Assembly (NCBI RefSeq): GCF_021596945.1
Contig: NZ_CP063779.1
Location: 313,501-377,500, forward strand
Source of the DNA: Mongoliitalea daihaiensis
GTDB taxonomy: Bacteria; Bacteroidota; Bacteroidia; Cytophagales; Cyclobacteriaceae
Length of the DNA: 64,000 bases
Reading direction: 5' to 3'
The notes beneath the pieces were generated by a model that saw nothing but the letters and a program-made list of their open reading frames with translations, had not been told where the DNA came from and searched no databases. Below are positions 1 through 64,000 of this stretch, one piece after another. Every line of letters starts with the position of its first letter. Position 1 is the stretch's first letter. Both the position numbers and the translations under genes were made by a program.

Positions 1-43
1 AAAAACTGATTGCTGCCAAGAAAATTACTAATAACGCTCTCAT
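1..43 (-). CDS. Start of an exported or membrane protein, cut by the window edge
   Basis: An ATG at 43-41 overlaps the hemC stop codon (ATGA overlap) and opens a frame that runs off the window. The 14 visible residues ([14 protein letters not shown]) are hydrophobic after one Arg, as in a signal peptide or first membrane segment. The overlap suggests translational coupling to hemC. The function cannot be told from so few residues. Confidence 0.5.
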   Translation of the reverse strand, partial: MRALLVIFLAAISF

Positions 44-978
44 GTATTCAATCCTTTTTTAATGTCCTTTAAAATTTTATCTCCGCCTGCATTCAAGATC
101 CCCTGAGCAAGCGTCTCTCCCAACTGAACCGCATTTGTAAAACTTCCTTTAACTTCCTGAACAATCCTTTCCCTCCCATCAAGACTCACAATTCCTCCTT
201 TTAAGGTAAGTTCTTGAGATTTCACACTGGCCAATCCAAATACAGGAATACTGCATCCTCCTTCCAACACTCGAAGATAGGCTCTTTCAGCTTCCAAACG
301 ATAGCCTGTTTCCTGATGATGACAAGCCGCTATAATTTGTCGCTTGATCTCAGGATCAAGATTAGTAGAAGACTCTATCGCTACTGATCCTTGCCCTACG
401 GCGGGAGTAAACTCTTCCAAACTTAATTCATCTACAATCATCTCATCGTAACCCATGCGATGTGCTCCAGCATAGGCTAATAACAAGGCATCGCATACCC
501 CAGACTCCATCTTAGCAATCCGTGTCTGTAGATTTCCTCTTACTTCTACCGTTTGAATGTGTGGATAAAAATGCTTGAGCGTGGCTACCCTTCTGGTAGA
601 AGAGGTTCCTAGCAATAACGGTTTGGAAGAATCTTTATAATCAATTCCTTTTTGATGGCTGAGAATAATGTCATTCACTTTTTCACGCTCTGTAAATGCA
701 ATCAACTCGAAGCCCTCCGGCAATGAGGATTGCATATCTTTGGCACTATGCACCGCGATATCAATAGCTCCTGAGGCCAATTGATCCTCCAGCTCCTCCG
801 TAAACACTCCTTTACTTCCAATCTTAGCAATAGAAACATCGAGAATTTTATCTCCTTTGGTATCTATGATCACTATCTCACTATCAAGCCCTTGCTTTTT
901 TAACAAGTCTTGAACATGATAAGCCTGCCAAAGTGCCAGTTTGCTCCCTCTAGTCCCTATTTTGATCTGCTTGTTCAT
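40..978 (-). CDS. hemC: Hydroxymethylbilane synthase (porphobilinogen deaminase)
   Basis: The 312-residue protein polymerises four porphobilinogen molecules into hydroxymethylbilane in cytoplasmic tetrapyrrole synthesis. Length is normal for HemC. Visible family features are the N-terminal [14 protein letters not shown], the catalytic aspartate in HSAKD (D81), the substrate-binding stretch GTSSTRR near 124-130, and the cofactor cysteine in GGCSIPV (C242) that holds the dipyrromethane primer. It starts inside the upstream rimK-like gene (29 bp overlap) and its stop overlaps the next start, so it is one link of a tightly packed leftward operon. The other heme gene in the window, hemE, is 22 kb away. 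Confidence 0.97.
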
Positions 979-1882
979 GTTTGATTCTTTTTTTCTTGGC
1001 TAACTTTTTCACCGATTCTTCGATGTATTGGACAATGTCTCCCGCTATATCATTGGCAGTGGCTTTTTCTATTCCTTCCAAGCCAGGACTGCTATTCACT
1101 TCCAGGATCAAAGGCCCGCGCTCGGATTGAAGCATATCTACCCCCGCGATATCAAGCCCCAACGCTTTAGCAGCCCCTAAGGCTGCAAGCCTTTCTTGTT
1201 TCGACAAACGAATAACTGAGGCCTTGCCTCCACGATGTAAATTGGAACGAAACTCACCCTCAGCACCTTGACGCTTCATAGCTCCTACCACTTTCCCATT
1301 GACAATAAATGCACGGATGTCAGCTCCTTTTGCCTCTTTGATAAATTCCTGTACAATTATACGAGCTTTCAATCCATGAAAAGCTTCAATTACAGACTGA
1401 GCAGCTTTTTTGGTTTCTGCAAGTACGACTCCCAGCCCCTGTGTTCCTTCCAACAACTTGATAATCAGCGGAGCGCCCCCTACTCGTTCAATCAATGTCT
1501 TTTCTCCTCCTTTTGAAAAATTAGTGAAAGCTGTCTTGGGCATTCCTAATCCAGCTTTGGACAAAATCTGCAAACTTCTCAACTTATCTCGACTGCGGAC
1601 AATAGCCTCAGACTGTACCGCAGAAAATGCACCCATCAATTCAAACTGACGGACTACGGCTGTGCCATAAAATGTAACAGAGGCTCCAATTCTTGGAATA
1701 ATCGCATCAATGCCCTCTAACTTCTCCCCTTTGTAGATGATGGAAGGACCTTCTTGCTCGATAATCAAATCGCACAGTAAATGATCCACAATGACTGATT
1801 CATGACCAGCAGCAAGAATCGCTTCCTGCAGCCTTCTAGTAGAATACAAATGTTGATTTCTGGAAAGAATGGCGATTTTCAT
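950..1882 (-). CDS. RimK-family ATP-grasp alpha-L-glutamate ligase
   Basis: The 310-residue protein has the RimK layout: an N-terminal domain starting MKIAILSRN, then an ATP-grasp fold with a lysine-containing nucleotide site ([15 protein letters not shown], about 137-151), [17 protein letters not shown], and the metal-binding end [13 protein letters not shown] near 260-272. RimK adds glutamates to the C-terminus of ribosomal protein S6; relatives act on other acceptors, so the substrate here is inferred. It lies 20 bp downstream of a RimB-type protease gene. That ligase/protease pairing is known in some bacteria and supports a modification role. The start is the ATG at 1882-1880; the C-terminal 30 residues are Lys/Arg-rich. 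Confidence 0.88.
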
Positions 1883-1902
1883 AGGTAGGGATGGATTCTC
1901 CT

Positions 1903-2358
1903 TTACTGTTTATGTGTTGGCTTATTTTTTTTAGGACTGCTGATATGAACTTGGGACACATCCACCAAAAACCTTCCGTGAATGAGTTTCCTTCCGATCA
2001 ATACAGCATTCCGCATTTTTGAGCGGTCTGTGAGTGTAAACTCCGCTTCAAATTCCTCCCCAAACATACGGACTTTTGTACTGACTTTGTAACGAATCTC
2101 AGCTTCTCCAAAAGAATTCTTTACCCGCTTTTGTGTGTAAGAAGTAGCCTTCAGTTCTTTACCGGAATACCGTCTATCCAAGATCGATAACAATTTGAAA
2201 TAAAGCACTTTCACACCTTCTTCCTCCCGCTCCTCAGAGTAGTCACAGTGGATAGACGATGTATAGGCACCTGTGTCTATTTTAGAACTGATGGATTTGA
2301 TCCCCCAATCCGGGAAACTTATTTTTTCCTTTCTTCCAATGATTTTTTTTTCGCTCAT
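1903..2358 (-). CDS. RimB-type retropepsin-like protease (ATP-dependent zinc protease family)
   Basis: The 151-residue protein belongs to the family annotated as ATP-dependent zinc protease or RimB. The sequence shows no HExxH zinc motif. It carries a retropepsin-type triad, D28-T29-G30 in [13 protein letters not shown], and a later beta-rich stretch [19 protein letters not shown] typical of the fold. Length is normal for single-domain members. In Pseudomonas, RimB counteracts RimK glutamylation of S6. The adjacency to a RimK homologue here (20 bp downstream) suggests the same ligase/protease balance, which is inference. The start overlaps the holB stop by 4 bp, so the two are probably translationally coupled. 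Confidence 0.82.
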
Positions 2359-3503
2359 GCCGTTGATTTTGCTCTCATAATTCTAGCAAGCTGAAAAGAG
2401 AGGTCTGCAAACATGATTTTCACATTGGCATTCCGCTCTATGTGATAATGTGCCTCATTGAGTAAAGTATACATCTTCATGATTTTTTCCTCAGTCAAGA
2501 CAAATTCACCTAATTTATGGATAAAGTCCCTATCATCCTCCGAACTCCTTCTCAAATCAATCACATCTGACTTATCCAACAAAACTTCTCTCAGAACATT
2601 GATACCTGTGAGTAAGATAGATTTTTGACCTTCTTTATCTGTGGACCCAAAATTTTCTGTAAACTTAAAAATAACATTGATATCTAACGAGAAACACGCT
2701 CTAAACCAATCCCGGATCAAGGCAGTATTAGCATCCTTCATATCATGGACCAAATGATATGCTTCCCGCATATTTCCGTCCGCTAAAGGTGCAATCTGTA
2801 CCGCAACTTCCGTAGAACAAAGCTCAGTCCGAACGAGGTGTGTCTTAATTTCCTCATCAGAAAACGCCCGGATCATTATTTTTTGTGTCCTCGATAAAAT
2901 TGTCGTCAACAATCTGTCGGGGTGCGAAGTCACTAAAAAAAACAAGGTTTTTGCAGGTGGTTCTTCGATGATCTTCAATAAAGCATTGGCCGACGATGTA
3001 TTTAAAAACTCAGGACACCATATCAACATCACTTTGAATCCACCCTCAAAGGACTTTAAAGATAACGTCTGTATAATTTGCTTTGCCGCCGCTTTGGAAA
3101 TATTCAGCTGCTTTTTTTCAATGTTATTATGGTATATCCAATCCGAAACATTTCCGTAGGGATACTGCTGCACAAAAGTTCTAAAAGAAGCTATATAATC
3201 TACTTTTTCTGTTTTGGATCCATTACTGTCTTCATCATCCTTCGTGCCAGGAACCGGAATAGCAAAATTGGTGTCAGGATGAATTAACTTTCCCATCCGC
3301 TGACAAGATGGACAAATCCCACAAGCATCCTCTTCTTGTGGGTTCTCACAATGAAGGTACGTTGCTAATGCAAGTGCCATGGACAATTTGGGGGAGCCCT
3401 CTGGTCCATGAAACAGCAACGCATGTGCCAAATGGTCATTTTTAACAGCCTGTAAAATTTTTTGCTTGACCTCAGGCAAACCTGGTATAGAAGAAAATAA
3501 CAT
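2355..3503 (-). CDS. holB: DNA polymerase III subunit delta' (clamp loader)
   Basis: This 382-residue AAA+ protein fits the delta' subunit of the replicative clamp loader. It opens MLFSSIPGLPEVKQKILQAV, has the zinc-binding cysteines CENPQEEDACGICPSC (about 72-87), and carries the conserved PEFLNTSSANALLKIIEEPP stretch followed by TSHPDRLLTTILSRTQ. The P-loop region (HGPEGSPKLSMA) lacks the normal GK[ST], as expected for delta', which does not hydrolyse ATP. Its partner dnaX lies at 49.3 kb. It is 5 bp from the upstream GlmU-like gene and overlaps the protease gene by 4 bp, so it sits mid-operon. Confidence 0.93.
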   Translation of the reverse strand: MLFSSIPGLPEVKQKILQAVKNDHLAHALLFHGPEGSPKLSMALALATYLHCENPQEEDACGICPSCQRMGKLIHPDTNFAIPVPGTKDDEDSNGSKTEKVDYIASFRTFVQQYPYGNVSDWIYHNNIEKKQLNISKAAAKQIIQTLSLKSFEGGFKVMLIWCPEFLNTSSANALLKIIEEPPAKTLFFLVTSHPDRLLTTILSRTQKIMIRAFSDEEIKTHLVRTELCSTEVAVQIAPLADGNMREAYHLVHDMKDANTALIRDWFRACFSLDINVIFKFTENFGSTDKEGQKSILLTGINVLREVLLDKSDVIDLRRSSEDDRDFIHKLGEFVLTEEKIMKMYTLLNEAHYHIERNANVKIMFADLSFQLARIMRAKSTA

Positions 3504-3508
3504 ATCAA

Positions 3509-4708
3509 TCAGCCTTCTTTATCCCAAATACGGTAATGTTTGGTCAATTCGAAAACTTTCAGCAGGATTTCTTTTTCAATGACATCAAAGTCCAAACTTC
3601 TTCTTTTCATGACTGCCTGGGCAGTTTCCTCAAACTTTCTGAATTGAAAGGTGGTAAAACCTGCTGCCCCTCCCCAAGAAAAGGAAGGAATAAAATTCCT
3701 TGGAAAGCCATCCCCAAAAATTAAAGCCCCAACGCCTACAACAGTACCCGTATTCAACATCGTGTTGATACCTGTTTTGGAGTGGTCGCCTAACATTAAA
3801 CCGCAAAACTGTAAGCCTGTATTGGTAAAACCTCCCTTGGTATAGTCCCAGACTTTTATTGGCGCATAGTTATTTTTTAAATTAGACGTATTGGTATCTG
3901 CGCCAAGGTTACACCATTCACCAATCACCGAGTTGCCCAAAAACCCTTCGTGTCCCTTATTGCTATATCCGAAAATCACCGAATTGGATACTTCGCCTCC
4001 TACTTTGGAAAATGGACCAACCGTAGTGTCACCTCTCAATTTGGCCCCCATATTAACAGTACTCCCTTCACAAAGGGCAAAGGGTCCTCGGATAAGAGAT
4101 CCTTCCTGAATTTCCGAATTCTTACCAATGTAAATAGGTCCGGATTCTGCATTGAGCACAGCAGCTTTTACCTGTGCTCCCTCTTCAATAAAAATATTTT
4201 GAGGATGATAGACAATGGTATGTGTATCTTCGATTGGGGCAGAAGTACGCCCCTTCGTTAGCAAGGTAAAATCTTGTCTGATTTGAGCACCATTGTATTG
4301 GAAAATATGCCAATTTTTCTGCACAAGCACAATGGATTCTTCATATACGCGTACCTGAAGATTTTTTGCTTGCTCAATAGAGAAAAACTCTTGTGGGCTA
4401 GTTTTAGCCGCCAAAATCAGTTGTTGATGCATCAAAACCTCACCAGTTTTTAGTTGCCGAATGGCAGCCACCAACCTATCATCCGGACACAAAGCACCAT
4501 TGATCCACCACTCCTGAGCCCCTACTAACGGAAATTTGGTCTGCAAATACTCTTGGGTAAGATAGCTGATATTCCCTCCCAAGTAGCGCTGCCACTTTTC
4601 GGAAATTTTCAAAATCCCAACACGGATTTCTGCCACTGGACGTGTAAAAGTAAATGGCAGCAAGGACCCTCGAATCGCTGGGTCGTCAAATAAGACAAAG
4701 TTCTCCAT
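3509..4708 (-). CDS. GlmU-family putative sugar nucleotidyltransferase with left-handed beta-helix
   Basis: The 399-residue protein is the first gene of the leftward operon. The start MENFVLFDD (ATG at 4708) was chosen over an upstream in-frame ATG at 4741 because a TAnnTTTG promoter element lies between them. The N-terminal half (FDDPAIRGSLLPFTFTRPVAEIRVGIL) matches the Bacteroidota GlmU-like family but has no intact GxGxRM-type nucleotidyltransferase motif. From about residue 190 to 340 hexapeptide-type repeats (GPIYIGKNSEIQEGSLIRG, VNMGAKLRGDTTVGPFSKVG) form a left-handed beta-helix as in acyltransferases. It probably makes or modifies a sugar nucleotide for the envelope. The substrate is unknown. 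Confidence 0.85.
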   Translation of the reverse strand: MENFVLFDDPAIRGSLLPFTFTRPVAEIRVGILKISEKWQRYLGGNISYLTQEYLQTKFPLVGAQEWWINGALCPDDRLVAAIRQLKTGEVLMHQQLILAAKTSPQEFFSIEQAKNLQVRVYEESIVLVQKNWHIFQYNGAQIRQDFTLLTKGRTSAPIEDTHTIVYHPQNIFIEEGAQVKAAVLNAESGPIYIGKNSEIQEGSLIRGPFALCEGSTVNMGAKLRGDTTVGPFSKVGGEVSNSVIFGYSNKGHEGFLGNSVIGEWCNLGADTNTSNLKNNYAPIKVWDYTKGGFTNTGLQFCGLMLGDHSKTGINTMLNTGTVVGVGALIFGDGFPRNFIPSFSWGGAAGFTTFQFRKFEETAQAVMKRRSLDFDVIEKEILLKVFELTKHYRIWDKEG

Positions 4709-4712
4709 GGCA

Positions 4713-4741
4713 CAAAAATAAAAAAGTCTCACAGAAAACAA
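4713..4741 (-). promoter_or_regulatory. Bacteroidota-type promoter of the GlmU-like/holB/hemC operon
   Basis: On the minus strand, TATTTTTG (4720-4713) matches TAnnTTTG, and a TTG (4741-4739) lies 18 bp upstream as a -33 element. The last G of the -7 box is only 4 nt from the ATG at 4708, so the mRNA would be leaderless or nearly so. This excludes the longer start at 4741. Confidence 0.55.
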
Positions 4742-4850
4742 CCGCTTTAATCCAGCGAATAAACAACCCTTTGGTATATTCGTATGTATAGGGTCAAATG
4801 AGTGGTAGTTTAGACTTTCAACAACTGCAAAAATTCAGTAAATTGGTGTC

Positions 4851-5461
4851 ATGGAAAAAGAAGAGCCATACAATCTTGTAAAAGAGCCCTATTCAGAATA
4901 TGGGAGCTATACCTATGCGAATTATCTGCAATGGGATTTGGATCATATGGTCGAACTTATAAAAGGGAAAGTCTTTAGACAAGCAGCCACTGCCCAACTA
5001 AGAACACACCAAGATTTATCAGGTAGAATTTTTAATAAACTTTTTAACCATCTAACAGATAAGCATTGTAAAGTTTATGCGGCTCCATTTGATGTGAGAC
5101 TACCCTACCAATCCAATAATGATAAAGAAATCCAGACAGTTGTCCAGCCAGATATCTGTGTTATTTGTGATCTCACTAAGTTAGATAAGATGGGTTGCCT
5201 CGGGGCTCCTGACCTCATCATGGAAATTTTATCCCTAGCAACAATAAAAAGGAACTTCAAAACAAATACGAGGTATATGAGGAAAGCGGAGTTACAGAAT
5301 ATTGGGTCGTCCATCCTTATGAACAAACATTGCTCGTATATTCATTGACTGAGGCAACGTATGTGCCTTCCAAGCTTTTTACGCTTGGAGACAAGGTAGC
5401 TTCCCAATGCATTGAAGGATTTGTTCTTGACCTAGACGAATTATTTGAGGGATTGGAATAA
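4851..5461 (+). pseudogene. Uma2-family (PD-(D/E)XK) endonuclease gene with a one-base frameshift
   Basis: The first frame gives 165 residues, starting MEKEEPYNLVKEPY and containing the family stretches VVQPDICVICD and GAPDLIMEILS. It then diverges from the family. The family continuation (PSNNKKELQNKYEVYEE, then GVTEYWVVHPYEQ) is intact in another frame from about 5234 to the TAA at 5459-5461. The frames join if one C is added to TCCC at 5232-5235, which restores a protein of about 203 residues, normal for Uma2 (DUF820). These proteins resemble restriction-type nucleases and their role is not established. It could be a real decay event or a single-base sequencing error in a short C run. Confidence 0.8.
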
Positions 5462-5496
5462 AAAAACTCCCTAAAGTGCATGCTAGGGAGTTTTTT
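5461..5496. terminator. Bidirectional rho-independent terminator
   Basis: The stem AACTCCCTA / TAGGGAGTT is flanked by an A run on the left and a T run on the right, so it can end both the Uma2 transcript (rightward) and rpmE (leftward). It overlaps the last base of the Uma2 stop codon. Confidence 0.85.
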
Positions 5497-5518
5497 GAAA
5501 ATTTTCTGTAAAAGAAAA

Positions 5519-5764
5519 TTATTTCTTGGAGTATCTTCTGTTGAATTTTTCCACACGACCAGCGGTGTCCAAAATCATCTTTTTACCAGTGTAGAATGGG
5601 TGAGAGTTAGAAGAAACCTCGATTTTGTACACTGGATATTCTTGACCATCTTCCCAAACGATTGTTTCGCTAGTCTCTATAGTAGACTGCGTGATAAACT
5701 TATATTCGCTAGAGGTATCGTAGAATACGACTGGTCTGTAGTTAGGATGAATGTCTTTTTTCAT
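5519..5764 (-). CDS. rpmE2: 50S ribosomal protein L31, type B
   Basis: The 81-residue protein starts [16 protein letters not shown] and contains [12 protein letters not shown] and [10 protein letters not shown], the L31 signature. It has no CxxC zinc cysteines, which makes it the zinc-independent type B. The ATG at 5764 was preferred to an in-frame ATG 24 bp upstream because MKKDIHP is the conserved N-terminus. It is a single-gene unit with its own promoter (5806-5837) and a terminator shared with the Uma2 pseudogene. No zinc-binding L31 paralogue is seen in this window. Confidence 0.96.
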
Positions 5765-5805
5765 TGTATTGCTATTTTCCTTAATCACTCGTTAGAAATG
5801 AGGCA

Positions 5806-5837
5806 CAAAGATATTGCTTTTTTGAAAGCATACCAAA
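5806..5837 (-). promoter_or_regulatory. Promoter of rpmE2, Bacteroidota consensus
   Basis: On the minus strand, TTTG (5837-5834) is followed after exactly 20 nt by TATCTTTG (5813-5806). This is a full match to TTTG-N20-TAnnTTTG, 41 nt upstream of the rpmE2 ATG. Confidence 0.75.
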
Positions 5838-5879
5838 AAAGAATCAAAATTATTTGACTTTCATTACTAAGCTCCGCAA

Positions 5880-6746
5880 TCAATCCATAAAGTTGAATGA
5901 ATTTAGCGCCACACGCGTGGTATTTCTAGCTTTTCTGTGAAAATTATTCGCTAAACGAAAACTTGTCACGTCAACCAAAAAGAGTGGTAATAAAAGTGAA
6001 TTCTGAGCAGAAGATTGAAACTGAGGAACCAACACGAAAGATATAAATGCCAGTGTTCCAATATTAGATATCGTATCAAAAGTTCTTGCTCTCTTAAAGT
6101 ACTTATCACTCAGTTTCAAATCCACATCCAATGTAGGATTACTATTTCGGATGTTGGCAAACTGAGCATCTGATAGGGGAATTTTGCCATCAAAATACCT
6201 CATTTTTGGCCCAAAGAATCCATGCTGCCCTCGCATAGATAAAAAGGGCTGTGTAGAATATGTCGAACGCAAATTAAAATTATACATATCTGTAGCCTCT
6301 TCAATACTTTGAAATCCATTATTCTTCATAACATTTCCAGCAATTGCAAGCCCAATCCCGGCTATAGAGCCAATAAAGTAGGTCCTAAAGGCAGCTTGAT
6401 TCCCTCCCAAAGCACTGCTTAGCATCCCTATGGAACTAACAAAAACAACTACCGGTGCCGTGTAACTCAAAATACGACCTCCCTGAAATGTATTCAACCC
6501 TCTTGCTAGCTGATCATCCTTCAAATCAGTTTGATTCATCAAGGCTCTTACTTCATTAGCAGACATCCGTTCCCCGTCAACTAAGAAAAATAGACCTCCC
6601 CAATTACTTTCTTGCAGCACGATGGTAGATAGATCGAGGGATTTCGTATTAGAAAAATAACTTGTCTGCTGCCCCTCCACATCATTTTTGATAATTAAAA
6701 AAGCTACCAAAAACAAACAAATTCTTTGAAGTAGAACGTTACCCAT
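5880..6746 (-). CDS. Hypothetical membrane-associated protein
   Basis: The 288-residue protein starts MGNVLLQRICLFLVAFLII, probably a signal peptide ending near EGQQ. A short soluble part (FFLVDGERMSANEVRALM) is followed by hydrophobic stretches near 90-110 (YTAPVVVFVSSIGMLSSALG) and 120-140 (FIGSIAGIGLAIAGNVM), then a polar region, then two more hydrophobic stretches (TLAFISFVLVP and LLLPLFLVDVTSF). I do not recognise the family. The ATG at 6746 was preferred to one at 6794, which would add an odd second hydrophobic stretch before the signal-like one. It stands alone, divergent from the 6901 operon. Confidence 0.6.
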   Translation of the reverse strand: MGNVLLQRICLFLVAFLIIKNDVEGQQTSYFSNTKSLDLSTIVLQESNWGGLFFLVDGERMSANEVRALMNQTDLKDDQLARGLNTFQGGRILSYTAPVVVFVSSIGMLSSALGGNQAAFRTYFIGSIAGIGLAIAGNVMKNNGFQSIEEATDMYNFNLRSTYSTQPFLSMRGQHGFFGPKMRYFDGKIPLSDAQFANIRNSNPTLDVDLKLSDKYFKRARTFDTISNIGTLAFISFVLVPQFQSSAQNSLLLPLFLVDVTSFRLANNFHRKARNTTRVALNSFNFMD

Positions 6747-6874
6747 AATTTCGATAATTAAAATCAAGACCAAATATTTAAAAATAACACACAAAAAGTA
6801 ACGAATGAATTATAATTAAGTTCTTTTAACACGGAATTTTTTTGTAAAAATTAAAAGTGCAGAAAATTCTCTTT

Positions 6875-6893
6875 TACTTTGCGAGACAAAGTA
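6875..6893 (+). promoter_or_regulatory. Inverted repeat just upstream of the 6901 operon
   Basis: TACTTTG (6875-6881) and CAAAGTA (6887-6893) form a perfect 7-bp inverted repeat around CGAGA. A second TACTTTG follows at 6892-6898, abutting the ATG at 6901. It is a candidate operator for the winged-helix regulator encoded second in the operon. TACTTTG also resembles a -7 promoter box one base short. Confidence 0.4.
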
Positions 6894-6900
6894 CTTTGAG

Positions 6901-7509
6901 ATGAAAAATCCTAACCAAGAACTATCCGAAATAAAGTCCATGATGGAACGAAGCAAGCGCTTCCTATCGCTTAGTGGTATTGCCGGAATCCCCGTTGGAC
7001 TGACTGCACTAGCAGGAATTACAGCCATCAATTTTGTGATTCACCAATCATGGAATGTTTGGCTTTTTCCAGAAGCACTCACCTTATCCAATGCTCAGCT
7101 ATTATGGATGGGAGGAATTTCTTTACTCATGTTTGGAATAGCGGCGCTCATTACTTGGGTTTTGAGTCATAAAAAAGCCTCCAGGCAAAAACTCGCCTCA
7201 CCTGCTTCCATTCGATTTTTGGAGGCACTCGCTATTCCGATAGCCTTTGGAACTGTTGCCTGCCTACTTTTTGCCAAGAACGAATTGTATACTTACATCC
7301 CTGGACTAAGCTTGTTGATGTATGGCCTTGGGATGATTCAAGCCGCGCAGCATTCCTTCCAAGAACTCAAACGACTGGGTCTTACAATTTCGGTTTTGGG
7401 ACTAATTGCTTTTCTAGCCCCTTCTTTCAGCTTAATTCTTTGGGCTATAGGATTTGGGGGCATGCATATTTTCTACGGTATCTGGATGCACCTCAAATAT
7501 GACCGCTAA
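6901..7509 (+). CDS. Hypothetical membrane protein with about six transmembrane segments
   Basis: The 202-residue protein begins with a charged stretch (MKNPNQELSEIKSMMERSKR) followed by about six hydrophobic segments: near 22-45, 65-88, 105-122, 130-147 and a long block near 158-195. The N-terminal amphipathic segment (EIKSMMERSKRFLSLSG) recurs in Bacteroidota membrane proteins paired with small winged-helix regulators. The next gene, such a regulator, overlaps its end by 11 bp, so the two are probably coupled and functionally linked. No catalytic motif is visible. Confidence 0.75.
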   Translation: MKNPNQELSEIKSMMERSKRFLSLSGIAGIPVGLTALAGITAINFVIHQSWNVWLFPEALTLSNAQLLWMGGISLLMFGIAALITWVLSHKKASRQKLASPASIRFLEALAIPIAFGTVACLLFAKNELYTYIPGLSLLMYGLGMIQAAQHSFQELKRLGLTISVLGLIAFLAPSFSLILWAIGFGGMHIFYGIWMHLKYDR

Positions 7510-7804
7510 TCCTACGACTATGTATGACAAAGCATTTGAAAATATTATACGGCTTCGCATCATGTCAGTATTGATGGTAAATGAATCTTATGACTTCAAC
7601 GCATTCAAGGAACTATTGGAGGTAACCGATGGAAATCTGGCCTCACACCTGAGATACTTGGAGAAGCAAGCATACATCCTCGTTGAAAAGTCCTTCGTGG
7701 GACGGAAACCACAGACCTCTTACAGGGCAAGTTCAGCTGGTGAAGAAGCTTTTCGCAAGCATTTGAGCTATTTGGAGGCGCTGATCAATGAAAATAAATC
7801 CTAG
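7499..7804 (+). CDS. Winged-helix transcriptional regulator
   Basis: The 101-residue protein has a winged helix-turn-helix of the HTH_34 type: YDKAFENIIRLRIMSVLMV, then FNAFKELLEVTDGNLASHLRYLEKQAYI as the recognition region, then the wing VEKSFVGRKPQTSYRASSAGEEAF. Such small proteins usually repress their own operon. ATG 7499 lies 11 bp inside the end of the membrane-protein gene; ATG 7520 is an alternative giving 94 residues. It could bind the inverted repeat at 6875-6893. The DUF4153-like gene follows after 171 bp and may be part of the same regulon. Confidence 0.85.
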   Translation: MTANPTTMYDKAFENIIRLRIMSVLMVNESYDFNAFKELLEVTDGNLASHLRYLEKQAYILVEKSFVGRKPQTSYRASSAGEEAFRKHLSYLEALINENKS

Positions 7805-7975
7805 CACACTTCTTTCCATGAAAAAAAATTTAATACAGAAGTGCTCCAATATAATTGAAAAAGAAAACCTAACAGGAATAGAATTCTGCCAATGCATTCA
7901 TACAGTGGAAATCCACTTTCCCAATGCCTAGACAGCTATTCAATTACCAAAACGCACTAAATTCCTTCCCCAGCT

Positions 7976-9217
7976 ATGAAAGACCAAATCCTCTCCAACA
8001 TCGGCGAACCTGCCAACTTGGAAAAACTCTACCGCAGCAATCCAGCTAGTTTCAAAGACTCATTCTTCCAGCTTCGAGAAGAACTTACAGACAGTCCCAT
8101 GGCGGCATTTTGGCAAGCACGTCTTCAGACTGATTCTGAATCTATTTCTTGGGGAACTTCATCGGAGCGTTGGTTTCTCTTAGTAGGCGCTATCATCTTG
8201 GGGGTTGGAATGAAACTCCCCTCTTGGTTTTCTATACAGGAAGACATCTACTTCGGAAGAAATGGCGCTTTTTTGGCCATGGGTGCACTGATTGCCTTCT
8301 TTGCTTGGAAAAACCAACTCAAACAAGGAACAGCAATTTGGATAAGTGGCATTATGGGTTTAGCCGTCCTTTACATCAATGCTTGGTCTTGGGACACAGA
8401 GACGGACACGATCCTCTTGGCATCTTTGCATCTTCCTTTGCTGATCTGGGGATTACTGGGCTGGAGTTTTACTGGAAATGAACCATGGAACCTCAACAAA
8501 AGACTGGACTATGTAAGACTTAATGGCGATATGGTTATCCTTTGTACGGTATTGTTGCTTGCAGGAGGTCTTACCACCGGCATCACAATTGGTTTGTTCG
8601 AATTGATAGGGCTTTCTATCGGGAATTTTTTCTTTCAAAACATCGTACTTGTAGCACTTCCCTCTATCCCTTTGCTAGCTACCCTGATCTTAGGTCACAA
8701 TCCAAGTTTGGTCAATAAAGTATCGCCGATAGTTGCCAAGATATTCAGCCCTTTAGTCCTTGCAATATTAGTCATCTACCTGATTTCCATGGTATTTTCT
8801 ACCAAAAGCATCTATACCGATCGTGAATTTTTGTTGCTGTTCAACATCCTCTTGATCGGAGTGATGGCATTGATCGTATTTTCTATCGGAGAAAGTAGTA
8901 AAAACTCCTCAGGCAAACTCCAACTCTTCACTTTAGTTGCCCTGGCTTCAGTAACCCTGATCATCAACGGACTGGCCCTGCATGCCATTAGTCTCCGAAT
9001 TCTGGAATTTGGCTGGACGCCTAATAGAATCGCTGTATTGGGAAGTAATCTCCTCATGCTCACACATCTGCTATTGGTCACGAGAAATCTATGGATTGCC
9101 TTTTGGGACACTACCCAAGCTCCCAATGTGGGATGGGTCTTGGTGAAATATCTCCCATACTACCTTATTTGGATAGCTTTTGTAGTGTTTGGCTTGCCTC
9201 TTATCTTTGGGTTTTGA
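7976..9217 (+). CDS. DUF4153-like multispanning membrane protein
   Basis: The 413-residue protein has a soluble N-terminus of about 60 residues followed by roughly eleven hydrophobic segments from residue 65 to the C-terminus (YLIWIAFVVFGLPLIFGF). The central part (NKVSPIVAKIFSPLVLAILV, then REFLLLFNILLIGVMALIV) resembles DUF4153 proteins, whose function is unknown. It is common beside small winged-helix regulators in Bacteroidota, as here. It is followed 13 bp downstream by a secreted-protein gene, so the two are probably co-transcribed. The family assignment is from memory of the pattern. Confidence 0.65.
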   Translation: MKDQILSNIGEPANLEKLYRSNPASFKDSFFQLREELTDSPMAAFWQARLQTDSESISWGTSSERWFLLVGAIILGVGMKLPSWFSIQEDIYFGRNGAFLAMGALIAFFAWKNQLKQGTAIWISGIMGLAVLYINAWSWDTETDTILLASLHLPLLIWGLLGWSFTGNEPWNLNKRLDYVRLNGDMVILCTVLLLAGGLTTGITIGLFELIGLSIGNFFFQNIVLVALPSIPLLATLILGHNPSLVNKVSPIVAKIFSPLVLAILVIYLISMVFSTKSIYTDREFLLLFNILLIGVMALIVFSIGESSKNSSGKLQLFTLVALASVTLIINGLALHAISLRILEFGWTPNRIAVLGSNLLMLTHLLLVTRNLWIAFWDTTQAPNVGWVLVKYLPYYLIWIAFVVFGLPLIFGF

Positions 9218-9230
9218 TTAATTTACCAAC

Positions 9231-9890
9231 ATGAAAGTCATTCTTAGCCTACTTCTTTTTGTATTGACCACCTCCACATACGGACAGGTCATACCATCAG
9301 AAAACTACACTGATTTTTTATCTCATGGCTACGTCCTGCTAGAGGAAATCAAAGGAGACCTGAACAAAGATGGACTAGACGATCGAGTATGGATCATCCA
9401 AGGTTCCGATGAAGAACTCTTTATCGAAGATGAGTACCGCGGCACACTCAACCGAAATCCAAGAGGCATCCTAATTCTATTCCAGAAAGAGCAAACCTAT
9501 GAAGTGGTTTTAGAGAACAATACATGCTTTCCTTCCGACAGCGAAGATGGGGGAGTATATGTTGCCCCTGATTTATATGTGACCGTTGGAAAAGGGAATT
9601 TGTCTATCAATTTTAGCCATGGAAGGTATGGATCACAGAAGTTTACCTTTAGATACCAGAATAGAGACTTTGAGCTGATCGGCTATGATCAGACTGACCG
9701 CTTTGGACCTGTGGTAGCCAAAGAAATTAGCATCAATTTTATGACAAAAAAGAAACTGGAAAGAGAGAACACCTTTGAAAATGAAGAGGAGGAGGTCTTT
9801 AAAGAAACTTGGAAAAACATTAAAGTTGATAGATTGATCAAGTTATCCGAAATCAAGGATTTTCTAGAGTTGGATATAGGGGCATTTTAA
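9231..9890 (+). CDS. Secreted hypothetical protein
   Basis: The 219-residue protein has a clear signal peptide (MKVILSLLLFVLTTSTYGQ). The mature part contains GDLNKDGLDDRVWIIQGSD near 42-60, a calcium-loop-like stretch of the FG-GAP/EF-hand style often seen in Bacteroidota secreted proteins that report a stored quantity. The C-terminal third is acidic and Glu-rich (ENTFENEEEEVF). No catalytic residues are recognisable. It is likely in an operon with the preceding membrane protein (13-bp gap). Confidence 0.7.
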   Translation: MKVILSLLLFVLTTSTYGQVIPSENYTDFLSHGYVLLEEIKGDLNKDGLDDRVWIIQGSDEELFIEDEYRGTLNRNPRGILILFQKEQTYEVVLENNTCFPSDSEDGGVYVAPDLYVTVGKGNLSINFSHGRYGSQKFTFRYQNRDFELIGYDQTDRFGPVVAKEISINFMTKKKLERENTFENEEEEVFKETWKNIKVDRLIKLSEIKDFLELDIGAF

Positions 9891-9892
9891 AA

Positions 9893-9976
9893 TTTACTAC
9901 AGAAACTCCACGAGTAGGCATCATTCCCGATATAGAAGTAAAGCCTTCTATTAAGGGAGTACGAGAAGGTTTTTAG
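9893..9976 (+). pseudogene. C-terminal remnant of an S41-family (carboxy-terminal processing) peptidase
   Basis: Directly after the previous stop, an open stretch without a start codon reads FTTETPRVGIIPDIEVKPSI followed by KGVREGF and a stop. The pattern GIIPDIxVxPxIxGxRxG is the usual tail of S41 peptidases, which here lack the domain before it. Only about 27 residues remain. This is a similarity judged by eye. Confidence 0.45.
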
Positions 9977-10033
9977 CAAAAAAAATTCTTAAAATTTACT
10001 CTGTGTTGTAAGTTTTTGGTAAAGTAATTTTTT

Positions 10034-10291
10034 CTAGTCATAATGAAACCTGCATTTAGCAATCAAAATCTCTCCCTCTCGATATTGATAAATAAGTCTA
10101 TGTTCACTATCAATCCGTCTTGACCAAAATCCGGCATATTTATGTTTCAAAGGCTCAGGTTTTCCAAGCCCATCAAAAGGATTTCTAGCAATATCTTTTA
10201 AAAGTTCATTGATCTTCTTGAGCTTATTCTTGTCGGTTTTTTGCCAGTACAAATAATCTTCCCAAGACTCATCGACAAAAATATACTTCAT
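10034..10291 (-). CDS. yoeB: Toxin YoeB (ribosome-dependent mRNA endonuclease)
   Basis: The 85-residue protein matches YoeB along its length. The catalytic residues known in E. coli YoeB fall at the same numbers: E46 (GKPEPLKH), R65 (SEHRLIYQY) and H83 in the C-terminal RFHYD. YoeB cleaves mRNA in the ribosomal A site and is held inactive by YefM. Its start overlaps the yefM stop by 4 bp, the usual antitoxin-first order. The length and catalytic set appear complete, so it is probably functional. Confidence 0.95.
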   Translation of the reverse strand: MKYIFVDESWEDYLYWQKTDKNKLKKINELLKDIARNPFDGLGKPEPLKHKYAGFWSRRIDSEHRLIYQYREGEILIAKCRFHYD

Positions 10292-10545
10292 TTAACTTCA
10301 ATTAAGTCATTACTGAAAGTTTCTCCTTTTTTCAATTTTTCAATCGCAGAATCTAACCTTAATTCATTCTTTCGAGATGATAATTCGTGATTAGTAGCCA
10401 TAAGTGAATTGTACTCTTCCAATGACATGACTACAATCCCTGAATCTTTACCTCGATTTATAATCAAAGTTTCAAAGTTCTTTGCTACTCTATCCAAGTA
10501 AGCCTTCATATCCTTTCGGAAATCTGAGACAGTCGTTATTAGCAT
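10288..10545 (-). CDS. yefM: Antitoxin YefM (Phd/YefM family)
   Basis: The 85-residue protein has the Phd/YefM N-terminal DNA-binding fold (TTVSDFRKDMKAYLDRVAKN, then FETLIINRGKDSGIVVMSLEEYNSLMATN). A charged C-terminal tail (DSAIEKLKKGETFSNDLIEVK) wraps the toxin in known complexes. It precedes and overlaps yoeB and should autorepress the operon. Two TGTACA-like sites straddle its promoter (see 10563-10597), which supports this. Confidence 0.95.
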   Translation of the reverse strand: MLITTVSDFRKDMKAYLDRVAKNFETLIINRGKDSGIVVMSLEEYNSLMATNHELSSRKNELRLDSAIEKLKKGETFSNDLIEVK

Positions 10546-10562
10546 GATTATGTATTTTATTT

Positions 10563-10597
10563 AGTACAAATTTATGTACATAATTTGATTGTAACAA
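10563..10597 (-). promoter_or_regulatory. Promoter and double TGTACA operator of yefM-yoeB
   Basis: On the minus strand, TTG (10597-10595) is followed after 20 nt by TAAATTTG (10574-10567), a Bacteroidota promoter. A perfect TGTACA palindrome (10575-10580) abuts one side of the -7 box. A one-mismatch copy, AGTACA (10563-10568), overlaps the other side, with centres 12 bp apart. E. coli YefM binds a long and a short palindrome with TGTACA cores at the same 12-bp spacing, so the operator design seems conserved. The rest of the gap to 10842 shows nothing recognisable. Confidence 0.7.
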
Positions 10598-10842
10598 CCT
10601 TTTTCTTTACCATTTCAATCTTTCAAACAATTCATCACTGAAAGATAAGCGGTCTCGGAAAGATGCGCTCGACGATTGCCAGTGCTCTCATGAGCTTGGC
10701 CTAACCCAATATTCTAAATAATTGGTCTGTTCCAAAAACCATTTAATTCCGGATGTCCTAAGCTAGAAATTTTTTCCAAACAATCAGAATTCAACATTTC
10801 CCCATTCTTTTCTTAGCTTTACAAGCAGAGAGCGTAGCATTC

Positions 10843-12528
10843 ATGAAAAAATTATCATTGCTTGTTTGGGTACTAGCCCTTTTCACGCAAACCCAAGTGT
10901 TTGGCCAAGGAGCTTACATTCCCTTTAATCGAGATTACTACCATCTAGTAGAGCGTTATGAACTATTGGATGGACCCAACAACCCTACCTTCCATACAGG
11001 ATTTAAGCCTTACCGCAGAGATCATGTAGGGATTTACCTGGACTCTCTCAGCAAATCCCCTAGCATCCAAACTGCCGCCGACAGATTCAATCTCGCATAC
11101 CTTGCCAACGATAACTGGGAATTTGTCGCACAAGAAACAGCAGACTCCCAAACTCCCCTGCTTAAGAATTTTTACCGAAAGCCATCTGATTTTTATCATT
11201 ACCGGGATGATGTTTTTGACATCCATGTGAATCCTGTTATCCACTTAGCTGCTGGCAGAGAACCTGGATTTGATAACTTCCGCTTACGAAACAGCCGAGG
11301 ATTGGAGTTTAGGGGAAGCATTGACCGGAAAATCGCCTTTTATGCACACATGACCACCAATCAGGTGATTTTCCCCTCTTGGGTCAAAGACTATATCGAA
11401 CATAGTGGTGCTGTCCCGGGAGAGGGTTTTTGGAAACGCTACAATCAGGAAGGCTACGGGTTCTTCTCTGCCATGGGCCATATTAGTTTCGACGTCAGTA
11501 AGCATATACAGGCACAAATCGGTCATGACCGAAATTTTGTAGGAGAAGGATTCCGATCCATGATCCTATCAGATTTTTCTAATCCTTATATGTTTGTAAA
11601 GCTGAATACCAATATCTGGAAACTGAATCTGACCAATGTTTGGGGACAGATGACGGCGGATGTCACTTACGACTTTGCAGGAAGACCTACGGACGACCGG
11701 TACCCACAAAAATGGTTTGCTATGCACCGTTTAGGCGCCAATATCGGCAAGCGTTTGAATATTGGAATCTTTGAGTCCGTGATGATGAACCAATTCAGTG
11801 TCAATTACCTTAATCCCATCATCTTCTATCGCTGGGTTGAGCATCAACTGGGTTCGCCTGATAAAATCATGCTGGGTACAGACGCCAAATGGAATTTTGC
11901 TAAAGGCATGCAGCTATATGGGCAATTTGCCTTGGATGAATTTGTATTCGGAGAGTTTTTTGGCATCGATGGACGACAGTCTTCACGAAATAAATACGGC
12001 TTACAGGCAGGCTATAAGTATATCAATGCCTTTAAAATTAATAATCTAGACCTGCAACTGGAATACAACCAAGCACGTCCATACACCTATCAGGAAAAAT
12101 TTGATTTCCAGTCCTTCACCAACTATCGCACTCCTTTGACCCATCCCTTGGGAGCTAATTTTAGGGAAGCCATTGGTATCCTCCGCTATCAGCCCATTCC
12201 AAGACTACAAACTAACCTGACCGGAATGTATCAGTTTTTTGGAGATGACCCAAGTTCGGATGTGAATTTCGGGAAAGACCTCCTCAAAAACAGACTCAAC
12301 ACCAATACCGGAATAGGTCTTTTTGGGCACCGGATCGGTCAGGGAATAGAAAATCAGGTCCTCATGGCCCAATTTACAGCTTCCTATATGTGGAAGCAAA
12401 ACATCTTCTTGGATTTCAGCCATACCTACCGCAGACAGACAGCACAAGATTTGGACGCCCCCACTACAACCAATTTCACCAATCTCGCCCTGCGCATCAA
12501 CATGGTTCGCAAAGACTACCTCTTCTGA
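10843..12528 (+). CDS. RemB/Wzi-like outer-membrane beta-barrel protein
   Basis: The 561-residue protein has a signal peptide (MKKLSLLVWVLALFTQTQVFGQ) and then a long region of alternating aromatic and polar strands typical of a large outer-membrane barrel (FRGSIDRKIAFYAHMTTNQV, HISFDVSKHIQAQIGHDRNF, LQLEYNQARPYTYQ). It resembles Bacteroidota proteins annotated as gliding motility protein RemB or as Wzi-like capsule assembly proteins, so it probably acts at the cell surface in polysaccharide attachment or motility. Which applies cannot be decided from sequence. The MsbA-like ABC transporter follows 65 bp downstream and is plausibly co-transcribed. Confidence 0.75.
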   Translation: MKKLSLLVWVLALFTQTQVFGQGAYIPFNRDYYHLVERYELLDGPNNPTFHTGFKPYRRDHVGIYLDSLSKSPSIQTAADRFNLAYLANDNWEFVAQETADSQTPLLKNFYRKPSDFYHYRDDVFDIHVNPVIHLAAGREPGFDNFRLRNSRGLEFRGSIDRKIAFYAHMTTNQVIFPSWVKDYIEHSGAVPGEGFWKRYNQEGYGFFSAMGHISFDVSKHIQAQIGHDRNFVGEGFRSMILSDFSNPYMFVKLNTNIWKLNLTNVWGQMTADVTYDFAGRPTDDRYPQKWFAMHRLGANIGKRLNIGIFESVMMNQFSVNYLNPIIFYRWVEHQLGSPDKIMLGTDAKWNFAKGMQLYGQFALDEFVFGEFFGIDGRQSSRNKYGLQAGYKYINAFKINNLDLQLEYNQARPYTYQEKFDFQSFTNYRTPLTHPLGANFREAIGILRYQPIPRLQTNLTGMYQFFGDDPSSDVNFGKDLLKNRLNTNTGIGLFGHRIGQGIENQVLMAQFTASYMWKQNIFLDFSHTYRRQTAQDLDAPTTTNFTNLALRINMVRKDYLF

Positions 12529-12593
12529 AAATAGCTGGAACAGTAAGCTTGCAGAAAATTTGTAACTTGCGAGCCTAACCCCTATTGATTGGT

Positions 12594-14426
12594 ATGAATA
12601 CTTACCTCAGGATTTTATCCTATGCTAAGCCTTACAGAAGATATTTCCCCATTTACATAGTCTACACCCTGCTCGCCATCATATTTGGCTTGTTGAATTT
12701 CACTTTGCTCAAGCCACTCTTTGATGTGATTTTTGAACAAGTGGAACCTGCATCCATGGAGCGGTTTTTGGACAAACCTAGTTTTAGTTTATCCCTGGAC
12801 TACTTTATCCACCTATTCAACTACCATTTTTTACAAACTGCCGAAACTTCAGGCAAGTTTGGAACCTTGGTGTACGTCTGTATCATCATTGTGATATCGG
12901 TTTTCTTATCTAATCTTTTCACCTATTTGTCAGGGGTAGTCTTGGCGGAAGTCAGGGCGGAGGTCATCAAAAAAATGCGGATGGGCATTTTCACCCAAGT
13001 TACGCAGATGCATATTGGCTTTTTCTCCAACGAACGTAAGGGAGATTTGATGTCCAAAATCACCAATGACATTCAAGAGGTAGAGAATATGATTGTGCAG
13101 TCATTGAAAGTGGTATTCAAAGAGCCAGCTACCATCATTCTTTACTTCTCTGTACTTTTTATGATGTCGGTCAAACTGACCATCTTTACCATCTTAGTCA
13201 TCCCGATCTCGGGAGCCATCATTGGAGGTATTACCAAGCGACTTCGCAAAAAAGCCATCGAAAGTCAAGAGTCCCTCGGTAGGATTGTCAATATTCTCGA
13301 TGAGACCATCGGTGGTATGCGGGTCATCAAAGCCTTTGGTGCCCAGAAATATATTCAAGGAAAATTTGATAAGGAAACTAGTTTCTACTCCGATGTCAAT
13401 GTTTCCATGGCTAAGAAAAACGAATTGGCCTCCCCTATTTCCCAATTTTTGGGAGTATCTGTGGTAGCCGGGATATTGGTGTATGGGGGTAGTTTGGTAC
13501 TATCCAATACTTCTGAACTGAATGCTTCCGATTTTATCACCTACATTATCATCTTCACCCAGGTATTGAATCCTGCCAAGGAAATCTCCAAAGCTGCGTC
13601 TAGCATTCAGCGAGGATTGGCTTCAGCTGTTCGGATTTTTGAAGTGGTAGATACCCCAAGTGCTATTCAAAATAGCAAAAGTCCACAAATAATTACCGAC
13701 TTCCATGAGTCTTTACAATTCCAAAAAGTAAGCTTCAAATACGAAAAAGAGGAAGTCCTTTCCGACATCAATTTTACGTTGAGCAAAGGAAAAACCATTG
13801 CCTTGGTAGGTCCTTCGGGAGGGGGAAAATCTACCATAGCAGATTTAGTACCACGATTCTATGACCCAAGTAATGGAACGATAACGCTAGATGGTGTTCC
13901 CTTACAGCAAATTGACATTGACTATCTCAGGAAACTAATGGGAATAGTTACCCAAGAATCTATTTTATTCAATGACACCGTGTTCAACAACATTGCATTT
14001 GGCCTTGAGGGGATCTCTCGAGAAAAAGTCATAGAAGCTGCACAAATTGCCAATGCACATGAGTTTATTGTGCACTTAGAAAATGGCTACGAGACCAACA
14101 TCGGTGAACGGGGCAGCAAACTCTCCGGCGGTCAACGGCAGCGATTGAGTATTGCACGGGCGGTATTAAAAAACCCACCCATATTAATCTTGGATGAAGC
14201 CACGTCCGCTTTGGATTCTAATTCAGAAAAATTAGTCCAGGAGGCATTGACCAAACTTATGGCCAATCGAACTACCTTAGTTATTGCGCATCGATTGAGC
14301 ACGATCCAACATGCAGATGAGATTTTAGTGATTCAACAGGGACGGATTGTCCAACGAGGCACCCATGAACAATTATCACAAACAGAAGGACTATACCAGC
14401 AACTTTCGAATATCCAATCAGTTTAG
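12594..14426 (+). CDS. ABC exporter, MsbA-like half-transporter (permease plus ATPase)
   Basis: The 610-residue protein fuses a six-helix membrane domain (about residues 15-325) to an ATPase domain. Walker A is GPSGGGKST, the signature is LSGGQRQRLSIARA, Walker B is ILILDEATSALD, and the H-loop lies in VIAHRLSTI. The set is complete, so the ATPase should be active as a homodimer. The layout is that of lipid or lipid A flippases (MsbA), though multidrug export cannot be excluded. ATG 12594 was chosen over an in-frame TTG at 12585. It follows the RemB/Wzi-like gene and fits an envelope-biogenesis role. Confidence 0.9.
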   Translation: MNTYLRILSYAKPYRRYFPIYIVYTLLAIIFGLLNFTLLKPLFDVIFEQVEPASMERFLDKPSFSLSLDYFIHLFNYHFLQTAETSGKFGTLVYVCIIIVISVFLSNLFTYLSGVVLAEVRAEVIKKMRMGIFTQVTQMHIGFFSNERKGDLMSKITNDIQEVENMIVQSLKVVFKEPATIILYFSVLFMMSVKLTIFTILVIPISGAIIGGITKRLRKKAIESQESLGRIVNILDETIGGMRVIKAFGAQKYIQGKFDKETSFYSDVNVSMAKKNELASPISQFLGVSVVAGILVYGGSLVLSNTSELNASDFITYIIIFTQVLNPAKEISKAASSIQRGLASAVRIFEVVDTPSAIQNSKSPQIITDFHESLQFQKVSFKYEKEEVLSDINFTLSKGKTIALVGPSGGGKSTIADLVPRFYDPSNGTITLDGVPLQQIDIDYLRKLMGIVTQESILFNDTVFNNIAFGLEGISREKVIEAAQIANAHEFIVHLENGYETNIGERGSKLSGGQRQRLSIARAVLKNPPILILDEATSALDSNSEKLVQEALTKLMANRTTLVIAHRLSTIQHADEILVIQQGRIVQRGTHEQLSQTEGLYQQLSNIQSV

Positions 14427-14462
14427 TAACTTACGGAATACAAACGCCCAAACAATTGCTTT

Positions 14463-14828
14463 ATGAAACAATTTAATAAAATTATGCACCTGCTGACTGC
14501 CTTATTATTAGGGATCAGTTTGGTATTTTTCCTAAGCTTCAATACAACCAAGGGTATCTTAGGAATCGAAGAAATCAGTAGCGGTCTTGTAGTAAATTTC
14601 ATACTCTTTATTAGTATTTTATTTTTGGGGGCTTGGGGTACTTCAGTGCTTGTCCAGAACTCAACTGAAAGTGAATTATCCAAAAAAGAAGCTGAAAAGA
14701 ATGAGCTGAAAGCGAAATTGTATGACTTAGAACAAGGAGTAAAGTTGAAAAACATTGAACGAAAACTGGAGGAAAAAGAGGGAGAAAAGGAAAATACAGG
14801 AATTAAGCCTCGACAAAATTTCAAATAA
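14463..14828 (+). CDS. Small membrane protein with C-terminal coiled coil
   Basis: The 121-residue protein has two hydrophobic segments (about 9-27 and 43-64). From about residue 68 to 112 a highly charged Glu/Lys heptad-like stretch follows (SKKEAEKNELKAKLYDLEQG), predicted to be a coiled coil. It lies 36 bp after the ABC exporter and ends at a strong terminator, so it is the last gene of that unit. I do not recognise the family. A scaffold or septal role is possible but unsupported. Confidence 0.6.
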   Translation: MKQFNKIMHLLTALLLGISLVFFLSFNTTKGILGIEEISSGLVVNFILFISILFLGAWGTSVLVQNSTESELSKKEAEKNELKAKLYDLEQGVKLKNIERKLEEKEGEKENTGIKPRQNFK

Positions 14829-14862
14829 ACTATAAAAATAAATCGCATTTGATTAATTTTAG

Positions 14863-14888
14863 GGGAATCCGAAGGGATTCCTTTTTTA
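14863..14888 (+). terminator. Rho-independent terminator
   Basis: The stem GGAATCC-GAAG-GGATTCC is followed by six T residues, ending the 10843-14828 unit. Confidence 0.9.
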
Positions 14889-14907
14889 TTCAATCAATTC
14901 AAAAGCT

Positions 14908-16446
14908 ATGGTCGCAAAAACTTTTGGAAGTGCTGTATCAGGTGTAGATGCCAAACTCATCACTATAGAGGTGAATGTGGGGCAGGGAACAGGTTTTTTT
15001 ATGGTTGGCCTCCCCGATAGTGCCGTCAAGGAGAGTCAACAGCGGGTGGAATCCGCCTTGAAGTATTTTGGGTATCGAATGCCAAGACAAAAGATGGTAG
15101 TCAATTTAGCCCCCGCTGATATCCGAAAGGAAGGTTCTTCCTACGATTTGCCCATAGCGCTCGGGATTTTAAAAGCTTCCGAACAAGTTACCTTTCCTGA
15201 ATTGGAACAGTATGTCATCATGGGTGAGCTTTCCTTGGATGGGATTTTGAGACCTGTCAAAGGGGTACTTCCTATAGCCATTGAAGCAAGGAAACGTGGT
15301 TTTAAAGGCTTTATCTTGCCAGAGGAAAATGCATCTGAAGCTTCCATTGTGAATAATTTGGATATTATCGGTGTACAAAATTTGCGGGAAGCCATCGATT
15401 TTCTGGAAGGGCAATTAGAGATCACTCCATTAGTCACTGATACCAGAGATATTTTTTACAATTCGCTCGAACGATATGAATTTGACTTTGCTGATGTACA
15501 GGGTCAAGAAAACATCAAGCGAGCCATGGAAATAGCAGCAGCGGGTGGGCATAACGTGATTATGATTGGGCCTCCTGGAGCTGGTAAAACCATGTTGGCT
15601 AAGCGATTACCTTCCATCTTACCCCCACTTTCCTTACAAGAGGCATTGGAAACCACCAAAATTCATTCTGTGGCAGGAAAGTTGGGAAAGCATGCATCTT
15701 TGATCGCGCAAAGGCCCTTTAGAAGTCCTCATCATACGATTAGTGACGTCGCTTTGGTTGGAGGGGGAGGAAATCCCCAGCCAGGTGAAATATCCCTATC
15801 ACATAATGGAGTCTTGTTTTTGGATGAATTGCCTGAATTCAAACGCACGGTACTAGAGGTCATGCGTCAACCTCTGGAAGAACGAAAAGTAACCATCTCC
15901 CGAGCCAAGGTGTCGGTAGATTACCCCGCCAACTTTATGCTGATAGCAAGCATGAACCCCTGCCCCTGCGGCTACTACAACCACCCTGAAAAAGAATGTG
16001 TTTGCGGACCTGGCATTGTACAGCGTTACCTCAACAAAGTAAGCGGTCCATTGTTGGATCGGATTGACTTACACGTAGAGGTGACACCGGTAAAATTTGA
16101 TGAAATGACCTCCACGCGCAAAACAGAAGCGAGCAACAACATCCGCGAGCGTGTAGTAAAGGGTCGGGAAATTCAGCAAGAGCGGTTCAAGGAAAATCCA
16201 GAAATTTTCTGTAATGCCATGATGCCCTCACACATGGTCAAAGAAGTATGTCAAATCAATGAGGCAGGGAAAGTACTCCTCAAGACAGCTATGGAACGTT
16301 TGGGGCTTTCAGCTAGAGCTTATGATAGGATACTAAAAGTGTCTCGGACAATTGCTGATTTGGCAGGCTCAGAAGCTATTAAAGTAGAGCATTTGGCAGA
16401 AGCTATTCAATATAGAAGTTTGGACAGAGAAGGCTGGGCGGGATAA
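14908..16446 (+). CDS. comM: YifB/ComM family Mg-chelatase-like AAA+ ATPase
   Basis: The 512-residue protein has the family layout: an N-terminal ChlI-like fold (GVDAKLITIEVNVGQGTGFF, VNLAPADIRKEGSSYDLP), Walker A GPPGAGKT at 221-228, GVLFLDELPEF as Walker B, and a C-terminal domain with the cysteine cluster CPCGYYNHPEKECVC. In Vibrio and Haemophilus, ComM is a branch-migration helicase acting in natural transformation. Most bacteria carry this gene, and its role here is inferred. It stands alone between two terminators. Confidence 0.9.
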   Translation: MVAKTFGSAVSGVDAKLITIEVNVGQGTGFFMVGLPDSAVKESQQRVESALKYFGYRMPRQKMVVNLAPADIRKEGSSYDLPIALGILKASEQVTFPELEQYVIMGELSLDGILRPVKGVLPIAIEARKRGFKGFILPEENASEASIVNNLDIIGVQNLREAIDFLEGQLEITPLVTDTRDIFYNSLERYEFDFADVQGQENIKRAMEIAAAGGHNVIMIGPPGAGKTMLAKRLPSILPPLSLQEALETTKIHSVAGKLGKHASLIAQRPFRSPHHTISDVALVGGGGNPQPGEISLSHNGVLFLDELPEFKRTVLEVMRQPLEERKVTISRAKVSVDYPANFMLIASMNPCPCGYYNHPEKECVCGPGIVQRYLNKVSGPLLDRIDLHVEVTPVKFDEMTSTRKTEASNNIRERVVKGREIQQERFKENPEIFCNAMMPSHMVKEVCQINEAGKVLLKTAMERLGLSARAYDRILKVSRTIADLAGSEAIKVEHLAEAIQYRSLDREGWAG

Positions 16447-16614
16447 ATCCATCTAACCGACACACCATACATCAAAAAAAGCCTGTAAATTTTAAAAAAA
16501 GTCAATTTAAATTTTTGTAATTCAATATTCTGTATTTATTTGCATAGAAATACTTTATGAAAGAAAGTTGCTTGTAGTCACCCAATTAACAATCAACCCA
16601 ATTAAGTATCGAGT

Positions 16615-16640
16615 AAAAAGGCCCTTTTTGGGCCTTTTTG
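16615..16640. terminator. Bidirectional terminator between comM and the PLP-enzyme gene
   Basis: AAAAAGGCCC-TTTTT-GGGCCTTTTT is a perfect stem flanked by A and T runs, so it works in both directions. The 168 bp between the comM stop and this hairpin show only A/T-rich sequence. Confidence 0.88.
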
Positions 16641-16642
16641 AG

Positions 16643-17740
16643 TTAAAAGGCTTGACTCAAATCTTTAATCAAATCCTCTAAAGATTCCAATCCCACAGAT
16701 ACACGTATTAAGTTCTCTGGTGTTTGCGTATCAGGACCTTCCGAAGCAGCCCTGCGTTCAATTAGACTTTCTACTCCGCCCAAGCTGGTAGCATTGGTAA
16801 AGTAGCGTAACTTGGAAATAAAATTATCTGCAGTACTTGCGTCGCCAGAAATCAAAAATGACAGCATCCCACCAAAGTCCTTCATTTGAGCAGCAGCAAT
16901 ATCATTTCCTACATGCGAGGCCAAGCCCGGAAAATACACTTGTTCAACTTGGGGGTGTTGATCAAGAAATGCAGCAATTGCTCGCCCATTGGCGGCATGG
17001 CCTTTCATTCGATAGGGTAAAGTTTTGATACTTCTACATAAATAATAGCAATCAAAAGGAGATGGAACAGCCCCGCCTGTATGCTGAACCATTCGGACTT
17101 TGGTCCAAAATTCATCCTGCTCTTTTGTCACTAATGCACCTCCCAAAATATCCGAATGCCCTCCCAAATACTTGGTCGTGGAGTGCATAACGATATCGGC
17201 CCCCAAGGTCAAGGGATTTTGAAAAACCGGCGTAGCAAAGGTATTGTCACATACAACTCTGCATGCATGTCCCTTTGCCAGTTGGGCAATGCTCTGAATA
17301 GATGCAATCTTTAAGAGAGGGTTGGAAGGGGTTTCTATCCATACCAATGCTGTTTCTTGCCTAAATGCAGCTGCCACCGCATCAAGATTTGCCATATCCA
17401 CAAAGGATACAGATAATACCCCTCTGAATAAATGAATCAGCTGATTTCTCAATCCATGGTACATGTCATCTGGAGCAATCACATGTGAACCCGGTTCCAA
17501 TGATTGAAACACAGCCATTCCTGCGGCATTCCCTGAAGAAAAAGCAGCAGCATCTTTCCCATACTCAAGTTGCCTCAATACCTGTTCCAGAGCCATCCTG
17601 TTGGGATTATTGGCTCTTGAATATATCAAGGATTCCTCTTGATGCAGAAAAGTGGTGGATAAGGTAATCGGCATGACGGCAGGCTGATGGCTATCTGTCA
17701 CGATATTTCCTGCATGGATGGCTATGGTTTCGATATTCAT
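16643..17740 (-). CDS. Cys/Met-metabolism PLP enzyme (cystathionine gamma-synthase/lyase family)
   Basis: The 365-residue protein is a fold-type I PLP enzyme. The lysine that binds PLP is K190 in MHSTTKYLGGHSD. Other family marks are YSRANNPNRMALEQVL, AAAFSSGNAAG, WIETPSNPLLK, DNTFATPVFQNPL and the C-terminal IRVSVGLESLEDLI. The family includes cystathionine gamma-synthase, beta/gamma-lyases and methionine gamma-lyase, which cannot be separated safely by eye. The start is the ATG at 17740; an in-frame TTG lies 6 bp upstream. No other sulfur-metabolism gene is nearby. Confidence 0.88.
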   Translation of the reverse strand: MNIETIAIHAGNIVTDSHQPAVMPITLSTTFLHQEESLIYSRANNPNRMALEQVLRQLEYGKDAAAFSSGNAAGMAVFQSLEPGSHVIAPDDMYHGLRNQLIHLFRGVLSVSFVDMANLDAVAAAFRQETALVWIETPSNPLLKIASIQSIAQLAKGHACRVVCDNTFATPVFQNPLTLGADIVMHSTTKYLGGHSDILGGALVTKEQDEFWTKVRMVQHTGGAVPSPFDCYYLCRSIKTLPYRMKGHAANGRAIAAFLDQHPQVEQVYFPGLASHVGNDIAAAQMKDFGGMLSFLISGDASTADNFISKLRYFTNATSLGGVESLIERRAASEGPDTQTPENLIRVSVGLESLEDLIKDLSQAF

Positions 17741-17762
17741 GGTCAATAATTTTCTCTAAGAT

Positions 17763-17790
17763 AAAAAAAGCCGACGTTTATCGCCGGCTT
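17763..17790 (-). terminator. Terminator of the DUF4293 gene
   Basis: On the minus strand a stem AAGCCGGCG / CGTCGGCTT (one mismatch) is followed by a T run of seven, just downstream of the gene at 17802-18281. Confidence 0.8.
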
Positions 17791-17801
17791 GGAAGTTGAT
17801 T

Positions 17802-18281
17802 TTATCGGATTCGATCCACAGATCGAACAAGCATTTCATCTTTCCTGATAAATCGATTGGCTAATAAGTTCATAATCATCCCCCCGATAATTGCCCAAAA
17901 ACCTAAAACAAACGCGCCATTTGCTTGCGGGTTAAACTCAGTATTAAACGAGTAAGTTGTATACACGACTAGTCCCAGCATCACCGCCATCAACAAAGAA
18001 TTAATCATATTGAGCAACATTTGCTTGCTTCTATTTTTAAATTGTAGTGCACTGAAAATGGCTAATCCAGCAACTATCAAAGCCAAAATACCAATGTAAA
18101 ATGTACTCTTCGTCTGCAGTTGTTCTTCTGTTTCTATTACCTTAACAGTAAACTTCCACGCATCCATGGATGCTAATTCCGTTTGAGCAATGTTAACCTG
18201 TTGCCATAATGGAAATACAACAACCAAAATCATGGAAATTGCTACCAAAAACAGGAAAACTGTTTGAATTCTTTGTATCAT
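17802..18281 (-). CDS. DUF4293 family membrane protein
   Basis: The 159-residue protein starts MIQRIQTVFLFLVAISMIL, the hallmark of DUF4293. It has four hydrophobic segments: about 4-24, 62-80, 91-112 and 123-143, with a periplasmic loop between the first two. The ATG at 18281 was chosen over the one at 18302 because MIQRIQ is the family start. The family is restricted to Bacteroidota and has no known function. It is a single-gene unit. Confidence 0.85.
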   Translation of the reverse strand: MIQRIQTVFLFLVAISMILVVVFPLWQQVNIAQTELASMDAWKFTVKVIETEEQLQTKSTFYIGILALIVAGLAIFSALQFKNRSKQMLLNMINSLLMAVMLGLVVYTTYSFNTEFNPQANGAFVLGFWAIIGGMIMNLLANRFIRKDEMLVRSVDRIR

Positions 18282-18302
18282 GATGAAGTAAAATTTTGAC
18301 AA

Positions 18303-18696
18303 AGAAAAAGGATAATATGAATATCCGCAATCCTGGCAGTAGTTTAATTGCTTTCAAACTCTTTACTGGAGGTGTTTGAAAGTGTAAAACCCCTTATACT
18401 TTAATGAGCAAGTTACCTACCATCCACGGTACATAAAGATTCTGAATTAAAAAAATTATGATTATCCGCTTTTATTCCAGTAGCTAAACAAATGAATAGA
18501 TTCATTATGCTTTCAAGCATCTGTTGACAGTGGACAGTTGACTGTGGTCCATTATCCGCAATAGTTCGGATATTATGTTGACTCTGGCTTATTTGCGGAT
18601 AATCACAAAAAAATTATCAAAGAACACTTCTCACTTGGAAGGAAAACTATTCTCTTATAACAAAATCGCTTAGGAATAGTATCTTTGTCCACAGTT
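18303..18696. other. Intergenic region with a repeated ATCCGCAA word and truA promoter
   Basis: No gene is seen. The word AATATCCGCAA occurs near 18320. ATTATCCGCAA (18551-18561) and its exact inverse TTGCGGATAAT (18593-18603) form an 11-bp inverted repeat with a 31-nt loop, and ATTATCCGC recurs near 18471. Between them, 18522-18548 carries a short 'TTGACAGTGGACAGT' phrase shared with other gaps in the window. At 18680-18687 TATCTTTG is a -7 promoter box for truA with no clear -33 element. Confidence 0.5.
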
Positions 18697-19452
18697 ATGG
18701 AGGAAATGCATCGATACTTTATTGAATTGTCATATGATGGTAAGCATTACCACGGATGGCAGCTTCAAAACAATGCTTTGACAGTACAGGAGGTCTTAGA
18801 AAAAGGCCTCAGCACATTACTGAAAAGAGACATCAGCATCATGGGTAGTGGGAGAACGGATACAGGAGTCCATGCTACGCAACAATTTGCACAGTTTGAT
18901 AGCCCCATCTTATTGGATAAATTAGAATTTCTCAAAAAGATCAATGGTATCCTTCCTCCCACCATCGCTATTCATGACCTGCGTCTTGTAAAAAAGGATG
19001 CACATGCCCGCTTCCATGCAATATCCAGGAGCTACATTTATAAAATAACCCTAGAAAAAAATCCTTTTTACAAGGATTCTCATTGGCTGTATTACAAAGC
19101 CTTGGACGTAGAAAAAATGAATGCTGCAGCTACGATTTTAAAGGAATACAAAGATTTTGAATCCTTTAGTAAGGTACATACAGATGTTCATACTTTTTTA
19201 TGTCAACTATTTGAAGCCAAATGGGAACAAAATGGGTACGAATTGTTATTTAACATATCAGCTAATAGGTTTTTGAGAGGGATGGTCCGTGCAATTGTAG
19301 GGACCTTGGTAGAAGTTGGGACTGGTAAAGTCAGTCTGGAAGAATTCAGAAATATTATTGAAGCAAAAAACAGGAAAAAAGCCAAGGCTGCGGCACCTGC
19401 CCAAGGCTTATATCTTTGCAGGGTGCAATACCCTGAGTCCATTTTCATTTAA
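18697..19452 (+). CDS. truA: tRNA pseudouridine synthase A (positions 38-40)
   Basis: The 251-residue protein isomerises uridines 38-40 in the tRNA anticodon arm. Motifs include ELSYDGKHYHGWQLQ, the catalytic D55 in GSGRTDTGVHA, and FLRGMVRAIVGTLVEVG near the C-terminus. The ATG at 18697 was chosen over an in-frame TTG at 18685 because that TTG lies inside the -7 promoter box TATCTTTG. A further ATG at 18706 is also possible. The ABC exporter gene begins 11 bp downstream, so the two are likely one transcript. Confidence 0.95.
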   Translation: MEEMHRYFIELSYDGKHYHGWQLQNNALTVQEVLEKGLSTLLKRDISIMGSGRTDTGVHATQQFAQFDSPILLDKLEFLKKINGILPPTIAIHDLRLVKKDAHARFHAISRSYIYKITLEKNPFYKDSHWLYYKALDVEKMNAAATILKEYKDFESFSKVHTDVHTFLCQLFEAKWEQNGYELLFNISANRFLRGMVRAIVGTLVEVGTGKVSLEEFRNIIEAKNRKKAKAAAPAQGLYLCRVQYPESIFI

Positions 19453-19463
19453 CAATAACAGTT

Positions 19464-21236
19464 TTGAGCCTCGAAAAAGAGAATGTCAAAAGTGGTGAGA
19501 TCATAGACACCGACGTTTTAAAAAAGCTATATCGCTTTGTACATCCGTACAAAACGCAGTTTTATATATTGGTATTCCTGACCATAGGCCTGGCAGTTTT
19601 AGCACCTACAAGACCTTATTTTATACAAGTTGCCATTGATGATTATGTGGCCGTAGGGGATAGTGGAGGATTGGTTCGAATCATTTACTTATTGATAGGC
19701 CTTTTGATTTTACAAGCGATTGTTCAGTTTGCACACACCTACCTTTCCGGCTGGATCGGGCAAGTGATTATCAAAGACATTCGAATCAAACTCTATAGGC
19801 ATTTGTTAAAAATGCGCTTGAAATTTTTTGATAACACACCAATTGGACGTCTGGTCACAAGAAATATTTCAGACATCGAAACACTGGCTGATGTTTTTTC
19901 GGAGGGTTTAGCGGCTATCATTGGGGATCTACTTCAGTTGATTACTATTCTAGCAGTCATGTTTTACATAGACTGGAGACTTACGCTGGTATCATTGTGT
20001 ACTCTTCCCCTCTTAATTATTTCCACCTACATTTTCAAAGAAAAAATCAAAGTTGCTTTCAATGAGGTTCGGAATGCTGTCTCCAACCTCAATTCATTTT
20101 TGCAAGAGCATATCACGGGAATGAACATCGTACAGATATTCAATCGGGAGCAGCGGGAATATGAGAAATTTAAAGAAATCAACAGAGAGCATAGAAAAGC
20201 CCACGTAAAGTCTGTATTGTATTATTCTATTTATTTTCCAGTGGCAGAAATCATACAAGCAATTGGCATAGGCCTCGTAGTTTGGTACGGTGCCACCGGT
20301 GTATTTGATGCAGATATCAAAGTCGGTGTATTGATTTCTTTCATCATGTACCTGCAGCTGTTTTTCCGACCCATCCGAATGATTGCCGATCGATACAATA
20401 CGCTCCAGCTTGGGGTAGTAAGTTCATCAAGAATCTTCAAACTGCTAGAAAGTGAAGAGCAAATCCCCAATGAAGGAATCCATAAGCCCGAAAAAATCAA
20501 AGGAGATATTCAGGTAGAGCATGTGTGGTTTGCTTACAATGACGAAGAGTGGGTATTAAAAAACATCAATTTTGAGGTCAAGCACGGGGAAACCGTAGCG
20601 CTTGTAGGTGCAACAGGTGCTGGTAAATCGAGTATCATTAATTTGATCAGCCGATTTTATGAAATCAACAAAGGATCAATTAAAATTGATACGAAAGATA
20701 TCCGTGAGTTCGAGTTAAACACGCTACGGAAGCATATAGGTGTCGTGCTTCAGGACGTATTTTTATTTTCTGACACCATCTATTACAATATTACGTTGGG
20801 TAATCCTGATATCTCCCGAGAAGATGTCATGAAGGCCGCTGAACTCGTGGGTGCAAAAAAATTCATTGAGCGATTGCCTGGCGGATTGGATTACAATGTC
20901 ATGGAGCGAGGGGCTACCCTTTCTGTTGGACAGCGTCAATTAATCTCCTTTGTACGAGCCATGGTATATAATCCTGAGATCATCATCTTGGATGAAGCCA
21001 CTTCTTCCGTGGATACTGAAACTGAAGAAATGATTCAAAATGCTATAGATACTATGATGAAAGGACGAACTTCCATTGTCATTGCGCATAGACTTTCAAC
21101 CATTCAAAAAGCGCATAAAATTATTGTTTTGCATCAAGGTGAAATCAAGGAAGTTGGTACCCACGAATCACTACTTCAGCAAGGAGGCTATTATGCACAA
21201 TTGCACCAAATGCAGCTAAAATCTATGGCGATTTAG
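19464..21236 (+). CDS. ABC exporter half-transporter (permease plus ATPase)
   Basis: The 590-residue protein combines a six-helix membrane domain (about 25-320) with an ATPase domain: Walker A GATGAGKSS, signature LSVGQRQLISFVRA (Val replaces the usual second Gly), Walker B IIILDEATSSVD and H-loop IAHRLSTI. It resembles multidrug/lipid exporters of the MsbA/BmrA type. There is no in-frame ATG before the membrane domain, so translation probably begins at TTG 19464, which is unusual. It lies 11 bp after truA. It is distinct from the exporter at 12594, with which it shares only family motifs. Confidence 0.88.
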   Translation: MSLEKENVKSGEIIDTDVLKKLYRFVHPYKTQFYILVFLTIGLAVLAPTRPYFIQVAIDDYVAVGDSGGLVRIIYLLIGLLILQAIVQFAHTYLSGWIGQVIIKDIRIKLYRHLLKMRLKFFDNTPIGRLVTRNISDIETLADVFSEGLAAIIGDLLQLITILAVMFYIDWRLTLVSLCTLPLLIISTYIFKEKIKVAFNEVRNAVSNLNSFLQEHITGMNIVQIFNREQREYEKFKEINREHRKAHVKSVLYYSIYFPVAEIIQAIGIGLVVWYGATGVFDADIKVGVLISFIMYLQLFFRPIRMIADRYNTLQLGVVSSSRIFKLLESEEQIPNEGIHKPEKIKGDIQVEHVWFAYNDEEWVLKNINFEVKHGETVALVGATGAGKSSIINLISRFYEINKGSIKIDTKDIREFELNTLRKHIGVVLQDVFLFSDTIYYNITLGNPDISREDVMKAAELVGAKKFIERLPGGLDYNVMERGATLSVGQRQLISFVRAMVYNPEIIILDEATSSVDTETEEMIQNAIDTMMKGRTSIVIAHRLSTIQKAHKIIVLHQGEIKEVGTHESLLQQGGYYAQLHQMQLKSMAI

Positions 21237-21295
21237 AAACGTACATTAATTTTGTACCTGTACATCTACTGATTGAAACTAAACCAATATACTTT

Positions 21296-21877
21296 ATGAA
21301 AAAGATCCTTTTGTTGGCCATTTTAACTATCCCCTTTTTAAGTTTTGCGCAAGAAGATGGCGTTGGGTTACGCTTAGGTGAGCCCTTGACCATTACCTAC
21401 AAAAAATTCTTAGATGATCAGTTTGCGATAGAGGCCATGATCGGAAGAGGGAGTCCTAATTCTTCTAGTTATTACAGAAGAGCCTTTGACCGCAGGCCTA
21501 CAACTCCCAATGCATTTTATGCCTCTCATGCAGCCAACAGTGGTTTTTCTTTAAGCTTGAGAGGAATGCTCCATGAAGACATTACAGATGACTTGAATAT
21601 CGGAGAAGGCTATTTACTGGCCTATGCAGGTGCAGGTGCACAATTACGCTCAATCGGAGTGAGTTATGCTTATACAGATCCAAGCATATCAGCGGCTGTG
21701 TTCAGAGATGACCGAACTAACATTGATTTCGGCGCAGAGGCTTTTGGAGGTGCTGAATATTTCTTCAATGACTTACCAATCAGTATATTTGCGGAAATAG
21801 GTTTGTTTATGGAAGTCTTAGACAGATTTGGACACTTACGCCTTCAAGGGGGTATTGGCGTTCGATACCTGTTTTAA
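21296..21877 (+). CDS. Small outer-membrane beta-barrel protein
   Basis: The 193-residue protein has a signal peptide (MKKILLLAILTIPFLSFAQ). It then shows alternating strands ending in GHLRLQGGIGVRYLF, with the terminal aromatic typical of outer-membrane barrels. The length fits an eight-stranded barrel. No enzymatic motif is visible. It is followed after 17 bp by a membrane-anchored protein gene. Confidence 0.75.
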   Translation: MKKILLLAILTIPFLSFAQEDGVGLRLGEPLTITYKKFLDDQFAIEAMIGRGSPNSSSYYRRAFDRRPTTPNAFYASHAANSGFSLSLRGMLHEDITDDLNIGEGYLLAYAGAGAQLRSIGVSYAYTDPSISAAVFRDDRTNIDFGAEAFGGAEYFFNDLPISIFAEIGLFMEVLDRFGHLRLQGGIGVRYLF

Positions 21878-21894
21878 TCAATGAAAACATACTG

Positions 21895-22407
21895 ATGAAA
21901 AAAAAGCTACTCATATTTGCTGTTTTATTTCTTGTCAGCGCCGGATTGGTAGGTTTTTATCAATTAGGAGGGTTTAATCCAGTAGAAATTGAAGTCAGAA
22001 CTTTGGATTTTACTCTTTCCGGTACTTATTACCGCGGCACACCGCAGGATAAGCGCTTAACATTGGCTTTCAAAGAAATTCAAAAAATCCAGGAAGCCAA
22101 TCCAGAAGCTTTACTTCATACCATCTATCTAGTGGAACCTGCTGGGAAGTTAGATACCATGGAAGTATATGTAGGAGTGAACCAAGACCTTCCTGCATTT
22201 TTGGGGTCATGGGATCAATTAAATTTCACCAATAAAAAATTCGTGGTTGCAAGTATTCAAGGAAATCGCTTTGTAATGCCAGGTCCGGAAAAAGTGAAGA
22301 AAAAAATAAGGGCTTTTGCCCAGGAGAATAACCTTGAGCTAGAAGATATTTTTATTGATAAAATCATTAGTCCTGAGCATGTGGAAGTTATGGCTCCAGT
22401 AAAATAA
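21895..22407 (+). CDS. Membrane-anchored hypothetical protein
   Basis: The 170-residue protein has one N-terminal hydrophobic segment (KLLIFAVLFLVSAGLVGFY) and a soluble domain of about 145 residues. The domain contains IEVRTLDFTLSGTYYRGTP and ends with ISPEHVEVMAPVK. The arrangement vaguely recalls the GyrI/SOUL-like small-molecule binding fold, but I would not assign it. It is likely co-transcribed with the barrel gene (17-bp gap). Confidence 0.55.
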   Translation: MKKKLLIFAVLFLVSAGLVGFYQLGGFNPVEIEVRTLDFTLSGTYYRGTPQDKRLTLAFKEIQKIQEANPEALLHTIYLVEPAGKLDTMEVYVGVNQDLPAFLGSWDQLNFTNKKFVVASIQGNRFVMPGPEKVKKKIRAFAQENNLELEDIFIDKIISPEHVEVMAPVK

Positions 22408-22505
22408 GAAATAAAATTTGGAATGAATTTGGTAGTGTAAAATTTTAAGCAACAAAAACTTGCGAAGAGTCGTTTTCATTCATTAACTACCAAAAAGCGA
22501 ACCAT

Positions 22506-23048
22506 ATGAAAAAAATACTAGCTATTCTGTTTGTCCTAGGTGGATTTGCAGGAATTCAATCGTGTTCAGGCCCTATGGGACCTCCCGGAATCCCTGGCCC
22601 ACAAGGACCGCAAGGTGCCCAAGGAGCTCCTGGAATAAATATCGTTGCCGAAGTATTCGAAGTTGAGAATGTAAACTTCACTTCTTCTAATCAATTTAGA
22701 GAAGTATTTGAGTTCACCCGACCAATTGAGCCATCTGATAAAATTGCCTCTTTCATTTTGTGGCAAATTGACAATGGAGTGGATATTTGGAGACCGCTGC
22801 CTCAAACAGTCTTTTTACAGAATGGGGTTCTGTTATATAATTTTGACTTCTCCCGATTTGATTTCAGCTTTTTCTTGGAAGCAAACTTTCCTTTGGGTCA
22901 AGTACCAACAGATTTTTCAAGAAATCAAATATTTCGAATTGTCATCATTCCAGCAGATTTTGCAAATGCACGGCTAGATCTAACAGATTATAACGCGGTA
23001 ATGGAATTCATTGGAAAAACGGAAGAGGATGTTGTCAAACTGAGATAA
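22506..23048 (+). CDS. Lipoprotein with a short collagen-like segment
   Basis: The 180-residue protein has a lipoprotein signal peptide with the lipid-attachment cysteine in IQSCSG (C20). Immediately after it comes a Gly-X-Y collagen-like run of about eight triplets ([17 protein letters not shown]), then a soluble domain of about 135 residues ([20 protein letters not shown]). The collagen segment probably acts as a stiff trimeric stalk on the membrane surface, which is inference. The C-terminal domain is unassigned. It has its own terminator. Confidence 0.75.
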
Positions 23049-23073
23049 TCATCTTTTACAGCTACCAAAAAAG

Positions 23074-23105
23074 AAAAGTCCTGGCAAACCCAGGACTTTT
23101 CTTTT
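23074..23105. terminator. Strong rho-independent terminator
   Basis: AAAAGTCCTGG-CAAAC-CCAGGACTTTT is a perfect 11-bp stem followed by CTTTT, ending the collagen-like lipoprotein gene. Confidence 0.92.
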
Positions 23106-23136
23106 ACCGTATATGCCAAAAACTATTTTACTGAAC

Positions 23137-23144
23137 TATCTTTG
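23137..23144 (+). promoter_or_regulatory. -7 promoter box of hemE
   Basis: TATCTTTG matches TAnnTTTG and ends only 4 nt before the ATG at 23149, implying a leaderless or nearly leaderless mRNA. There is no good -33 TTTG. It rules out the in-frame ATG at 23113 as the start. Confidence 0.5.
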
Positions 23145-23148
23145 CGAC

Positions 23149-24171
23149 ATGCAACTGAAAAACGACTTATTGATACGAGCAGCCCTCGGTCAACCGGTAG
23201 AACGAACGCCGGTTTGGTTGATGAGACAGGCTGGAAGAATATTGCCTGAATACCGAGCAGTACGAGAATCTGTCAGTGGATTTATCGAATTGGCACAAAC
23301 TCCAGAATTAGCAGCGGAAGTCACCATTCAACCGGTGGATATTCTAGGTGTAGATGCAGCTATCATTTTTTCCGATATTCTGGTGATTCCCGAAGCCATG
23401 GGCTTACCCTATGAAATGGTAGAAAAAAGAGGACCATGGTTTCCAGAAACCGTAAAATCAGCTGCGGATTTAAAGAAGTTACGGATTGCTGATGGAGTGG
23501 ATGATTTAAGCTACGTCATAGAAGCCATCAAAATCACTAAAAAAGCATTGAATGGAAGAGTCCCTTTGATAGGCTTTGCCGGTGCTCCATGGACAATTTT
23601 CGCTTACATGATCGAAGGGTCAGGAAGCAAGACGTTTTCTAAAGCGAGAGCGATGCTGTACACGCAACCGGAATTCTCCCATCAGTTGCTCCAAATGATT
23701 ACAGATAGCACTATTAATTACCTCAAAGCTCAGATAGAAGCAGGGGCGGATTTAGTTCAGTTGTTTGATAGCTGGGCAGGTATCCTCCCTCCTAATCATT
23801 ACGAAGAGTTTTCTTTAAAGTATATTTCCCAAATCTGCGATGCTATCCAATCTGTTCCTAAGACAGTATTTGCCAAAGGAGCATTCTTCGCAAGAGAAGC
23901 CATGGGCAAGTTAGATTGCCAAACCATTGGTCTCGATTGGAACATGGGTATTGCAGAGTCCAGAGCAATGATCGGCCCGGATAAAACGCTCCAGGGAAAT
24001 CTTGATCCTGCAGCATTATACGGAAGCGACAAAGAAGTAGCTGCCGCTACTCGATTGATGATGGAACAGTTCAAAGGCACACGTCATATTGCCAACTTAG
24101 GACATGGAGTTTATCCGGATATTAGCCCAGATAAGGTCAAGGTCTTTATAGAAACTATCCAAAACTTTTAA
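23149..24171 (+). CDS. hemE: Uroporphyrinogen decarboxylase
   Basis: The 340-residue protein removes four acetate carboxyls from uroporphyrinogen III to give coproporphyrinogen III. Diagnostic stretches are [17 protein letters not shown] near the N-terminus, [48 protein letters not shown] and the C-terminal [17 protein letters not shown]. Length is typical. The start was set by the promoter box just upstream. It stands alone, away from hemC. Confidence 0.97.
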
Positions 24172-24172
24172 C

Positions 24173-24200
24173 AAGAGAGCGCCAAAAGCGCTCTTTTTTA
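24173..24200 (+). terminator. Terminator of hemE
   Basis: AGAGCGC-CAAAA-GCGCTCT followed by a T run lies two bases after the hemE stop. Confidence 0.88.
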
Positions 24201-24477
24201 TTTTTTTCGAAAAAAAATTTTGCCCACAACCATCATCCCATCCATAACATTTGGAAGCTAAAAAATCGCCTATTCCAGCCCATTCAATGGACTTTCGTGG
24301 TTTTTGCATTTTTCTCAATAAAACACACTTTCAGTTAATTTTTTTACATTCGAAATAATATTTTGTTGCATTTTTGATTTTGATGATTAATTTTAACACC
24401 AAGAAATCAATAAATCACACAAATTTTTGATTTATTGGGGGCAATTTTAACCAATTTTCACACAACCTATTAAACTT
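24201..24477. other. A/T-rich leader region before the first DUF6733-like barrel gene
   Basis: No gene is seen between hemE and 24478. The sequence is very A/T-rich (runs of A and T, repeated AATTTTT and TTGATTT words) and presumably holds the promoter of the barrel gene, but I cannot point to a convincing TTTG-N20-TAnnTTTG pair. Confidence 0.4.
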
Positions 24478-25221
24478 ATGCAAAACAAGATTACAAAAAT
24501 CACGGCGGCAGTCGCGCTTACGTTCGTTTGCTTTTTGGGAATGAGTTTCCAACAAGCATCAGCTCAGGAAGAAAGTAGATTCAACATGGATGTCACGCTC
24601 AATTCTGACCAATTCTTTGGATTTTATCCCTTCTTCTCAGGTTCATACAGCCTTAGCAGCACGTTGGACTTCACCTTTTATGGTATTTTATGGTCTGGTG
24701 GTACTGGCGGAGGCTGGGGAAACTGGACTGAGTTTGGTGTCGGTGTAGGCTTTGAGCCAGCAGAAGGCATCAGTGTTAGTCCACAAATTGGTATTTTAGG
24801 AGGAACTTTGCTGTCAAAGGGTGCAGTACCTGGTAGCCCTGGCATCTTTGGAGACGGTATTGTTCCTAATTTGACAATCGGTTTGGACAAAGCTAAAACT
24901 GAAGGCGAATTCTACGCAGGTTTCTATGCTCCTTTAAGAAATGAGGCTCCTACAGGCGGTACTACGCTTTCATACTTACATTATTGGGCAAATTTTGGAT
25001 TCAAAGCCACAGAGTTCTTTTCTTTAGGCGCACATTATGAGCACTTGATCAATACTGGAGGTTCTGAAATAGCAACTTCAACTGATCTGTACCAGTGGTT
25101 AGGTCCATACGTACAATTTAGTAATCCTAAAGGTGGTGCTTTTGCCAGATTCTCTTTCGGAACTGATTTGGTAGCCGGAAATGACTCTTTCTTTAAACTA
25201 ACAACAGGATTCAGTTTCTAA
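24478..25221 (+). CDS. Outer-membrane beta-barrel protein, first of two paralogues
   Basis: The 247-residue protein has a signal peptide ending at SASAQ. It has barrel-like strands rich in Gly and aromatics: LDFTFYGILWSGG, WGNWTEFGVGVGFEPAEG, YVQFSNPKGGAFARFSFG, ending TTGFSF. It resembles a Bacteroidota family I recall as DUF6733; function unknown. The neighbour at 25388 is a clear paralogue along the full length, so this is a tandem duplication. The two genes have separate terminators and could be differently regulated. Confidence 0.75.
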   Translation: MQNKITKITAAVALTFVCFLGMSFQQASAQEESRFNMDVTLNSDQFFGFYPFFSGSYSLSSTLDFTFYGILWSGGTGGGWGNWTEFGVGVGFEPAEGISVSPQIGILGGTLLSKGAVPGSPGIFGDGIVPNLTIGLDKAKTEGEFYAGFYAPLRNEAPTGGTTLSYLHYWANFGFKATEFFSLGAHYEHLINTGGSEIATSTDLYQWLGPYVQFSNPKGGAFARFSFGTDLVAGNDSFFKLTTGFSF

Positions 25222-25241
25222 TCAACTAAACAACCTATACT

Positions 25242-25277
25242 TAAAGCCTGCTGATTTATTTCAGTGGGCTTTTTTTT
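25242..25277 (+). terminator. Imperfect terminator of the first barrel gene
   Basis: AAAGCCTGCTGA / TCAGTGGGCTTT forms a stem with small mismatches, followed by a T run of eight. Confidence 0.75.
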
Positions 25278-25387
25278 GCCAGTAAAAACAAATTATTGTG
25301 CATTGTGTTGATTCAATCATACTTTTGCATCCCGAAATCTCATCGATTTCAACAATTAATTACCCCTTAAACGCTTAACTAGACCTA

Positions 25388-26125
25388 ATGAAAAACACAT
25401 TTACAAAAATCACACTGGCGACCCGCTTAGTATGTATTTGCTACTTCACAACTGCATTTCAGCAAGCATTTGCTCAAGAAGAAGATCGGTTCAGTATGGA
25501 TGTGCAATTGTTTTCAGACCAATTCTGGGGATTCTATCCCTATTTCTCGGGAGCTTACAAACTCAACAGCAAACTGGACTTTACATTCTACGGAATCCTA
25601 TGGGCAGGTGGTGAAGGTGCTGCATGGGGTAACTGGACAGAATTTGGTGTAGGGGTGGGTTTTGAACCTGCTGAGGGCATCTATGTAAGCCCTCAAATTG
25701 GTATTCTGGGAGGTAGCTTGCTTTCCAAAGGGGCTGACGGATCGGGTATTTTGGGTGATGGTATCGTTCCTAATTTCACTGTCACACTTAAAAAGGCAAA
25801 AACCGAAGGAGAAGCCGCTATCTGGTACTACGCACCCTTGCGAAACGAAGCGCCTATGGGAGGCACCACCCTTTCTTACCTGCACTATTTAGCCAATTTT
25901 GGTTTCAAAGCATCTGAATTTTTATCCTTCGGAGCTCATTACGAAAAACTTATCAACACAGGAGGTTCCAATATTGCCGCGCCTTCTACCGAACTTGAGT
26001 GGTTGGGTCCCTATATCCAATTCAAAAATCCAAAGGGTGGAGCATTCGTGCGATTCACCTTTGGTAAAGACTTCTATGAAGGCAATGAATCCTTTTATAG
26101 ACTGGCAACTGGTTTCAGTTTTTGA
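25388..26125 (+). CDS. Outer-membrane beta-barrel protein, second of two paralogues
   Basis: The 245-residue protein aligns end to end with its neighbour at 24478. Shared blocks include NWTEFGVGVGFEPAEGI, SPQIGILGG, PLRNEAPxGGTTLSYLHY and GPYxQFxNPKGGAF. Differences concentrate in the N-terminal third and in loop regions. The signal peptide ends at FAQ. Synonymous differences are many, so the duplication is not recent. Function is unknown. Confidence 0.75.
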   Translation: MKNTFTKITLATRLVCICYFTTAFQQAFAQEEDRFSMDVQLFSDQFWGFYPYFSGAYKLNSKLDFTFYGILWAGGEGAAWGNWTEFGVGVGFEPAEGIYVSPQIGILGGSLLSKGADGSGILGDGIVPNFTVTLKKAKTEGEAAIWYYAPLRNEAPMGGTTLSYLHYLANFGFKASEFLSFGAHYEKLINTGGSNIAAPSTELEWLGPYIQFKNPKGGAFVRFTFGKDFYEGNESFYRLATGFSF

Positions 26126-26146
26126 AAGGCAACATATTCATAAGTA

Positions 26147-26180
26147 AAAGCCCTCTGATTCAGCTTGATGGGCTTTTTTT
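26147..26180 (+). terminator. Terminator of the second barrel gene
   Basis: AAAAGCCC / GGGCTTTT with a 15-nt loop and a T run of seven. Confidence 0.75.
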
Positions 26181-26392
26181 GCTAAAAATGAACCCGAACA
26201 AGCTGACACTATATCCTACGTCTATGAGTTTTAAAAAAATCCTTCCAAATGACAAAAGAGAAAGATATTCAAGTTCGGATTTTTCAGAAGATTAATTTTT
26301 TTCCTATATTTAAAGAGGGTCAATGATGTTTTTTAATAAAATTTTTATTTGTAATGACAAAAATCAACGGTTCATTTTTCTTTAATGAACAC

Positions 26393-28240
26393 ATGTACAC
26401 TAAAAAGCTCCTAAGTGAATTTACAATCAAATGTATATTGGTTCTCGGATGGTGTATGTTGACAATTCCTGCTCGCGCTCAAGAAGGAAATAAATCAAGG
26501 CTTGAGCAAAATCCAGAAACAGGAGAGTTACAAGCAATTAGTGCTTTAAATCCTAACACTAGAGAAGATGAAAAATATCCCTCAAAAAAATGGGAAGCTC
26601 TTTTCAATAAACCCTTTTCAGAAAAAGACCTGAATAATTTTGATTTTTTTGAAAATGCTAAAAAACTGGATTCAGCATCTTTTTACCAACTATTTGAGGA
26701 TATCAAAGCGTCTATAAACCCCAAAGATTTTAACCTTTTGGTAAAATTTTCTAGAATAAAGGCGATGTTGATTCATCGCAAATATCATCCAAATCATTTC
26801 CCAAGTTTGACATATACGCTTGACGACCTACTGAACTATGCGTATTTAAGTCAAGATGATTTTCTATTAGCTAGAGCTTATATTTCTTTTGGTAGGTTAA
26901 TGTTTGAGCATCAAAAATACGATTTGGCTGCTAGCTACATTTTAAATGGCGTCAAATTACTGGAAATTATAAGCTTTGAAAGTATTGTGCAATGGGATTA
27001 CACCAATTTAGGGGAAGTCCTTTTTCATTCGAAGGATTACGAACAATCAATAACATATTCCAAAAAAGGCCTTTCAATCAAAACGGAATCTATCCCATTA
27101 GATCACAGGATCTTGAATACCATAGGGCAGAATTTTCAGCGACTTGGATTATTGGATTCAGCAAAATTTTACTTCAAAAAATCAATTGAGTCTACTAAAT
27201 CAACCAATCAAAAAGATTGGGAAAATATTAATTTCCATTTTCTGGGTGAATTGAGCTTTTTGACCAATGACCTAGCCGCTTCCAAGGAATACCTAACAAA
27301 GAGCCGCCTGAACCTTTTAGAAAAAGTACCTGAAATTGCTGCAAACTCTCTCTTGTGGTCAGGTAAGATTGCGCTGAGAGAAAGTAAATTGGATAGTGGA
27401 ATCATGTTACTCAATTCGTCCCACCAACTACTTAAAGCTATTCCCAGAAAAACTATTCAAATGGAAAATTACCGCAAGGATATATACCTGGTAATGTCTG
27501 AAATCTATCAACAAATGGGAAATGCAGACAGTACATTTTTTTATTATTCAAAATATTCAGCTCTTAATGACTCTATCAATAGCTTAGCTGTGTTGAGTGA
27601 TTTGGAGATTACAGAATCTTTGATAAAAAACGAACAAAATACCTATAAATTAGCCTTTCTTGAAATCGCAGAACAAAAAGGAAGACAACAAAGGAACATG
27701 CTCATATTCCTTCTTATTTTCTTTTGCATAGGCGGGCTTATCTATTTTGTATGGCAAAAAGCACGATTCCGATACAAAAACCACATTGCAGCACTTGAAA
27801 AGCAAGTCTTGGAAAAAGAAGTAGATTCCATGAAAAATCAATTGAATACTTTCACTAAGCAATTGTTAGAAAAGGGTACCCTTTTGGAAAAACTGGAAAA
27901 TCAGCTCCTTGAAAAAAACAATTCAGAAGAGCAGCATAAAAGTTTAATCGCACTCAGATCTTCCCGAATATTGACTAATGAGGACTGGAATCAGTTTAGA
28001 TTGCTTTTTGAAAAAGTCTACCCAGGCTTCATTAACCGTCTGAAACGGGAGAAGCCAGATATTACCCTAGCCGAACTCCGCATTGCTGTACTCATACGCA
28101 TGCAACTCTCTGCAAAAGAAATGGCCATGATTTTGGGTATTTCTACTGGAAGTGCCCAACGTACCCGTTTGCGATTGAAACAGAGGCTTGAACTGGAGTC
28201 TGAAATCAATTTAGAAGAATTCCTTCTAAACATCAATTGA
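26393..28240 (+). CDS. TPR-containing membrane regulator with C-terminal helix-turn-helix
   Basis: The 615-residue protein starts at MYTKKLL (ATG 26393), which leaves a normal signal peptide ending ARAQ; an ATG at 26354 would spoil it. Residues from about 130 to 390 are helical repeats of TPR type (AYISFGRLMFEHQKYDLAAS, YTNLGEVLFHSKDYEQSITY). A transmembrane segment (MLIFLLIFFCIGGLIYFVW) and a long coiled coil rich in Leu/Lys/Glu follow. The end is a LuxR-like HTH (LAELRIAVLIRMQLSAKEMA, then GISTGSAQRTRLRLKQRL). This layout is common in Bacteroidota sensors that pass a periplasmic signal to DNA. The regulon may include the neighbouring envelope genes, which is inference. Confidence 0.8.
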   Translation: MYTKKLLSEFTIKCILVLGWCMLTIPARAQEGNKSRLEQNPETGELQAISALNPNTREDEKYPSKKWEALFNKPFSEKDLNNFDFFENAKKLDSASFYQLFEDIKASINPKDFNLLVKFSRIKAMLIHRKYHPNHFPSLTYTLDDLLNYAYLSQDDFLLARAYISFGRLMFEHQKYDLAASYILNGVKLLEIISFESIVQWDYTNLGEVLFHSKDYEQSITYSKKGLSIKTESIPLDHRILNTIGQNFQRLGLLDSAKFYFKKSIESTKSTNQKDWENINFHFLGELSFLTNDLAASKEYLTKSRLNLLEKVPEIAANSLLWSGKIALRESKLDSGIMLLNSSHQLLKAIPRKTIQMENYRKDIYLVMSEIYQQMGNADSTFFYYSKYSALNDSINSLAVLSDLEITESLIKNEQNTYKLAFLEIAEQKGRQQRNMLIFLLIFFCIGGLIYFVWQKARFRYKNHIAALEKQVLEKEVDSMKNQLNTFTKQLLEKGTLLEKLENQLLEKNNSEEQHKSLIALRSSRILTNEDWNQFRLLFEKVYPGFINRLKREKPDITLAELRIAVLIRMQLSAKEMAMILGISTGSAQRTRLRLKQRLELESEINLEEFLLNIN

Positions 28241-28543
28241 AAGGTCCCTTAATTTTCTGTTTGGAGAATCGCATTTAATCTTGGCTTTGCCTTAGTCATT
28301 TCATTTTTTCAAAACATGTAATTTAGGCTATTCAAATGCGTTTTTTAAGCTATAAACTACGGTTGTCCGCTTTTTGTCTGCTGACTTTTGACTGAATCCA
28401 CAATTATATCATCCAAATTGAGCCCATCATTATAAGTGAATTAATCAATAATGCATTTGCCTTTTTGATAATTCTTAAATGCTTTCCTTATGCAATACTT
28501 GAAACCTGAACTTATTTCATTTGACAAAACAACTACTTAAAAC
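28241..28543. other. Intergenic region before the large type IX-secreted protein
   Basis: I see no gene and no strong terminator in this 303-bp gap. A short phrase near 28368-28394 (GTCCGCTTTTTGTCTGCTGA) belongs to the low-complexity phrase type seen in other gaps. The rest is A/T-rich. Confidence 0.4.
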
Positions 28544-31500
28544 ATGAATCTCTTTCTAAAATCATTTTACGAGCCGTTCAAACAGTTGGTGATCTTGCTC
28601 TTTTTATTAGCACTTACTACACAGGCATATTCACAACGGTTGCGACCCCCATTTATCCCCCCTTCACTCGATCCCATTGAAAACCCAACTAATCCCCCTA
28701 CAAGTTCACCTTCATTGGTGGTTACCAATGGAAATAATTCTGGAGCGGGAAGTCTTCGTCAGGTAGTAGCAGATGCTCCCGCTGGTAGTATGATTACTTT
28801 TTCAGGAGTAACCACCGTAACCCTATCTACAACTGAGATAATTCTCAATAAAAACCTCACCATCAGTGGGGCCAACGAAGTGACGATCAATGGGGGAGGC
28901 AATTCAAGAATTTTCAACATTACAGGAAATCCCACAGTATCACTAAGAAATTTAACATTTACAAATGGACTAGAAGACTTGGGTGGGGCTATATTCAATA
29001 ATTCGTCCAACCTTGAAATTATCAGTTGTTTGTTTGAAAATAATCAGGCAAACCAGAAAGGAGGCGCAATTTACAATAACAATGCATCCCCCAGAATCAC
29101 CAATACTTTTTTCGCTGAAAACCATGTTATAGCAGTTGCCCCCCCTATAGTAGAATGTACAGCGGTCACCAATGTAACAAGAACAGTAAGCGCAAATACG
29201 CTTTCAGTCTTTTGGAGCCCTAGCCCTGCTGCGCTTTCATATACTTTTAACATTAGGGCTTCATCTGACACAGAATTTCTTCAATTCCAAGTAGATCAAT
29301 CTCTGAGTTCTATCAATCTTGAGAATTTAGTATCTTCAACCACCTATAGTTACTTTATCACTACAAATTGCGCTGATGGAGTAACAAGAAATACGGCTAC
29401 ATTCACCGTTACAACCAATGCATCGAGTGTTCCTATAGGTCCAGGTGCAGGTCGAGGTGAACCTATTGCTCCAGCAGTTAGGCTTATAAGTCCTAACGGT
29501 AGGATAAATAGCGCAGCAACCCAAGATTTCCTTGGTGGGGGAGCAATTTTCAACGATGGTTCTTCCCCAAGAATAGTGAACACGCTATTTTTCTCAAATA
29601 CAGTTTCCTCCACAGGTGGGCCATTGGGTGCAGCAATTCTCAATGTCAATGGTTCTAATCCACAAATCACAAATACCACGTTTGGTAGAAACCAAGTTCT
29701 AGGACCCAATAATCAGCCTATTTCGTCAGGTGCAACAAACTTTGGTACCATTGCGAATGATGACAATTCGGCATCTTCTATCACCAATTCCATTATTTGG
29801 GGCAACCCATCTGGAGGTATTGTGGGTCCCAATGGTACAGTCACCTTCTCAGCTGTGGAAAATGGTCCAACTGGTACGGGAAATCAAAACATCAACCCAC
29901 AGTTTGTAAGTCTTTCTTCAGGAGACTTACGCCTACAACCAACTTCTCCTTTACGTGATGCAGGAAATCCTTCAACAGACTTAAGTATATTCCCTGGGGG
30001 GACAGCTGAACCACTGGATTTTGACGCCAATCCTAGAGTAGTAGGAGGAATCATTGACATGGGCGCCTTTGAACTAGAGCTAAACCTTCAACCACAAACC
30101 ATCACTATCACGCCACCAACAGTTTTAATCTATGGAGATAGAGATGTTAGCTTTACTGCTACTACTACTTCTGGTCTTCCAGTGACTTATTCCGTTGAGA
30201 GCAATCCATTCATATCAGTTAACTCTGATGGAACTGGACTCAATGCCAATAGAGCTACGGCAACTCCGGTGACGATTACTGTATCTGTTGAAGGAAATTC
30301 ATCTTTTGAACCTGCCAGCACAACGTTATCACTACCTGTCCTCCAAAGACAACTGACCATTCCCCCGCCAATCATTAGCCCTAAAGTCTATGACGGCAAT
30401 ACATCTGCCGATATCACAATAGGTACCTTGGAAAACAAAGTAGCAAGCGACGTGGTAGACGTAAACGCAACGGGAACATTTGATAATCCTGACGCAGGTA
30501 CAGGAAAAACGGTCTCCGTAAGCTATGTAATCTCCGGAGCAGATGCAGGAAACTATATTACCCCGGTTGATTTTACCAGCACAGATGGGGTGATTACTCC
30601 AAGGCAGCTGACCATTACTCCGCCAAGCATTAGCCCTAAAGTTTATGACGGCAATACATCTGCTGATATCTTAATAGGCATCTTGGAAAACAAAGTACCT
30701 AACGATGTGATAGACGTAAATGCAACGGGAACATTTGATAATCCTAACGCAGGTACAGGTAAAACGGTCACGGTAAGCTATGTAATCTCTGGTGCAGATG
30801 CAGGTAACTACCTAACCCCTGTTGATTTTATCAGTACAGATGGGGTGATTACTCCAAGGCAGCTGACCATTACTCCGCCAAGCATTAGCCCTAAAGTTTA
30901 TGACGGCAATACATCTGCTGATATCTTAATAGGCATCTTGGAAAACAAAGTACCTAACGATGCAATAGACGTAAATGCAACAGGAACATTTGATAATCCT
31001 AACGCAGGTACAGGTAAAACAGTCACGGTAAGCTATGTAATCTCTGGTGCAGATGCAGGGAACTACCTAACACCTGTTGATTTTATCAGTACAGATGGGG
31101 TGATTACTCCAAGGCAGCTGACCATTACTCCGCCAAGCATTAGCCCTAAAGTTTATGACGGCACTACATCTGCTGATATCTTAATAGGCATCTTGGAAAA
31201 CAAAGTACCTAACGATGTGATAGACATAAATGCAACGGGAACATTTGATAATCCTAACGCAGGTACAGGTAAAACGGTCACGGTAAGCTATGTAATCTCT
31301 GGTGCAGATGCAGGGAACTACCTAACCCCTGTTGATTTTATCAGCACAGATGGGGTGATTACCCCGAGAGACTTATTTATTACTCCTTTCGAGGGACAAA
31401 GAAAAGCGCAAGGATCAGAAGACCCTGAGTTGGCATTTGAAGCAATTGGTTTCGTTGTAGGTGAAGATAACTCCATTCTTACAGGACAACTCGGAAGAGA

Positions 31501-33097
31501 ACCAGGTGAATCCTGTGGCACTTATGAAATCATTAATAGTAATTTAAGTGCTGGAAACAACTATACGGTCATTCTTACAGCAGGCGTTTTGTTTGAGATT
31601 TTCGATGCTACTCCTCCTACTTTGATACTTAAAAACATCAGTGTTCAATTGGATAACTCGGGGAATGCCAGTATCACCATCTCAGATATTGATAATGGAA
31701 CAACAGATAATTGTTCAGCTTTTGAAGACCTTATATTTGAGATCAGCCAAACTGCCTTTACTTGCGAAAATACGGAACCAATCACAGTAACCGTTAAAGT
31801 AACTGACCTTGCTGGAAACTCTAGTGAAGGTTCAGCAGAAATCACTGTCCTTCAACCACTAATTCCAATTTCGACAAACATCAGTTCCACAGTTGCAAGA
31901 AATCAAAATGGCAATGTACTGATCTACGCCAATGCACCGGCACGACTTGCAGTACCAGCTTCAACAGTCTTGCAGGCGATTAATATCCCAAGCAGTTATA
32001 CTGGACTTACCTTCGAGTGGTTTGTGAAATTAGATGAGAACAGTGCATTTATCAGCATAGCGCAAACCAATACACTCACTGTACAAGCTGAAGGTGATTT
32101 TAATCGTACTTACAAAGTAGTAGTGACAAGTGATGCAGGTTGTGTAGCAGAAGAACAGATTTCTGTAATTTCTATAGAAACTTCCTGCGATAGAGGAGGT
32201 AATAACAGAGTACAAGTTTGTCATTTGCCAGGAGGGAACTTTAGTAGAAGAATTACATTATGTGTCAATGTAAATGCTGTAGATGCATTCCTAAGAAACA
32301 ACCCAGGTTCATTTATTGGAAATTGTAACATCACATTTAGATTGGATACTGAGCCTGAAACCATTTCAGTTCCTTGGAATACAAGTTTGGAAACCATCAA
32401 GGAAATTATCGATCAGAAGAGAGAAGAATGGTTTGGAGGCACCCCTGATTTAACTGTTCAAGGGAAAGGATTCAACCCATTCCAAGCAGGAATTCACACC
32501 CTTCAGGTGAATCTTGATGAATCCGAAGGCAGTCAATTAGAAAATCCGGTGAATGTAAAGATAGAAATCCAGGCAAAACCTTTAGCAGAATCGATTGAGT
32601 TAAGCACCTTAAGTATTCCATCCGAAATTAGGAGCGGTGACATCCTTGCAACGATCAGTACTATAGATCCAGCAGATGATATTCATACCTATCACTTGGA
32701 AGAAAATTTAAACCTAGCCATCGAAGGAAATCAACTAATTTGGACAGGTACAGATATAGCTCCTCAGAAAATAACCACTAGAATTATTAGTACTGATCGA
32801 GCTGGACAAAGTATCGACAGGGAAGTGACATTCCTCCGTGAAATAGCTCTCAATGAATTCTTGCTCTATCCTAATCCAGCAACTCATGAGACCAATGCAA
32901 AAGTCCAATTGGATGGAAGCGCGTCGGTAACTATAACGGTTTATGATATTACTGGAAGGATCTTGATCAATGAAACCACTTTTGAAGAGGAAACCTTTAT
33001 TAGAACCTTAAACTTAGATGGCATGGCTACGGGTGTATACCTTGTACAAGTCAAAATCGGCTATCTTGTAATGACGCAACGATTGATGAAAAATTAA
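28544..33097 (+). CDS. Large secreted repeat protein with YDG/MBG domains and type IX sorting domain
   Basis: The 1517-residue protein has a signal peptide ending AYSQ at about 31. Residues 50-500 carry a right-handed beta-helix with choice-of-anchor features (NSGAGSLRQVVADAPAGSM, repeated GGAIFNN/GGAIYNN), interrupted near 205-290 by a fibronectin-like stretch. An MBG-like domain spans about 510-600. Four 85-residue YDG repeats occupy 604-943, another MBG-type domain about 944-1030, then HYR-like domains. A C-terminal type A sorting domain (LLYPNPATHETNAKVQL ... GVYLVQVKIG) covers about 1445-1517. It should be exported by the type IX system and anchored or released at the surface, probably as an adhesin. 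Confidence 0.9.
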   Translation: MNLFLKSFYEPFKQLVILLFLLALTTQAYSQRLRPPFIPPSLDPIENPTNPPTSSPSLVVTNGNNSGAGSLRQVVADAPAGSMITFSGVTTVTLSTTEIILNKNLTISGANEVTINGGGNSRIFNITGNPTVSLRNLTFTNGLEDLGGAIFNNSSNLEIISCLFENNQANQKGGAIYNNNASPRITNTFFAENHVIAVAPPIVECTAVTNVTRTVSANTLSVFWSPSPAALSYTFNIRASSDTEFLQFQVDQSLSSINLENLVSSTTYSYFITTNCADGVTRNTATFTVTTNASSVPIGPGAGRGEPIAPAVRLISPNGRINSAATQDFLGGGAIFNDGSSPRIVNTLFFSNTVSSTGGPLGAAILNVNGSNPQITNTTFGRNQVLGPNNQPISSGATNFGTIANDDNSASSITNSIIWGNPSGGIVGPNGTVTFSAVENGPTGTGNQNINPQFVSLSSGDLRLQPTSPLRDAGNPSTDLSIFPGGTAEPLDFDANPRVVGGIIDMGAFELELNLQPQTITITPPTVLIYGDRDVSFTATTTSGLPVTYSVESNPFISVNSDGTGLNANRATATPVTITVSVEGNSSFEPASTTLSLPVLQRQLTIPPPIISPKVYDGNTSADITIGTLENKVASDVVDVNATGTFDNPDAGTGKTVSVSYVISGADAGNYITPVDFTSTDGVITPRQLTITPPSISPKVYDGNTSADILIGILENKVPNDVIDVNATGTFDNPNAGTGKTVTVSYVISGADAGNYLTPVDFISTDGVITPRQLTITPPSISPKVYDGNTSADILIGILENKVPNDAIDVNATGTFDNPNAGTGKTVTVSYVISGADAGNYLTPVDFISTDGVITPRQLTITPPSISPKVYDGTTSADILIGILENKVPNDVIDINATGTFDNPNAGTGKTVTVSYVISGADAGNYLTPVDFISTDGVITPRDLFITPFEGQRKAQGSEDPELAFEAIGFVVGEDNSILTGQLGREPGESCGTYEIINSNLSAGNNYTVILTAGVLFEIFDATPPTLILKNISVQLDNSGNASITISDIDNGTTDNCSAFEDLIFEISQTAFTCENTEPITVTVKVTDLAGNSSEGSAEITVLQPLIPISTNISSTVARNQNGNVLIYANAPARLAVPASTVLQAINIPSSYTGLTFEWFVKLDENSAFISIAQTNTLTVQAEGDFNRTYKVVVTSDAGCVAEEQISVISIETSCDRGGNNRVQVCHLPGGNFSRRITLCVNVNAVDAFLRNNPGSFIGNCNITFRLDTEPETISVPWNTSLETIKEIIDQKREEWFGGTPDLTVQGKGFNPFQAGIHTLQVNLDESEGSQLENPVNVKIEIQAKPLAESIELSTLSIPSEIRSGDILATISTIDPADDIHTYHLEENLNLAIEGNQLIWTGTDIAPQKITTRIISTDRAGQSIDREVTFLREIALNEFLLYPNPATHETNAKVQLDGSASVTITVYDITGRILINETTFEEETFIRTLNLDGMATGVYLVQVKIGYLVMTQRLMKN
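30353..31372 (+). repeat. Four in-frame 255-bp repeats (YDG domains)
   Basis: Repeat starts are 30353, 30608, 30863 and 31118, each exactly 255 bp (85 codons) and beginning CTGACCATT. Copies 2, 3 and 4 are almost identical at the DNA level, differing at a few bases, while copy 1 is more diverged. This suggests recent expansion by unequal recombination. Each encodes SPKVYDGNTSAD ... VSYVISGADAGNYLTPVDF. Confidence 0.95.
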
Positions 33098-33116
33098 GCG
33101 TTGTAAAACTTGAATT

Positions 33117-33150
33117 ATTAGCCGCTCAGTTCTATTGAGCGGCTATTTTT
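33117..33150. terminator. Bidirectional terminator
   Basis: TAGCCGCTCA-GTTCTAT-TGAGCGGCTA followed by a T run ends the large repeat-protein gene. It can also serve the leftward MOSC gene, whose stop codon it touches. Confidence 0.88.
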
Positions 33151-33947
33151 TATTGTACTACTTTTAATGCATCCCCTACCCTAACCTTTTCCCCCTCAAG
33201 TAACAACATATTTTGGCCAAACATGACATTGTTATGGAAGGTTCGATAGGTTGCAAGCGTCTTTAAGGGCTCTTTGCCTTTTTCGGCAGTGGCCTGATCA
33301 ACAGTCGTCAAGACGCAGCGGGCACAAGGCTTGGTTACTTTAAATATCGCCTCTCCTATTTTGATTTCTTTCCAGGCATCCTCCACAAAAGGAGTTCCTC
33401 CGCTAAAGACCAGGTTTGGACGGAAGCGGTCCATAGGAACAGGTTTTTCAAGCCTACTATTCAAGTCATTCAAAGACTCCTGCCCGATGATCAAGTAAGG
33501 CATGCCATCGGCAAAACTAACGGACTCTCCATTCACAGCATATTTCTCCTTCAATTTCCGCTGCGTACTAAGCGGCATACATACCAACTCACAGTCCAAT
33601 CCCAAGATTTGTTGAAACCAAGCACTTACTTCCTCTTGGACAACTTGTCCTTCCACTGTATCCTCCCAGATTGTCACCTGAATCCTATGCTGGGACACCG
33701 GTTCAAACGGAACTATTATGCACTTCTCGGGATGCTGCTTATGAAATACCATAAGTCCATCCGCTACAATCTCCACTTGCAGCAGTGCCAAGATTGGGTG
33801 CGTCCGCTGGGTGATAAACATGCCCGCTTTGTCCACCAACATCCATCGCCTATCATAGCGAAATCCCCGCTCCTCCAACACTGCTTCCTCCAATCGAATG
33901 CCTCCCAAGGACTTGATGGGGTAAATATAGATATCCTGTAATTTCAT
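33150..33947 (-). CDS. MOSC-domain protein (mARC/YcbX-like)
   Basis: The 265-residue protein starts MKLQDIYIYPIKSLGG (ATG 33947), the beta-barrel N-terminal domain of MOSC proteins. It continues with FRYDRRWMLVDKAGMFITQR, and in the MOSC domain has MDRFRPNLVFSGG and FKVTKPCARCVLTTVD. The cysteine of the latter is the expected molybdenum ligand. Members use molybdenum cofactor for reductive detoxification of N-hydroxylated compounds; the substrate is unknown. There is no ferredoxin domain, so it is the short form. A TAnnTTTG box lies upstream. Confidence 0.88.
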   Translation of the reverse strand: MKLQDIYIYPIKSLGGIRLEEAVLEERGFRYDRRWMLVDKAGMFITQRTHPILALLQVEIVADGLMVFHKQHPEKCIIVPFEPVSQHRIQVTIWEDTVEGQVVQEEVSAWFQQILGLDCELVCMPLSTQRKLKEKYAVNGESVSFADGMPYLIIGQESLNDLNSRLEKPVPMDRFRPNLVFSGGTPFVEDAWKEIKIGEAIFKVTKPCARCVLTTVDQATAEKGKEPLKTLATYRTFHNNVMFGQNMLLLEGEKVRVGDALKVVQ

Positions 33948-33968
33948 ATGGATAGTGATTGTGAGGTA

Positions 33969-33976
33969 CAAAGGTA
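33969..33976 (-). promoter_or_regulatory. -7 promoter box of the MOSC gene
   Basis: TACCTTTG on the minus strand matches TAnnTTTG, 21 nt upstream of the ATG. No -33 TTTG is seen at the usual spacing. Confidence 0.45.
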
Positions 33977-34146
33977 CACATTTCCGTAACGGAATCTTTT
34001 GAATCGCAAAGTATCCCTCCCATCAAAATTTTTCATCTTTTCCGAAAAAGTTTAGTTTATTAGTTTGCAAACAATAATAATTTATTGAAAGAATTTCGAT
34101 TGAAATCCTACCGGCCAGTTTTTCTCCTAATTAAAATTTATTTCAA

Positions 34147-34429
34147 ATGAAGAAGTTCATTTTCTCAGCAGTACTGATGGCAGCAATGGCTTTTATTTTT
34201 TTGTCCAAAACAGGATACTAGCGAAATACCTAAATTCAAAATCGAAGATTTCCAAAAACCAAGACTCTAAATGGTGAAAAAAATTTTCGCCCTTGACTTT
34301 GATGGCAAACCTCTTAGCCGCTTTATTCTAGACCAATCGGTTTTGAATATTACGATTGACGAACAACAAAGGAAAATCTACGGTACTTCTACCGATCGAG
34401 AACCCGGCATCCTAGTATTTGAGTACTGA
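34147..34429 (+). pseudogene. Decayed lipoprotein: N- and C-terminal pieces of a 6-bladed-propeller-like protein
   Basis: ATG 34147 opens MKKFIFSAVLMAAMAFIF and stops at once in the next codons. Removing one T from the seven-T run 34196-34202 instead gives a continuation CPKQDTSEIPKFKIEDFQKP, which supplies the lipobox cysteine. A second open stretch (34271-34429, 52 codons) reads KKIFALDFDGKPLSRFIL ... EPGILVFEY. That resembles the C-terminal blade of the Bacteroidota TolB-like 6-bladed propeller lipoproteins. The middle of the gene, some 300 codons, is missing. The family assignment is by eye. The gap 33977-34146 shows nothing else. Confidence 0.55.
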
Positions 34430-34542
34430 AACACAAATCCTCCTGTCAGAATATATCCCATTTTCTTACCTGTTGTCATAACTTTTGATAGATTCTGTCA
34501 TCGCTTTCTGCCAATCTGACGTGATTTTTCCTCAAAATCTCC

Positions 34543-34559
34543 TTGGCACATGCATTGAT
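34543..34559 (+). promoter_or_regulatory. Possible sigma-54-like promoter of dnaK
   Basis: TTGGCAC at 34543-34549 followed by TTGAT at 34555-34559 resembles the -24/-12 pattern TTGGCAC-N5-TTGCT with GC changed to GA. It lies about 50 bp upstream of dnaK. TCTGTCA/TCTGACG words around 34494-34521 could be heat-shock regulator sites. No TAnnTTTG box was seen. Confidence 0.3.
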
Positions 34560-34607
34560 TCAGAGGCAGTGTAAACAATTTGTAATCAATTAAGACATAT
34601 ATATATC

Positions 34608-36521
34608 ATGGGAAAAATCATAGGTATTGACTTGGGTACTACCAACTCCTGCGTTGCCGTAATGGAAGGTAACGAACCTGTAGTAATCCAAAACTCAGAA
34701 GGTAGAAGAACCACTCCATCCATAGTCGCTTTCTTAGACAATGGAAACGGTGAAAGAAAAGTGGGGGACCCTGCGAAGCGTCAGGCTATCACCAACCCTG
34801 CTAACACCATCTCCTCTGTTAAAAGATTCATGGGTAAGAAGTTCTCTGAAGTTTCTGAAGAGAAAAAACACGCTTCTTACAAAGTAGAGCAAGGATCTAA
34901 CGACACGGTAGCGGTAAAAATCGGTGACCGTTCGTACACGCCTCAGGAGCTTTCTGCCATGATCCTTCAGAAAATGAAGTCTACCGCAGAAGATTTCCTA
35001 GGCCAAACAGTTACAGAAGCTGTCATCACCGTACCTGCTTACTTCAACGACGCAGAAAGACAGGCTACCAAAGAAGCTGGTCAGATCGCTGGCTTGGAAG
35101 TAAAAAGAATCATCAATGAGCCTACAGCAGCAGCCTTGGCTTACGGGATGGACAAGAAAAATCAGGACATGAAAATCGCTGTGTATGACCTTGGTGGTGG
35201 TACATTCGATATTTCTATCTTGGAATTGGGTGACGGTGTATTCGAAGTAAAATCTACCAATGGTGACGTACACCTAGGTGGTGATGACTTTGACCAAGTG
35301 ATCATGAACTGGTTGGCTGAGGAATTCAAGTCAGAAGAGCAAATCGACTTGAGATTGGATCCAATGGCATTACAGCGTTTGAAAGAGGCTTCTGAAAAAG
35401 CAAAAATTGAATTATCAAGCTCTGCTTCTACAGAAATCAACCTTCCATACATCACCGCTACGCAGACAGGCCCTAAGCACTTGGTAAGAACGCTTTCCAG
35501 AGCAAAATTTGAATCTCTTTCTGAGGACTTGGTAAGAAGATCGATGGAGCCTTGTAAGAAAGCGCTTCGTGATGCAGGTCTTTCTGCTTCTGAAATCGAC
35601 GAAGTTATCTTGGTAGGTGGTTCTACAAGAATCCCTAAAATCCAAGAGGAAGTTGAGAAATTCTTCGGCAAAAAGCCATCGAAGGGTGTAAACCCAGATG
35701 AAGTTGTAGCCATCGGTGCTGCAATTCAAGGAGGTGTATTAACAGGTGAAGTGAAAGATGTATTGTTATTAGATGTGACTCCATTGTCCTTAGGTATCGA
35801 AACCATGGGAGGTGTATTCACCAAACTAATCGAAGCAAACACTACCATTCCTACTAAAAAATCTGAAGTATTCTCCACTGCTGCTGACAATCAGCCAGCC
35901 GTAGATATCCACGTATTGCAAGGTGAGCGTCCATTGGCAAAAGATAACAGAAGCATCGGAAGATTCCAGCTTTCTGATATCCCACCAGCGCCAAGAGGTG
36001 TACCTCAAATCGAAGTTACCTTCGACATCGATGCCAACGGTATCTTGAATGTGTCTGCGAAAGACAAGGGAACAGGCAAAGAGCAGAAGATCAAAATCGA
36101 AGCTTCTTCTGGTCTATCTCAGGATGATATCGAGCGTATGAAGCGTGAAGCAGAAGCCAATGCCGCTACTGACAAAGCTGAAAAAGAGAAAATCGAGAAG
36201 TTGAACCAAGCTGACAGTTTGGTATTCCAGACAGAAAAGCAATTGAAAGAGTATGGCGACAAGTTGTCAGATGGCAACAAAGCCAACATCTCTTCTGCTT
36301 TAGAAGCCTTGAAATCAGCCCATCAGTCCCAGGATTTAGCTGGTATTGATTCTGCTATGGAAAACTTAAACAAAGCTTGGGAAGCTGCTTCTCAGGAAAT
36401 CTACAATGTCACTCAAGGTGCAGGCGCTCAGCCAGGACCTGATGCAGGTGCAAGCTCAGGTAATGCTGGTGACGGAGTTTCTGATGTAGACTACGAAGAA
36501 GTATCCGAAGACAAAAAATAA
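34608..36521 (+). CDS. dnaK: Chaperone protein DnaK (Hsp70)
   Basis: The 637-residue protein is full length. The ATPase domain (about 1-380) shows [51 protein letters not shown] and [13 protein letters not shown]. The substrate domain (about 390-505) has [16 protein letters not shown], and a helical lid ends in a Gly/Ala-rich linker and [12 protein letters not shown] (the EEVD-like tail of bacterial DnaK). It folds nascent and stress-damaged proteins with DnaJ and GrpE, neither of which is in this window. Codon use is strongly biased, as expected for high expression. Confidence 0.99.
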
Positions 36522-36546
36522 TTCAAAACTAAACCAACAAAAAAAC

Positions 36547-36581
36547 GGCATCTGTAGCGAGACTATGGATGCCTTTTTTTT
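36547..36581 (+). terminator. Terminator of dnaK
   Basis: GGCATC ... GATGCC forms a stem with a 15-nt loop followed by eight T residues. Confidence 0.85.
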
Positions 36582-36894
36582 GAGAGCCAAGATGTAAGAA
36601 ACAAGAGACAGGACATTTAGGTCGAGAAATTTTGAGGGTTAGAGAATGATATATGCTGGCGCGAAATAAATGGATATATGCCTTGCGGCGATATGTTAGT
36701 AGCGTGTGAATAAGAAGATTATTCTTAGTATTTTCAGGACCGGATAAGGTATCTACCGTTGCGTGAATCCATTGCGCCCGTGGCGTGAAAAACCAACAAA
36801 TTCATCCTTTCCGCCAGCCCTCTTGTTTCTTGTTTCTTGATTCTTGTTTCTTGATTCTTGTTTCTAAAAAACCGTATCGTTAACAACACTACCA
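36582..36894. other. Gap between dnaK and the GroES-like gene, flanked by inverted low-complexity phrases
   Basis: No gene is seen. On the left (36583-36611) AGAGCCAAGA...AAGAAACAAGAGAC is the inverse of the phrase on the right (36821-36865), which is a short tandem of TCTTGTTTCTTGATTCTTG words. The two could pair across about 210 bases. In between, 36770-36790 carries TTGCGCCCGTGGCGTGAAA, a phrase that recurs near 47342-47359 (inverted) and 57381-57401. Confidence 0.5.
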
Positions 36895-37269
36895 ATGAAA
36901 CTAACTTCTGACAATAAATTAAAAAAACTCATCATCGTCGGTGACCGGGTGTTGATTAAGATAAGAAAATCAGATGAGCGAACTTCCTCTGGTTTGTACT
37001 TACCTCCGGGCGTACAAGAAAAGGAAAAAGTTCAGCAAGGCTACATCATCAAAACAGGTCCTGGATATCCCATTCCTTCGCCTATGGAAGACGATGAACC
37101 TTGGAAAGACCGGGAGGAAAGTATCAAGTATATCCCGCTACAAGCCAAAGAAGGGGATCTGGCTCTCTTTCTTCTCAATGGAAGTTATGAGGTCATGTAC
37201 GAAGGGGAAAAGTACTACATCGTCCCACAGCATTCGATATTGATGTTGGAAAGGGAAGAGGAACTGTGA
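36895..37269 (+). CDS. GroES-like co-chaperone
   Basis: The 124-residue protein has the GroES fold core: LIIVGDRVLIKIRKSDERT, then SGLYLPPGVQEKEKVQQGYIIKTG, and a C-terminal VMYEGEKYYIVPQHSILMLE. It is longer than canonical GroES (about 95 residues) because of an insert (PSPMEDDEPWKDREESIKYI). That marks a divergent Bacteroidota co-chaperone distinct from the groES next to groEL. It sits 373 bp after dnaK without evident co-transcription. It may be an alternative lid for GroEL, which is inference. Confidence 0.8.
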   Translation: MKLTSDNKLKKLIIVGDRVLIKIRKSDERTSSGLYLPPGVQEKEKVQQGYIIKTGPGYPIPSPMEDDEPWKDREESIKYIPLQAKEGDLALFLLNGSYEVMYEGEKYYIVPQHSILMLEREEEL

Positions 37270-37638
37270 TAGAATGAGCAGTGAGCAGTGAACTGTGGTT
37301 AGTCAGCAGTAGGCAGTGATTAAGTGATTAGTGATTAGTAAACAGTTGGTTAAATGCCGTCATTGGGTTTTAAACCACTAATGACATGAATGTTATTACC
37401 TGAAATTCAGACCGTTTATAAAAGAGTACGCCAAGCAATAACTGTGGCTTTTAGCCCCGGCATTGGAGGAGAAGTGTTCAATTGGGAAAAACCGGTCTAC
37501 CGTGGGTAGAAGGGAAGAAAAGCTATTAGTTCCTACAATAAACACCAACCCTGCCCTAAAAAGGCAAAACAAGGAGAGCCGACGCAAGGATCTTATCCGT
37601 CCATTTTTCCGTGAATTCTGCGCCTTCTGTGAGAAACC
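37270..37638. other. Intergenic region with phrase repeats and a degenerate REP-like hairpin
   Basis: No gene is seen. 37273-37345 is made of AGTGAGCAGTGAACTGTGG/AGTGATTAGTGATTAG phrases. Near 37357-37384 GTCATT...GGTTTTAAACC...AATGAC makes a hairpin. Near 37550-37567 CCCTGCCCTAAAAAGGCA is a degenerate copy of the palindrome that dominates 38.7-44.2 kb. At 37600-37635 the phrase TTTTTCCGTGAATTCTGCG recurs in modified form near 45822-45900 and 47470-47512. Confidence 0.5.
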
Positions 37639-38523
37639 TTACTCATATCGGATTTCGAAATAATTCAGTATCGCTTTAAAATTATCCTGAGCCGTCAAAC
37701 AAGTATCCCTTAGGAATTCTTTGATTTGGGGCCACTCTTGTAGTCCTCGATAATAAAAAAACTTAAGGTTCTCATCGATAATGAAAGGAACAACTTGGTT
37801 AGCCAAACACTCCTTGAACATAATCAATCTCCCAACTCTGCCATTCCCGTCCTGAAAAGGGTGTATCATTTCAAACTCATAGTGAAAGCCGATGATGTCT
37901 TCAAGTGTTTTTTTGGGATTTCTATGATAAGACTGAAGTAACTCATTCATCCTAGACGCAACCTCCTTTGGAGGACAGGTTTCGTTGCCTCCAACTTCGT
38001 TGGGAAGTAGTTTGTATTCCCCTACATTGAACCAATTCTTGGAACTATCCGAAGTGCCTGTTTTTAGAAAAAAGTGGAGCTGCTTAATAAATGACTCTGA
38101 TAACTTTATGTGTGCCTTATCAATCATTAAATCAATGCATCTAAAATGATTTGTTGTTTCAATGATATCGTCCACATTGATACTTTCTGAAAAAGCACCA
38201 ATAGTATTGGTTTCAAAAATAAACCGTGTTTGGTCTTGTGTAAGTTTACTGCCTTCTATCCTATTTGAGTTATATGTCAATTCTACCTGTACCTTGTGAT
38301 AAATCCCCCCTTTCAACTTCATTTCTTTTTGCTCCCTCAAGATATCCAGTAAGGTATTGGTACTTTTCTTTTTTGTAAGCGTGATTTTTGAATCTTCGGG
38401 AATATTCCATGTTTTCCCTGTCAAAAAGGCTCCTTTAATCTTCCCATTGGCACAATAATGCCTTACCGTTCTTGGGGATAGCTTATTCAGCTTGGCAAAC
38501 TCATTGACTGAAATATAGTTCAT
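37639..38523 (-). CDS. Fic-family AMPylator/nucleotidyl modifier with N-terminal DNA-binding domain and inhibitory motif
   Basis: The 294-residue protein starts MNYISVNEFAKLNKLSPRTV, a MerR/excisionase-like helix-turn-helix of about 60 residues. The Fic domain has the complete catalytic motif HPFQDGNGRVGR (H221 onwards). The N-terminal inhibitory helix motif S-x-x-x-E-G (SNRIEG, 86-91) marks class II Fic proteins, in which the Glu blocks ATP until relieved. Fic proteins usually transfer AMP onto target proteins; the target is unknown. The ATG at 38523 was chosen over 38562 because a palindrome and -7 box lie between them. The DNA-binding domain plus flanking palindromes suggest autoregulation. 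Confidence 0.9.
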   Translation of the reverse strand: MNYISVNEFAKLNKLSPRTVRHYCANGKIKGAFLTGKTWNIPEDSKITLTKKKSTNTLLDILREQKEMKLKGGIYHKVQVELTYNSNRIEGSKLTQDQTRFIFETNTIGAFSESINVDDIIETTNHFRCIDLMIDKAHIKLSESFIKQLHFFLKTGTSDSSKNWFNVGEYKLLPNEVGGNETCPPKEVASRMNELLQSYHRNPKKTLEDIIGFHYEFEMIHPFQDGNGRVGRLIMFKECLANQVVPFIIDENLKFFYYRGLQEWPQIKEFLRDTCLTAQDNFKAILNYFEIRYE

Positions 38524-38534
38524 ATGGATGTTTT

Positions 38535-38602
38535 TTGCCGTTATCGGCAAAAAACTTTTCAAATATAAAAAATTTGTTTGATGTTATTGCCGATAAAGGC
38601 AA
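38535..38602 (-). promoter_or_regulatory. fic promoter bracketed by two matching palindromes
   Basis: On the minus strand, TTGCCGATAACGGCAA (38550-38535) and TTGCCTTTATCGGCAA (38602-38587) share the half-site TTGCC/CGGCAA. Their centres are 52 bp apart, about five helical turns. Between them TATATTTG (38567-38560) matches the TAnnTTTG -7 box, placing the start of transcription at the edge of the first palindrome. That palindrome extends outward with T/A runs to 24 bp (38531-38554). This is the layout expected for cooperative or looping autorepression by the Fic protein. Confidence 0.7.
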
Positions 38603-38682
38603 TGATAACCATGATATTTCAGCGAAAAGCTACCAGGGATATATAGTCCATTGGCAGATCCTAATTATTACCGTTAATCAGA

Positions 38683-38912
38683 AAGCAAGGTCTCTTCAAT
38701 ACTAAACTAAGTATAAAAACCCTGCCCTGAAAAGACTGCAATTTCTACAAAGATTCACCCTACCCTGAAAGGGCAATACAACAAACTCACTATGAGTTAA
38801 TCCATCCACCTCCTGCCCTGAAAGGGCAGCACAACAATAACCACGGGTCTCGACCCGTGGCAATAGCCACTACATAAAATCTGCCCTGAAAGGGCAGCAC
38901 GAGCACTCACTA
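38683..38912. repeat. Outlying block of the palindrome mosaic, downstream of the first thioredoxin-fold gene
   Basis: Contains three H1-type hairpins (CTGCCCT-GAA-AGGGCAG or variants) near 38760, 38812 and 38881-38897, one H2 palindrome (CCACGGGTCTCGACCCGTGG, 38841-38860) and an ACTCA-CTA-TGAGT hairpin near 38786. The left 130 bp closely match 40437-40580, so the thioredoxin-fold gene 38914-40254 is flanked by direct repeats. The last H1 ends 16 nt before that gene's stop codon. Confidence 0.85.
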
Positions 38913-38913
38913 C

Positions 38914-40254
38914 TTAAAGCAACACATAATTCCTCAAAGAAGTCTGCCAATCCAAGTCCATCGGCAATTCTATAAATTTACCTTCGGGGGTAATCAGCAT
39001 TTTAGTAGGGTATTTTGAGATGCCCAAGGTCTCCTTCAATTCATTGGAGATTTCACTTACAGGAAATGTATATCCATTTTTTTTCATGAATCCTCCCAAG
39101 TTCCGGGACATATAGGAAAGCGTATATATTTTCAAATTGCTTGTGGAGTTGAGCAAGTTGTCGGCATAGAAGGGCTGAAAATTTGGTAGATCTTTCACAC
39201 ATGGAGCACACCAAGTCCCCCATACATATACATAGGTCCAATGATCTTTTGGTGTAGCCAAGTCCAATACTTCACTTTCAAAAGGTATACTTACTGAGGG
39301 GAGGTCTGTAGCTTTGCTAGTGATAAACTCCCTCCAAAACGTTTCAAATGATGCCTCTTCCCCATGTTGGTTGGCAAAACGTTCTTTCAATGCTTTAAGA
39401 TTAGCATCCGTTGGTTGCATGAACACAAATTCAGCTAACAATTCGATGGGAGCTGTATCATCGCTGTTTTCTACCAAATAGGCTTGATACTTACTCCTAA
39501 AACCTACAGGAACCCCATTGAATCCTGTTAATAGCAAGCCATCATGATAGGCACTATAGCTATTGAGTAAATCGAACTCATCTAGGCTAAATTCAGCTGC
39601 ATTCCTTAGGTATTCCTCTTTTTCCTCTATATATGAAAACAGATAATCATATGCATAGGCAAGTAGAAATCGATTGGAAGCCCGCGTTCTGTATTCCAAG
39701 TGATCTTCTGGTATTTCCACTAGATAGGGATATGCTTCTAGCCGAGCAATATTGTTGGCTACAACTTGTTTTTTGAAATCCTCAGATGCAGCATTATTCT
39801 TTACTAACTCCTGAAGTGTCAATTGAGCGTAGCGTTCCAACTTCCCGTATTCATGAAAATTCTCTTTCTGTAACCTGAGCAAATCTTCCCTGATCAAGGC
39901 ATATTCTTCTTGGTCTTGTGCTGCAACAGCCCTTCCCCATAAATAAAGCGGTTCAAGTGCTTCTTGTTGATTGGGATCTACCTTTCCCCATAGTGCTTCC
40001 AAATAATCCCACCAATACCGATTTTCATCTTGTTGGATCAACCTAACTAATCTGTCATGCGTGGTACTGTAGAAAAAGCTCTCACGTTGCCCATATAGCC
40101 CCTCGGATTTTTTTACGGCCTTTTCAGTTTGTCCTTTTTCCCAAGCTCGCTCTACAGCAGCAGAGGTTTTGGCAATTTGTTTAAAAGTCTGACCCCAAAC
40201 TACTTGAGTAGAAGCCAACAAGACGCAAACAAGTATTCCAATTAGTTTTATCAT
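38914..40254 (-). CDS. Secreted thioredoxin-fold (TlpA-like) protein, copy 1
   Basis: The 446-residue protein has a signal peptide (MIKLIGILVCVLLASTQVVWGQ). About 310 residues follow of an unrecognised, mostly helical region rich in aromatic and acidic residues. The C-terminal thioredoxin domain has the redox pair WCAPC (C349, C352), a long insertion-free core (FMKKNGYTFPVSEIS) and the cis-proline in SKYPTK. It probably acts as a periplasmic or surface thiol oxidoreductase. A paralogue of the same architecture lies at 44205, across the palindrome array. An H1 hairpin lies exactly 16 nt beyond the stop of each copy. Confidence 0.85.
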   Translation of the reverse strand: MIKLIGILVCVLLASTQVVWGQTFKQIAKTSAAVERAWEKGQTEKAVKKSEGLYGQRESFFYSTTHDRLVRLIQQDENRYWWDYLEALWGKVDPNQQEALEPLYLWGRAVAAQDQEEYALIREDLLRLQKENFHEYGKLERYAQLTLQELVKNNAASEDFKKQVVANNIARLEAYPYLVEIPEDHLEYRTRASNRFLLAYAYDYLFSYIEEKEEYLRNAAEFSLDEFDLLNSYSAYHDGLLLTGFNGVPVGFRSKYQAYLVENSDDTAPIELLAEFVFMQPTDANLKALKERFANQHGEEASFETFWREFITSKATDLPSVSIPFESEVLDLATPKDHWTYVYVWGTWCAPCVKDLPNFQPFYADNLLNSTSNLKIYTLSYMSRNLGGFMKKNGYTFPVSEISNELKETLGISKYPTKMLITPEGKFIELPMDLDWQTSLRNYVLL

Positions 40255-40436
40255 ACATACAACACTATCGATTACCTAAAAAAACACAAATCGTGTTTTT
40301 AAAATTGGTTGATAGACGATAGATTACCTCGTTGAGTTTTAGAAAACTCCAAAAAAAATTAAAATTACCAGAAATAGTTAAAACGAACTTGTAGTCCATA
40401 AGCCGATCCTTTGTATTGCTACTAATCCTAGGCTCC
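40255..40436. other. Upstream region of thioredoxin-fold copy 1
   Basis: A/T-rich, with the presumed promoter of the leftward gene; no repeat palindromes until 40437. No confident -33/-7 pair was found. Confidence 0.4.
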
Positions 40437-43400
40437 GAAGAAAGCAAGGTCACTCCGATACTAAATTAAGTACAAAACCCTACCCTGAAAAGACTGCAAT
40501 TTCTCCAAAGCTTCTCCCTGCCCTGAAAGGGTAATACAACATACTCACTATGAGTTAACCCTTCCTCCTCCTGCCCTGAAAGGGAAGCACTATCTCCACC
40601 AACCTATCTAAAGATCTTCACCGCACACAGAGAGCTAGTACAAGCCCTACAGGCTTGGCCAATACTGCACATTCTCCAGAACCACGGGTTTTGAAAACCC
40701 ATGGTTACTATTGTAAAACCCTTTCCAAGGGTTCTTAGTCATGAATTAACAAACTAAGAGAAACCTTGAACGTTCTCTTTGGACTCCTTAATTTTCCTAG
40801 AAATTCAAAAATCAATAATTCAACCTGAATTGAAACTTAACTAAGAAAAATAAAGGAATTCCAGCTTCTCCCTGCCCTGAAAGGGCATCACAACAGTAAC
40901 CACGGTTCTCGACCCGTGGCTAAAAGTAACCAATACACTACCCAGCCCTGAAAAGCTGCAATTTTTCCAAAGCTACACCCTGCCCTGAAAGGGCAACACA
41001 ACAATAACCACGGGTCGCGACCCGTGGAACAAGCGAAAGTCTCACTTGGTCTGCCCTGAAGGGGCAGCACTATCTCCACCAACCTATATAAAGATCTTCA
41101 CCGCACACAGAGAGCTAGTACAAGCCCTACAGGCTTGGCCTATACCGCACATTTTCCAGAACCACGGGTTTTGAAAACCCATGGTTACTATTGTAAAACC
41201 CTTTCCAAGGGTTCTTCCCCATAAATGACTTTGATTAAAATACCCTTTTACTCAATCGCTCCTCCAACTTTCGTCGAAAATGAGAAGCCCATAATTCAAA
41301 TAATAGAAACTTTTCTCAAAATGAACCTTGAGTAACAAATTCTCCCTGCCCTGAAAGGGCAACACAACAGTAACCACGGGTCTCGACCCATGGATCAAGC
41401 GAAAGTCTCACTTGGACTGCCCTGAAAGGGCAGCACTAAAAACAGATAGTACATTCAATCACACAACATATACTTTTCATCAAATGAAACTCCATGCTCA
41501 TCTAATAATCTCTTGTATTCATCATAAAAGGACTCCTTTCGATGATGTATCTTTTGATTTTTTATATATTGAATAACAGCTGATTTCTCCTTAAAGCTTA
41601 CAGTAAAACTACCATATCCACTCCGCCACCCTTTGAAGTTTCTAACTTCTGGATGCTCTTTTAGCCAATCGCCTGCTGCTCTTTTTAACCCTTTTATAAA
41701 ATCAGCTAAACATATACTAGGGTGAATATCTGTTAAAATATGAATATGATCTTCTGTACCATTGATTTGGTAAAGTTTACAGTTTTTATTTTTCGTAAAT
41801 CCCCAGATATACTTGTATAAGTCTAGACAATATTTGTCTGGAATTACACGTTCATTGGACTTTGTTCCAATGATTATATGATAGAAGTTTTGTCGATAGG
41901 AGCTCATAAGTCGATTTTTTTATCTAAAATAAACTAAAGGCTATTGAGCCCCAAAAAACTAACTGAACTTAAGTACTTAATTTCATTAAGTGTCATAAAA
42001 CATACTCAATATGAGTTAAGGTAAGCACCTCTTGCCCTGAAAGGGCAAAAGGCAACATAACAGTAACCACATATATCAACCCATGGCTAAAAGTAACCAA
42101 TACATTACCCTGCCATGAAAAGCTGCAATTTCTTCAAAGCTTCTCCCTGCCCTGAAAGGGCAACACAACAGTAACCACGGGTCGCGACCCGTGGATCAAG
42201 CGAAAGTCTCACTTGGTCTGCCCTGAAAGGGCAGCACTATCTCCACCAACCTATCTAAAGATCTTCACCGCACACAGAGACCTAGTACAAGCCCTACAGG
42301 CTTGGCCTATACCGCACATTCTCCAGAACCACGGGTTTTAAAAACCCATGGTTACTATTGTAAAACCCTTTCCAAGGGTTCTTAGTCATGCATTAACAAA
42401 CTAAGAGAAACTTTGAACGTTCTCTTTGGACTCCTTAATTTTCCTAGAAATTCAAAAATCAATAATTCAACCTAAATTGAAACTTAACTAAGAAAAATAA
42501 AGGAATTCCAGCTTCTCCCCGCCCTGAAAGGGCAACACAACAGTAACCATGAGTCTTGACCCATGGCTAAAAGTAACCAATACATTACCCTGCCATGAAA
42601 AGCTGCAATTTCTTCAAAGCTTCTCCCTGCCCTGAAAGGGCAACACAACAATAACCACGGGTCGCGACCCGTGGATCAAGCGAAAGTCTCACTTGGTCTG
42701 CCCTGAAAGGGCAGCACTATCTCCCCCCACCTAATTGAAAATCTTCACCAAACTCAAAGAGCTAGTACAAGCCCTACAGGCTTGGCCTATACTGCACATT
42801 CTCCAGAACCACGGGTTTTGAAAACCCATGGTTACTATTGTAAAACCCTTTCCAAGGGTTCTTAGTCCTGAATTGATAAATTTAGAGCAACCTTGAACTT
42901 TCTTTTTGGCCCCTTAATTTTCATCGAAATTCAAAAATCAATAATTCAACCTAAATTGAAACTTAACTAAGAAAAATAAAGGAATTCCAGCTTCTCCCTG
43001 CCCTGAAAGGGCAACACAACAATAACCACGGGTCGCGACCCGTGGATCAAGCGAAAGTCTCACTTGGTCTGCCCTGAAGGGGCAGCACTATCTACACCCA
43101 CCTATTTAAAAGTTTTTACCAAACTCAAAGAGCTAGTACAAGCCCTACAGGCTTGGCCAATACTGCACATTCTCCAGAACCACGGGTTTTGAAAACCCAT
43201 GGTTACTATTGTAAAACCCTTTCCAAGGGTTCTACCCCATAAATAACTTTGATTAAAACACCCTTTTACTCAATCGCTCCTCCAACTTTCGTCGAAAATG
43301 AGAAGCCCATAATTCAAATAATAGAAACTTTTCTCAAAATGAACCTTGAGTAACAAATTCACCCTGCCCTGAAAGGGCAACACAACAATAACCATGGGTC

Positions 43401-44203
43401 GCGACCCGTGGATCAAGCGAAAGTCTCACTTGGTCTGCCCTGAAAGGGCAGCACTATCTCCATCAACCTATCTAAAGATCTTCACCGCACACAGAGACCT
43501 AGTACAAGCCCTTCAGGCTTGGCCAATACTGCACATTCTCCAGAACAACGGGTTTTAAAAACCCATGGTTACTATTGTAAAACCCTTTCCAAGGGTTCTT
43601 AGTCATGCATTAACAAACTAAGAGAAACTTTGAACGTTCTCTTTGGCCCCTTAATTTTCATCGAAATTCAAAAATCAATAATTCAACCTAAATTGAAACT
43701 TAACTAAGAAAAATAAAGGAATTCCAGCTTCTCCCTGCCCTGAAAGGGCAACACAACAATAACCACGGGTCGCGACCCGTGGATCAAACGAAAGTCTCAC
43801 TTGGTCTGCCCTGAAGGGGCAGCACTATCTCCAGCCACCTATTTGAAAATCTTCACCAAACTCAAAGAGCTAGTACAAGCCCTTCAGGCTTGGCCAATAC
43901 TGCACATTCTCCAGAACCACGGGTTTTGAAAACCCATGGTTACTATTGTAGAACCCTTTCCAAGGGTTCTACCCCATGAATAACATTGATTAAAATACCC
44001 TTTTACTCAATCGCTCCTCCAACTTTCGTCGAAAATGAGAAGCCCATAATTCAAATAATAGAAACTTTTCTCAAAATGAACCTTGAGTAACAAATTCACC
44101 CTGCCCTGAAAGGGCAACACAACAATAACCACGGGTCTTGACCCATGGCTAAAAGTAACCAATGCACTACTCTGCCCTGAAAGGGCAGCACTAGCACCCA
44201 CTA
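40437..44203. repeat. REP-like palindrome mosaic with seven 145-bp composite units
   Basis: The array is built from a few hairpins: H1 CTGCCCT-GAA-AGGGCAG; H2 CCACGGGTCGCGACCCGTGG; H3 AAGCC-CTACA-GGCTT; H4, about 27 nt, with arms AACCACGGGTTTT and AAAACCCATGGTT; H5 AACCCTT-TCC-AAGGGTT; and a weaker CAAGCGA...TCACTTG. A core from TATCTCCACC to AAGGGTTCT holds H3, H4 and H5 and occurs at 40591-40735, 41071-41215, 42238-42382, 42718-42862, 43089-43233, 43455-43599 and 43826-43970, exactly 145 bp each time. Cores are joined by tail T1 (units 1, 3, 4, 6) or T2 (units 2, 5, 7), then H1-H2-H1. Periods are 366, 371 or 480 bp, the last with a 109-bp insert. Unique spacers are absent. Confidence 0.95.
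41455..41907 (-). mobile_element. IS200/IS605-type HUH (Y1) transposase inside the palindrome array
   Basis: The 150-residue protein is a full-length Y1 transposase: HUH motif H54-I-H56 in TEDHIHILTD, catalytic Tyr114 in VIQYIKNQKIHH, and the family tail VSFDEKYML. Such enzymes cut single-stranded DNA next to hairpins, and relatives called RAYTs maintain REP palindromes. No TnpB gene is present. The left boundary falls right after an H1 hairpin at about 41437, the position where a 145-bp core would be expected. The right-hand region (about 41985-42140) returns to degenerate array modules. It is therefore a good candidate for the enzyme behind the array, though simple insertion of an IS200 element cannot be excluded. 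Confidence 0.88.
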
Positions 44204-44204
44204 C

Positions 44205-45539
44205 TCACAACAACACATAATTCCTCAGATAACTTTGCCAATCAAATCCAAATGGAATAATCACATAATTCCCTTCTGGAGAAATCAGTATCTTGGTGGG
44301 GTAACCTTGGATACTTAACACCTCGGTCATATCATGTGTAATCTCACTGACAGGGAAGTCATAGCCATTTTTCTTCATGAAACCTTGCAGATTTCTTGAC
44401 CCAAATGAAAGTGTATAAATTTTCAACTTTTCATTTGTTGCTTCTAAATTATTAGCATAAAATGCTTGAAGATTCGGTAAATCCTTGACACAAGGACCGC
44501 ACCAGGTACCCCACACATACACATAGGTCCAAGAATCCGATGTCTTGGCAAAATCCAACACTTCTGTTTCAAACGGGATACGGACTCTTGGAATAGGCCT
44601 CCCCTTGCTGTGAATATAATTCTCCCAATACTGAGCAAAAGACTCCTCATTACCTGAGTTGTCGTAGAATACTCTCAATGAAGCCATATTGGCATCCGTA
44701 GGCGCTGAGAAGGTTAATTCGGCAAGCATCTCTAAAGTTACTTTTTCTTGATCATTGGCTAATAAAAATTCCTGATACTTGGCTTTATACCCAATTTCTT
44801 TGGTATTGCCTGTAAGTAATAAAGCGTCATAAAAATAGGCTCCACGATAGGCTTGATCGTTTAAATCTGGGCTGTAATCCCCGGCTTTAGCAAGATAATC
44901 AGCACGTTGCTCTACATGAGAAAATAAAGTCGCATAACTACTCGCAATCATATAGCGTTTCCATGCACGGTTTTCCCCCTTTTTACGATCGGTTGTGACT
45001 TCGTAAATCCAAGGATCAGCCGTCAATCGCTGGATGTTTTTCTCTAAAATAGTTTGGGTTGTAGCTTGATCAATTGCCTCTTTTTTAATCAGGTCTTGCA
45101 AAATAAGGAGCACATATAACTCAAAACGGGAAATATCTGGTTGATATTCCTGTTGCATTTGGATCAACTCCAGCTGTATGCTGGCTAATTCCTCAGCATC
45201 TCTTGTGGGTAAAACTCTGCTCCAAAACAACATAGGTTCAATAAGTTGATTGACCTCTACATCATCCAATGCATATAATTGCTCCAGATAATTCAATCCA
45301 ACTTGATTGTTCTGTTTCTTAATCTTTTGTGCTAAATCAGCATGAATTCTATCGGCAAACATATCCTTGTCAATAGCATACAGGTCTATAGAATTCTTAA
45401 CCGCCTTCTCAATCTTTCCCTTCTCCCACAAATCATCCAAGGAATTCGACAAGCGCATAGCTTTTATGATTGACTGAGCATTTGCAGCCAATACAAAAGC
45501 CAAAAAAAACAACATCATGAGAGTAACATGTTTCTTCAT
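44205..45539 (-). CDS. Secreted thioredoxin-fold (TlpA-like) protein, copy 2
   Basis: The 444-residue protein has a signal peptide (MKKHVTLMMLFFLAFVLAANAQ), an N-terminal region of about 310 residues and a C-terminal thioredoxin domain with WCGPC (C347, C350) and cis-proline GYPTK. It aligns along its length with copy 1 at 38914. The thioredoxin domains are the most alike (VKDLPNxQxFYAxNL, FMKKNGYxFPVSEI, RNYVLL at the end) and the N-terminal halves clearly diverged. The H1 hairpin 44172-44188 lies 16 nt past the stop, as in copy 1. Redox partners are unknown; no DsbD homologue is visible here. Confidence 0.85.
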   Translation of the reverse strand: MKKHVTLMMLFFLAFVLAANAQSIIKAMRLSNSLDDLWEKGKIEKAVKNSIDLYAIDKDMFADRIHADLAQKIKKQNNQVGLNYLEQLYALDDVEVNQLIEPMLFWSRVLPTRDAEELASIQLELIQMQQEYQPDISRFELYVLLILQDLIKKEAIDQATTQTILEKNIQRLTADPWIYEVTTDRKKGENRAWKRYMIASSYATLFSHVEQRADYLAKAGDYSPDLNDQAYRGAYFYDALLLTGNTKEIGYKAKYQEFLLANDQEKVTLEMLAELTFSAPTDANMASLRVFYDNSGNEESFAQYWENYIHSKGRPIPRVRIPFETEVLDFAKTSDSWTYVYVWGTWCGPCVKDLPNLQAFYANNLEATNEKLKIYTLSFGSRNLQGFMKKNGYDFPVSEITHDMTEVLSIQGYPTKILISPEGNYVIIPFGFDWQSYLRNYVLL

Positions 45540-45910
45540 CTACATCCAATTAAAGGTAAAAGAAATGAACGAATCCAACTAACTATCAGCCATTAACAAA
45601 CCTGACTTCCCAATTGATACGCACTAAAGTTATTAAAGTTACCTTTAAAAATAGTTACCCGCAACATCAAAAAAACAAAAACTAAAAAATCTTAACTGAT
45701 TGTCCGTAGTAGGTTAAAACCCACGTATATGAATCAGAAGATACTCATTTTTTCTCGGGTTAAAACCCGGGGCAATTGATGGAGCTAAGTAGCTGAATCT
45801 CAATTTATCTCTTATGGTACAAATTTTTCTGCGTCTTTTGTGAATTCTGCGAGCTTACTCGCTTCATCCTTCCAAATTTTTCCGCGAATTCCGTACCTTC
45901 AGCGAGCCTC
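45540..45910. other. Intergenic region with GGGTTAAAACCC hairpins and a degenerate phrase
   Basis: No gene is seen. GTAGGTTAAAACCCAC near 45709-45724 and CTCGGGTTAAAACCCGG near 45757-45774 are short hairpins related to H4 of the array. From 45822 to 45905 two degenerate copies of a TTTTTCnGCG...TTCTGCGAG phrase occur. Confidence 0.5.
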
Positions 45911-47188
45911 CTAGAATCCCCCCTGCATCAACATCAACACCAAGGCATGCTGAATCGCCAAGTATCCATCTTTGTTAATCCAAAATTCATCCAAACTATG
46001 CACGCCTCCTCCGATTCCTCCTCGACCAATGGTTACAGCGGGAATACCCTTGGAAAATGCAATATTGGCATTAGTAGAACCTGCACTGAGTATGGGATCA
46101 TTTCCAGAAAGGAATTTAGCTGCTGCCATGACCTGTTGGATAAGTTCGGTGCTCGGATCAGCAGTCCCGGATGGCCTGTCGCCCACTTTTTCTACTTCGA
46201 GCGTTAAGGGAGTTCCTCTGCGGATGATATCATTTTCTTGTTTCAGCCCTTCTTCCATGGCTTGTAAAAACAGCTGATTGATTCCTTGCAAGCGTTCCTG
46301 ACTTTCGGAGCGCATATCAACCAACATCCACGATTCGTAAGGAATTGAATTGACTGAAGTACCTCCCCCTAAAACCGAGACACTGTAAGTGGTTTTTGGA
46401 CCAGACTTGGTAAAAGTATCGGCTTGAGGAACAAATGCTGCCACTGCTTTCGCCAAGGCATTATGAGGATTTCCAATACCAAAGGCGCCATAAGAATGTC
46501 CTCCAGGTCCTTTAAAGGTGACTTTGTAACGAATGGAGCCAATTCCTGCATTCACAATATCCTCCACCGCGCCACCATCGATGGCAATATGTGCAGCCAA
46601 GGGATGCGCTCCCTCTCTAAATAAATGTTTCATTCCCAACAAATCTCCTAGTCCTTCTTCCCCGACGGTACCACCAAACCAAATATCGTGAGTAGTTCTA
46701 ATATTTTTCTCATGCATGGTCTTGAGCAAAGCCACCACCACAGCCAAAGCACGGTTTGCATCAGAAATTCCTGGAGCAAATAGCGTATCTCCTTTTTGCT
46801 TGACGATCACATCCGTGCCAAATGGAAAAACCGTATCCAAATGTCCCTCCACCAAAATGGTTTTGGTCGAGTTGGTCCCTTTTCTCAACGCAATCACATT
46901 TCCAACTTCATCGGTCCACACCTCATCTGCGCCTGCTTGACGCAACATCTCCATAAACACTTTCCCTTTGGCCGCCTCATGAAAAGAAGGGGATTCAATC
47001 TCCGTCAAGGTAATCATATCGGCTATTGTCTGCGCATCAATCTCATGGATATAGGCAAAGGCCTCTTGGACACGGGTATCCTTTACAAGTGCTTCAACTT
47101 TCTGAGTGTATACAGGCTCAATCTTCTGCGCAAAAAGCAAAGGAGTGTGTAGAAATGCTAACAGTGATAAAACAAGCAATCGATTCAT
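45911..47188 (-). CDS. Secreted M20-family metallopeptidase
   Basis: The 425-residue protein has a signal peptide (MNRLLVLSLLAFLHTPLLFAQ). The M20/M25/M40 fold shows the zinc site LVEGHLDTVFPFGTD, the DANRALAV stretch, the catalytic glutamate in TVGEEGLGDLLG, and the C-terminal GGGVHSLDEFW. The dimerisation domain is present near 240-350 (GPGGHSYGAFGIGNPHNALA). Family members hydrolyse peptides or N-acyl amino acids; the substrate is not predictable. It stands alone. Confidence 0.9.
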   Translation of the reverse strand: MNRLLVLSLLAFLHTPLLFAQKIEPVYTQKVEALVKDTRVQEAFAYIHEIDAQTIADMITLTEIESPSFHEAAKGKVFMEMLRQAGADEVWTDEVGNVIALRKGTNSTKTILVEGHLDTVFPFGTDVIVKQKGDTLFAPGISDANRALAVVVALLKTMHEKNIRTTHDIWFGGTVGEEGLGDLLGMKHLFREGAHPLAAHIAIDGGAVEDIVNAGIGSIRYKVTFKGPGGHSYGAFGIGNPHNALAKAVAAFVPQADTFTKSGPKTTYSVSVLGGGTSVNSIPYESWMLVDMRSESQERLQGINQLFLQAMEEGLKQENDIIRRGTPLTLEVEKVGDRPSGTADPSTELIQQVMAAAKFLSGNDPILSAGSTNANIAFSKGIPAVTIGRGGIGGGVHSLDEFWINKDGYLAIQHALVLMLMQGGF

Positions 47189-47547
47189 GATAAGGGTGGT
47201 TTAATGCCTTGAAATTGAAGAGAAATTCCATCAGTTCAAATACCGCTCTTAGAAATTTACAATTTTACGGAACAGATAGACAAATTTGGTTCAAGTCTAC
47301 AGACTTGCGAATAGGTTCTTCTGGAAGGGCATCTCTCGCGCCACGAGCGCAACGTATCAACGCCACGTTCGCGGCAGTTAACATACTTATATTTCCAAGG
47401 GTAAAAAACCCGAGTCAATTGATTGGGTTAACAGGTTGATTCTTAATTTCACTCATTGGCTCAAATTTTTCAATGTGAATTTTTCAGCGCATTCCGTGTA
47501 TTCTGCGAGATTTCACACTGTTCACTACTCATTGCTCACTGTTCACT
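47189..47547. other. Intergenic region with several low-complexity phrases
   Basis: No gene is seen. CTCGCGCCACGAGCGCAACG near 47338-47357 is the inverse of the TTGCGC..GTGGCG phrase at 36770 and 57381. The TTTTTCAGCGCATTCCGTGTATTCTGCGAG type phrase lies at 47474-47512. 47513-47550 is CTGTTCACTACTCATTGCTCACTGTTCAC, the inverse of the CAGTGAACAGTGAGCAG phrase seen at 37273 and 55710. Confidence 0.5.
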
Positions 47548-48333
47548 TCATCTTCCATCTCCCCTCACCAACACCATTGGATCCTGCTTCAGCAAATACA
47601 CCAAAGACTGATACAACTCCGGATTGTATGCTTTTAGTTCTGCTGATTTCTCAAAGAACAACTCAAGGGCAACCGCAAAAAACTCATGTTTATTAGTTCC
47701 AGCATAGGCTCGAAAAATGGTGTGTTGTTCACCCCTTGCTATCTTGTCCATTTGGGCATAGGCGTGTTCGGTATAGGCTTTCCAGCGGGTCGGGTTAAAG
47801 ACTACGCTTCCATTGTTGAAATGAATCTGGTTTTCCAGTTTCAATGCATGGGCAATCTCATGGATCCCCAAATTCCTTCCCGAAATAGGGTCAGCGACTC
47901 CCTCCAGAAAATTGACTAAACTGAGCACAATAATTCTCAATTTGGGATTGACTTCGCCAAAATGATAGCGTTGATTAATAGCCGAGTAATAGGAGTCTGG
48001 ATAAACTAGAATTTTATCAAAGTACTCAAACCTAAAATCCCGAAAGCCAAAGGAAACCTTCACCGCAGTCGCAGCAATTAAAAGTTTGACTTTGAGGGGT
48101 ACTTCTTGGAGACTTCCTCTTGGAATAATTTTTTTTTCTTCTAAAAACAAGAATACACGCTCTTCAAATTCCTTTTGATGTTCAGGAGAAAGGCCTGCGT
48201 AATAGGGGAAAAACTTACGTAAGAAATCCTTTTGCTCAAAGGATAATTCAATCCCCAAGAGCTTGTATTTAACATTTCTATAGCCCAAATAAAGCCGCTT
48301 TACAACATCTAGGAGGAATGAAAAAAGGAACAT
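47548..48333 (-). CDS. MtfA-like zinc metallopeptidase
   Basis: The 261-residue protein begins with a hydrophobic segment (MFLFSFLLDVVKRLYLGY) and then shows the MtfA fold: LSFEQKDFLRKFFPYYAGL, ILVYPDSYYS, GRNLGIHEIAHALKLEN with the HExxH zinc site H158-E159-I-A-H162, and the later KHEFFAVALELFFEKS supplying a further ligand. In E. coli, MtfA is a peptidase that binds the repressor Mlc. Here the role is likely general peptidase activity, with the target unknown. The last residues end in VRGDGR. Confidence 0.85.
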   Translation of the reverse strand: MFLFSFLLDVVKRLYLGYRNVKYKLLGIELSFEQKDFLRKFFPYYAGLSPEHQKEFEERVFLFLEEKKIIPRGSLQEVPLKVKLLIAATAVKVSFGFRDFRFEYFDKILVYPDSYYSAINQRYHFGEVNPKLRIIVLSLVNFLEGVADPISGRNLGIHEIAHALKLENQIHFNNGSVVFNPTRWKAYTEHAYAQMDKIARGEQHTIFRAYAGTNKHEFFAVALELFFEKSAELKAYNPELYQSLVYLLKQDPMVLVRGDGR

Positions 48334-48434
48334 TGGTCTAAAATTTGTAATTTTGAAGTCTTGTACCGTACAAATCCGAAGCTACGGATTAGATTTTCAT
48401 TCAACAAGCTTTTCAACTAAATACCATTCACGTT

Positions 48435-49250
48435 TTGCAATTTTCAACAAAAACTACCTTAGTCCCATTTCTGATTTTAATTGTTAGCTCTCTGCTTCCA
48501 CACTTTACTGATGCCCAGATCCTCAATATCGAGCGCTACAGGCTCCAACGGGATAGTACAAAAAATTTTATTGCCAAAGCAACCGGAGGTTTAAACATTT
48601 ACAATAGAAGTGCATCAGCCGAGTCTCCAGTTAATTTATTTGGTTACAACTGGGACTTCAACTCTATGTACCAGCCAGGTAAACATGCGTTTGTCTTCGT
48701 GTCTAAATTTGATTATTTGAAAATCAACGATTCGGATTTTCTAAATTTCGGATTGCTACATGGCCGAGTCGTATTCAATCGGGATAGAAAATCCCATTTG
48801 GAAGCTTATACCCAATACTCCTTTGATAATTTCAGAGGACTGGCCCCTCGATGGATTGTAGGGGGAAGTTGGAGGCAAAAAGTAATCAATTCAACCAAAA
48901 GCACGCTGATTGTAGGCATTGGAGCTTTAAAGGAGTGGGAAACTTGGGAAAACCCACTTGAAGAAGAGTTTGTACGTGTGAGTTTTATCAAAAGTGCCAA
49001 TTACCTATCCTTACGACAAAGCATCAATGATTTTGTTGATTTAAATACGGTCATTTACTTCCAAACCGGCTATGATTCAGACATCCGCACACTCAGAAAC
49101 CGGTTATCTGGAAATATTAATTTGAATACAAAAATCACGGATATCCTTTCATTCACCAATTCTTTCGAGTTTTCGTATGAAGACAAGCCAATTGTACCTA
49201 TTACTCCTTTCATTTTCGCTTTTCGAACAGGAATTTCTCTCGATTTTTAA
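48435..49250 (+). CDS. DUF481-like outer-membrane protein
   Basis: The 271-residue protein has a signal peptide ending FTDAQ and alternating strands typical of a barrel: GGLNIYNRSASAESPVN, HLEAYTQYSFDNFRG, NTVIYFQTGYDSDIRTL, ending IFAFRTGISLDF. It fits the DUF481/YdiY-type family. The start is probably TTG 48435: no ATG lies upstream in frame and the first internal ATG would delete the signal peptide. It ends 90 bp before dnaX, and its function is unknown. Confidence 0.7.
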   Translation: MQFSTKTTLVPFLILIVSSLLPHFTDAQILNIERYRLQRDSTKNFIAKATGGLNIYNRSASAESPVNLFGYNWDFNSMYQPGKHAFVFVSKFDYLKINDSDFLNFGLLHGRVVFNRDRKSHLEAYTQYSFDNFRGLAPRWIVGGSWRQKVINSTKSTLIVGIGALKEWETWENPLEEEFVRVSFIKSANYLSLRQSINDFVDLNTVIYFQTGYDSDIRTLRNRLSGNINLNTKITDILSFTNSFEFSYEDKPIVPITPFIFAFRTGISLDF

Positions 49251-49340
49251 AAGAGTTGATTTGAGCGATTTAGAAAAAAAATAAACATTATTGCAGTCCA
49301 AAGCTTCCAGCAACTTGCAATAATTTTATATCTTGCAGGG

Positions 49341-51073
49341 ATGGAAAATTTTGTTGTTTCAGCTAGAAAGTATAGGCCTTCCAATTTTAAAAGTGTCGTA
49401 GGGCAAAGCCATATCACTACCACACTAAAAAATGCTATAAAAAACAATCACTTGGCCCAAGCCTTCCTCTTTTGCGGTCCTCGAGGAGTGGGGAAGACTA
49501 CTTGTGCCCGTATTTTGGCAAAAACTATTAATTGCCAAAAGAGAACAGCTGACTATGAAGCATGCAATGAATGTGACTCCTGCAAGGCTTTCAACAACAA
49601 TGCCTCCTTCAATATCCATGAATTGGATGCAGCCTCTAATAACTCCGTGGATGATATCCGTAATTTGGTAGATCAGGTTCGATACGCTCCGCAACAAGGA
49701 CTTTATAAAGTCTATATCATAGATGAGGTACACATGCTTTCTACTGCCGCCTTCAATGCTTTCTTAAAAACATTGGAGGAACCACCTAGCTATGCGATTT
49801 TTATACTTGCTACAACAGAAAAACATAAAATCATCCCAACAATTCTGTCCCGTTGTCAGATTTTCGATTTTAATCGAATTCAGATCAATGATATGGCAGA
49901 ACATCTCCGTTATATTTCTGGAGAGGAAAAAATTGAAGCAGAAGAAGAGGCCTTGCGATTGATTGCAACCAAAGCAGATGGTGCCTTGAGAGATGCTTTA
50001 TCTATTTTTGATTTGATAGTTACTTATTCAGCAGGTAATAAATTAACCTACCAAGAGACTATCAGCAATCTTCACATCTTGGATTATGACTACTACTTTA
50101 AAGTGGTAGACGCCTTATTGGAAGAAAGTATCGCTCAGGTTTTGTTGATTTTTGATGAAATTTTAAAGAAAGGATTTGATGGCCATAATTTTATTGTAGG
50201 CTTGTCTGAGCATTTACGCGATTTATTAGTCTGTAAGGATGAGTCTACGATTCAACTGATCCAAGTATCCGAAAATATCAAAAAACGATATTTAGAGCAA
50301 TCTCAGACCGCCACCATGTCCTTTTTGCTAAGTGCACTCAATATCAGCAATCAGTGTGATATTCACTACAAAGGCAGTAAAAACCAGCGGTTACATGTAG
50401 AATTGGCATTAATGAAAATGGCCAAATTACCACATGCCATTTCAATGGCTACAGCAGCTGATCAGTCAAAAAAAAAAGTCTGAGTGAGGAGGAGTCGAGT
50501 CCTGAACCTACAACAGTCGTAGTAAAACCATCCAGCCAAATGACCGTCAAGAAAACGGTCGTTCAAAAAACTATTGCTCTACCAAAAAGTATGGCAGAGG
50601 CACAAGCCAATGCCAAGGAAAAACCACAAACAACTTCACCTGTTCACAAGCATTCGTCATCTGAGGTGTTGGCAGAAACCAAAGAGGTCCCTGCGCTAGC
50701 GGAAACCTTTGACTTACCCAAACTCAAATTTGTTCTTTCCGAAATTATTGAAGACTTCAAATCCAATCATAAAAATCTTGAAATCACTGTATTAAAACAG
50801 GATATTAAACTTGAAGGCGAACGAATCATTTTTCAATTAAATGGGGAGATTCAGGAAGAAATCTTTCATAAACTCAAACCAGAGCTCCTTGGTATTCTTC
50901 GAAGAAAGTTAAACAACTACAGCATTGCTTTAGCCGCAGCACTGGTAGAGGAAGATGAAGAAAGCAATGCTCAACGCTTGTACACCAATACTGACAAACT
51001 AAGGTTCCTTCTTCAAAAATCACCAGCGTTGGGGGAATTGCAAAAACGATTTGGACTGGAAACGGACTTCTAA
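49341..51073 (+). CDS. dnaX: DNA polymerase III subunits gamma/tau with a frameshift site
   Basis: The zero frame (49341-50483) encodes 380 residues: Walker A GPRGVGKTT (46-54), zinc cysteines CQKRTADYEACNECDSC, YIIDEVHMLS, FLKTLEEPP and LSRCQIFDFNRI, i.e. all of domains I-III of the clamp loader. It ends at TGA 50481 just after a run of ten A. In the -1 frame, coding continues to TAA 51071-51073, supplying a linker and the tau C-terminal part (KLKFVLSEIIEDFKSNHKNL, LNGEIQEEIFHKLKPELLGI). The two together give 577 residues, normal for tau. gamma and tau could both be made by slippage, or the run may hide a sequencing error. The end overlaps the convergent DUF3078 gene by 4 bp. Confidence 0.9.
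50468..50477 (+). promoter_or_regulatory. Slippery A10 run of dnaX (candidate programmed frameshift site)
   Basis: In the reading frame the run is TCA-AAA-AAA-AAA-GTC-TGA, containing the A-AAA-AAA heptamer. A -1 shift or one-base slippage of the polymerase leads into AGT-CTG-AGT-GAG-GAG and the tau extension. A zero-frame stop follows two codons later. Confidence 0.75.
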
Positions 51074-52062
51074 AAGTCTATTCCAATCCCAAAATTAATC
51101 ATATTCTGAAGCTGTATAGCTTGACGGGGAGGGCCTGATTCCTGCTGAATAAATACCCGCTCATCATAGATTAAGATAGTCTCAATTCGCGTGGTGATAT
51201 ACTTATTAACCCGCATGGAAATGACAGAATTGACATTAACAACAAAGTTACCCAAGCGTTCAAAGTTGGTAAAAAGATTTAAATCAGCTCTCCAACGAAT
51301 ATTTTCAAATATTTCAAAATCGGTTTGAGAACTAAAAGACAATCCCGCCTCCGCTAAAACCCGTTCTCCCGGAATCACCCCGAAGGCCCCCGCTGTACTC
51401 AAGGAGTCATCCATAACAATGGTAAAACGACCGGTAAAAGGAGAAGCAATTAAAGATAAGCGATTGTTTTTCTCATATTGTTTCCGATAGTTTAAACCCG
51501 TAGAAGACTGCACATAGGCCGGCGCTAAGAAATCAGACAAACGTGTCCGGGCATCTTCCTCTGCTCCTGGCGGCCTGAAAAAACGAAATCCTGGCAATAA
51601 TTGTGTTCGGGCATCTATCTGAGTAGAAAGGTACCACCGAGGTGTTAGCTCACGTCCATACTTGGAAATAAAGATAAAGTTATCATTCGTTTTTCGAGTA
51701 GGAAATCGACGGTCAGAAATCCTATTGAAACCTGCATTAACGGTCAAGTTGGTATCCCAAATAATGGCATCTTTTTTATAGTTGGCAAACAGAGCGGTAC
51801 CGGTATTTAATGCTAAATTACTTGCCCCCCCAGCATTCCAATTGGATAAACTTACCTGTTGGATACTCAAATTAAAGTTTCCACCTTTTTTCCAATAAAT
51901 GGGTCGTACTTTTTCTTTAATGATGATGGAGTCTCCAATCATGATGATTGTATCTCCGCTGATTAATAATGTATCAGCTTTCAATAAATCATCAACTTGA
52001 GCCATTCCGCGAAAAGAGAACGTACCCAAAAACAAAAGGAAGCCGATAAAAATACGTCTCAT
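51070..52062 (-). CDS. DUF3078 outer-membrane protein
   Basis: The 330-residue protein has a signal peptide (MRRIFIGFLLFLGTFSFRGMAQ) and the family signature YWKKGGNFNLSIQQVSLSNW followed by NAGGASNLALN. Strands typical of a barrel follow (ITTRIETILIYDERVFIQ, ending MINFGIGIDF). DUF3078 proteins are confined to Bacteroidota and are of unknown function. It is the last gene of the leftward group 55533-51070, 17 bp after the MltD-like gene. Confidence 0.88.
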   Translation of the reverse strand: MRRIFIGFLLFLGTFSFRGMAQVDDLLKADTLLISGDTIIMIGDSIIIKEKVRPIYWKKGGNFNLSIQQVSLSNWNAGGASNLALNTGTALFANYKKDAIIWDTNLTVNAGFNRISDRRFPTRKTNDNFIFISKYGRELTPRWYLSTQIDARTQLLPGFRFFRPPGAEEDARTRLSDFLAPAYVQSSTGLNYRKQYEKNNRLSLIASPFTGRFTIVMDDSLSTAGAFGVIPGERVLAEAGLSFSSQTDFEIFENIRWRADLNLFTNFERLGNFVVNVNSVISMRVNKYITTRIETILIYDERVFIQQESGPPRQAIQLQNMINFGIGIDF

Positions 52063-52079
52063 GAAAGTATTCCGATGAT

Positions 52080-53660
52080 TTATTGATAAATAGTGAGTTT
52101 TTGACCAACACGAATGGTATTATCCCGCAAGTTATTCCATTTCTTGATATCTTCCACACTTACAGCATAGCGCTGGCTTAAACGAAACAGTGTCTCTCCT
52201 GTCGCTACGGTATGTGTGACGGTTTTTCTTAGAGCTGGAGCAGGGGTTTCATTTCTTGGAGCGGAGGATTGGATGGCATTCCCTCCCTGTGGCATTGATT
52301 TTACAAGTTCTTCCTCTCCCATCAAACGTTTTAATTCTGTTGCCGAAACGAATCGAATATCTTCATTGCGCTTACGGTGGTCCTGCAAATATAAAATCAT
52401 CCCCGGCCTTAAAGAATTATCCTCCCGCATTCTATTTTTTGCCTTGAGGGTAGCAACCTTCATCCCATACATCTGAGAGATCGACCAAAAGGTTTCTCCT
52501 GGTTTGACAATATGTTCCTTTGCCTCCGCACTTCCTCGTTTTGGCTCGGTGTAATAATATTGCCCCTCTTGGATTTTTTCCCCTTTTTCTAAGTCATTGA
52601 TTTTCCTGAGTTTTCGCTCTTTCAGGCCAACCTGCCTTGCCAAAGCCTCTTGAGGCATGGATGCAGCAGCTTGAATCCCATCCAGATCATTTACCTTAAT
52701 CTGATTAGGTTTGGTAGCCTGCTGCTGATTTCCTGAAATTTTTGGAAATTCTTGAGAAGAACTCACAACTGTGGTGACCGAGGCAGTGCTTTCAGAAGTG
52801 GGAGTGGTATTTCTCCTGACTGCTGGGGTTACTGTGGCTGAACCTTGCTTTATATAAAAAACGGAATAAGGCTTGTCTCCGGGAACTGTACCTTTAGAAG
52901 CCCATTTATTATATTCTTTCAAATGATCTTCCGTAACTCCTAATCTTGGGGCCAATGCTTTTAACGTAACTGGCCCCTGAATTCTGGCTTCTTCCAAAAA
53001 ACCATCCGAACTGGCAAACATCTGCCATCTTCCTTCAAAAGCAATTTTATGGGCCAAAAACTTTTTGAAATACCAATGAGAGTTTCGATCGATTTCAACC
53101 ACTTTTTTTCCGTTATACTGATTTCCAAAATAAGCTTTAGCTCCTCCAAGACCCATTTGATAGGATACAAGCGCGCACATCCAATTGTCAAATTGGTTAT
53201 TGTGCTTTTTCACATACAAAGCAGCCCCTTTCGTCGAAGAAGCAATATTCTTTCGCTCATCCACTTGCGCATCCACCCGTAAAAAAACCTCCTCGGCAGT
53301 TCCTTGCTTAAACTGCCAAAAACCAACCGCATTGGAAGTAGAAACTGCATCCGGAATAAGACTCGATTCTTGAATGACCAAATATTTAAAATCCTCGGGT
53401 ACGCCTGCATTTTTCAACTCACGCTCTACAATAGGCATATATAACGCAACACGCTCTGCTTTTACCCGGAAAAAGGTGGGATTTCTATACAATGCATCTA
53501 CATCTAGTTGTATTTCTCTTCTGGCTTGTTCGTTAATCAAAATTCTCAAATCAGCAAATACAATTTCCCTTGGCACTTGCGGTATTTGTTGCGCATAACC
53601 AAGAGGTGCTAAATACAATAGTAGATTAATAAAAAATATTATTTGTAGTCTATTTCTCAT
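52080..53660 (-). CDS. MltD-like lytic transglycosylase with LysM domains
   Basis: The 526-residue protein has a signal peptide ending YAQ at 24. An SLT domain carries the catalytic E98 in VIQESSLIPDA, then SNAVGFWQFKQGTAEE and ALVSYQMGLGGAKAYFG. After a Ser/Thr/Gln-rich linker come two clear LysM modules (VKPGETFWSISQMYGMKVA near 382-425; THTVATGETLFRLSQRYAVS near 480-526) and possibly one or two weaker ones near 225-270 and 325-370. It cleaves peptidoglycan glycan strands. Its start overlaps the O-methyltransferase stop by 4 bp. Confidence 0.92.
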   Translation of the reverse strand: MRNRLQIIFFINLLLYLAPLGYAQQIPQVPREIVFADLRILINEQARREIQLDVDALYRNPTFFRVKAERVALYMPIVERELKNAGVPEDFKYLVIQESSLIPDAVSTSNAVGFWQFKQGTAEEVFLRVDAQVDERKNIASSTKGAALYVKKHNNQFDNWMCALVSYQMGLGGAKAYFGNQYNGKKVVEIDRNSHWYFKKFLAHKIAFEGRWQMFASSDGFLEEARIQGPVTLKALAPRLGVTEDHLKEYNKWASKGTVPGDKPYSVFYIKQGSATVTPAVRRNTTPTSESTASVTTVVSSSQEFPKISGNQQQATKPNQIKVNDLDGIQAAASMPQEALARQVGLKERKLRKINDLEKGEKIQEGQYYYTEPKRGSAEAKEHIVKPGETFWSISQMYGMKVATLKAKNRMREDNSLRPGMILYLQDHRKRNEDIRFVSATELKRLMGEEELVKSMPQGGNAIQSSAPRNETPAPALRKTVTHTVATGETLFRLSQRYAVSVEDIKKWNNLRDNTIRVGQKLTIYQ

Positions 53661-54301
53661 AACTTCCTAGCCATCATCAAACCATCTCTTATCGGCAACA
53701 ATACATTTTCTACCCGAGAGTCTTCCTCCACCATACGGTTATAATCCAACAATGCCTGTGTGTCCTTATCTATTTTTTGACCAGGTGTCACCAATACCTT
53801 GCCAGACCACAACACATTGTCAGCCAAAATGATGCCACCTGGATTGACACGGTCGATTATCAGATTGTAGTAGGGAATATAATTTGCTTTATCAGCATCG
53901 ATAAATACCATATCAAACCGGTCTTCCAATGTAGGAATGACTTCCAGTGCATTGCCCAATCGGTAATCTATTTTATGCTCCAAACCAGATAGTTTAAAAA
54001 AACCTCTCACCATAGTTTCCAGCTCATCGTTGATATCTAAGGTGATTAACTTCCCGTCCTCTTGGAGTCCGCGGGCCATGCATATACCAGAGTACCCAGT
54101 ATAGGTACCAATTTCTAAGATCACCTTGGGTTGTAACATCTTAACCCATAATTCTAAAACTTTACCCTGTAGATGTCCGGACAACATACGGGGCATCAAG
54201 ACCTTTGCATGGGTGTCTCGTGTTATATGCCTTAGTAAATCATCTTCTTGGCTTGTATGATGTTCACAATAAGCTAATAAGCGCTCGTCGATAAATTCCA
54301 T
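53657..54301 (-). CDS. Class I SAM-dependent O-methyltransferase
   Basis: The 214-residue protein matches the family of cation-dependent O-methyltransferases: SAM-binding ILEIGTYTGYSGICMARGL (motif I), ITLDINDELETM, the metal-binding region DMVFIDADKANYIPYYNLI, and LADNVLWSGKV. The physiological substrate is not predictable. It is 2 bp downstream of the M16 peptidase gene and overlaps the MltD gene start by 4 bp. Confidence 0.93.
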   Translation of the reverse strand: MEFIDERLLAYCEHHTSQEDDLLRHITRDTHAKVLMPRMLSGHLQGKVLELWVKMLQPKVILEIGTYTGYSGICMARGLQEDGKLITLDINDELETMVRGFFKLSGLEHKIDYRLGNALEVIPTLEDRFDMVFIDADKANYIPYYNLIIDRVNPGGIILADNVLWSGKVLVTPGQKIDKDTQALLDYNRMVEEDSRVENVLLPIRDGLMMARKL

Positions 54302-54303
54302 AG

Positions 54304-55533
54304 TTAGGCTGGTAGATATTGTAAAAAACTTAATTGATTAGGATGATAAACTTCATTCGCTATATCCATAAGTTCCTCTGCGGTGGCAGACTTAATCTGC
54401 CCAAAGATAGTGTCCAAAGAGTCAATTCTTCCCTTATCTATCAAATTTTTACCAAATACGAGCATCAAGGCCGCATAGTTCTCCTCTGCCATGGCCATTT
54501 GACCAATGGCTTGTTCTTTGGCCATATGCAACTGCATCGTGCCTAATTTTTTGCTACGGAGCTTTTCCATCTCCTTCAAAACCAATTTTCTTGCCCGATT
54601 GACCGTATTCTGTTCCGTCCCAAAAAACACCCCAACAAAACCTGTATCCGAATAGGCTTGATAGGTTGACTCTACACTGTACACATAGCCATACTTTTCC
54701 CGCAAGGCTAGGTTTAATCTACTATTCATGCTAGGACCTCCCAAAATATTGTTTAAGAGATACAATTTAAATCGTCTGGGATCATACAAAGAATAGGCTG
54801 GCTGACCAATCGCACAATGAGCTTGGGTAATTTCCTTTTCAACCAGTTTATTGGAGGGCGAATAGGTTTGAAAGGGGCTTCGGATGTACAAGCTCCTTTT
54901 GGTAGGTATACTGGTCAAAAACCCTTCTACCTTTGCTAACACCTTTGAAAAAGAAATATTTCCAACGACTGAAAACACGAGTTGTGTTGTGTCCAAGCGG
55001 GTTGCTATAAAATCAAAAAAATCTTGTTGTTGAAACTTGGCCACCGTTTCCTCTCGACCTAGGATATTTCTGCCCAAGGCATGCCCTTCAAAGACCAAGG
55101 CGTCAAAGTCATCTTGTATAGAGTCATCTGGTGAATCCCGGTACATGGACATTTCCTCCAGGATTACCTGACGCTCCTTTTCTATTTGTTTTTGTGGAAA
55201 AGTAGAATTAAAGGTAATATCACATAGCAGTTCCGCAGCTTTGCTAAAATGTTCCTTGAGTGTTGTAGCGTAAAAGCAGATTTTCTCTTTCGTGGTGTAG
55301 GCATTCAATTCTCCTCCCAAAGACTCCAAGCGATTAAGAATATGAAACGCCTTGCGCTTTTTGGTGCCTTTGAAAGCCATATGTTCCCAAAAATGTGCCA
55401 AGCCTTCTTCTTCTGTAGACTCATCCCTACTCCCAATATTCACTATAAAACCACAATGTACCATCCGCGTATGGGTGACTTCTTGGTGCACGATGCGGAT
55501 GCCATTGGGCAATTCCTTGAGATTATACTGCAT
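54304..55533 (-). CDS. M16-family zinc peptidase
   Basis: The 409-residue protein has the inverted zinc motif HFWEH (H47, E50, H51) within GLAHFWEHMAFKGTKKR, the downstream ligand region RQVILEEMSMYRDSP, and the second half with ILGGPSMNSRLNLALREK and YGYVYSVESTYQAYSD, typical of PqqL/MPP-type enzymes. There is no signal peptide, so it is probably cytoplasmic. It begins the leftward operon that runs to 51070. Substrates are unknown. Confidence 0.93.
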   Translation of the reverse strand: MQYNLKELPNGIRIVHQEVTHTRMVHCGFIVNIGSRDESTEEEGLAHFWEHMAFKGTKKRKAFHILNRLESLGGELNAYTTKEKICFYATTLKEHFSKAAELLCDITFNSTFPQKQIEKERQVILEEMSMYRDSPDDSIQDDFDALVFEGHALGRNILGREETVAKFQQQDFFDFIATRLDTTQLVFSVVGNISFSKVLAKVEGFLTSIPTKRSLYIRSPFQTYSPSNKLVEKEITQAHCAIGQPAYSLYDPRRFKLYLLNNILGGPSMNSRLNLALREKYGYVYSVESTYQAYSDTGFVGVFFGTEQNTVNRARKLVLKEMEKLRSKKLGTMQLHMAKEQAIGQMAMAEENYAALMLVFGKNLIDKGRIDSLDTIFGQIKSATAEELMDIANEVYHPNQLSFLQYLPA

Positions 55534-56025
55534 GTAAACGTTTTTTCAATTGTAATGAATCATTCCTATCCTTCGCTTCAAACAATTCCACGACGCAACT
55601 GATTCAATTACAAAAATAAAAGTGTTTTCGGGATTACAACACAGGAATAGAATTACTGGCATGAGAAGGGGATTTAATAGAATAGATTATATTTGTTGGA
55701 GAGAAGAAAAGAGTGAGCAGTTGACAGTGAACAGTGAACAGTTGACAGTGAACAGTGAGCAACTACCACGGGGGCTGAGCGAAGTCGAAGCCAGTGAGCA
55801 GTTAAAAGTTGATTAAGTGATTAGTTGATTAAGTGCTTACAAAATCTAAAATATAGCACTTGAAGAGTGATTAGTTAAATTACAGCAATAACAGAAAGAA
55901 ATTCCCATCTCCTATACCTGCCCCGAGTCTTGATTCTTGGCTCTTGATTCTTGATTCTAAATCTAAATTCATACTTGGTACTTGGTACTTAATACTTTGT
56001 ACAATTAAAAAAATATCTCTAAACC
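55534..56025. other. Intergenic region rich in short tandem phrases
   Basis: No gene is seen in 492 bp. 55709-55768 is built from GTGAGCAGTTGACAGTGAAC / AGTGAACAGTTGACAG words; 55795-55840 continues with AGTGAGCAGTTAAAAGTTGATTAAGTG. 55927-55962 is GTCTTGATTCTTGGCTCTTGATTCTTG, the phrase type found at 36821 and 63588. 55972-56000 repeats TACTTGG/TACTTAATACTTTG. None looks coding. Confidence 0.55.
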
Positions 56026-57312
56026 ATGAAATACACCCCTCTCCCAAAAGAACTTTACATCAAAAACCGTCAGAAATTAATCAGCAAACTTCCTTCTAAG
56101 GCGGTCGCTGTATTCCACTCCAATGATATCATGCCTACCAATGCTGATGGTACGATGAAATTCAGGCAGAACAATGATATTTTTTACTTGTCTGGAATAG
56201 ATCAAGAAGAGTCAGTTTTGGTGATTTGTCCCGATTTCCCAAATCCCGAAATGCGAGAAATCTTGTTTTTAAGGGAAACCAATGATCATATTGCGGTTTG
56301 GGAAGGACATAAATATACTAAAGAAGAAGCCGAACAGGCGTCGGGAATTCAGAATATTCAATGGGTAGCAAATTTTGATCAGGTTTTTAACACATTGGTT
56401 ACATTGAGCGCGCATATTTTTCTGAATACCAATGAACATTTACGCGCAGATATACAAGTGGAGAGCAGAGATGCACGATTTATCAAAACCTGCAAAGAGC
56501 GGTATCCCTTGCACAACTATCACCGAGTAGCCCCATTGATGCATCAGCTGAGAGCTGTAAAAGAACAGGAAGAAATTGATCAAATGCAGATAGCCTGCGA
56601 TATTACGGAAAAAGGATTCAGAAGAATTCTCAAGTTTGTGAAGCCTGGGGTAACCGAGTATGAAATCGAGGCGGAATTTATTCATGAATTTATCCGTAAT
56701 CGCAGCAAAGGGTTTGCTTACGAACCTATCATCGCTTCTGGTCCAAATGCTTGTGTTCTCCATTACATCGAAAACAAAGAAATCTGCAAAGATGGAGACT
56801 TGATCCTATTTGATGTAGGTGCTGAATACGGCAATTACAATGCAGATATGTCAAGGACCATCCCTGTCAATGGCAGATTCACCAAAAGGCAGCGAGCGGT
56901 TTATGATTCTGTCTTGCGTGTACAAAGTGCAGCCATGGATATCTTAAGACCCGGTGTGAATATTCAGGATTACCACAAAGAAGTGGGTTTGATTATGCAG
57001 TCTGAGTTGGTGAGTTTGGGCTTGATCGATCAGACAGATATCAAAAACCAAGATCCAAAATGGCCTGCATACAAAAAATACTTTATGCACGGCACATCCC
57101 ACCATTTAGGCTTGGATGTGCATGATGTAGGTACTATGCATGAGCCCATCACCGCAGGCATGGTGTTCACGGTAGAACCTGGCATCTATATCCCTGAAGA
57201 GGGAATGGGCATCCGTCTAGAAAATAACATCGTCATCCAAGAAAATGGTTACTTTGATTTGATGCGCAATATCCCGATTGAGGCCGAGGAGATTGAGGAA
57301 TTGATGAGGTAA
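56026..57312 (+). CDS. Aminopeptidase P family protein (Xaa-Pro aminopeptidase)
   Basis: The 428-residue protein has an N-terminal AMP_N domain (FHSNDIMPTNADGTMKFRQN) and a C-terminal pita-bread metallopeptidase domain. Metal ligands are visible: D in LILFDVGAEYGNYNADMSRT (two Asp), H in HGTSHHLGLDVHD, E in VEPGIYIPEEGMGI and E in IRLENNIVI. It removes N-terminal residues before proline. Length is normal for PepP. It stands alone; the 184 bp after its stop hold another TTGCGC...GGCGTGAAAA phrase (57381-57401). Confidence 0.93.
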   Translation: MKYTPLPKELYIKNRQKLISKLPSKAVAVFHSNDIMPTNADGTMKFRQNNDIFYLSGIDQEESVLVICPDFPNPEMREILFLRETNDHIAVWEGHKYTKEEAEQASGIQNIQWVANFDQVFNTLVTLSAHIFLNTNEHLRADIQVESRDARFIKTCKERYPLHNYHRVAPLMHQLRAVKEQEEIDQMQIACDITEKGFRRILKFVKPGVTEYEIEAEFIHEFIRNRSKGFAYEPIIASGPNACVLHYIENKEICKDGDLILFDVGAEYGNYNADMSRTIPVNGRFTKRQRAVYDSVLRVQSAAMDILRPGVNIQDYHKEVGLIMQSELVSLGLIDQTDIKNQDPKWPAYKKYFMHGTSHHLGLDVHDVGTMHEPITAGMVFTVEPGIYIPEEGMGIRLENNIVIQENGYFDLMRNIPIEAEEIEELMR

Positions 57313-57496
57313 GCTGGAAGAGGCTAGAGGCGTAGGAAGGAGGAAGGATGAAATTGACTGCTATGGACGTGGCATTGTTCCCTTGCGCTGTTGGCGTGAA
57401 AAGATTCTCTTTCATAAGAACGTTTTCGCAAGTCTGAAGACTTGATTCATAAAAACATGTGAATTGGAAAATTATTCTTAATTTGAAATTAGAAGA

Positions 57497-57814
57497 ATGA
57501 AAAACACTAAACTGAAGATGTTTGACCCTAAGGAATTTTCTCCCCATTTATTTTGGGATGTAATTGTAGAAGATATAGATTTCCAAAAATCTAAGGTTTG
57601 GCTAATTACTAGAGTTGTTCAATACGGGAATTTAGATGATTGGAAAAAATTACTTGACCTATATGGAGAAGAGAAGATAAAGAAGGAAGTCGTCAACATT
57701 CGATCATTGGACGACATATCTATTTCATTTTTAGCAGTTTATTTTTCATTAAACAGAAAGGATTTCAGATGTTACACACAGAAACCGTCAACCAGCGACT
57801 TTTGGAAATCCTAA
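57497..57814 (+). CDS. Hypothetical antitoxin-like protein next to an AbiEii remnant
   Basis: The 105-residue protein (KEFSPHLFWDVIVEDIDFQK, IRSLDDISISFLAVYFSLNR, KDFRCYTQKPSTSDFWKS) resembles the small proteins encoded just before AbiEii-type nucleotidyltransferases in Bacteroidota, a family I recall as DUF6922. It is intact and overlaps the AbiEii remnant by 46 bp, as normal pairs do. In such type IV-like systems it would be the antitoxin or partner; here the toxin is broken. The start could be ATG 57497 or the internal ATG at 57518. Confidence 0.6.
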   Translation: MKNTKLKMFDPKEFSPHLFWDVIVEDIDFQKSKVWLITRVVQYGNLDDWKKLLDLYGEEKIKKEVVNIRSLDDISISFLAVYFSLNRKDFRCYTQKPSTSDFWKS

Positions 57815-57945
57815 ATGAATTAATGATTAATTCATTTTTCGAAAGTTATTATCTTGTAGGAGGCACAAATCTCGCATTACAACTTGGTCATAGGAAATCG
57901 ATTGATATAGACCTTTTTGGAAATCAAGAATCAGTGAATATCTAA
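57769..57945 (+). pseudogene. Truncated AbiEii-type nucleotidyltransferase toxin
   Basis: 58 residues remain. They include the N-terminal helix (LLEILNELMINSFFESYYL) and the nucleotidyltransferase motif VGGTNLALQLGHRKSIDIDL: GG(S/T) followed by D-x-D. Soon after FGNQ the family sequence ends and the frame stops at TAA 57943. A normal protein is about 220-280 residues, so most is gone. The break coincides with a switch to an XRE-type fragment in another frame. Confidence 0.75.
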
Positions 57946-58031
57946 ACGGCAAAAACCAACCAACCCTCAAAATCGCCCGAGAAATCAGCAGAAAACTTGA
58001 TATAGAAGCTTCGATTGTTCTTGGTGTTTAG
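57921..58031 (+). pseudogene. C-terminal fragment of an XRE-family HTH regulator fused to the AbiEii remnant
   Basis: In a frame offset from the AbiEii remnant, the text reads SRISEYLNGKNQPTLKIARE then ISRKLDIEASIVLGV and a stop. This is the second half of an XRE helix-turn-helix (recognition helix plus C-terminal helix). The DNA between the two frames around 57920-57936 is therefore a recombination or deletion junction between two unrelated genes. No start codon or first helix is present. Confidence 0.6.
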
Positions 58032-58038
58032 AGCACAA

Positions 58039-58071
58039 AATCCTGGCAGGTTTTGAAAACCTGCAAGGATT
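58039..58071. repeat. Long hairpin (AATCCTGGCAGGTTTT...)
   Basis: AATCCTGGCAGGTTTT and GAAAACCTGCAAGGATT form a 16-bp stem with one mismatch and a one-base loop. It shares the CCTGGCAG core with the hairpin at 59970-60007 and may be a mobile palindrome or a terminator. Confidence 0.7.
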
Positions 58072-58271
58072 GCATCATCTAAATTTACAGACAATAGAAA
58101 AAAATCCATCCTAAAAAAGTGCAACAAAAATCACCTCACAGAAACTTGTAGTTGATTATTTTCACAATGAATCTTTGTTAAATTGCATTTTTCAAAGACA
58201 ATTTAATCATTAATTTATTTTTAATTTTTTATATGATCTTTTATAAATGAAAAAATAAACCATTACTAATT

Positions 58272-58367
58272 ATGAAAAAGTATCTATCTATCCTACTTTT
58301 AGGCTTAGTAGCTATTAGTTCTTGTCAAGAAAATGGACAAGAGGACCATTTAAGTTATGGATTATGA
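58272..58367 (+). CDS. Very small lipoprotein
   Basis: A 31-codon frame reads MKKYLSILLLGLVAISSCQE followed by NGQEDHLSYGL. It has a clean lipoprotein signal with lipobox AISSC. The stop overlaps the start of the next (broken) gene in an ATGA arrangement, as for a translationally coupled pair. It could be a real tiny lipoprotein or the surviving start of a longer one. Confidence 0.4.
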   Translation: MKKYLSILLLGLVAISSCQENGQEDHLSYGL

Positions 58368-58945
58368 GGATAAATGAGCTTGTCAACAGATCAATACTGA
58401 TCGGGATACTTACACTTCTAAGTATGTCTGGCTATGCCCAAACTAAAGAGCAAAATTAGAATATTGACTTAAAAAACCATTGGTACGACGGAAGCAGGGT
58501 AAATTCTCCCTCTGGATATGGACTTGGTGTTTTTGTCAATCATCAGGCAAGCATCTTTAACCATTCCAAATGGCTGATGATCAATGAGCTTGGCTATGAT
58601 CGGATCTTGTCAAAAGCTGAAACAAATAACCCCTTATTTTGGTACCAAGAAGGAGCCGTTAGACTTAACAGTTGGATTGCAAGGACTCTTGATTATAAAA
58701 GTAACCATTTCACAATTGGACTTGGATTATCATTGATGTATGGTAATCAGCTAACCGGCGGTGCTCATGTAAACGGGAAGTTTATAAACGCCAATTATTC
58801 TTATGAACTGAGTTATGGACCGGTGTTCTCACTAACGTATAGCAACAGCGCAATTAGTGATCGCTTCGGCTTACGACTTGACCATGAAAGATACGATTCA
58901 CGGGATAAAATCAGCAGCATATCAATACTGTACAGAATCTTCTGA
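58364..58945 (+). pseudogene. Outer-membrane barrel gene with an in-frame stop
   Basis: From ATG 58364 the frame gives MRINELVNRSILIGILTLLS and a signal peptide ending GYAQ. It meets TAG at 58457 (codon 32) and then continues without interruption to 58945 for about 160 residues with barrel-like strands (HFTIGLGLSLMYGNQLTGG, YELSYGPVFSLTYSNSA, ending SISILYRIF). Upstream of the stop a complete signal peptide and downstream a complete barrel suggest one nonsense mutation rather than two genes. Readthrough or restart at ATG 58574 (MINELGYDR) would give a protein without signal peptide. Confidence 0.65.
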
Positions 58946-59026
58946 TTATTCCACAGCTAAAAAAATGATAGTATATACTATTACTATTCAAAAACCCTTC
59001 GTGTTCATTTGTGTCATTTGTGGACA

Positions 59027-59061
59027 ACAAAAAAGCCAACTCCTTTCGAAGTCGGCTTTTT
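59027..59061. terminator. Terminator between the broken barrel gene and tsf
   Basis: AAAGCCAACT and AGTCGGCTTT form an imperfect stem with A and T runs on either side. It lies 34 bp beyond the tsf stop and serves the leftward tsf. Confidence 0.75.
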
Positions 59062-59094
59062 CATATTTCTAAAATTTAAGACCTTAGATCTAAA

Positions 59095-59925
59095 TTATCC
59101 AATTGACACTCTTTTGAAAGCAGCTACGGTCATTCCTTTGCTTACTTTGTCAAGATACTGAGCAATAGATAATGAGTTATCTTTTACGAATTGCTGGCTC
59201 AACAACGTATTTTCTTTGTAGAACTTATTCAATTTACCCAAAGCGATTTTCTCCAACATCTCCTCAGCCTTACCTTCTTGTCTAGCTTGCTCTTTACCTA
59301 CTTCGATTTCTCTTTCTACTACAGAAGCATCTACGCCGTCTTTGTCAACAGCTACAGGGTTCATCGCAGCAATCTGCATCGCTACATCTTTACCAGCTTC
59401 TTCTACAGCAGCACCGTTGGTGTTAACTAAAGAAACCAATACTCCTAATTTACCATTAGAGTGGATATAAGGAACAACTGCTTCACCAGAAACTACCTCG
59501 TAATGAGAGATCTCGATTTTCTCACCGATTTTACCGGTCATTTCAATGATTTTTTCAGCTGTAGTGATATTTTCGAACGGCAATGCAAGAATTTGCTCTA
59601 CAGAAGTTGCTTTGTTAGCAACAGCTAGGTCCAATAACGTATTTGCAAAAGCAACGAAATCTTCATTCTTAGCAACGAAATCAGTCTCGCAAGTCAATGA
59701 AAGCAACGTTCCAGTAGCTCCGTCAGCACTTACGTGCGTCACAATAGTACCTTCTTTGGTCTCTCTGTCAGCTCTTGAAGCAGATACTTTCTGACCTTTT
59801 TTTCTAAGGATATCGATAGCTTTTTCGAAATCACCTTCAGCTTCGGTGAGGGCTTTTTTACAGTCCATCATACCAGCTCCGGTCATTTGTCTCAATTTGT
59901 TTACTTCCTGTGCAGTAATAGCCAT
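59095..59925 (-). CDS. tsf: Elongation factor Ts
   Basis: The 276-residue protein exchanges GDP for GTP on EF-Tu. The N-terminal UBA-like domain and signature are visible (QEVNKLRQMTGAGMMDCKKA, LTEAEGDFEKAIDILRKKG), followed by the core domain (LLSLTCETDFVAKNEDFVAF). Start ATG 59925 gives MAITAQEVNK. The protein ends KRVSIG. It follows rpsB across two hairpins, in the usual rplM-rpsI-rpsB-tsf order. Confidence 0.97.
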   Translation of the reverse strand: MAITAQEVNKLRQMTGAGMMDCKKALTEAEGDFEKAIDILRKKGQKVSASRADRETKEGTIVTHVSADGATGTLLSLTCETDFVAKNEDFVAFANTLLDLAVANKATSVEQILALPFENITTAEKIIEMTGKIGEKIEISHYEVVSGEAVVPYIHSNGKLGVLVSLVNTNGAAVEEAGKDVAMQIAAMNPVAVDKDGVDASVVEREIEVGKEQARQEGKAEEMLEKIALGKLNKFYKENTLLSQQFVKDNSLSIAQYLDKVSKGMTVAAFKRVSIG

Positions 59926-59969
59926 TGTTTTAGTCAATTTATGAGATTAAACTTTTTTCTATGTTAGGG

Positions 59970-60007
59970 AAGACCTGGCAGTCCGCCGCGGCAAACTGCC
60001 AGGTCTT
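59970..60007. repeat. 12-bp palindrome between rpsB and tsf
   Basis: AAGACCTGGCAG (59970-59981) and CTGCCAGGTCTT (59996-60007) pair perfectly around a 14-nt G+C-rich loop (TCCGCCGCGGCAAA). It has no T run, so it is more likely a repeat element or attenuator than a terminator. Confidence 0.75.
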
Positions 60008-60021
60008 AGTCAATTAAAAAC

Positions 60022-60057
60022 AAAAAATTGAACACAGGCCGAAACCGCATGTTCAAT
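60022..60057 (-). terminator. Terminator or attenuator after rpsB
   Basis: On the minus strand ATTGAACA (60057-60050) and TGTTCAAT (60034-60027) pair around a 15-nt loop, followed by a T run of six. It lies 29 bp beyond the rpsB stop and before tsf. Confidence 0.75.
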
Positions 60058-60085
60058 CTTTTGTATTTAGTAAATCAAAGTGGAA

Positions 60086-60847
60086 TTACTCTTGTGTGTC
60101 AGCATCCACAGCTCTCTTTGCTTCTTCCTCTTCAGAAAGTTTAGCATCTTCTTTGTCTCTCTTACGCTCAGAAAGACCTTCTTCGATCGCTGTTCCGATG
60201 GCTTTTACCAACAAGGAGATTGATTTGTATGCATCGTCATTGGCAGGGATTGGAAACTCTACCTCATTAGGGTTAGAGTTGGTATCTACCAACGCGAAAA
60301 CAGGGATACCAAGCTTTTGTGCTTCAGAGATAGCAATATGCTCTCTCTTGATGTCTACTACAAACAAAGCAGCAGGAAGTCTTGTCAGATCAGCGATACC
60401 GCCAAGTACAGATTCCAATTTCTCTCTTTGTCTTGTGATCATCAATCGCTCTTTCTTCGCAAGATTTGTATAAGACTCGTCTTTCATCATTTTGTCGATG
60501 GTAGACATCTTCTTCAAGGACTTGCGGATAGTAGCGAAGTTTGTCAACATACCACCTAACCATCTTTCAGTTACGTAAGGCATGTTTAATCGTCTTGCTT
60601 CTTCTGCAATAAGGTCTTTCGCTTGCTTTTTAGTAGCAACGAACATCACTTTTTTGCCAGAACGTACGATTTGCTTGATTGCATTGGATGCTTCTTCGAG
60701 GCAAACAAGCGTTTTGTTTAGGTCAATGATATGGATACCGTTCTTCTCCATGAAGATATACGGAGCCATTCTTGGATCCCACTTTCTCGTCAAGTGTCCA
60801 AAGTGAACACCAGCATCCAGTAAGTCTTTATATTCTATTTGTGCCAT
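60086..60847 (-). CDS. rpsB: 30S ribosomal protein S2
   Basis: The 253-residue protein starts [20 protein letters not shown] and shows the S2 core stretches [40 protein letters not shown] and [18 protein letters not shown]. The start at 60847 was chosen over one at 60892 because MAQIEYKD is the family start. It is the third gene of the L13-S9-S2 unit, 45 bp after rpsI. The C-terminal 20 residues are strongly acidic ([20 protein letters not shown]), a common Bacteroidota extension. Confidence 0.98.
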
Positions 60848-60892
60848 TAATAAAGTATATTTTGCTGTATAAGGTTGTGAGAAAACTCCCAA

Positions 60893-61279
60893 TTAACGCT
60901 TGGAGAACTGGAATCTTCTTCTCGCTTTTCTTCTTCCTGGCTTCTTACGCTCAACCATTCTAGGGTCACGGGTAAGGAAACCTTCTTTTTTCAACGGAGG
61001 TCTGTGCTCAGCGTCAAATTCGCAAAGTGCTCTAGCGATTGCCATACGAGCCGCTTCTGCTTGACCTTTGATACCACCACCGTCTACATTGATAGTCACA
61101 TCGTAAGTACCTTCTACACCAACAAGTGCAAGAGGCTGCTTCACTACGATCTGATGCAAATCAAACGGGAAATACGTTTCGATCGACTTATTGTTGACAA
61201 CGATCTCACCTTTGCCCGGCTTCATGTAGATTCTAGCGACGGATGTCTTTCTTCTACCGATTGTGTTGATAATTTCCAT
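60893..61279 (-). CDS. rpsI: 30S ribosomal protein S9
   Basis: The 128-residue protein has the S9 landmarks: NTIGRRKTSVARIYMKPGKG at the start, VDGGGIKGQAEAARMAIARA in the middle, and the C-terminal RRKARRRFQFSKR with the terminal Lys-Arg that contacts P-site tRNA. It lies 12 bp downstream of rplM and is co-transcribed with it. Confidence 0.98.
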   Translation of the reverse strand: MEIINTIGRRKTSVARIYMKPGKGEIVVNNKSIETYFPFDLHQIVVKQPLALVGVEGTYDVTINVDGGGIKGQAEAARMAIARALCEFDAEHRPPLKKEGFLTRDPRMVERKKPGRRKARRRFQFSKR

Positions 61280-61291
61280 GAACTGCTAAGG

Positions 61292-61735
61292 TTAAAATTT
61301 GACTTCTTTAGGTTGCTGTGCAGCATGAGGATGCTCAGGACCATTGTAAACAAATAGGTTTCTGTACATCTGTCTGCCAAGTCTGTTCTTTGGCAACATA
61401 CCTCTGACTGCCTTTTCCACCAAAATTGAAGCTGATTTAGCTTTCAATAATTTTGGTGTAGAAATGCGCTGTCCACCTGGGTAGCCGGTATGACGAACGT
61501 AAACTTTCTCGTCCATCTTTCTACCAGTCAACCTAACCTTGTCTGCATTGATGACAATCACGTTGTCTCCGCAGTCCACGTGAGGAGTAAAGCTTGGTTT
61601 ATGCTTACCCCTTAGGATTTTGGCAACCTCACTCGAAAATCTACCTAAAACTGCAGACTGGGCATCCACTACCACCCATTGTTTGTCTACAGTAGCAGCA
61701 TTTGCCGATTTGGTCTTGTAGCTTAATGTATCCAC
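61292..61735 (-). CDS. rplM: 50S ribosomal protein L13
   Basis: The 147-residue protein contains the L13 core: VVVDAQSAVLGRFSSEVAKI, RGKHKPSFTPHVDCGDNVIV, INADKVRLTGRKMDEKVY and KAVRGMLPKNRLGRQMYRNL. It is the first gene of the ribosomal operon and has a perfect Bacteroidota promoter upstream (61792-61823), giving a leader of about 50 nt. Confidence 0.98.
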   Translation of the reverse strand: MDTLSYKTKSANAATVDKQWVVVDAQSAVLGRFSSEVAKILRGKHKPSFTPHVDCGDNVIVINADKVRLTGRKMDEKVYVRHTGYPGGQRISTPKLLKAKSASILVEKAVRGMLPKNRLGRQMYRNLFVYNGPEHPHAAQQPKEVKF

Positions 61736-61791
61736 TGTGTAAATGTTTAATTATTAGCTTGTTAAATATATTCCACCCCCAAAAAGGGACA

Positions 61792-61823
61792 CAAAGATAG
61801 AAGTAATTTCTTTTACATGCAAA
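61792..61823 (-). promoter_or_regulatory. Promoter of the rplM-rpsI-rpsB unit
   Basis: On the minus strand TTTG (61823-61820) and TATCTTTG (61799-61792) are separated by exactly 20 nt, a full consensus match. It lies 56 nt upstream of the rplM start. Confidence 0.8.
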
Positions 61824-61856
61824 AGAAACAACATTATTGCCCACATTTTCTTTACG

Positions 61857-62567
61857 TTAGCTGTTTTTCTCCAGCTGTTTGACCACCACGTCAAAGTCTT
61901 TAGGATAAGGAGCTTCTATTGAAATTGGCTCTTCCTTCAATCCTTTAAACCCGATGGCATAGGCATGCAGGGAAACCCGCTGCATAATGGGCAGTTCATC
62001 CGTGCCTTTTTTAAGGTTAAATCGCCGTTTTAAGGCAGACAAATAAAGTGGCTTCCCTCCATAGGTATCATCCCCACAAATCGGAGCTTTCAGATGGGCC
62101 AAATGAACCCTGATCTGATGCAATCTTCCGGTGATAGGCTTACATTCGATCAAAGAATGAGCAAAGTAAGTCTTGAGGGTATTGAAAACCGTCTGTGCAG
62201 GCTTGCCTTCTTTGGTTATCTTGGCGATGCCTTTATTGGTTGCGTGAATATTGCGGTCCACCAATTCATTGCTGAACTCATGAATCCCATCCACTACTGC
62301 ATGGTAAATTTTATTGACTTTTCGGTCCTCAAACTGGATAGCGATGTTCCGATAAGCATCCTGGTGTTTGGCGATCACAAGGCATCCCGAAGTCTCCTTA
62401 TCCAGTCGGTGACACACCTGGGCATCTGGGGTGTAACCTCTGGCAAGTTCCAGAATATTCTGGGCTTCATGCCGATCTTCCAATGTCGATAAATAGGGAG
62501 GCTTATTGATGACAAGGTAATCCTCGTTTTCAAACAGAATCAAGTCCTTAAAATCAATTTTTTTCAT
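61857..62567 (-). CDS. RluA-family pseudouridine synthase
   Basis: The 236-residue protein has no S4 domain. It starts MKKIDFKDLILFENEDYLVI (ATG 62567) and carries the catalytic HRLDKETSG (D56), YHAVVDG, and the RluA stretch KPITGRLHQIRVHLAHLKAP, ICGDDTYGG. It converts uridine to pseudouridine in rRNA or tRNA; the site is not predictable. An in-frame start at 62654 was rejected because a TAnnTTTG box lies between. Confidence 0.92.
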   Translation of the reverse strand: MKKIDFKDLILFENEDYLVINKPPYLSTLEDRHEAQNILELARGYTPDAQVCHRLDKETSGCLVIAKHQDAYRNIAIQFEDRKVNKIYHAVVDGIHEFSNELVDRNIHATNKGIAKITKEGKPAQTVFNTLKTYFAHSLIECKPITGRLHQIRVHLAHLKAPICGDDTYGGKPLYLSALKRRFNLKKGTDELPIMQRVSLHAYAIGFKGLKEEPISIEAPYPKDFDVVVKQLEKNS

Positions 62568-62590
62568 GCAGTCCTTTCCCAATAAGGGCG

Positions 62591-62598
62591 CAAATGTA
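62591..62598 (-). promoter_or_regulatory. -7 promoter box of the RluA-family gene
   Basis: TACATTTG on the minus strand matches TAnnTTTG, 23 nt before the ATG. There is no clear -33 element. Confidence 0.45.
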
Positions 62599-62752
62599 GG
62601 GAAATAAATTGAGTTGAAGAAATATGGTAAGTGAAAAATTAGTGATTGGTTCATTGAGTGATTCGTAGTGGGAAGTCCACAGTCGTCGGTCGACAGTCAA
62701 CGGTTTCGTTGTCCCCTCATGAAATAGGTTGACAGGTCATTGACCGAAGACC

Positions 62753-63521
62753 GAATGGTTTCAAAAATTCCTCATTTAACTACTAATGTCACAATGGTAG
62801 GAAAACCATTAAGAAATTGAGGAGCATTAAGAGAAAACTTGAAAAAGGCTTAATTCACTTAATACCTTAATGGTTATAAAAAATCTCATTCAACTACTAA
62901 TGTCACAATGGTAGGAAAACCATTAAGAAATTGAGGAGCATTAAGAGAAAACTTGAAAAAGGCTTAATTCACTTAATACCTTAATGGTTATAAAAAATCT
63001 CATTCAACTACTAATGTCACAATGGTAGGAAAACCATTAAGAAATTGAGGAGCATTAAGAGAAAACTTGAAAAAGGCTTAATTCCCTTAATACCTTAATG
63101 GTTATAAAAAACCTCATTCAACTACTAATGTCACAATGGTAGCGAAACCATTAACAAATTAAGGAGCTTTAAAAGAAACCTCGAAAAAGGCTTAATTCCC
63201 TTAATACCTTAATGGTTTCAAAAATTCCTCATTTAACTACTAATTTCCCAATGGTAGGAAAACCATTAAGAAATTAAGGAGCTTTAAAAGAAACCTCGAA
63301 AAAGACTTAATCCCCTTAATACCTTAATGGTTATAAAAAACCTCATTCAACTACTAATGTCACAATGGTAGCGAAACCATTAACAAATTAAGGAGCTTTA
63401 AAAGAAACCTCGAAAAAGACTTAATCCCCTTAATACCTTAATGGTTTCAAAAAAACCTCATTCAACTACTAATGTCACAATGGTAGGAAAACCATTCAGA
63501 AGTTATGGAGCATTAAAAGAG
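62753..63521. repeat. Seven tandem 114-115 bp repeats with an internal 10-bp inverted repeat
   Basis: The marker AATGTCACAATGG (AATTTCCCAATGG in copy 5) begins at 62785, 62899, 63013, 63127, 63242, 63356 and 63471, so periods are 114, 114, 114, 115, 114 and 115 bp. Each complete unit carries AACCATTAAG (62804-62813 in copy 1) and its inverse CTTAATGGTT (62866-62875), able to form a hairpin around 52 nt. Copies 1-3 are nearly identical; 4-7 form a second subgroup (AAGGAGCTTTAAAAGAAACC). There is no reading frame. The strip 62655-62752 before it holds a CAGTCGTCGGTCGACAGTCA palindrome-like phrase. Confidence 0.93.
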
Positions 63522-63587
63522 GTATGATGCTCTCAACATCTGGTGAACTTTGAAAAAGTTTCTCATTATCAGTAATTTATATGTTAG

Positions 63588-63690
63588 CTCTTGTTTCTTG
63601 ATTCTTGCTTCTTGGCTCTTGATTCTTGATTCTTGTTTCTTAAGTCTAATCTCTCGCTTCTCGCATCTAATCTCTCGCTTCTAAACCCGC
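63588..63690. repeat. Low-complexity phrase TTCTTGATTCTTG... / TCTCGCTTC
   Basis: Tandem TCTTGTTTCTTGATTCTTGC words followed by CTAATCTCTCGCTTCTCGCA words. It is the same phrase type as at 36821-36865 and 55927-55962. It lies between the tandem array and the DUF3037 gene. Confidence 0.7.
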
Positions 63691-63699
63691 TTCTCCTAC

Positions 63700-64000
63700 T
63701 CATTCCACAAAACCCATATACAACTCTTCCAACGTCTGTTCCAAATCCTCCGTAAATCCTCCATGAGGGCGGGAGGTTTGGATCATGGAGCTTCTGTTTG
63801 CAGTCAACCATCGGAAACGGGCCGGTGCATCGTGCTGGGCAATGGGACTGCTCGTATTTGTTCCTTTGCATATGCCAGCCAAAGACTCCAAATACCCTTT
63901 TAAAACTTCTAAATCAGCCGCAGAATCCAAGGCAAGCACTTTAGTTAAGTCCGGATTAACCTTACAGGCTAGAAAGTCCTTTCGCTTACAGCAGATCAAG
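63700..64000 (-). CDS. DUF3037 family protein, 5' end beyond the window
   Basis: The visible 99 residues are the C-terminal part of a DUF3037 protein: KRKDFLACKVNPDLTKVLAL, LKGYLESLAGICKG, APARFRWLTANRSSMIQTSR, and the end DLEQTLEELYMGFVE. DUF3037 genes are often found beside HipA-like kinase genes, which would lie outside this window if present. The reading frame remains open to base 64000, so the start is outside. Function is unknown. Confidence 0.75.
   Translation of the reverse strand, partial: LICCKRKDFLACKVNPDLTKVLALDSAADLEVLKGYLESLAGICKGTNTSSPIAQHDAPARFRWLTANRSSMIQTSRPHGGFTEDLEQTLEELYMGFVE

Follow-up and report, generated by a model that had tools for sequence, protein, structure and literature searches.

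The question raised by this locus is whether a small transposase-like gene of Mongoliitalea daihaiensis sits among palindromes that belong to it, as the genes of REPtrons do, or among repeats of another origin. It lies in a window of 64,000 nucleotides (the whole stretch of DNA analysed, to whose coordinates all positions refer), where a real repeat array surrounds a single small Y1 HUH gene. A REPtron-like mosaic had been proposed for the interval 40437-44203, and the association of the repeats with homologous genes, an RTAR foot, co-occurrence and dispersal uphold that idea with corrections (a fixed block of 163 bp, related T1 and T2 tails, and tandem duplication plus recombination). Judged from sequence, the locus is probably REPtron-like, with a protein of TnpA subclass 1.2 as the cognate HUH/Tyr endonuclease that would be paired with three-hairpin cassettes.

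The gene (41455-41907, minus strand) codes for a protein of 150 amino acids that contains a Y1 HUH domain (PF01797, E 9.8e-21, 74.6 bits) and scores 57.8 bits against the IS200/IS605 model NF033573, above its cut-off. D53, H54, H56, W94, Y114, H121 and H122 are invariant in an alignment of 26 sequences, and the protein carries DHIH and the signature Y---Q--HH (Y114-IKNQKIHH), the class 2 motif Y---NP being absent. TnpA subclass 1.2 is characterized, in passages of Quentin 2018 (PMC6006769), by Y---Q--HH, a length of about 148 aa, DH[IV]H, low copy number and occurrence in Bacteroidetes, features that are all matched here, so that from its motif and length the protein can be classed as subclass 1.2-like. 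The low copy number and diverged copies of that subclass are also found in the host genome which, among the matches listed, has three homologues including this protein (the other two being 38% and 26% identical); its other Y1 genes are each accompanied by a different hairpin set.

Seven repeat units span 40494-44028, with successive spacings of 480, 1167, 480, 371, 366 and 371 bp, confirming the predicted array with an internal transposase. A fixed core is indeed present in all seven, although not one of exactly 145 bp: the gap-free block, which runs from the start of hairpin C to the end of hairpin A', measures 163 bp, and its copies are 90-97% identical. When the window is divided into 2-kb bins, the two that cover the array have 8 and 13 perfect stems of at least 7 bp, and each of the remaining 30 has 0-4. 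The units are composite, as proposed, but instead of six or so hairpin types they contain two versions of a single three-hairpin cassette of about 90 nt, A-B-C and its inverted form C'-B'-A'. The search model R1 finds 19 copies in the array, 12 on the plus strand and 7 inverted; the cassette alignment used contains the left type only.

On the plus strand, A-B-C cassettes lie at 40979-41068 (left type, R1 106.8 bits), 41345-41434 (104.8 bits), 42146-42235 (108.4 bits), 42626-42715 (107.5 bits), 42997-43086 (107.3 bits), 43363-43452 (105.4 bits) and 43734-43823 (107.0 bits), and a final one (44100-44189, 95.4 bits) is found at the 3' end of a TlpA-like gene (44205-45539). Outside the interval, a lone plus-strand cassette (38812-38898, 93.2 bits) marks the 3' end of another TlpA-like gene (38914-40254). 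Two extra diverged cassettes on the same strand, at 40871-40959 (70.6 bits) and 42518-42606 (63.4 bits), are the source of the first and second 480-bp unit lengths, respectively, and degenerate ones occupy 40517-40588 (39.8 bits) and, on the 5' side of the HUH gene, 42031-42126 (33.5 bits). The inverted C'-B'-A' cassettes, on the minus strand, are at 40640-40735 (right type, 48.2 bits), 41120-41212 (39.5 bits), 42287-42382 (46.0 bits), 42767-42862 (46.9 bits), 43138-43230 (41.5 bits), 43504-43599 (43.0 bits) and 43875-43970 (49.7 bits); that at 42767-42862 forms one A-B-C/C'-B'-A' doublet with 42626-42715. The cassette at 41345-41434 points its hairpin C towards the gene, whose stop codon is 21 nt from that hairpin (41417-41433), at the site where the remainder of a unit is expected, and therefore the description of the transposase block as beginning in register was correct.

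The tails that join the cores come in two versions, T1 (40734-40870, 42381-42517, 42861-42996 and 43598-43733; 90-98% identity among the four copies) and T2 (41214-41344, 43232-43362 and 43969-44099; 96-98% among the three). They had been taken as unrelated, but they are diverged relatives, with 69-72% identity between copies of the two versions and an alignment of the first T1/T2 pair that scores higher than every one of 500 letter shuffles. There are two types of core as well as of tail, and they occur in each of the four possible pairings, indicating that units recombined with one another, and a two-unit block of 737 bp is duplicated at 94.7% identity, compared with 85-87% for adjacent units. 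Tandem duplication plus recombination between units explains the growth of the array, unequal crossing-over or gene conversion being enough, and the module-wise copying originally preferred to tandem duplication is not needed.

Each cassette consists of hairpin A, a linker of 11-13 nt, hairpin B, a spacer of 20-25 nt and hairpin C (in the cassette at 42626-42715, A is at 42628-42642, followed by RTAR, B at 42655-42674 and C at 42698-42714). The A-B linker is AT-rich and ends in RTAR (ATAA, ATAG or GTAG, mostly the first two), which immediately precedes hairpin B in 51 of 70 cassettes, representing 29 of 36 loci, while at seven other offsets it occurs in 0-7 of 70 and before hairpin C in 2 of 70. 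These 70 distinct cassettes were taken from 115 after removal of within-locus duplicates and of cassettes whose middle hairpin does not start with CC, CT or AC. Recognition of hairpins in IS200/IS605 elements involves a 5' guide tetranucleotide, according to passages of PMC8266576, and the RTAR at the foot of hairpin B, which resembles the GTAG of known REPs, is likewise guide-like in its position. Folding is strand-specific: on the RTAR strand the 26 imperfect B stems contain G.T in 20 cases and A.C in 2, and four cassette strands of the window, folded as single-stranded DNA, give z values from -5.0 to -6.8 (-5.6 for 42626-42715 and -5.8 for 42767-42862). Covariation inside the family of the window alone is weak, with 2 pairs changed on both sides.

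The same cassette layout stands beside related transposases in many Bacteroidota genera. A cassette is found within 1.2 kb of the gene in 50 of 80 homologous loci, the detector finding none in the other 30. Of the 69 homologous genes that have 800 nt on each side, 54 have at least two recurrent hairpins within these flanks (no recurrent pair in 15), compared with 41 of 1220 control windows taken on the same contigs. The density of cassettes near the gene (127 in 60,615 non-coding bp) is about 27 times that far from it (11 in 140,262), counting cassettes by position against non-coding length and including each one whether coding or not, and Markov-resampled flanks (one version each) contain none. 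Among 100 listed R1 matches typed in 21 genomes other than the host and its congener G020, at least 36 are near a homologue. Linker sequence tracks protein similarity over 35 loci (Mantel r 0.31, 0/5000) and B-hairpin sequence does so weakly (185/5000), both uncorrected for kinship.

Cassette and transposase homologue also tend to be present together in two families. In 148 genomes of the family group of the window, 43 have both cassette and homologue, 40 the homologue only, 3 the cassette only and 62 neither (p 8e-11), and in 148 genomes around a Chryseobacterium the corresponding counts are 36, 47, 2 and 63 (p 3e-9), neither value being corrected for kinship. At E<=1e-10, no homologue is found in 3 of the 46 genomes with cassettes in the first set and in 2 of the 38 in the second, so that the hairpins are not common in genomes without a related Y1 transposase; one genome (G127) has nine cassettes and no homologue even at 1e-3. 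Conversely, four genomes of the window's family group and three of the Chryseobacterium group have a close homologue and no match to the cassette models, and at three of the former four (L031, L034 and L039) other hairpins are found beside the gene.

Nor is the core confined to this locus. The host genome contains 28 cassettes (9 of 24 lie outside the window, among the matches listed), 12 of 12 Flavobacteriales genomes carry 2-29 (ten of them being also sources of model sequences), and the searched genomes with a match have 1-29 each, counts in which the stricter filters of some searches may miss weak copies. A local tandem palindrome repeat unrelated to the transposase gene would account for the clear tandem duplication seen in the 737-bp dimer, but it is highly improbable in view of these dispersed copies, the recurrence beside homologues in other genera and the co-occurrence.

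Dispersed copies are intergenic in 110 of 111 cases examined (60 of 60 in the Chryseobacterium group and 50 of 51 in Cyclobacteriaceae), in sets that leave aside gene-adjacent copies, neighbours on the same stretch, some further listed copies and the doublet at G151:C2:119-120 kb, the site of a broken second gene copy. Where there is a gene 5' of the cassette, the two share a strand in 55 of 59 cases in the Chryseobacterium group and 35 of 49 in Cyclobacteriaceae, and in the latter family convergent and divergent gaps hold cassettes in a ratio of 15:3 (background 67:65). This placement, together with the G.T wobbles, which preserve folding of the sense strand, suggests that the cassettes could be chiefly RNA elements, motifs of three hairpins that process or stabilise mRNA from positions in 3' UTRs or between operon genes, which the HUH gene spread earlier or in whose hairpin-rich surroundings it happens to sit. 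Such an explanation is unlikely, given the density beside the HUH gene, the co-occurrence, the REP-like RTAR foot and the presence of both orientations near the gene; moreover, Rfam searches gave no match in the array and only two tRNAs, with no cassette family, at nine loci. An RNA role and a link to the HUH protein are nevertheless mutually compatible.

IS608 biology predicts targeting of the lagging strand. In the Chryseobacterium group, the strand that carries the cassette has a positive GC skew in 52 of 60 copies, but the figure for Cyclobacteriaceae is just 26 of 51, and lagging-strand targeting as a general rule was therefore dropped.

The affinities of the protein raise a further alternative, an ordinary insertion sequence of the IS200/IS605 family, some copies of which have decayed or suffered internal deletions, and whose left and right ends would be the hairpins. 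Among proteins of solved structure, the best match by sequence is the IS608 transposase (2a6m, E 7e-7) and, as stated, the IS200/IS605 model cut-off is passed; two cassette sub-types bound the gene, and the A-B-C/C'-B'-A' doublets resemble deletion derivatives. In the congener G020, gene and array occupy a neighbouring intergenic slot, and the slot homologous to that of the window has a single cassette. Elements of the IS200/IS605 family (IS608, ISDra2) share the catalytic domain with this protein; their two ends lie on the same strand and have a single hairpin each, and identical copies are numerous. Here, by contrast, both orientations occur and cassettes are mostly inverted around homologous genes (the nearest upstream cassette is in the direction of the gene in 29 cases to 7, and the nearest downstream one is inverted in 37 to 4), whereas IS200/IS605 hairpins act on one strand, and there are three hairpins per end. 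Near-identical full copies at unrelated sites were not seen among the matches listed: the near-identical second copies that were checked arose by local tandem duplication of the gene together with its cassettes (G053, 99% identical over 1.5 kb; G145, 96%; G107, 90%; G096, 86%), the members of the only dispersed pair compared (G064) are dissimilar in DNA, and the host genome has no second similar copy. In addition, subclass 1.2 is described in the literature as generally lacking typical IS200 ends. Taken together, an ordinary insertion sequence is quite improbable. An empty-site proof of transposition was sought in two presence/absence differences between the host genome and G020, and was rejected: the junctions fall in direct repeats of 139-152 bp, which belong to another palindrome family, so that recombination accounts for the differences as well as transposition does.

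Under the preferred REPtron-like reading, the 150-aa HUH/Tyr protein would be the cognate single-strand endonuclease of the cassette. By analogy with GTAG-REPs and IS608, it would bind the folded hairpin B on the strand that bears RTAR, this tetranucleotide serving as guide or foot motif, and Tyr114 would do the cutting. Cassettes or A-B-C/C'-B'-A' doublets would occasionally be joined at new intergenic sites, whereas the array itself would result from tandem duplication and inter-unit recombination. That the protein binds, cleaves and mobilises the cassettes is a prediction, and the gene may be kept for a cassette function that is useful to the host or selfish. The sense-strand placement (55:4 and 35:14) is also the basis of a more speculative and rather doubtful proposal, namely a second, separately evolved domestication of a Y1 HUH protein, on the class 1 side, that maintains sense-strand cassettes located immediately downstream of genes; transcription would expose the non-template strand as single-stranded DNA, on which the enzyme would capture or copy the cassettes, and in mRNA their hairpins would serve the host. 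Whatever the function, A-linker-B-C with RTAR provides substrates directly testable in vitro, and the placement downstream of genes makes the question of host benefit from REPs testable in a new phylum.

Among known systems, TnpA subclass 1.2 is listed with REP = 'no' in Table 1 of Quentin 2018 (PMC6006769), whose automatic REP search, in the passages concerned, relied on a GT[AG]G rule, whereas here 50 of 80 such loci (75 of 80 with the strict signature) have cassettes. No REPs for this subclass were found described in passages of the open-access literature (including PMC6006769, PMC8266576, PMC3733652, PMC11194056 and PMC2817692). Occurrence in another phylum, which the original prediction had pointed out, is not new in itself, because Quentin 2018 already records Bacteroidetes members of subclasses 2.4 and 2.6 with REPs or atypical hairpins; the novelty lies in the protein subclass that has a REP-like partner. 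Subclass 2.6 (RAYT group 5), with its 'atypical secondary structures', is alike in its presence in Bacteroidetes, hairpins flanking the gene, copies elsewhere and lack of a strict GT[AG]G, but its protein belongs to another class (YIH[QN]NP); one such gene, at 2.70 Mb in the host genome, has GGGGATTGCAAATCCCC-type hairpins, and no A-B-C layout was noticed in its hairpin list. The REPtrons of TnpA_REP/RAYT genes (classes 2.2, 2.4 and 2.5, with REP, BIME or REPIN) share with this locus a Y1 HUH gene that is flanked by and lies among intergenic palindromes of its own, inverted pairs, a tetranucleotide at the 5' foot of the hairpin, a gene-specific palindrome set and copies elsewhere in the genome. 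They differ in their class 2 protein (Y---NP, against the class 1 motif here), in a unit of one hairpin or an inverted pair (here three hairpins at fixed spacing), in a GT[AG]G foot (here RTAR, with GTAG in only 4 of 70, so that the class 2 pattern does not apply) and in copies that number in the hundreds: classical REPs exceed 100 per genome, according to the abstract of Nunvar 2010, a level above the maximum of 29 in the genomes searched. The cassettes and their gene thus look like a separate version of REP-palindrome systems, with proteins from the class 1 (IS200) side and a three-hairpin unit. An HUH subclass formerly listed without REPs appears to own a palindromic partner and, if this is true, both sides of the TnpA tree gave rise to REP-type systems, providing a natural comparison for the co-evolution of guide tetranucleotides and hairpins with their enzyme.

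The array in the window, on a single contig of 4.82 Mb, is composed of seven repeat units (40494-44028) whose starts are spaced by 480, 1167, 480, 371, 366 and 371 bp, the 1167-bp spacing containing a 150-aa ORF (41455-41907, minus strand). Its hairpins belong to one repeated module (cassette), roughly 90 nt long, that runs from hairpin A (TGCCCTGAAAGGGCA) through a linker ending in ATAA or GTAA in this array to hairpin B (CCACGGGTCGCGACCCGTGG) and, some 23 nt further on, hairpin C (CTGCCCTGAAAGGGCAG). Each unit continues, in its second half, with a diverged copy of this module in inverted orientation, comprising hairpins C' (CAAGCCCTACAGGCTTG), B' (containing CCATGGGT) and A' (AACCCTTTCCAAGGGTT); therefore, each unit consists of a tail and a doublet, A-B-C / C'-B'-A', whose halves are separated by about 52 nt. 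A covariance model of this cassette (R1, built from 19 left-type sequences) found 13 modules on the plus strand of the window and 7 on the minus strand (E < 1e-6); 19 of these lie in the array, and one lies outside it (38812-38898), beside a second TlpA-like gene. Two other tandem arrays are present in the window, at 62754-63520 (114-bp unit, 6.7 copies, 92% matches) and 30341-31362 (255-bp unit, 4 copies, 94% matches).

The original prediction described a 145-bp core fixed in seven copies; a constant block does exist in 7/7 units, although it measures 163 bp and extends from C through A'. The two tail versions joining the units (T1 and T2), taken then as unrelated, align with 69-72% identity and their first pair scores above 500/500 shuffles, so they are relatives. 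Module-wise copying had also been preferred to simple tandem duplication, but tandem duplication plus recombination between units is enough to account for array growth: a 737-bp two-unit block is present twice (94.7% identical; neighbouring units, 87% and 85%), the two 480-bp units share 93.5% identity, and both core types (units 1, 2, 3, 6 and units 4, 5, 7) are found with both tail types. Tandem duplicates of gene and cassettes also occur elsewhere, in G053 (locus L338, 99%, 1.5 kb), G145 (L339, 96%, 1.0 kb), G107 (L337, 90%) and G096 (L340, 86%), the last two both over 1.5 kb.

The 150-aa protein is a Y1 transposase (Pfam E 9.8e-21; NCBIfam 57.8 bits, cut-off 55) with the motifs DHIH, W94 and Y114-IKN-Q-KI-HH. 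Residues D53, H54, H56, W94, Y114, H121 and H122 are invariant in a 26-sequence alignment, and Y...Q..HH is found in 75 of 80 further loci. Seven solved-structure sequences match it at E<=0.01, the best being the IS608 transposase (2a6m, E 7e-7). Judged by sequence, the motif corresponds to the signature of TnpA subclass 1.2, a group first recognised in a 2018 survey, which reports it from Cyanobacteria and Bacteroidetes at low copy number. According to that survey, the subclass generally lacks IS200-type ends; its Table 1 enters 'no' for REPs in this subclass, and its automatic REP search relied on a GT[AG]G rule (PMC6006769).

Cassettes accompany homologous genes in many genomes. Among the best 80 of 548 homologous loci (named genomes), 69 have 800 nt on each side, and recurrent hairpins were found in these flanks in 54/69 loci versus 41/1220 control windows. 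Side-by-side inspection of some of these loci showed that Lunatimonas, Cyclobacterium, Sunxiuqinia and Chryseobacterium, among others, share the A-linker-B-spacer-C module. A strict detector found cassettes in 42/80 loci, with 115 near the gene (182,429 bp) versus 7 farther away (839,154 bp); a tolerant one, allowing a mismatch in B, found them within 1.2 kb of the gene in 50/80 (126 near, 11 far) and none at 30/80. Per non-coding length, the counts were 127 in 60,615 bp near versus 11 in 140,262 bp far, and Markov-resampled flanks (one version per flank) contained none. Outside Bacteroidota, loci of Cloacimonadota (L113), Neomarinimicrobiota (L126) and Calditrichaeota (L132) carry cassettes, and L124, L153, L158 and L162 yielded none with either detector.

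The nearest upstream cassette reads A-B-C in the gene direction in 29/36 loci and the nearest downstream one is inverted in 37/41. Of 70 distinct cassettes, 51 have the tetranucleotide RTAR immediately 5' of hairpin B (ATAA 24, ATAG 22, GTAG 4, GTAA 1), and it occupies this position in 29/36 loci; the corresponding counts are 0-7/70 at seven other offsets and 2/70 before hairpin C. In 26 imperfect B stems, several from related Chryseobacterium-group loci, the RTAR strand keeps a G.T pair in 20 and has A.C in 2; therefore, the RTAR-bearing strand is the one with the maintained fold. By analogy with TnpA_REP, for which recognition of a hairpin with GTAG at its foot is reported (PMC8266576), the protein is most likely the cognate single-strand nuclease of the cassettes, which it would bind, cut and copy, recognising hairpin B in its folded form together with the RTAR foot and cutting by Tyr114.

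The original prediction proposed a test of whether copy number follows the presence of the transposase clade; cassettes and homologues co-occur in two sets of 148 genomes. In the window's family group, a homologue (E<=1e-10) is present in 83/148 genomes and R1 matches in 46/148 (both 43, homologue only 40, cassette only 3, neither 62; p 8e-11, or 4e-10 after removing the two genomes that supplied R1). With a Chryseobacterium-type model (R2), genomes around G151 gave both 36, homologue only 47, cassette only 2 and neither 63 (p 3e-9, or 1e-7 without six genomes already used in the analysis, four being sources of R2 sequences), p values that, in both sets, ignore kinship between genomes. Cassettes without a homologue at E<=1e-10 were found in G127 (nine copies, no homologue even at E 1e-3), G283 (5) and G196 (4), possibly through gene loss with cassettes persisting. 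Linker sequence tracks protein similarity (Mantel r 0.31, 0/5000; 35 loci) and hairpin B does so weakly (r 0.15, 185/5000; 35 loci), correlations that shared descent would also produce.

A genome-wide search, suggested with the original prediction, showed that the cassettes are not confined to the locus: the source genome has 28 R1 matches, and nine of the 24 listed map beyond the window, at about 1.750, 1.769, 2.168-2.175 and 3.844 Mb. At least 36 of 100 matches listed from 21 other genomes have a listed homologue no more than 3 kb away, and each of 12 Flavobacteriales genomes tested, ten of which supplied model sequences, has 2-29 copies. Dispersed copies are intergenic in 60/60 cases in the Chryseobacterium group (11 genomes) and 50/51 in the window's family group (13 genomes), with the gene 5' of the cassette on the same strand in 55/59 and 35/49, respectively; in the latter group, convergent versus divergent gaps are 15:3 (background 67:65). 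A serious rival to the nuclease reading, or its companion, is that sense-strand cassette hairpins would act in mRNA. GC skew is consistent with the lagging strand for 52/60 Chryseobacterium-group copies, a placement not seen in the window's family group (26/51). Many dispersed cassettes listed in Chryseobacterium genomes are no more than a few hundred kb from the gene and mostly share one orientation (G153:C1, 36-230 kb; similar in G154, G159 and G149).

Comparison with the congener G020 revealed a cassette doublet at 1750 kb common to both genomes, one at 1769 kb absent from G020 and one at G020 C13 5.4 kb absent from the source genome. These differences are not proof of transposition, because the presence/absence junctions fall in direct repeats of 139-152 bp belonging to another palindrome family. 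The tnpA locus has the same neighbourhood in both, with the gene in the next slot in G020 (window 37639-47188; L202, G020:C6:177000-187500). In the source genome, the peptidase is followed by TlpA-like 2, the array with the gene, TlpA-like 1, a single cassette and Fic; in G020, it is followed by a TlpA-like 2 remnant, a single cassette, TlpA-like 1, the array with the gene and Fic. The array with its gene and the single cassette are thus swapped between two neighbouring intergenic slots; recombination between cassettes, differential loss and mobilisation are each a possible cause.

The other Y1 genes of the source genome each have other hairpin sets. One of the same kind (26% identical; L021, 3653162-3656497, 3.65 Mb) has its own array, with CCGAGGGTTGAAACCCTCGG and CAACGGGTTTTAACCCGTTG (CCGAGGGT/CAACGGGT) in the same three-hairpin order, a period of ~245 bp and the foot motif CTAG. 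Downstream of another (L020, 2782203-2785547, 2.78 Mb), TGACCTC..GAGGTCA hairpins are arranged differently. This divergent homologue clade (also L048, L050 and L053) shows its layout (TGACCTC..GAGGTCA, CATGTTTATAG, CGACCCC..GGGGTCG, CTATAAACAT, TGATCCC..GGGATCA) only downstream of the gene. A YIHHNP-type gene (L023, 2697905-2701165, 2.70 Mb) has hairpins with GGGGATTGCAAATCCCC and palindromes centred on ATTGCAAAT; L023-like palindromes flank the dispersed doublets (1.750/1.769 Mb) and coincide with the presence/absence junctions.

Among known systems, the protein would belong to TnpA subclass 1.2 by motif and length, and the apparent novelty is a cassette partner for this subclass, none having been described in the open-access literature searched. 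The system differs from RAYTs in protein class, foot motif and copy number, and its likeness to a REPtron is that it would work in the same manner.
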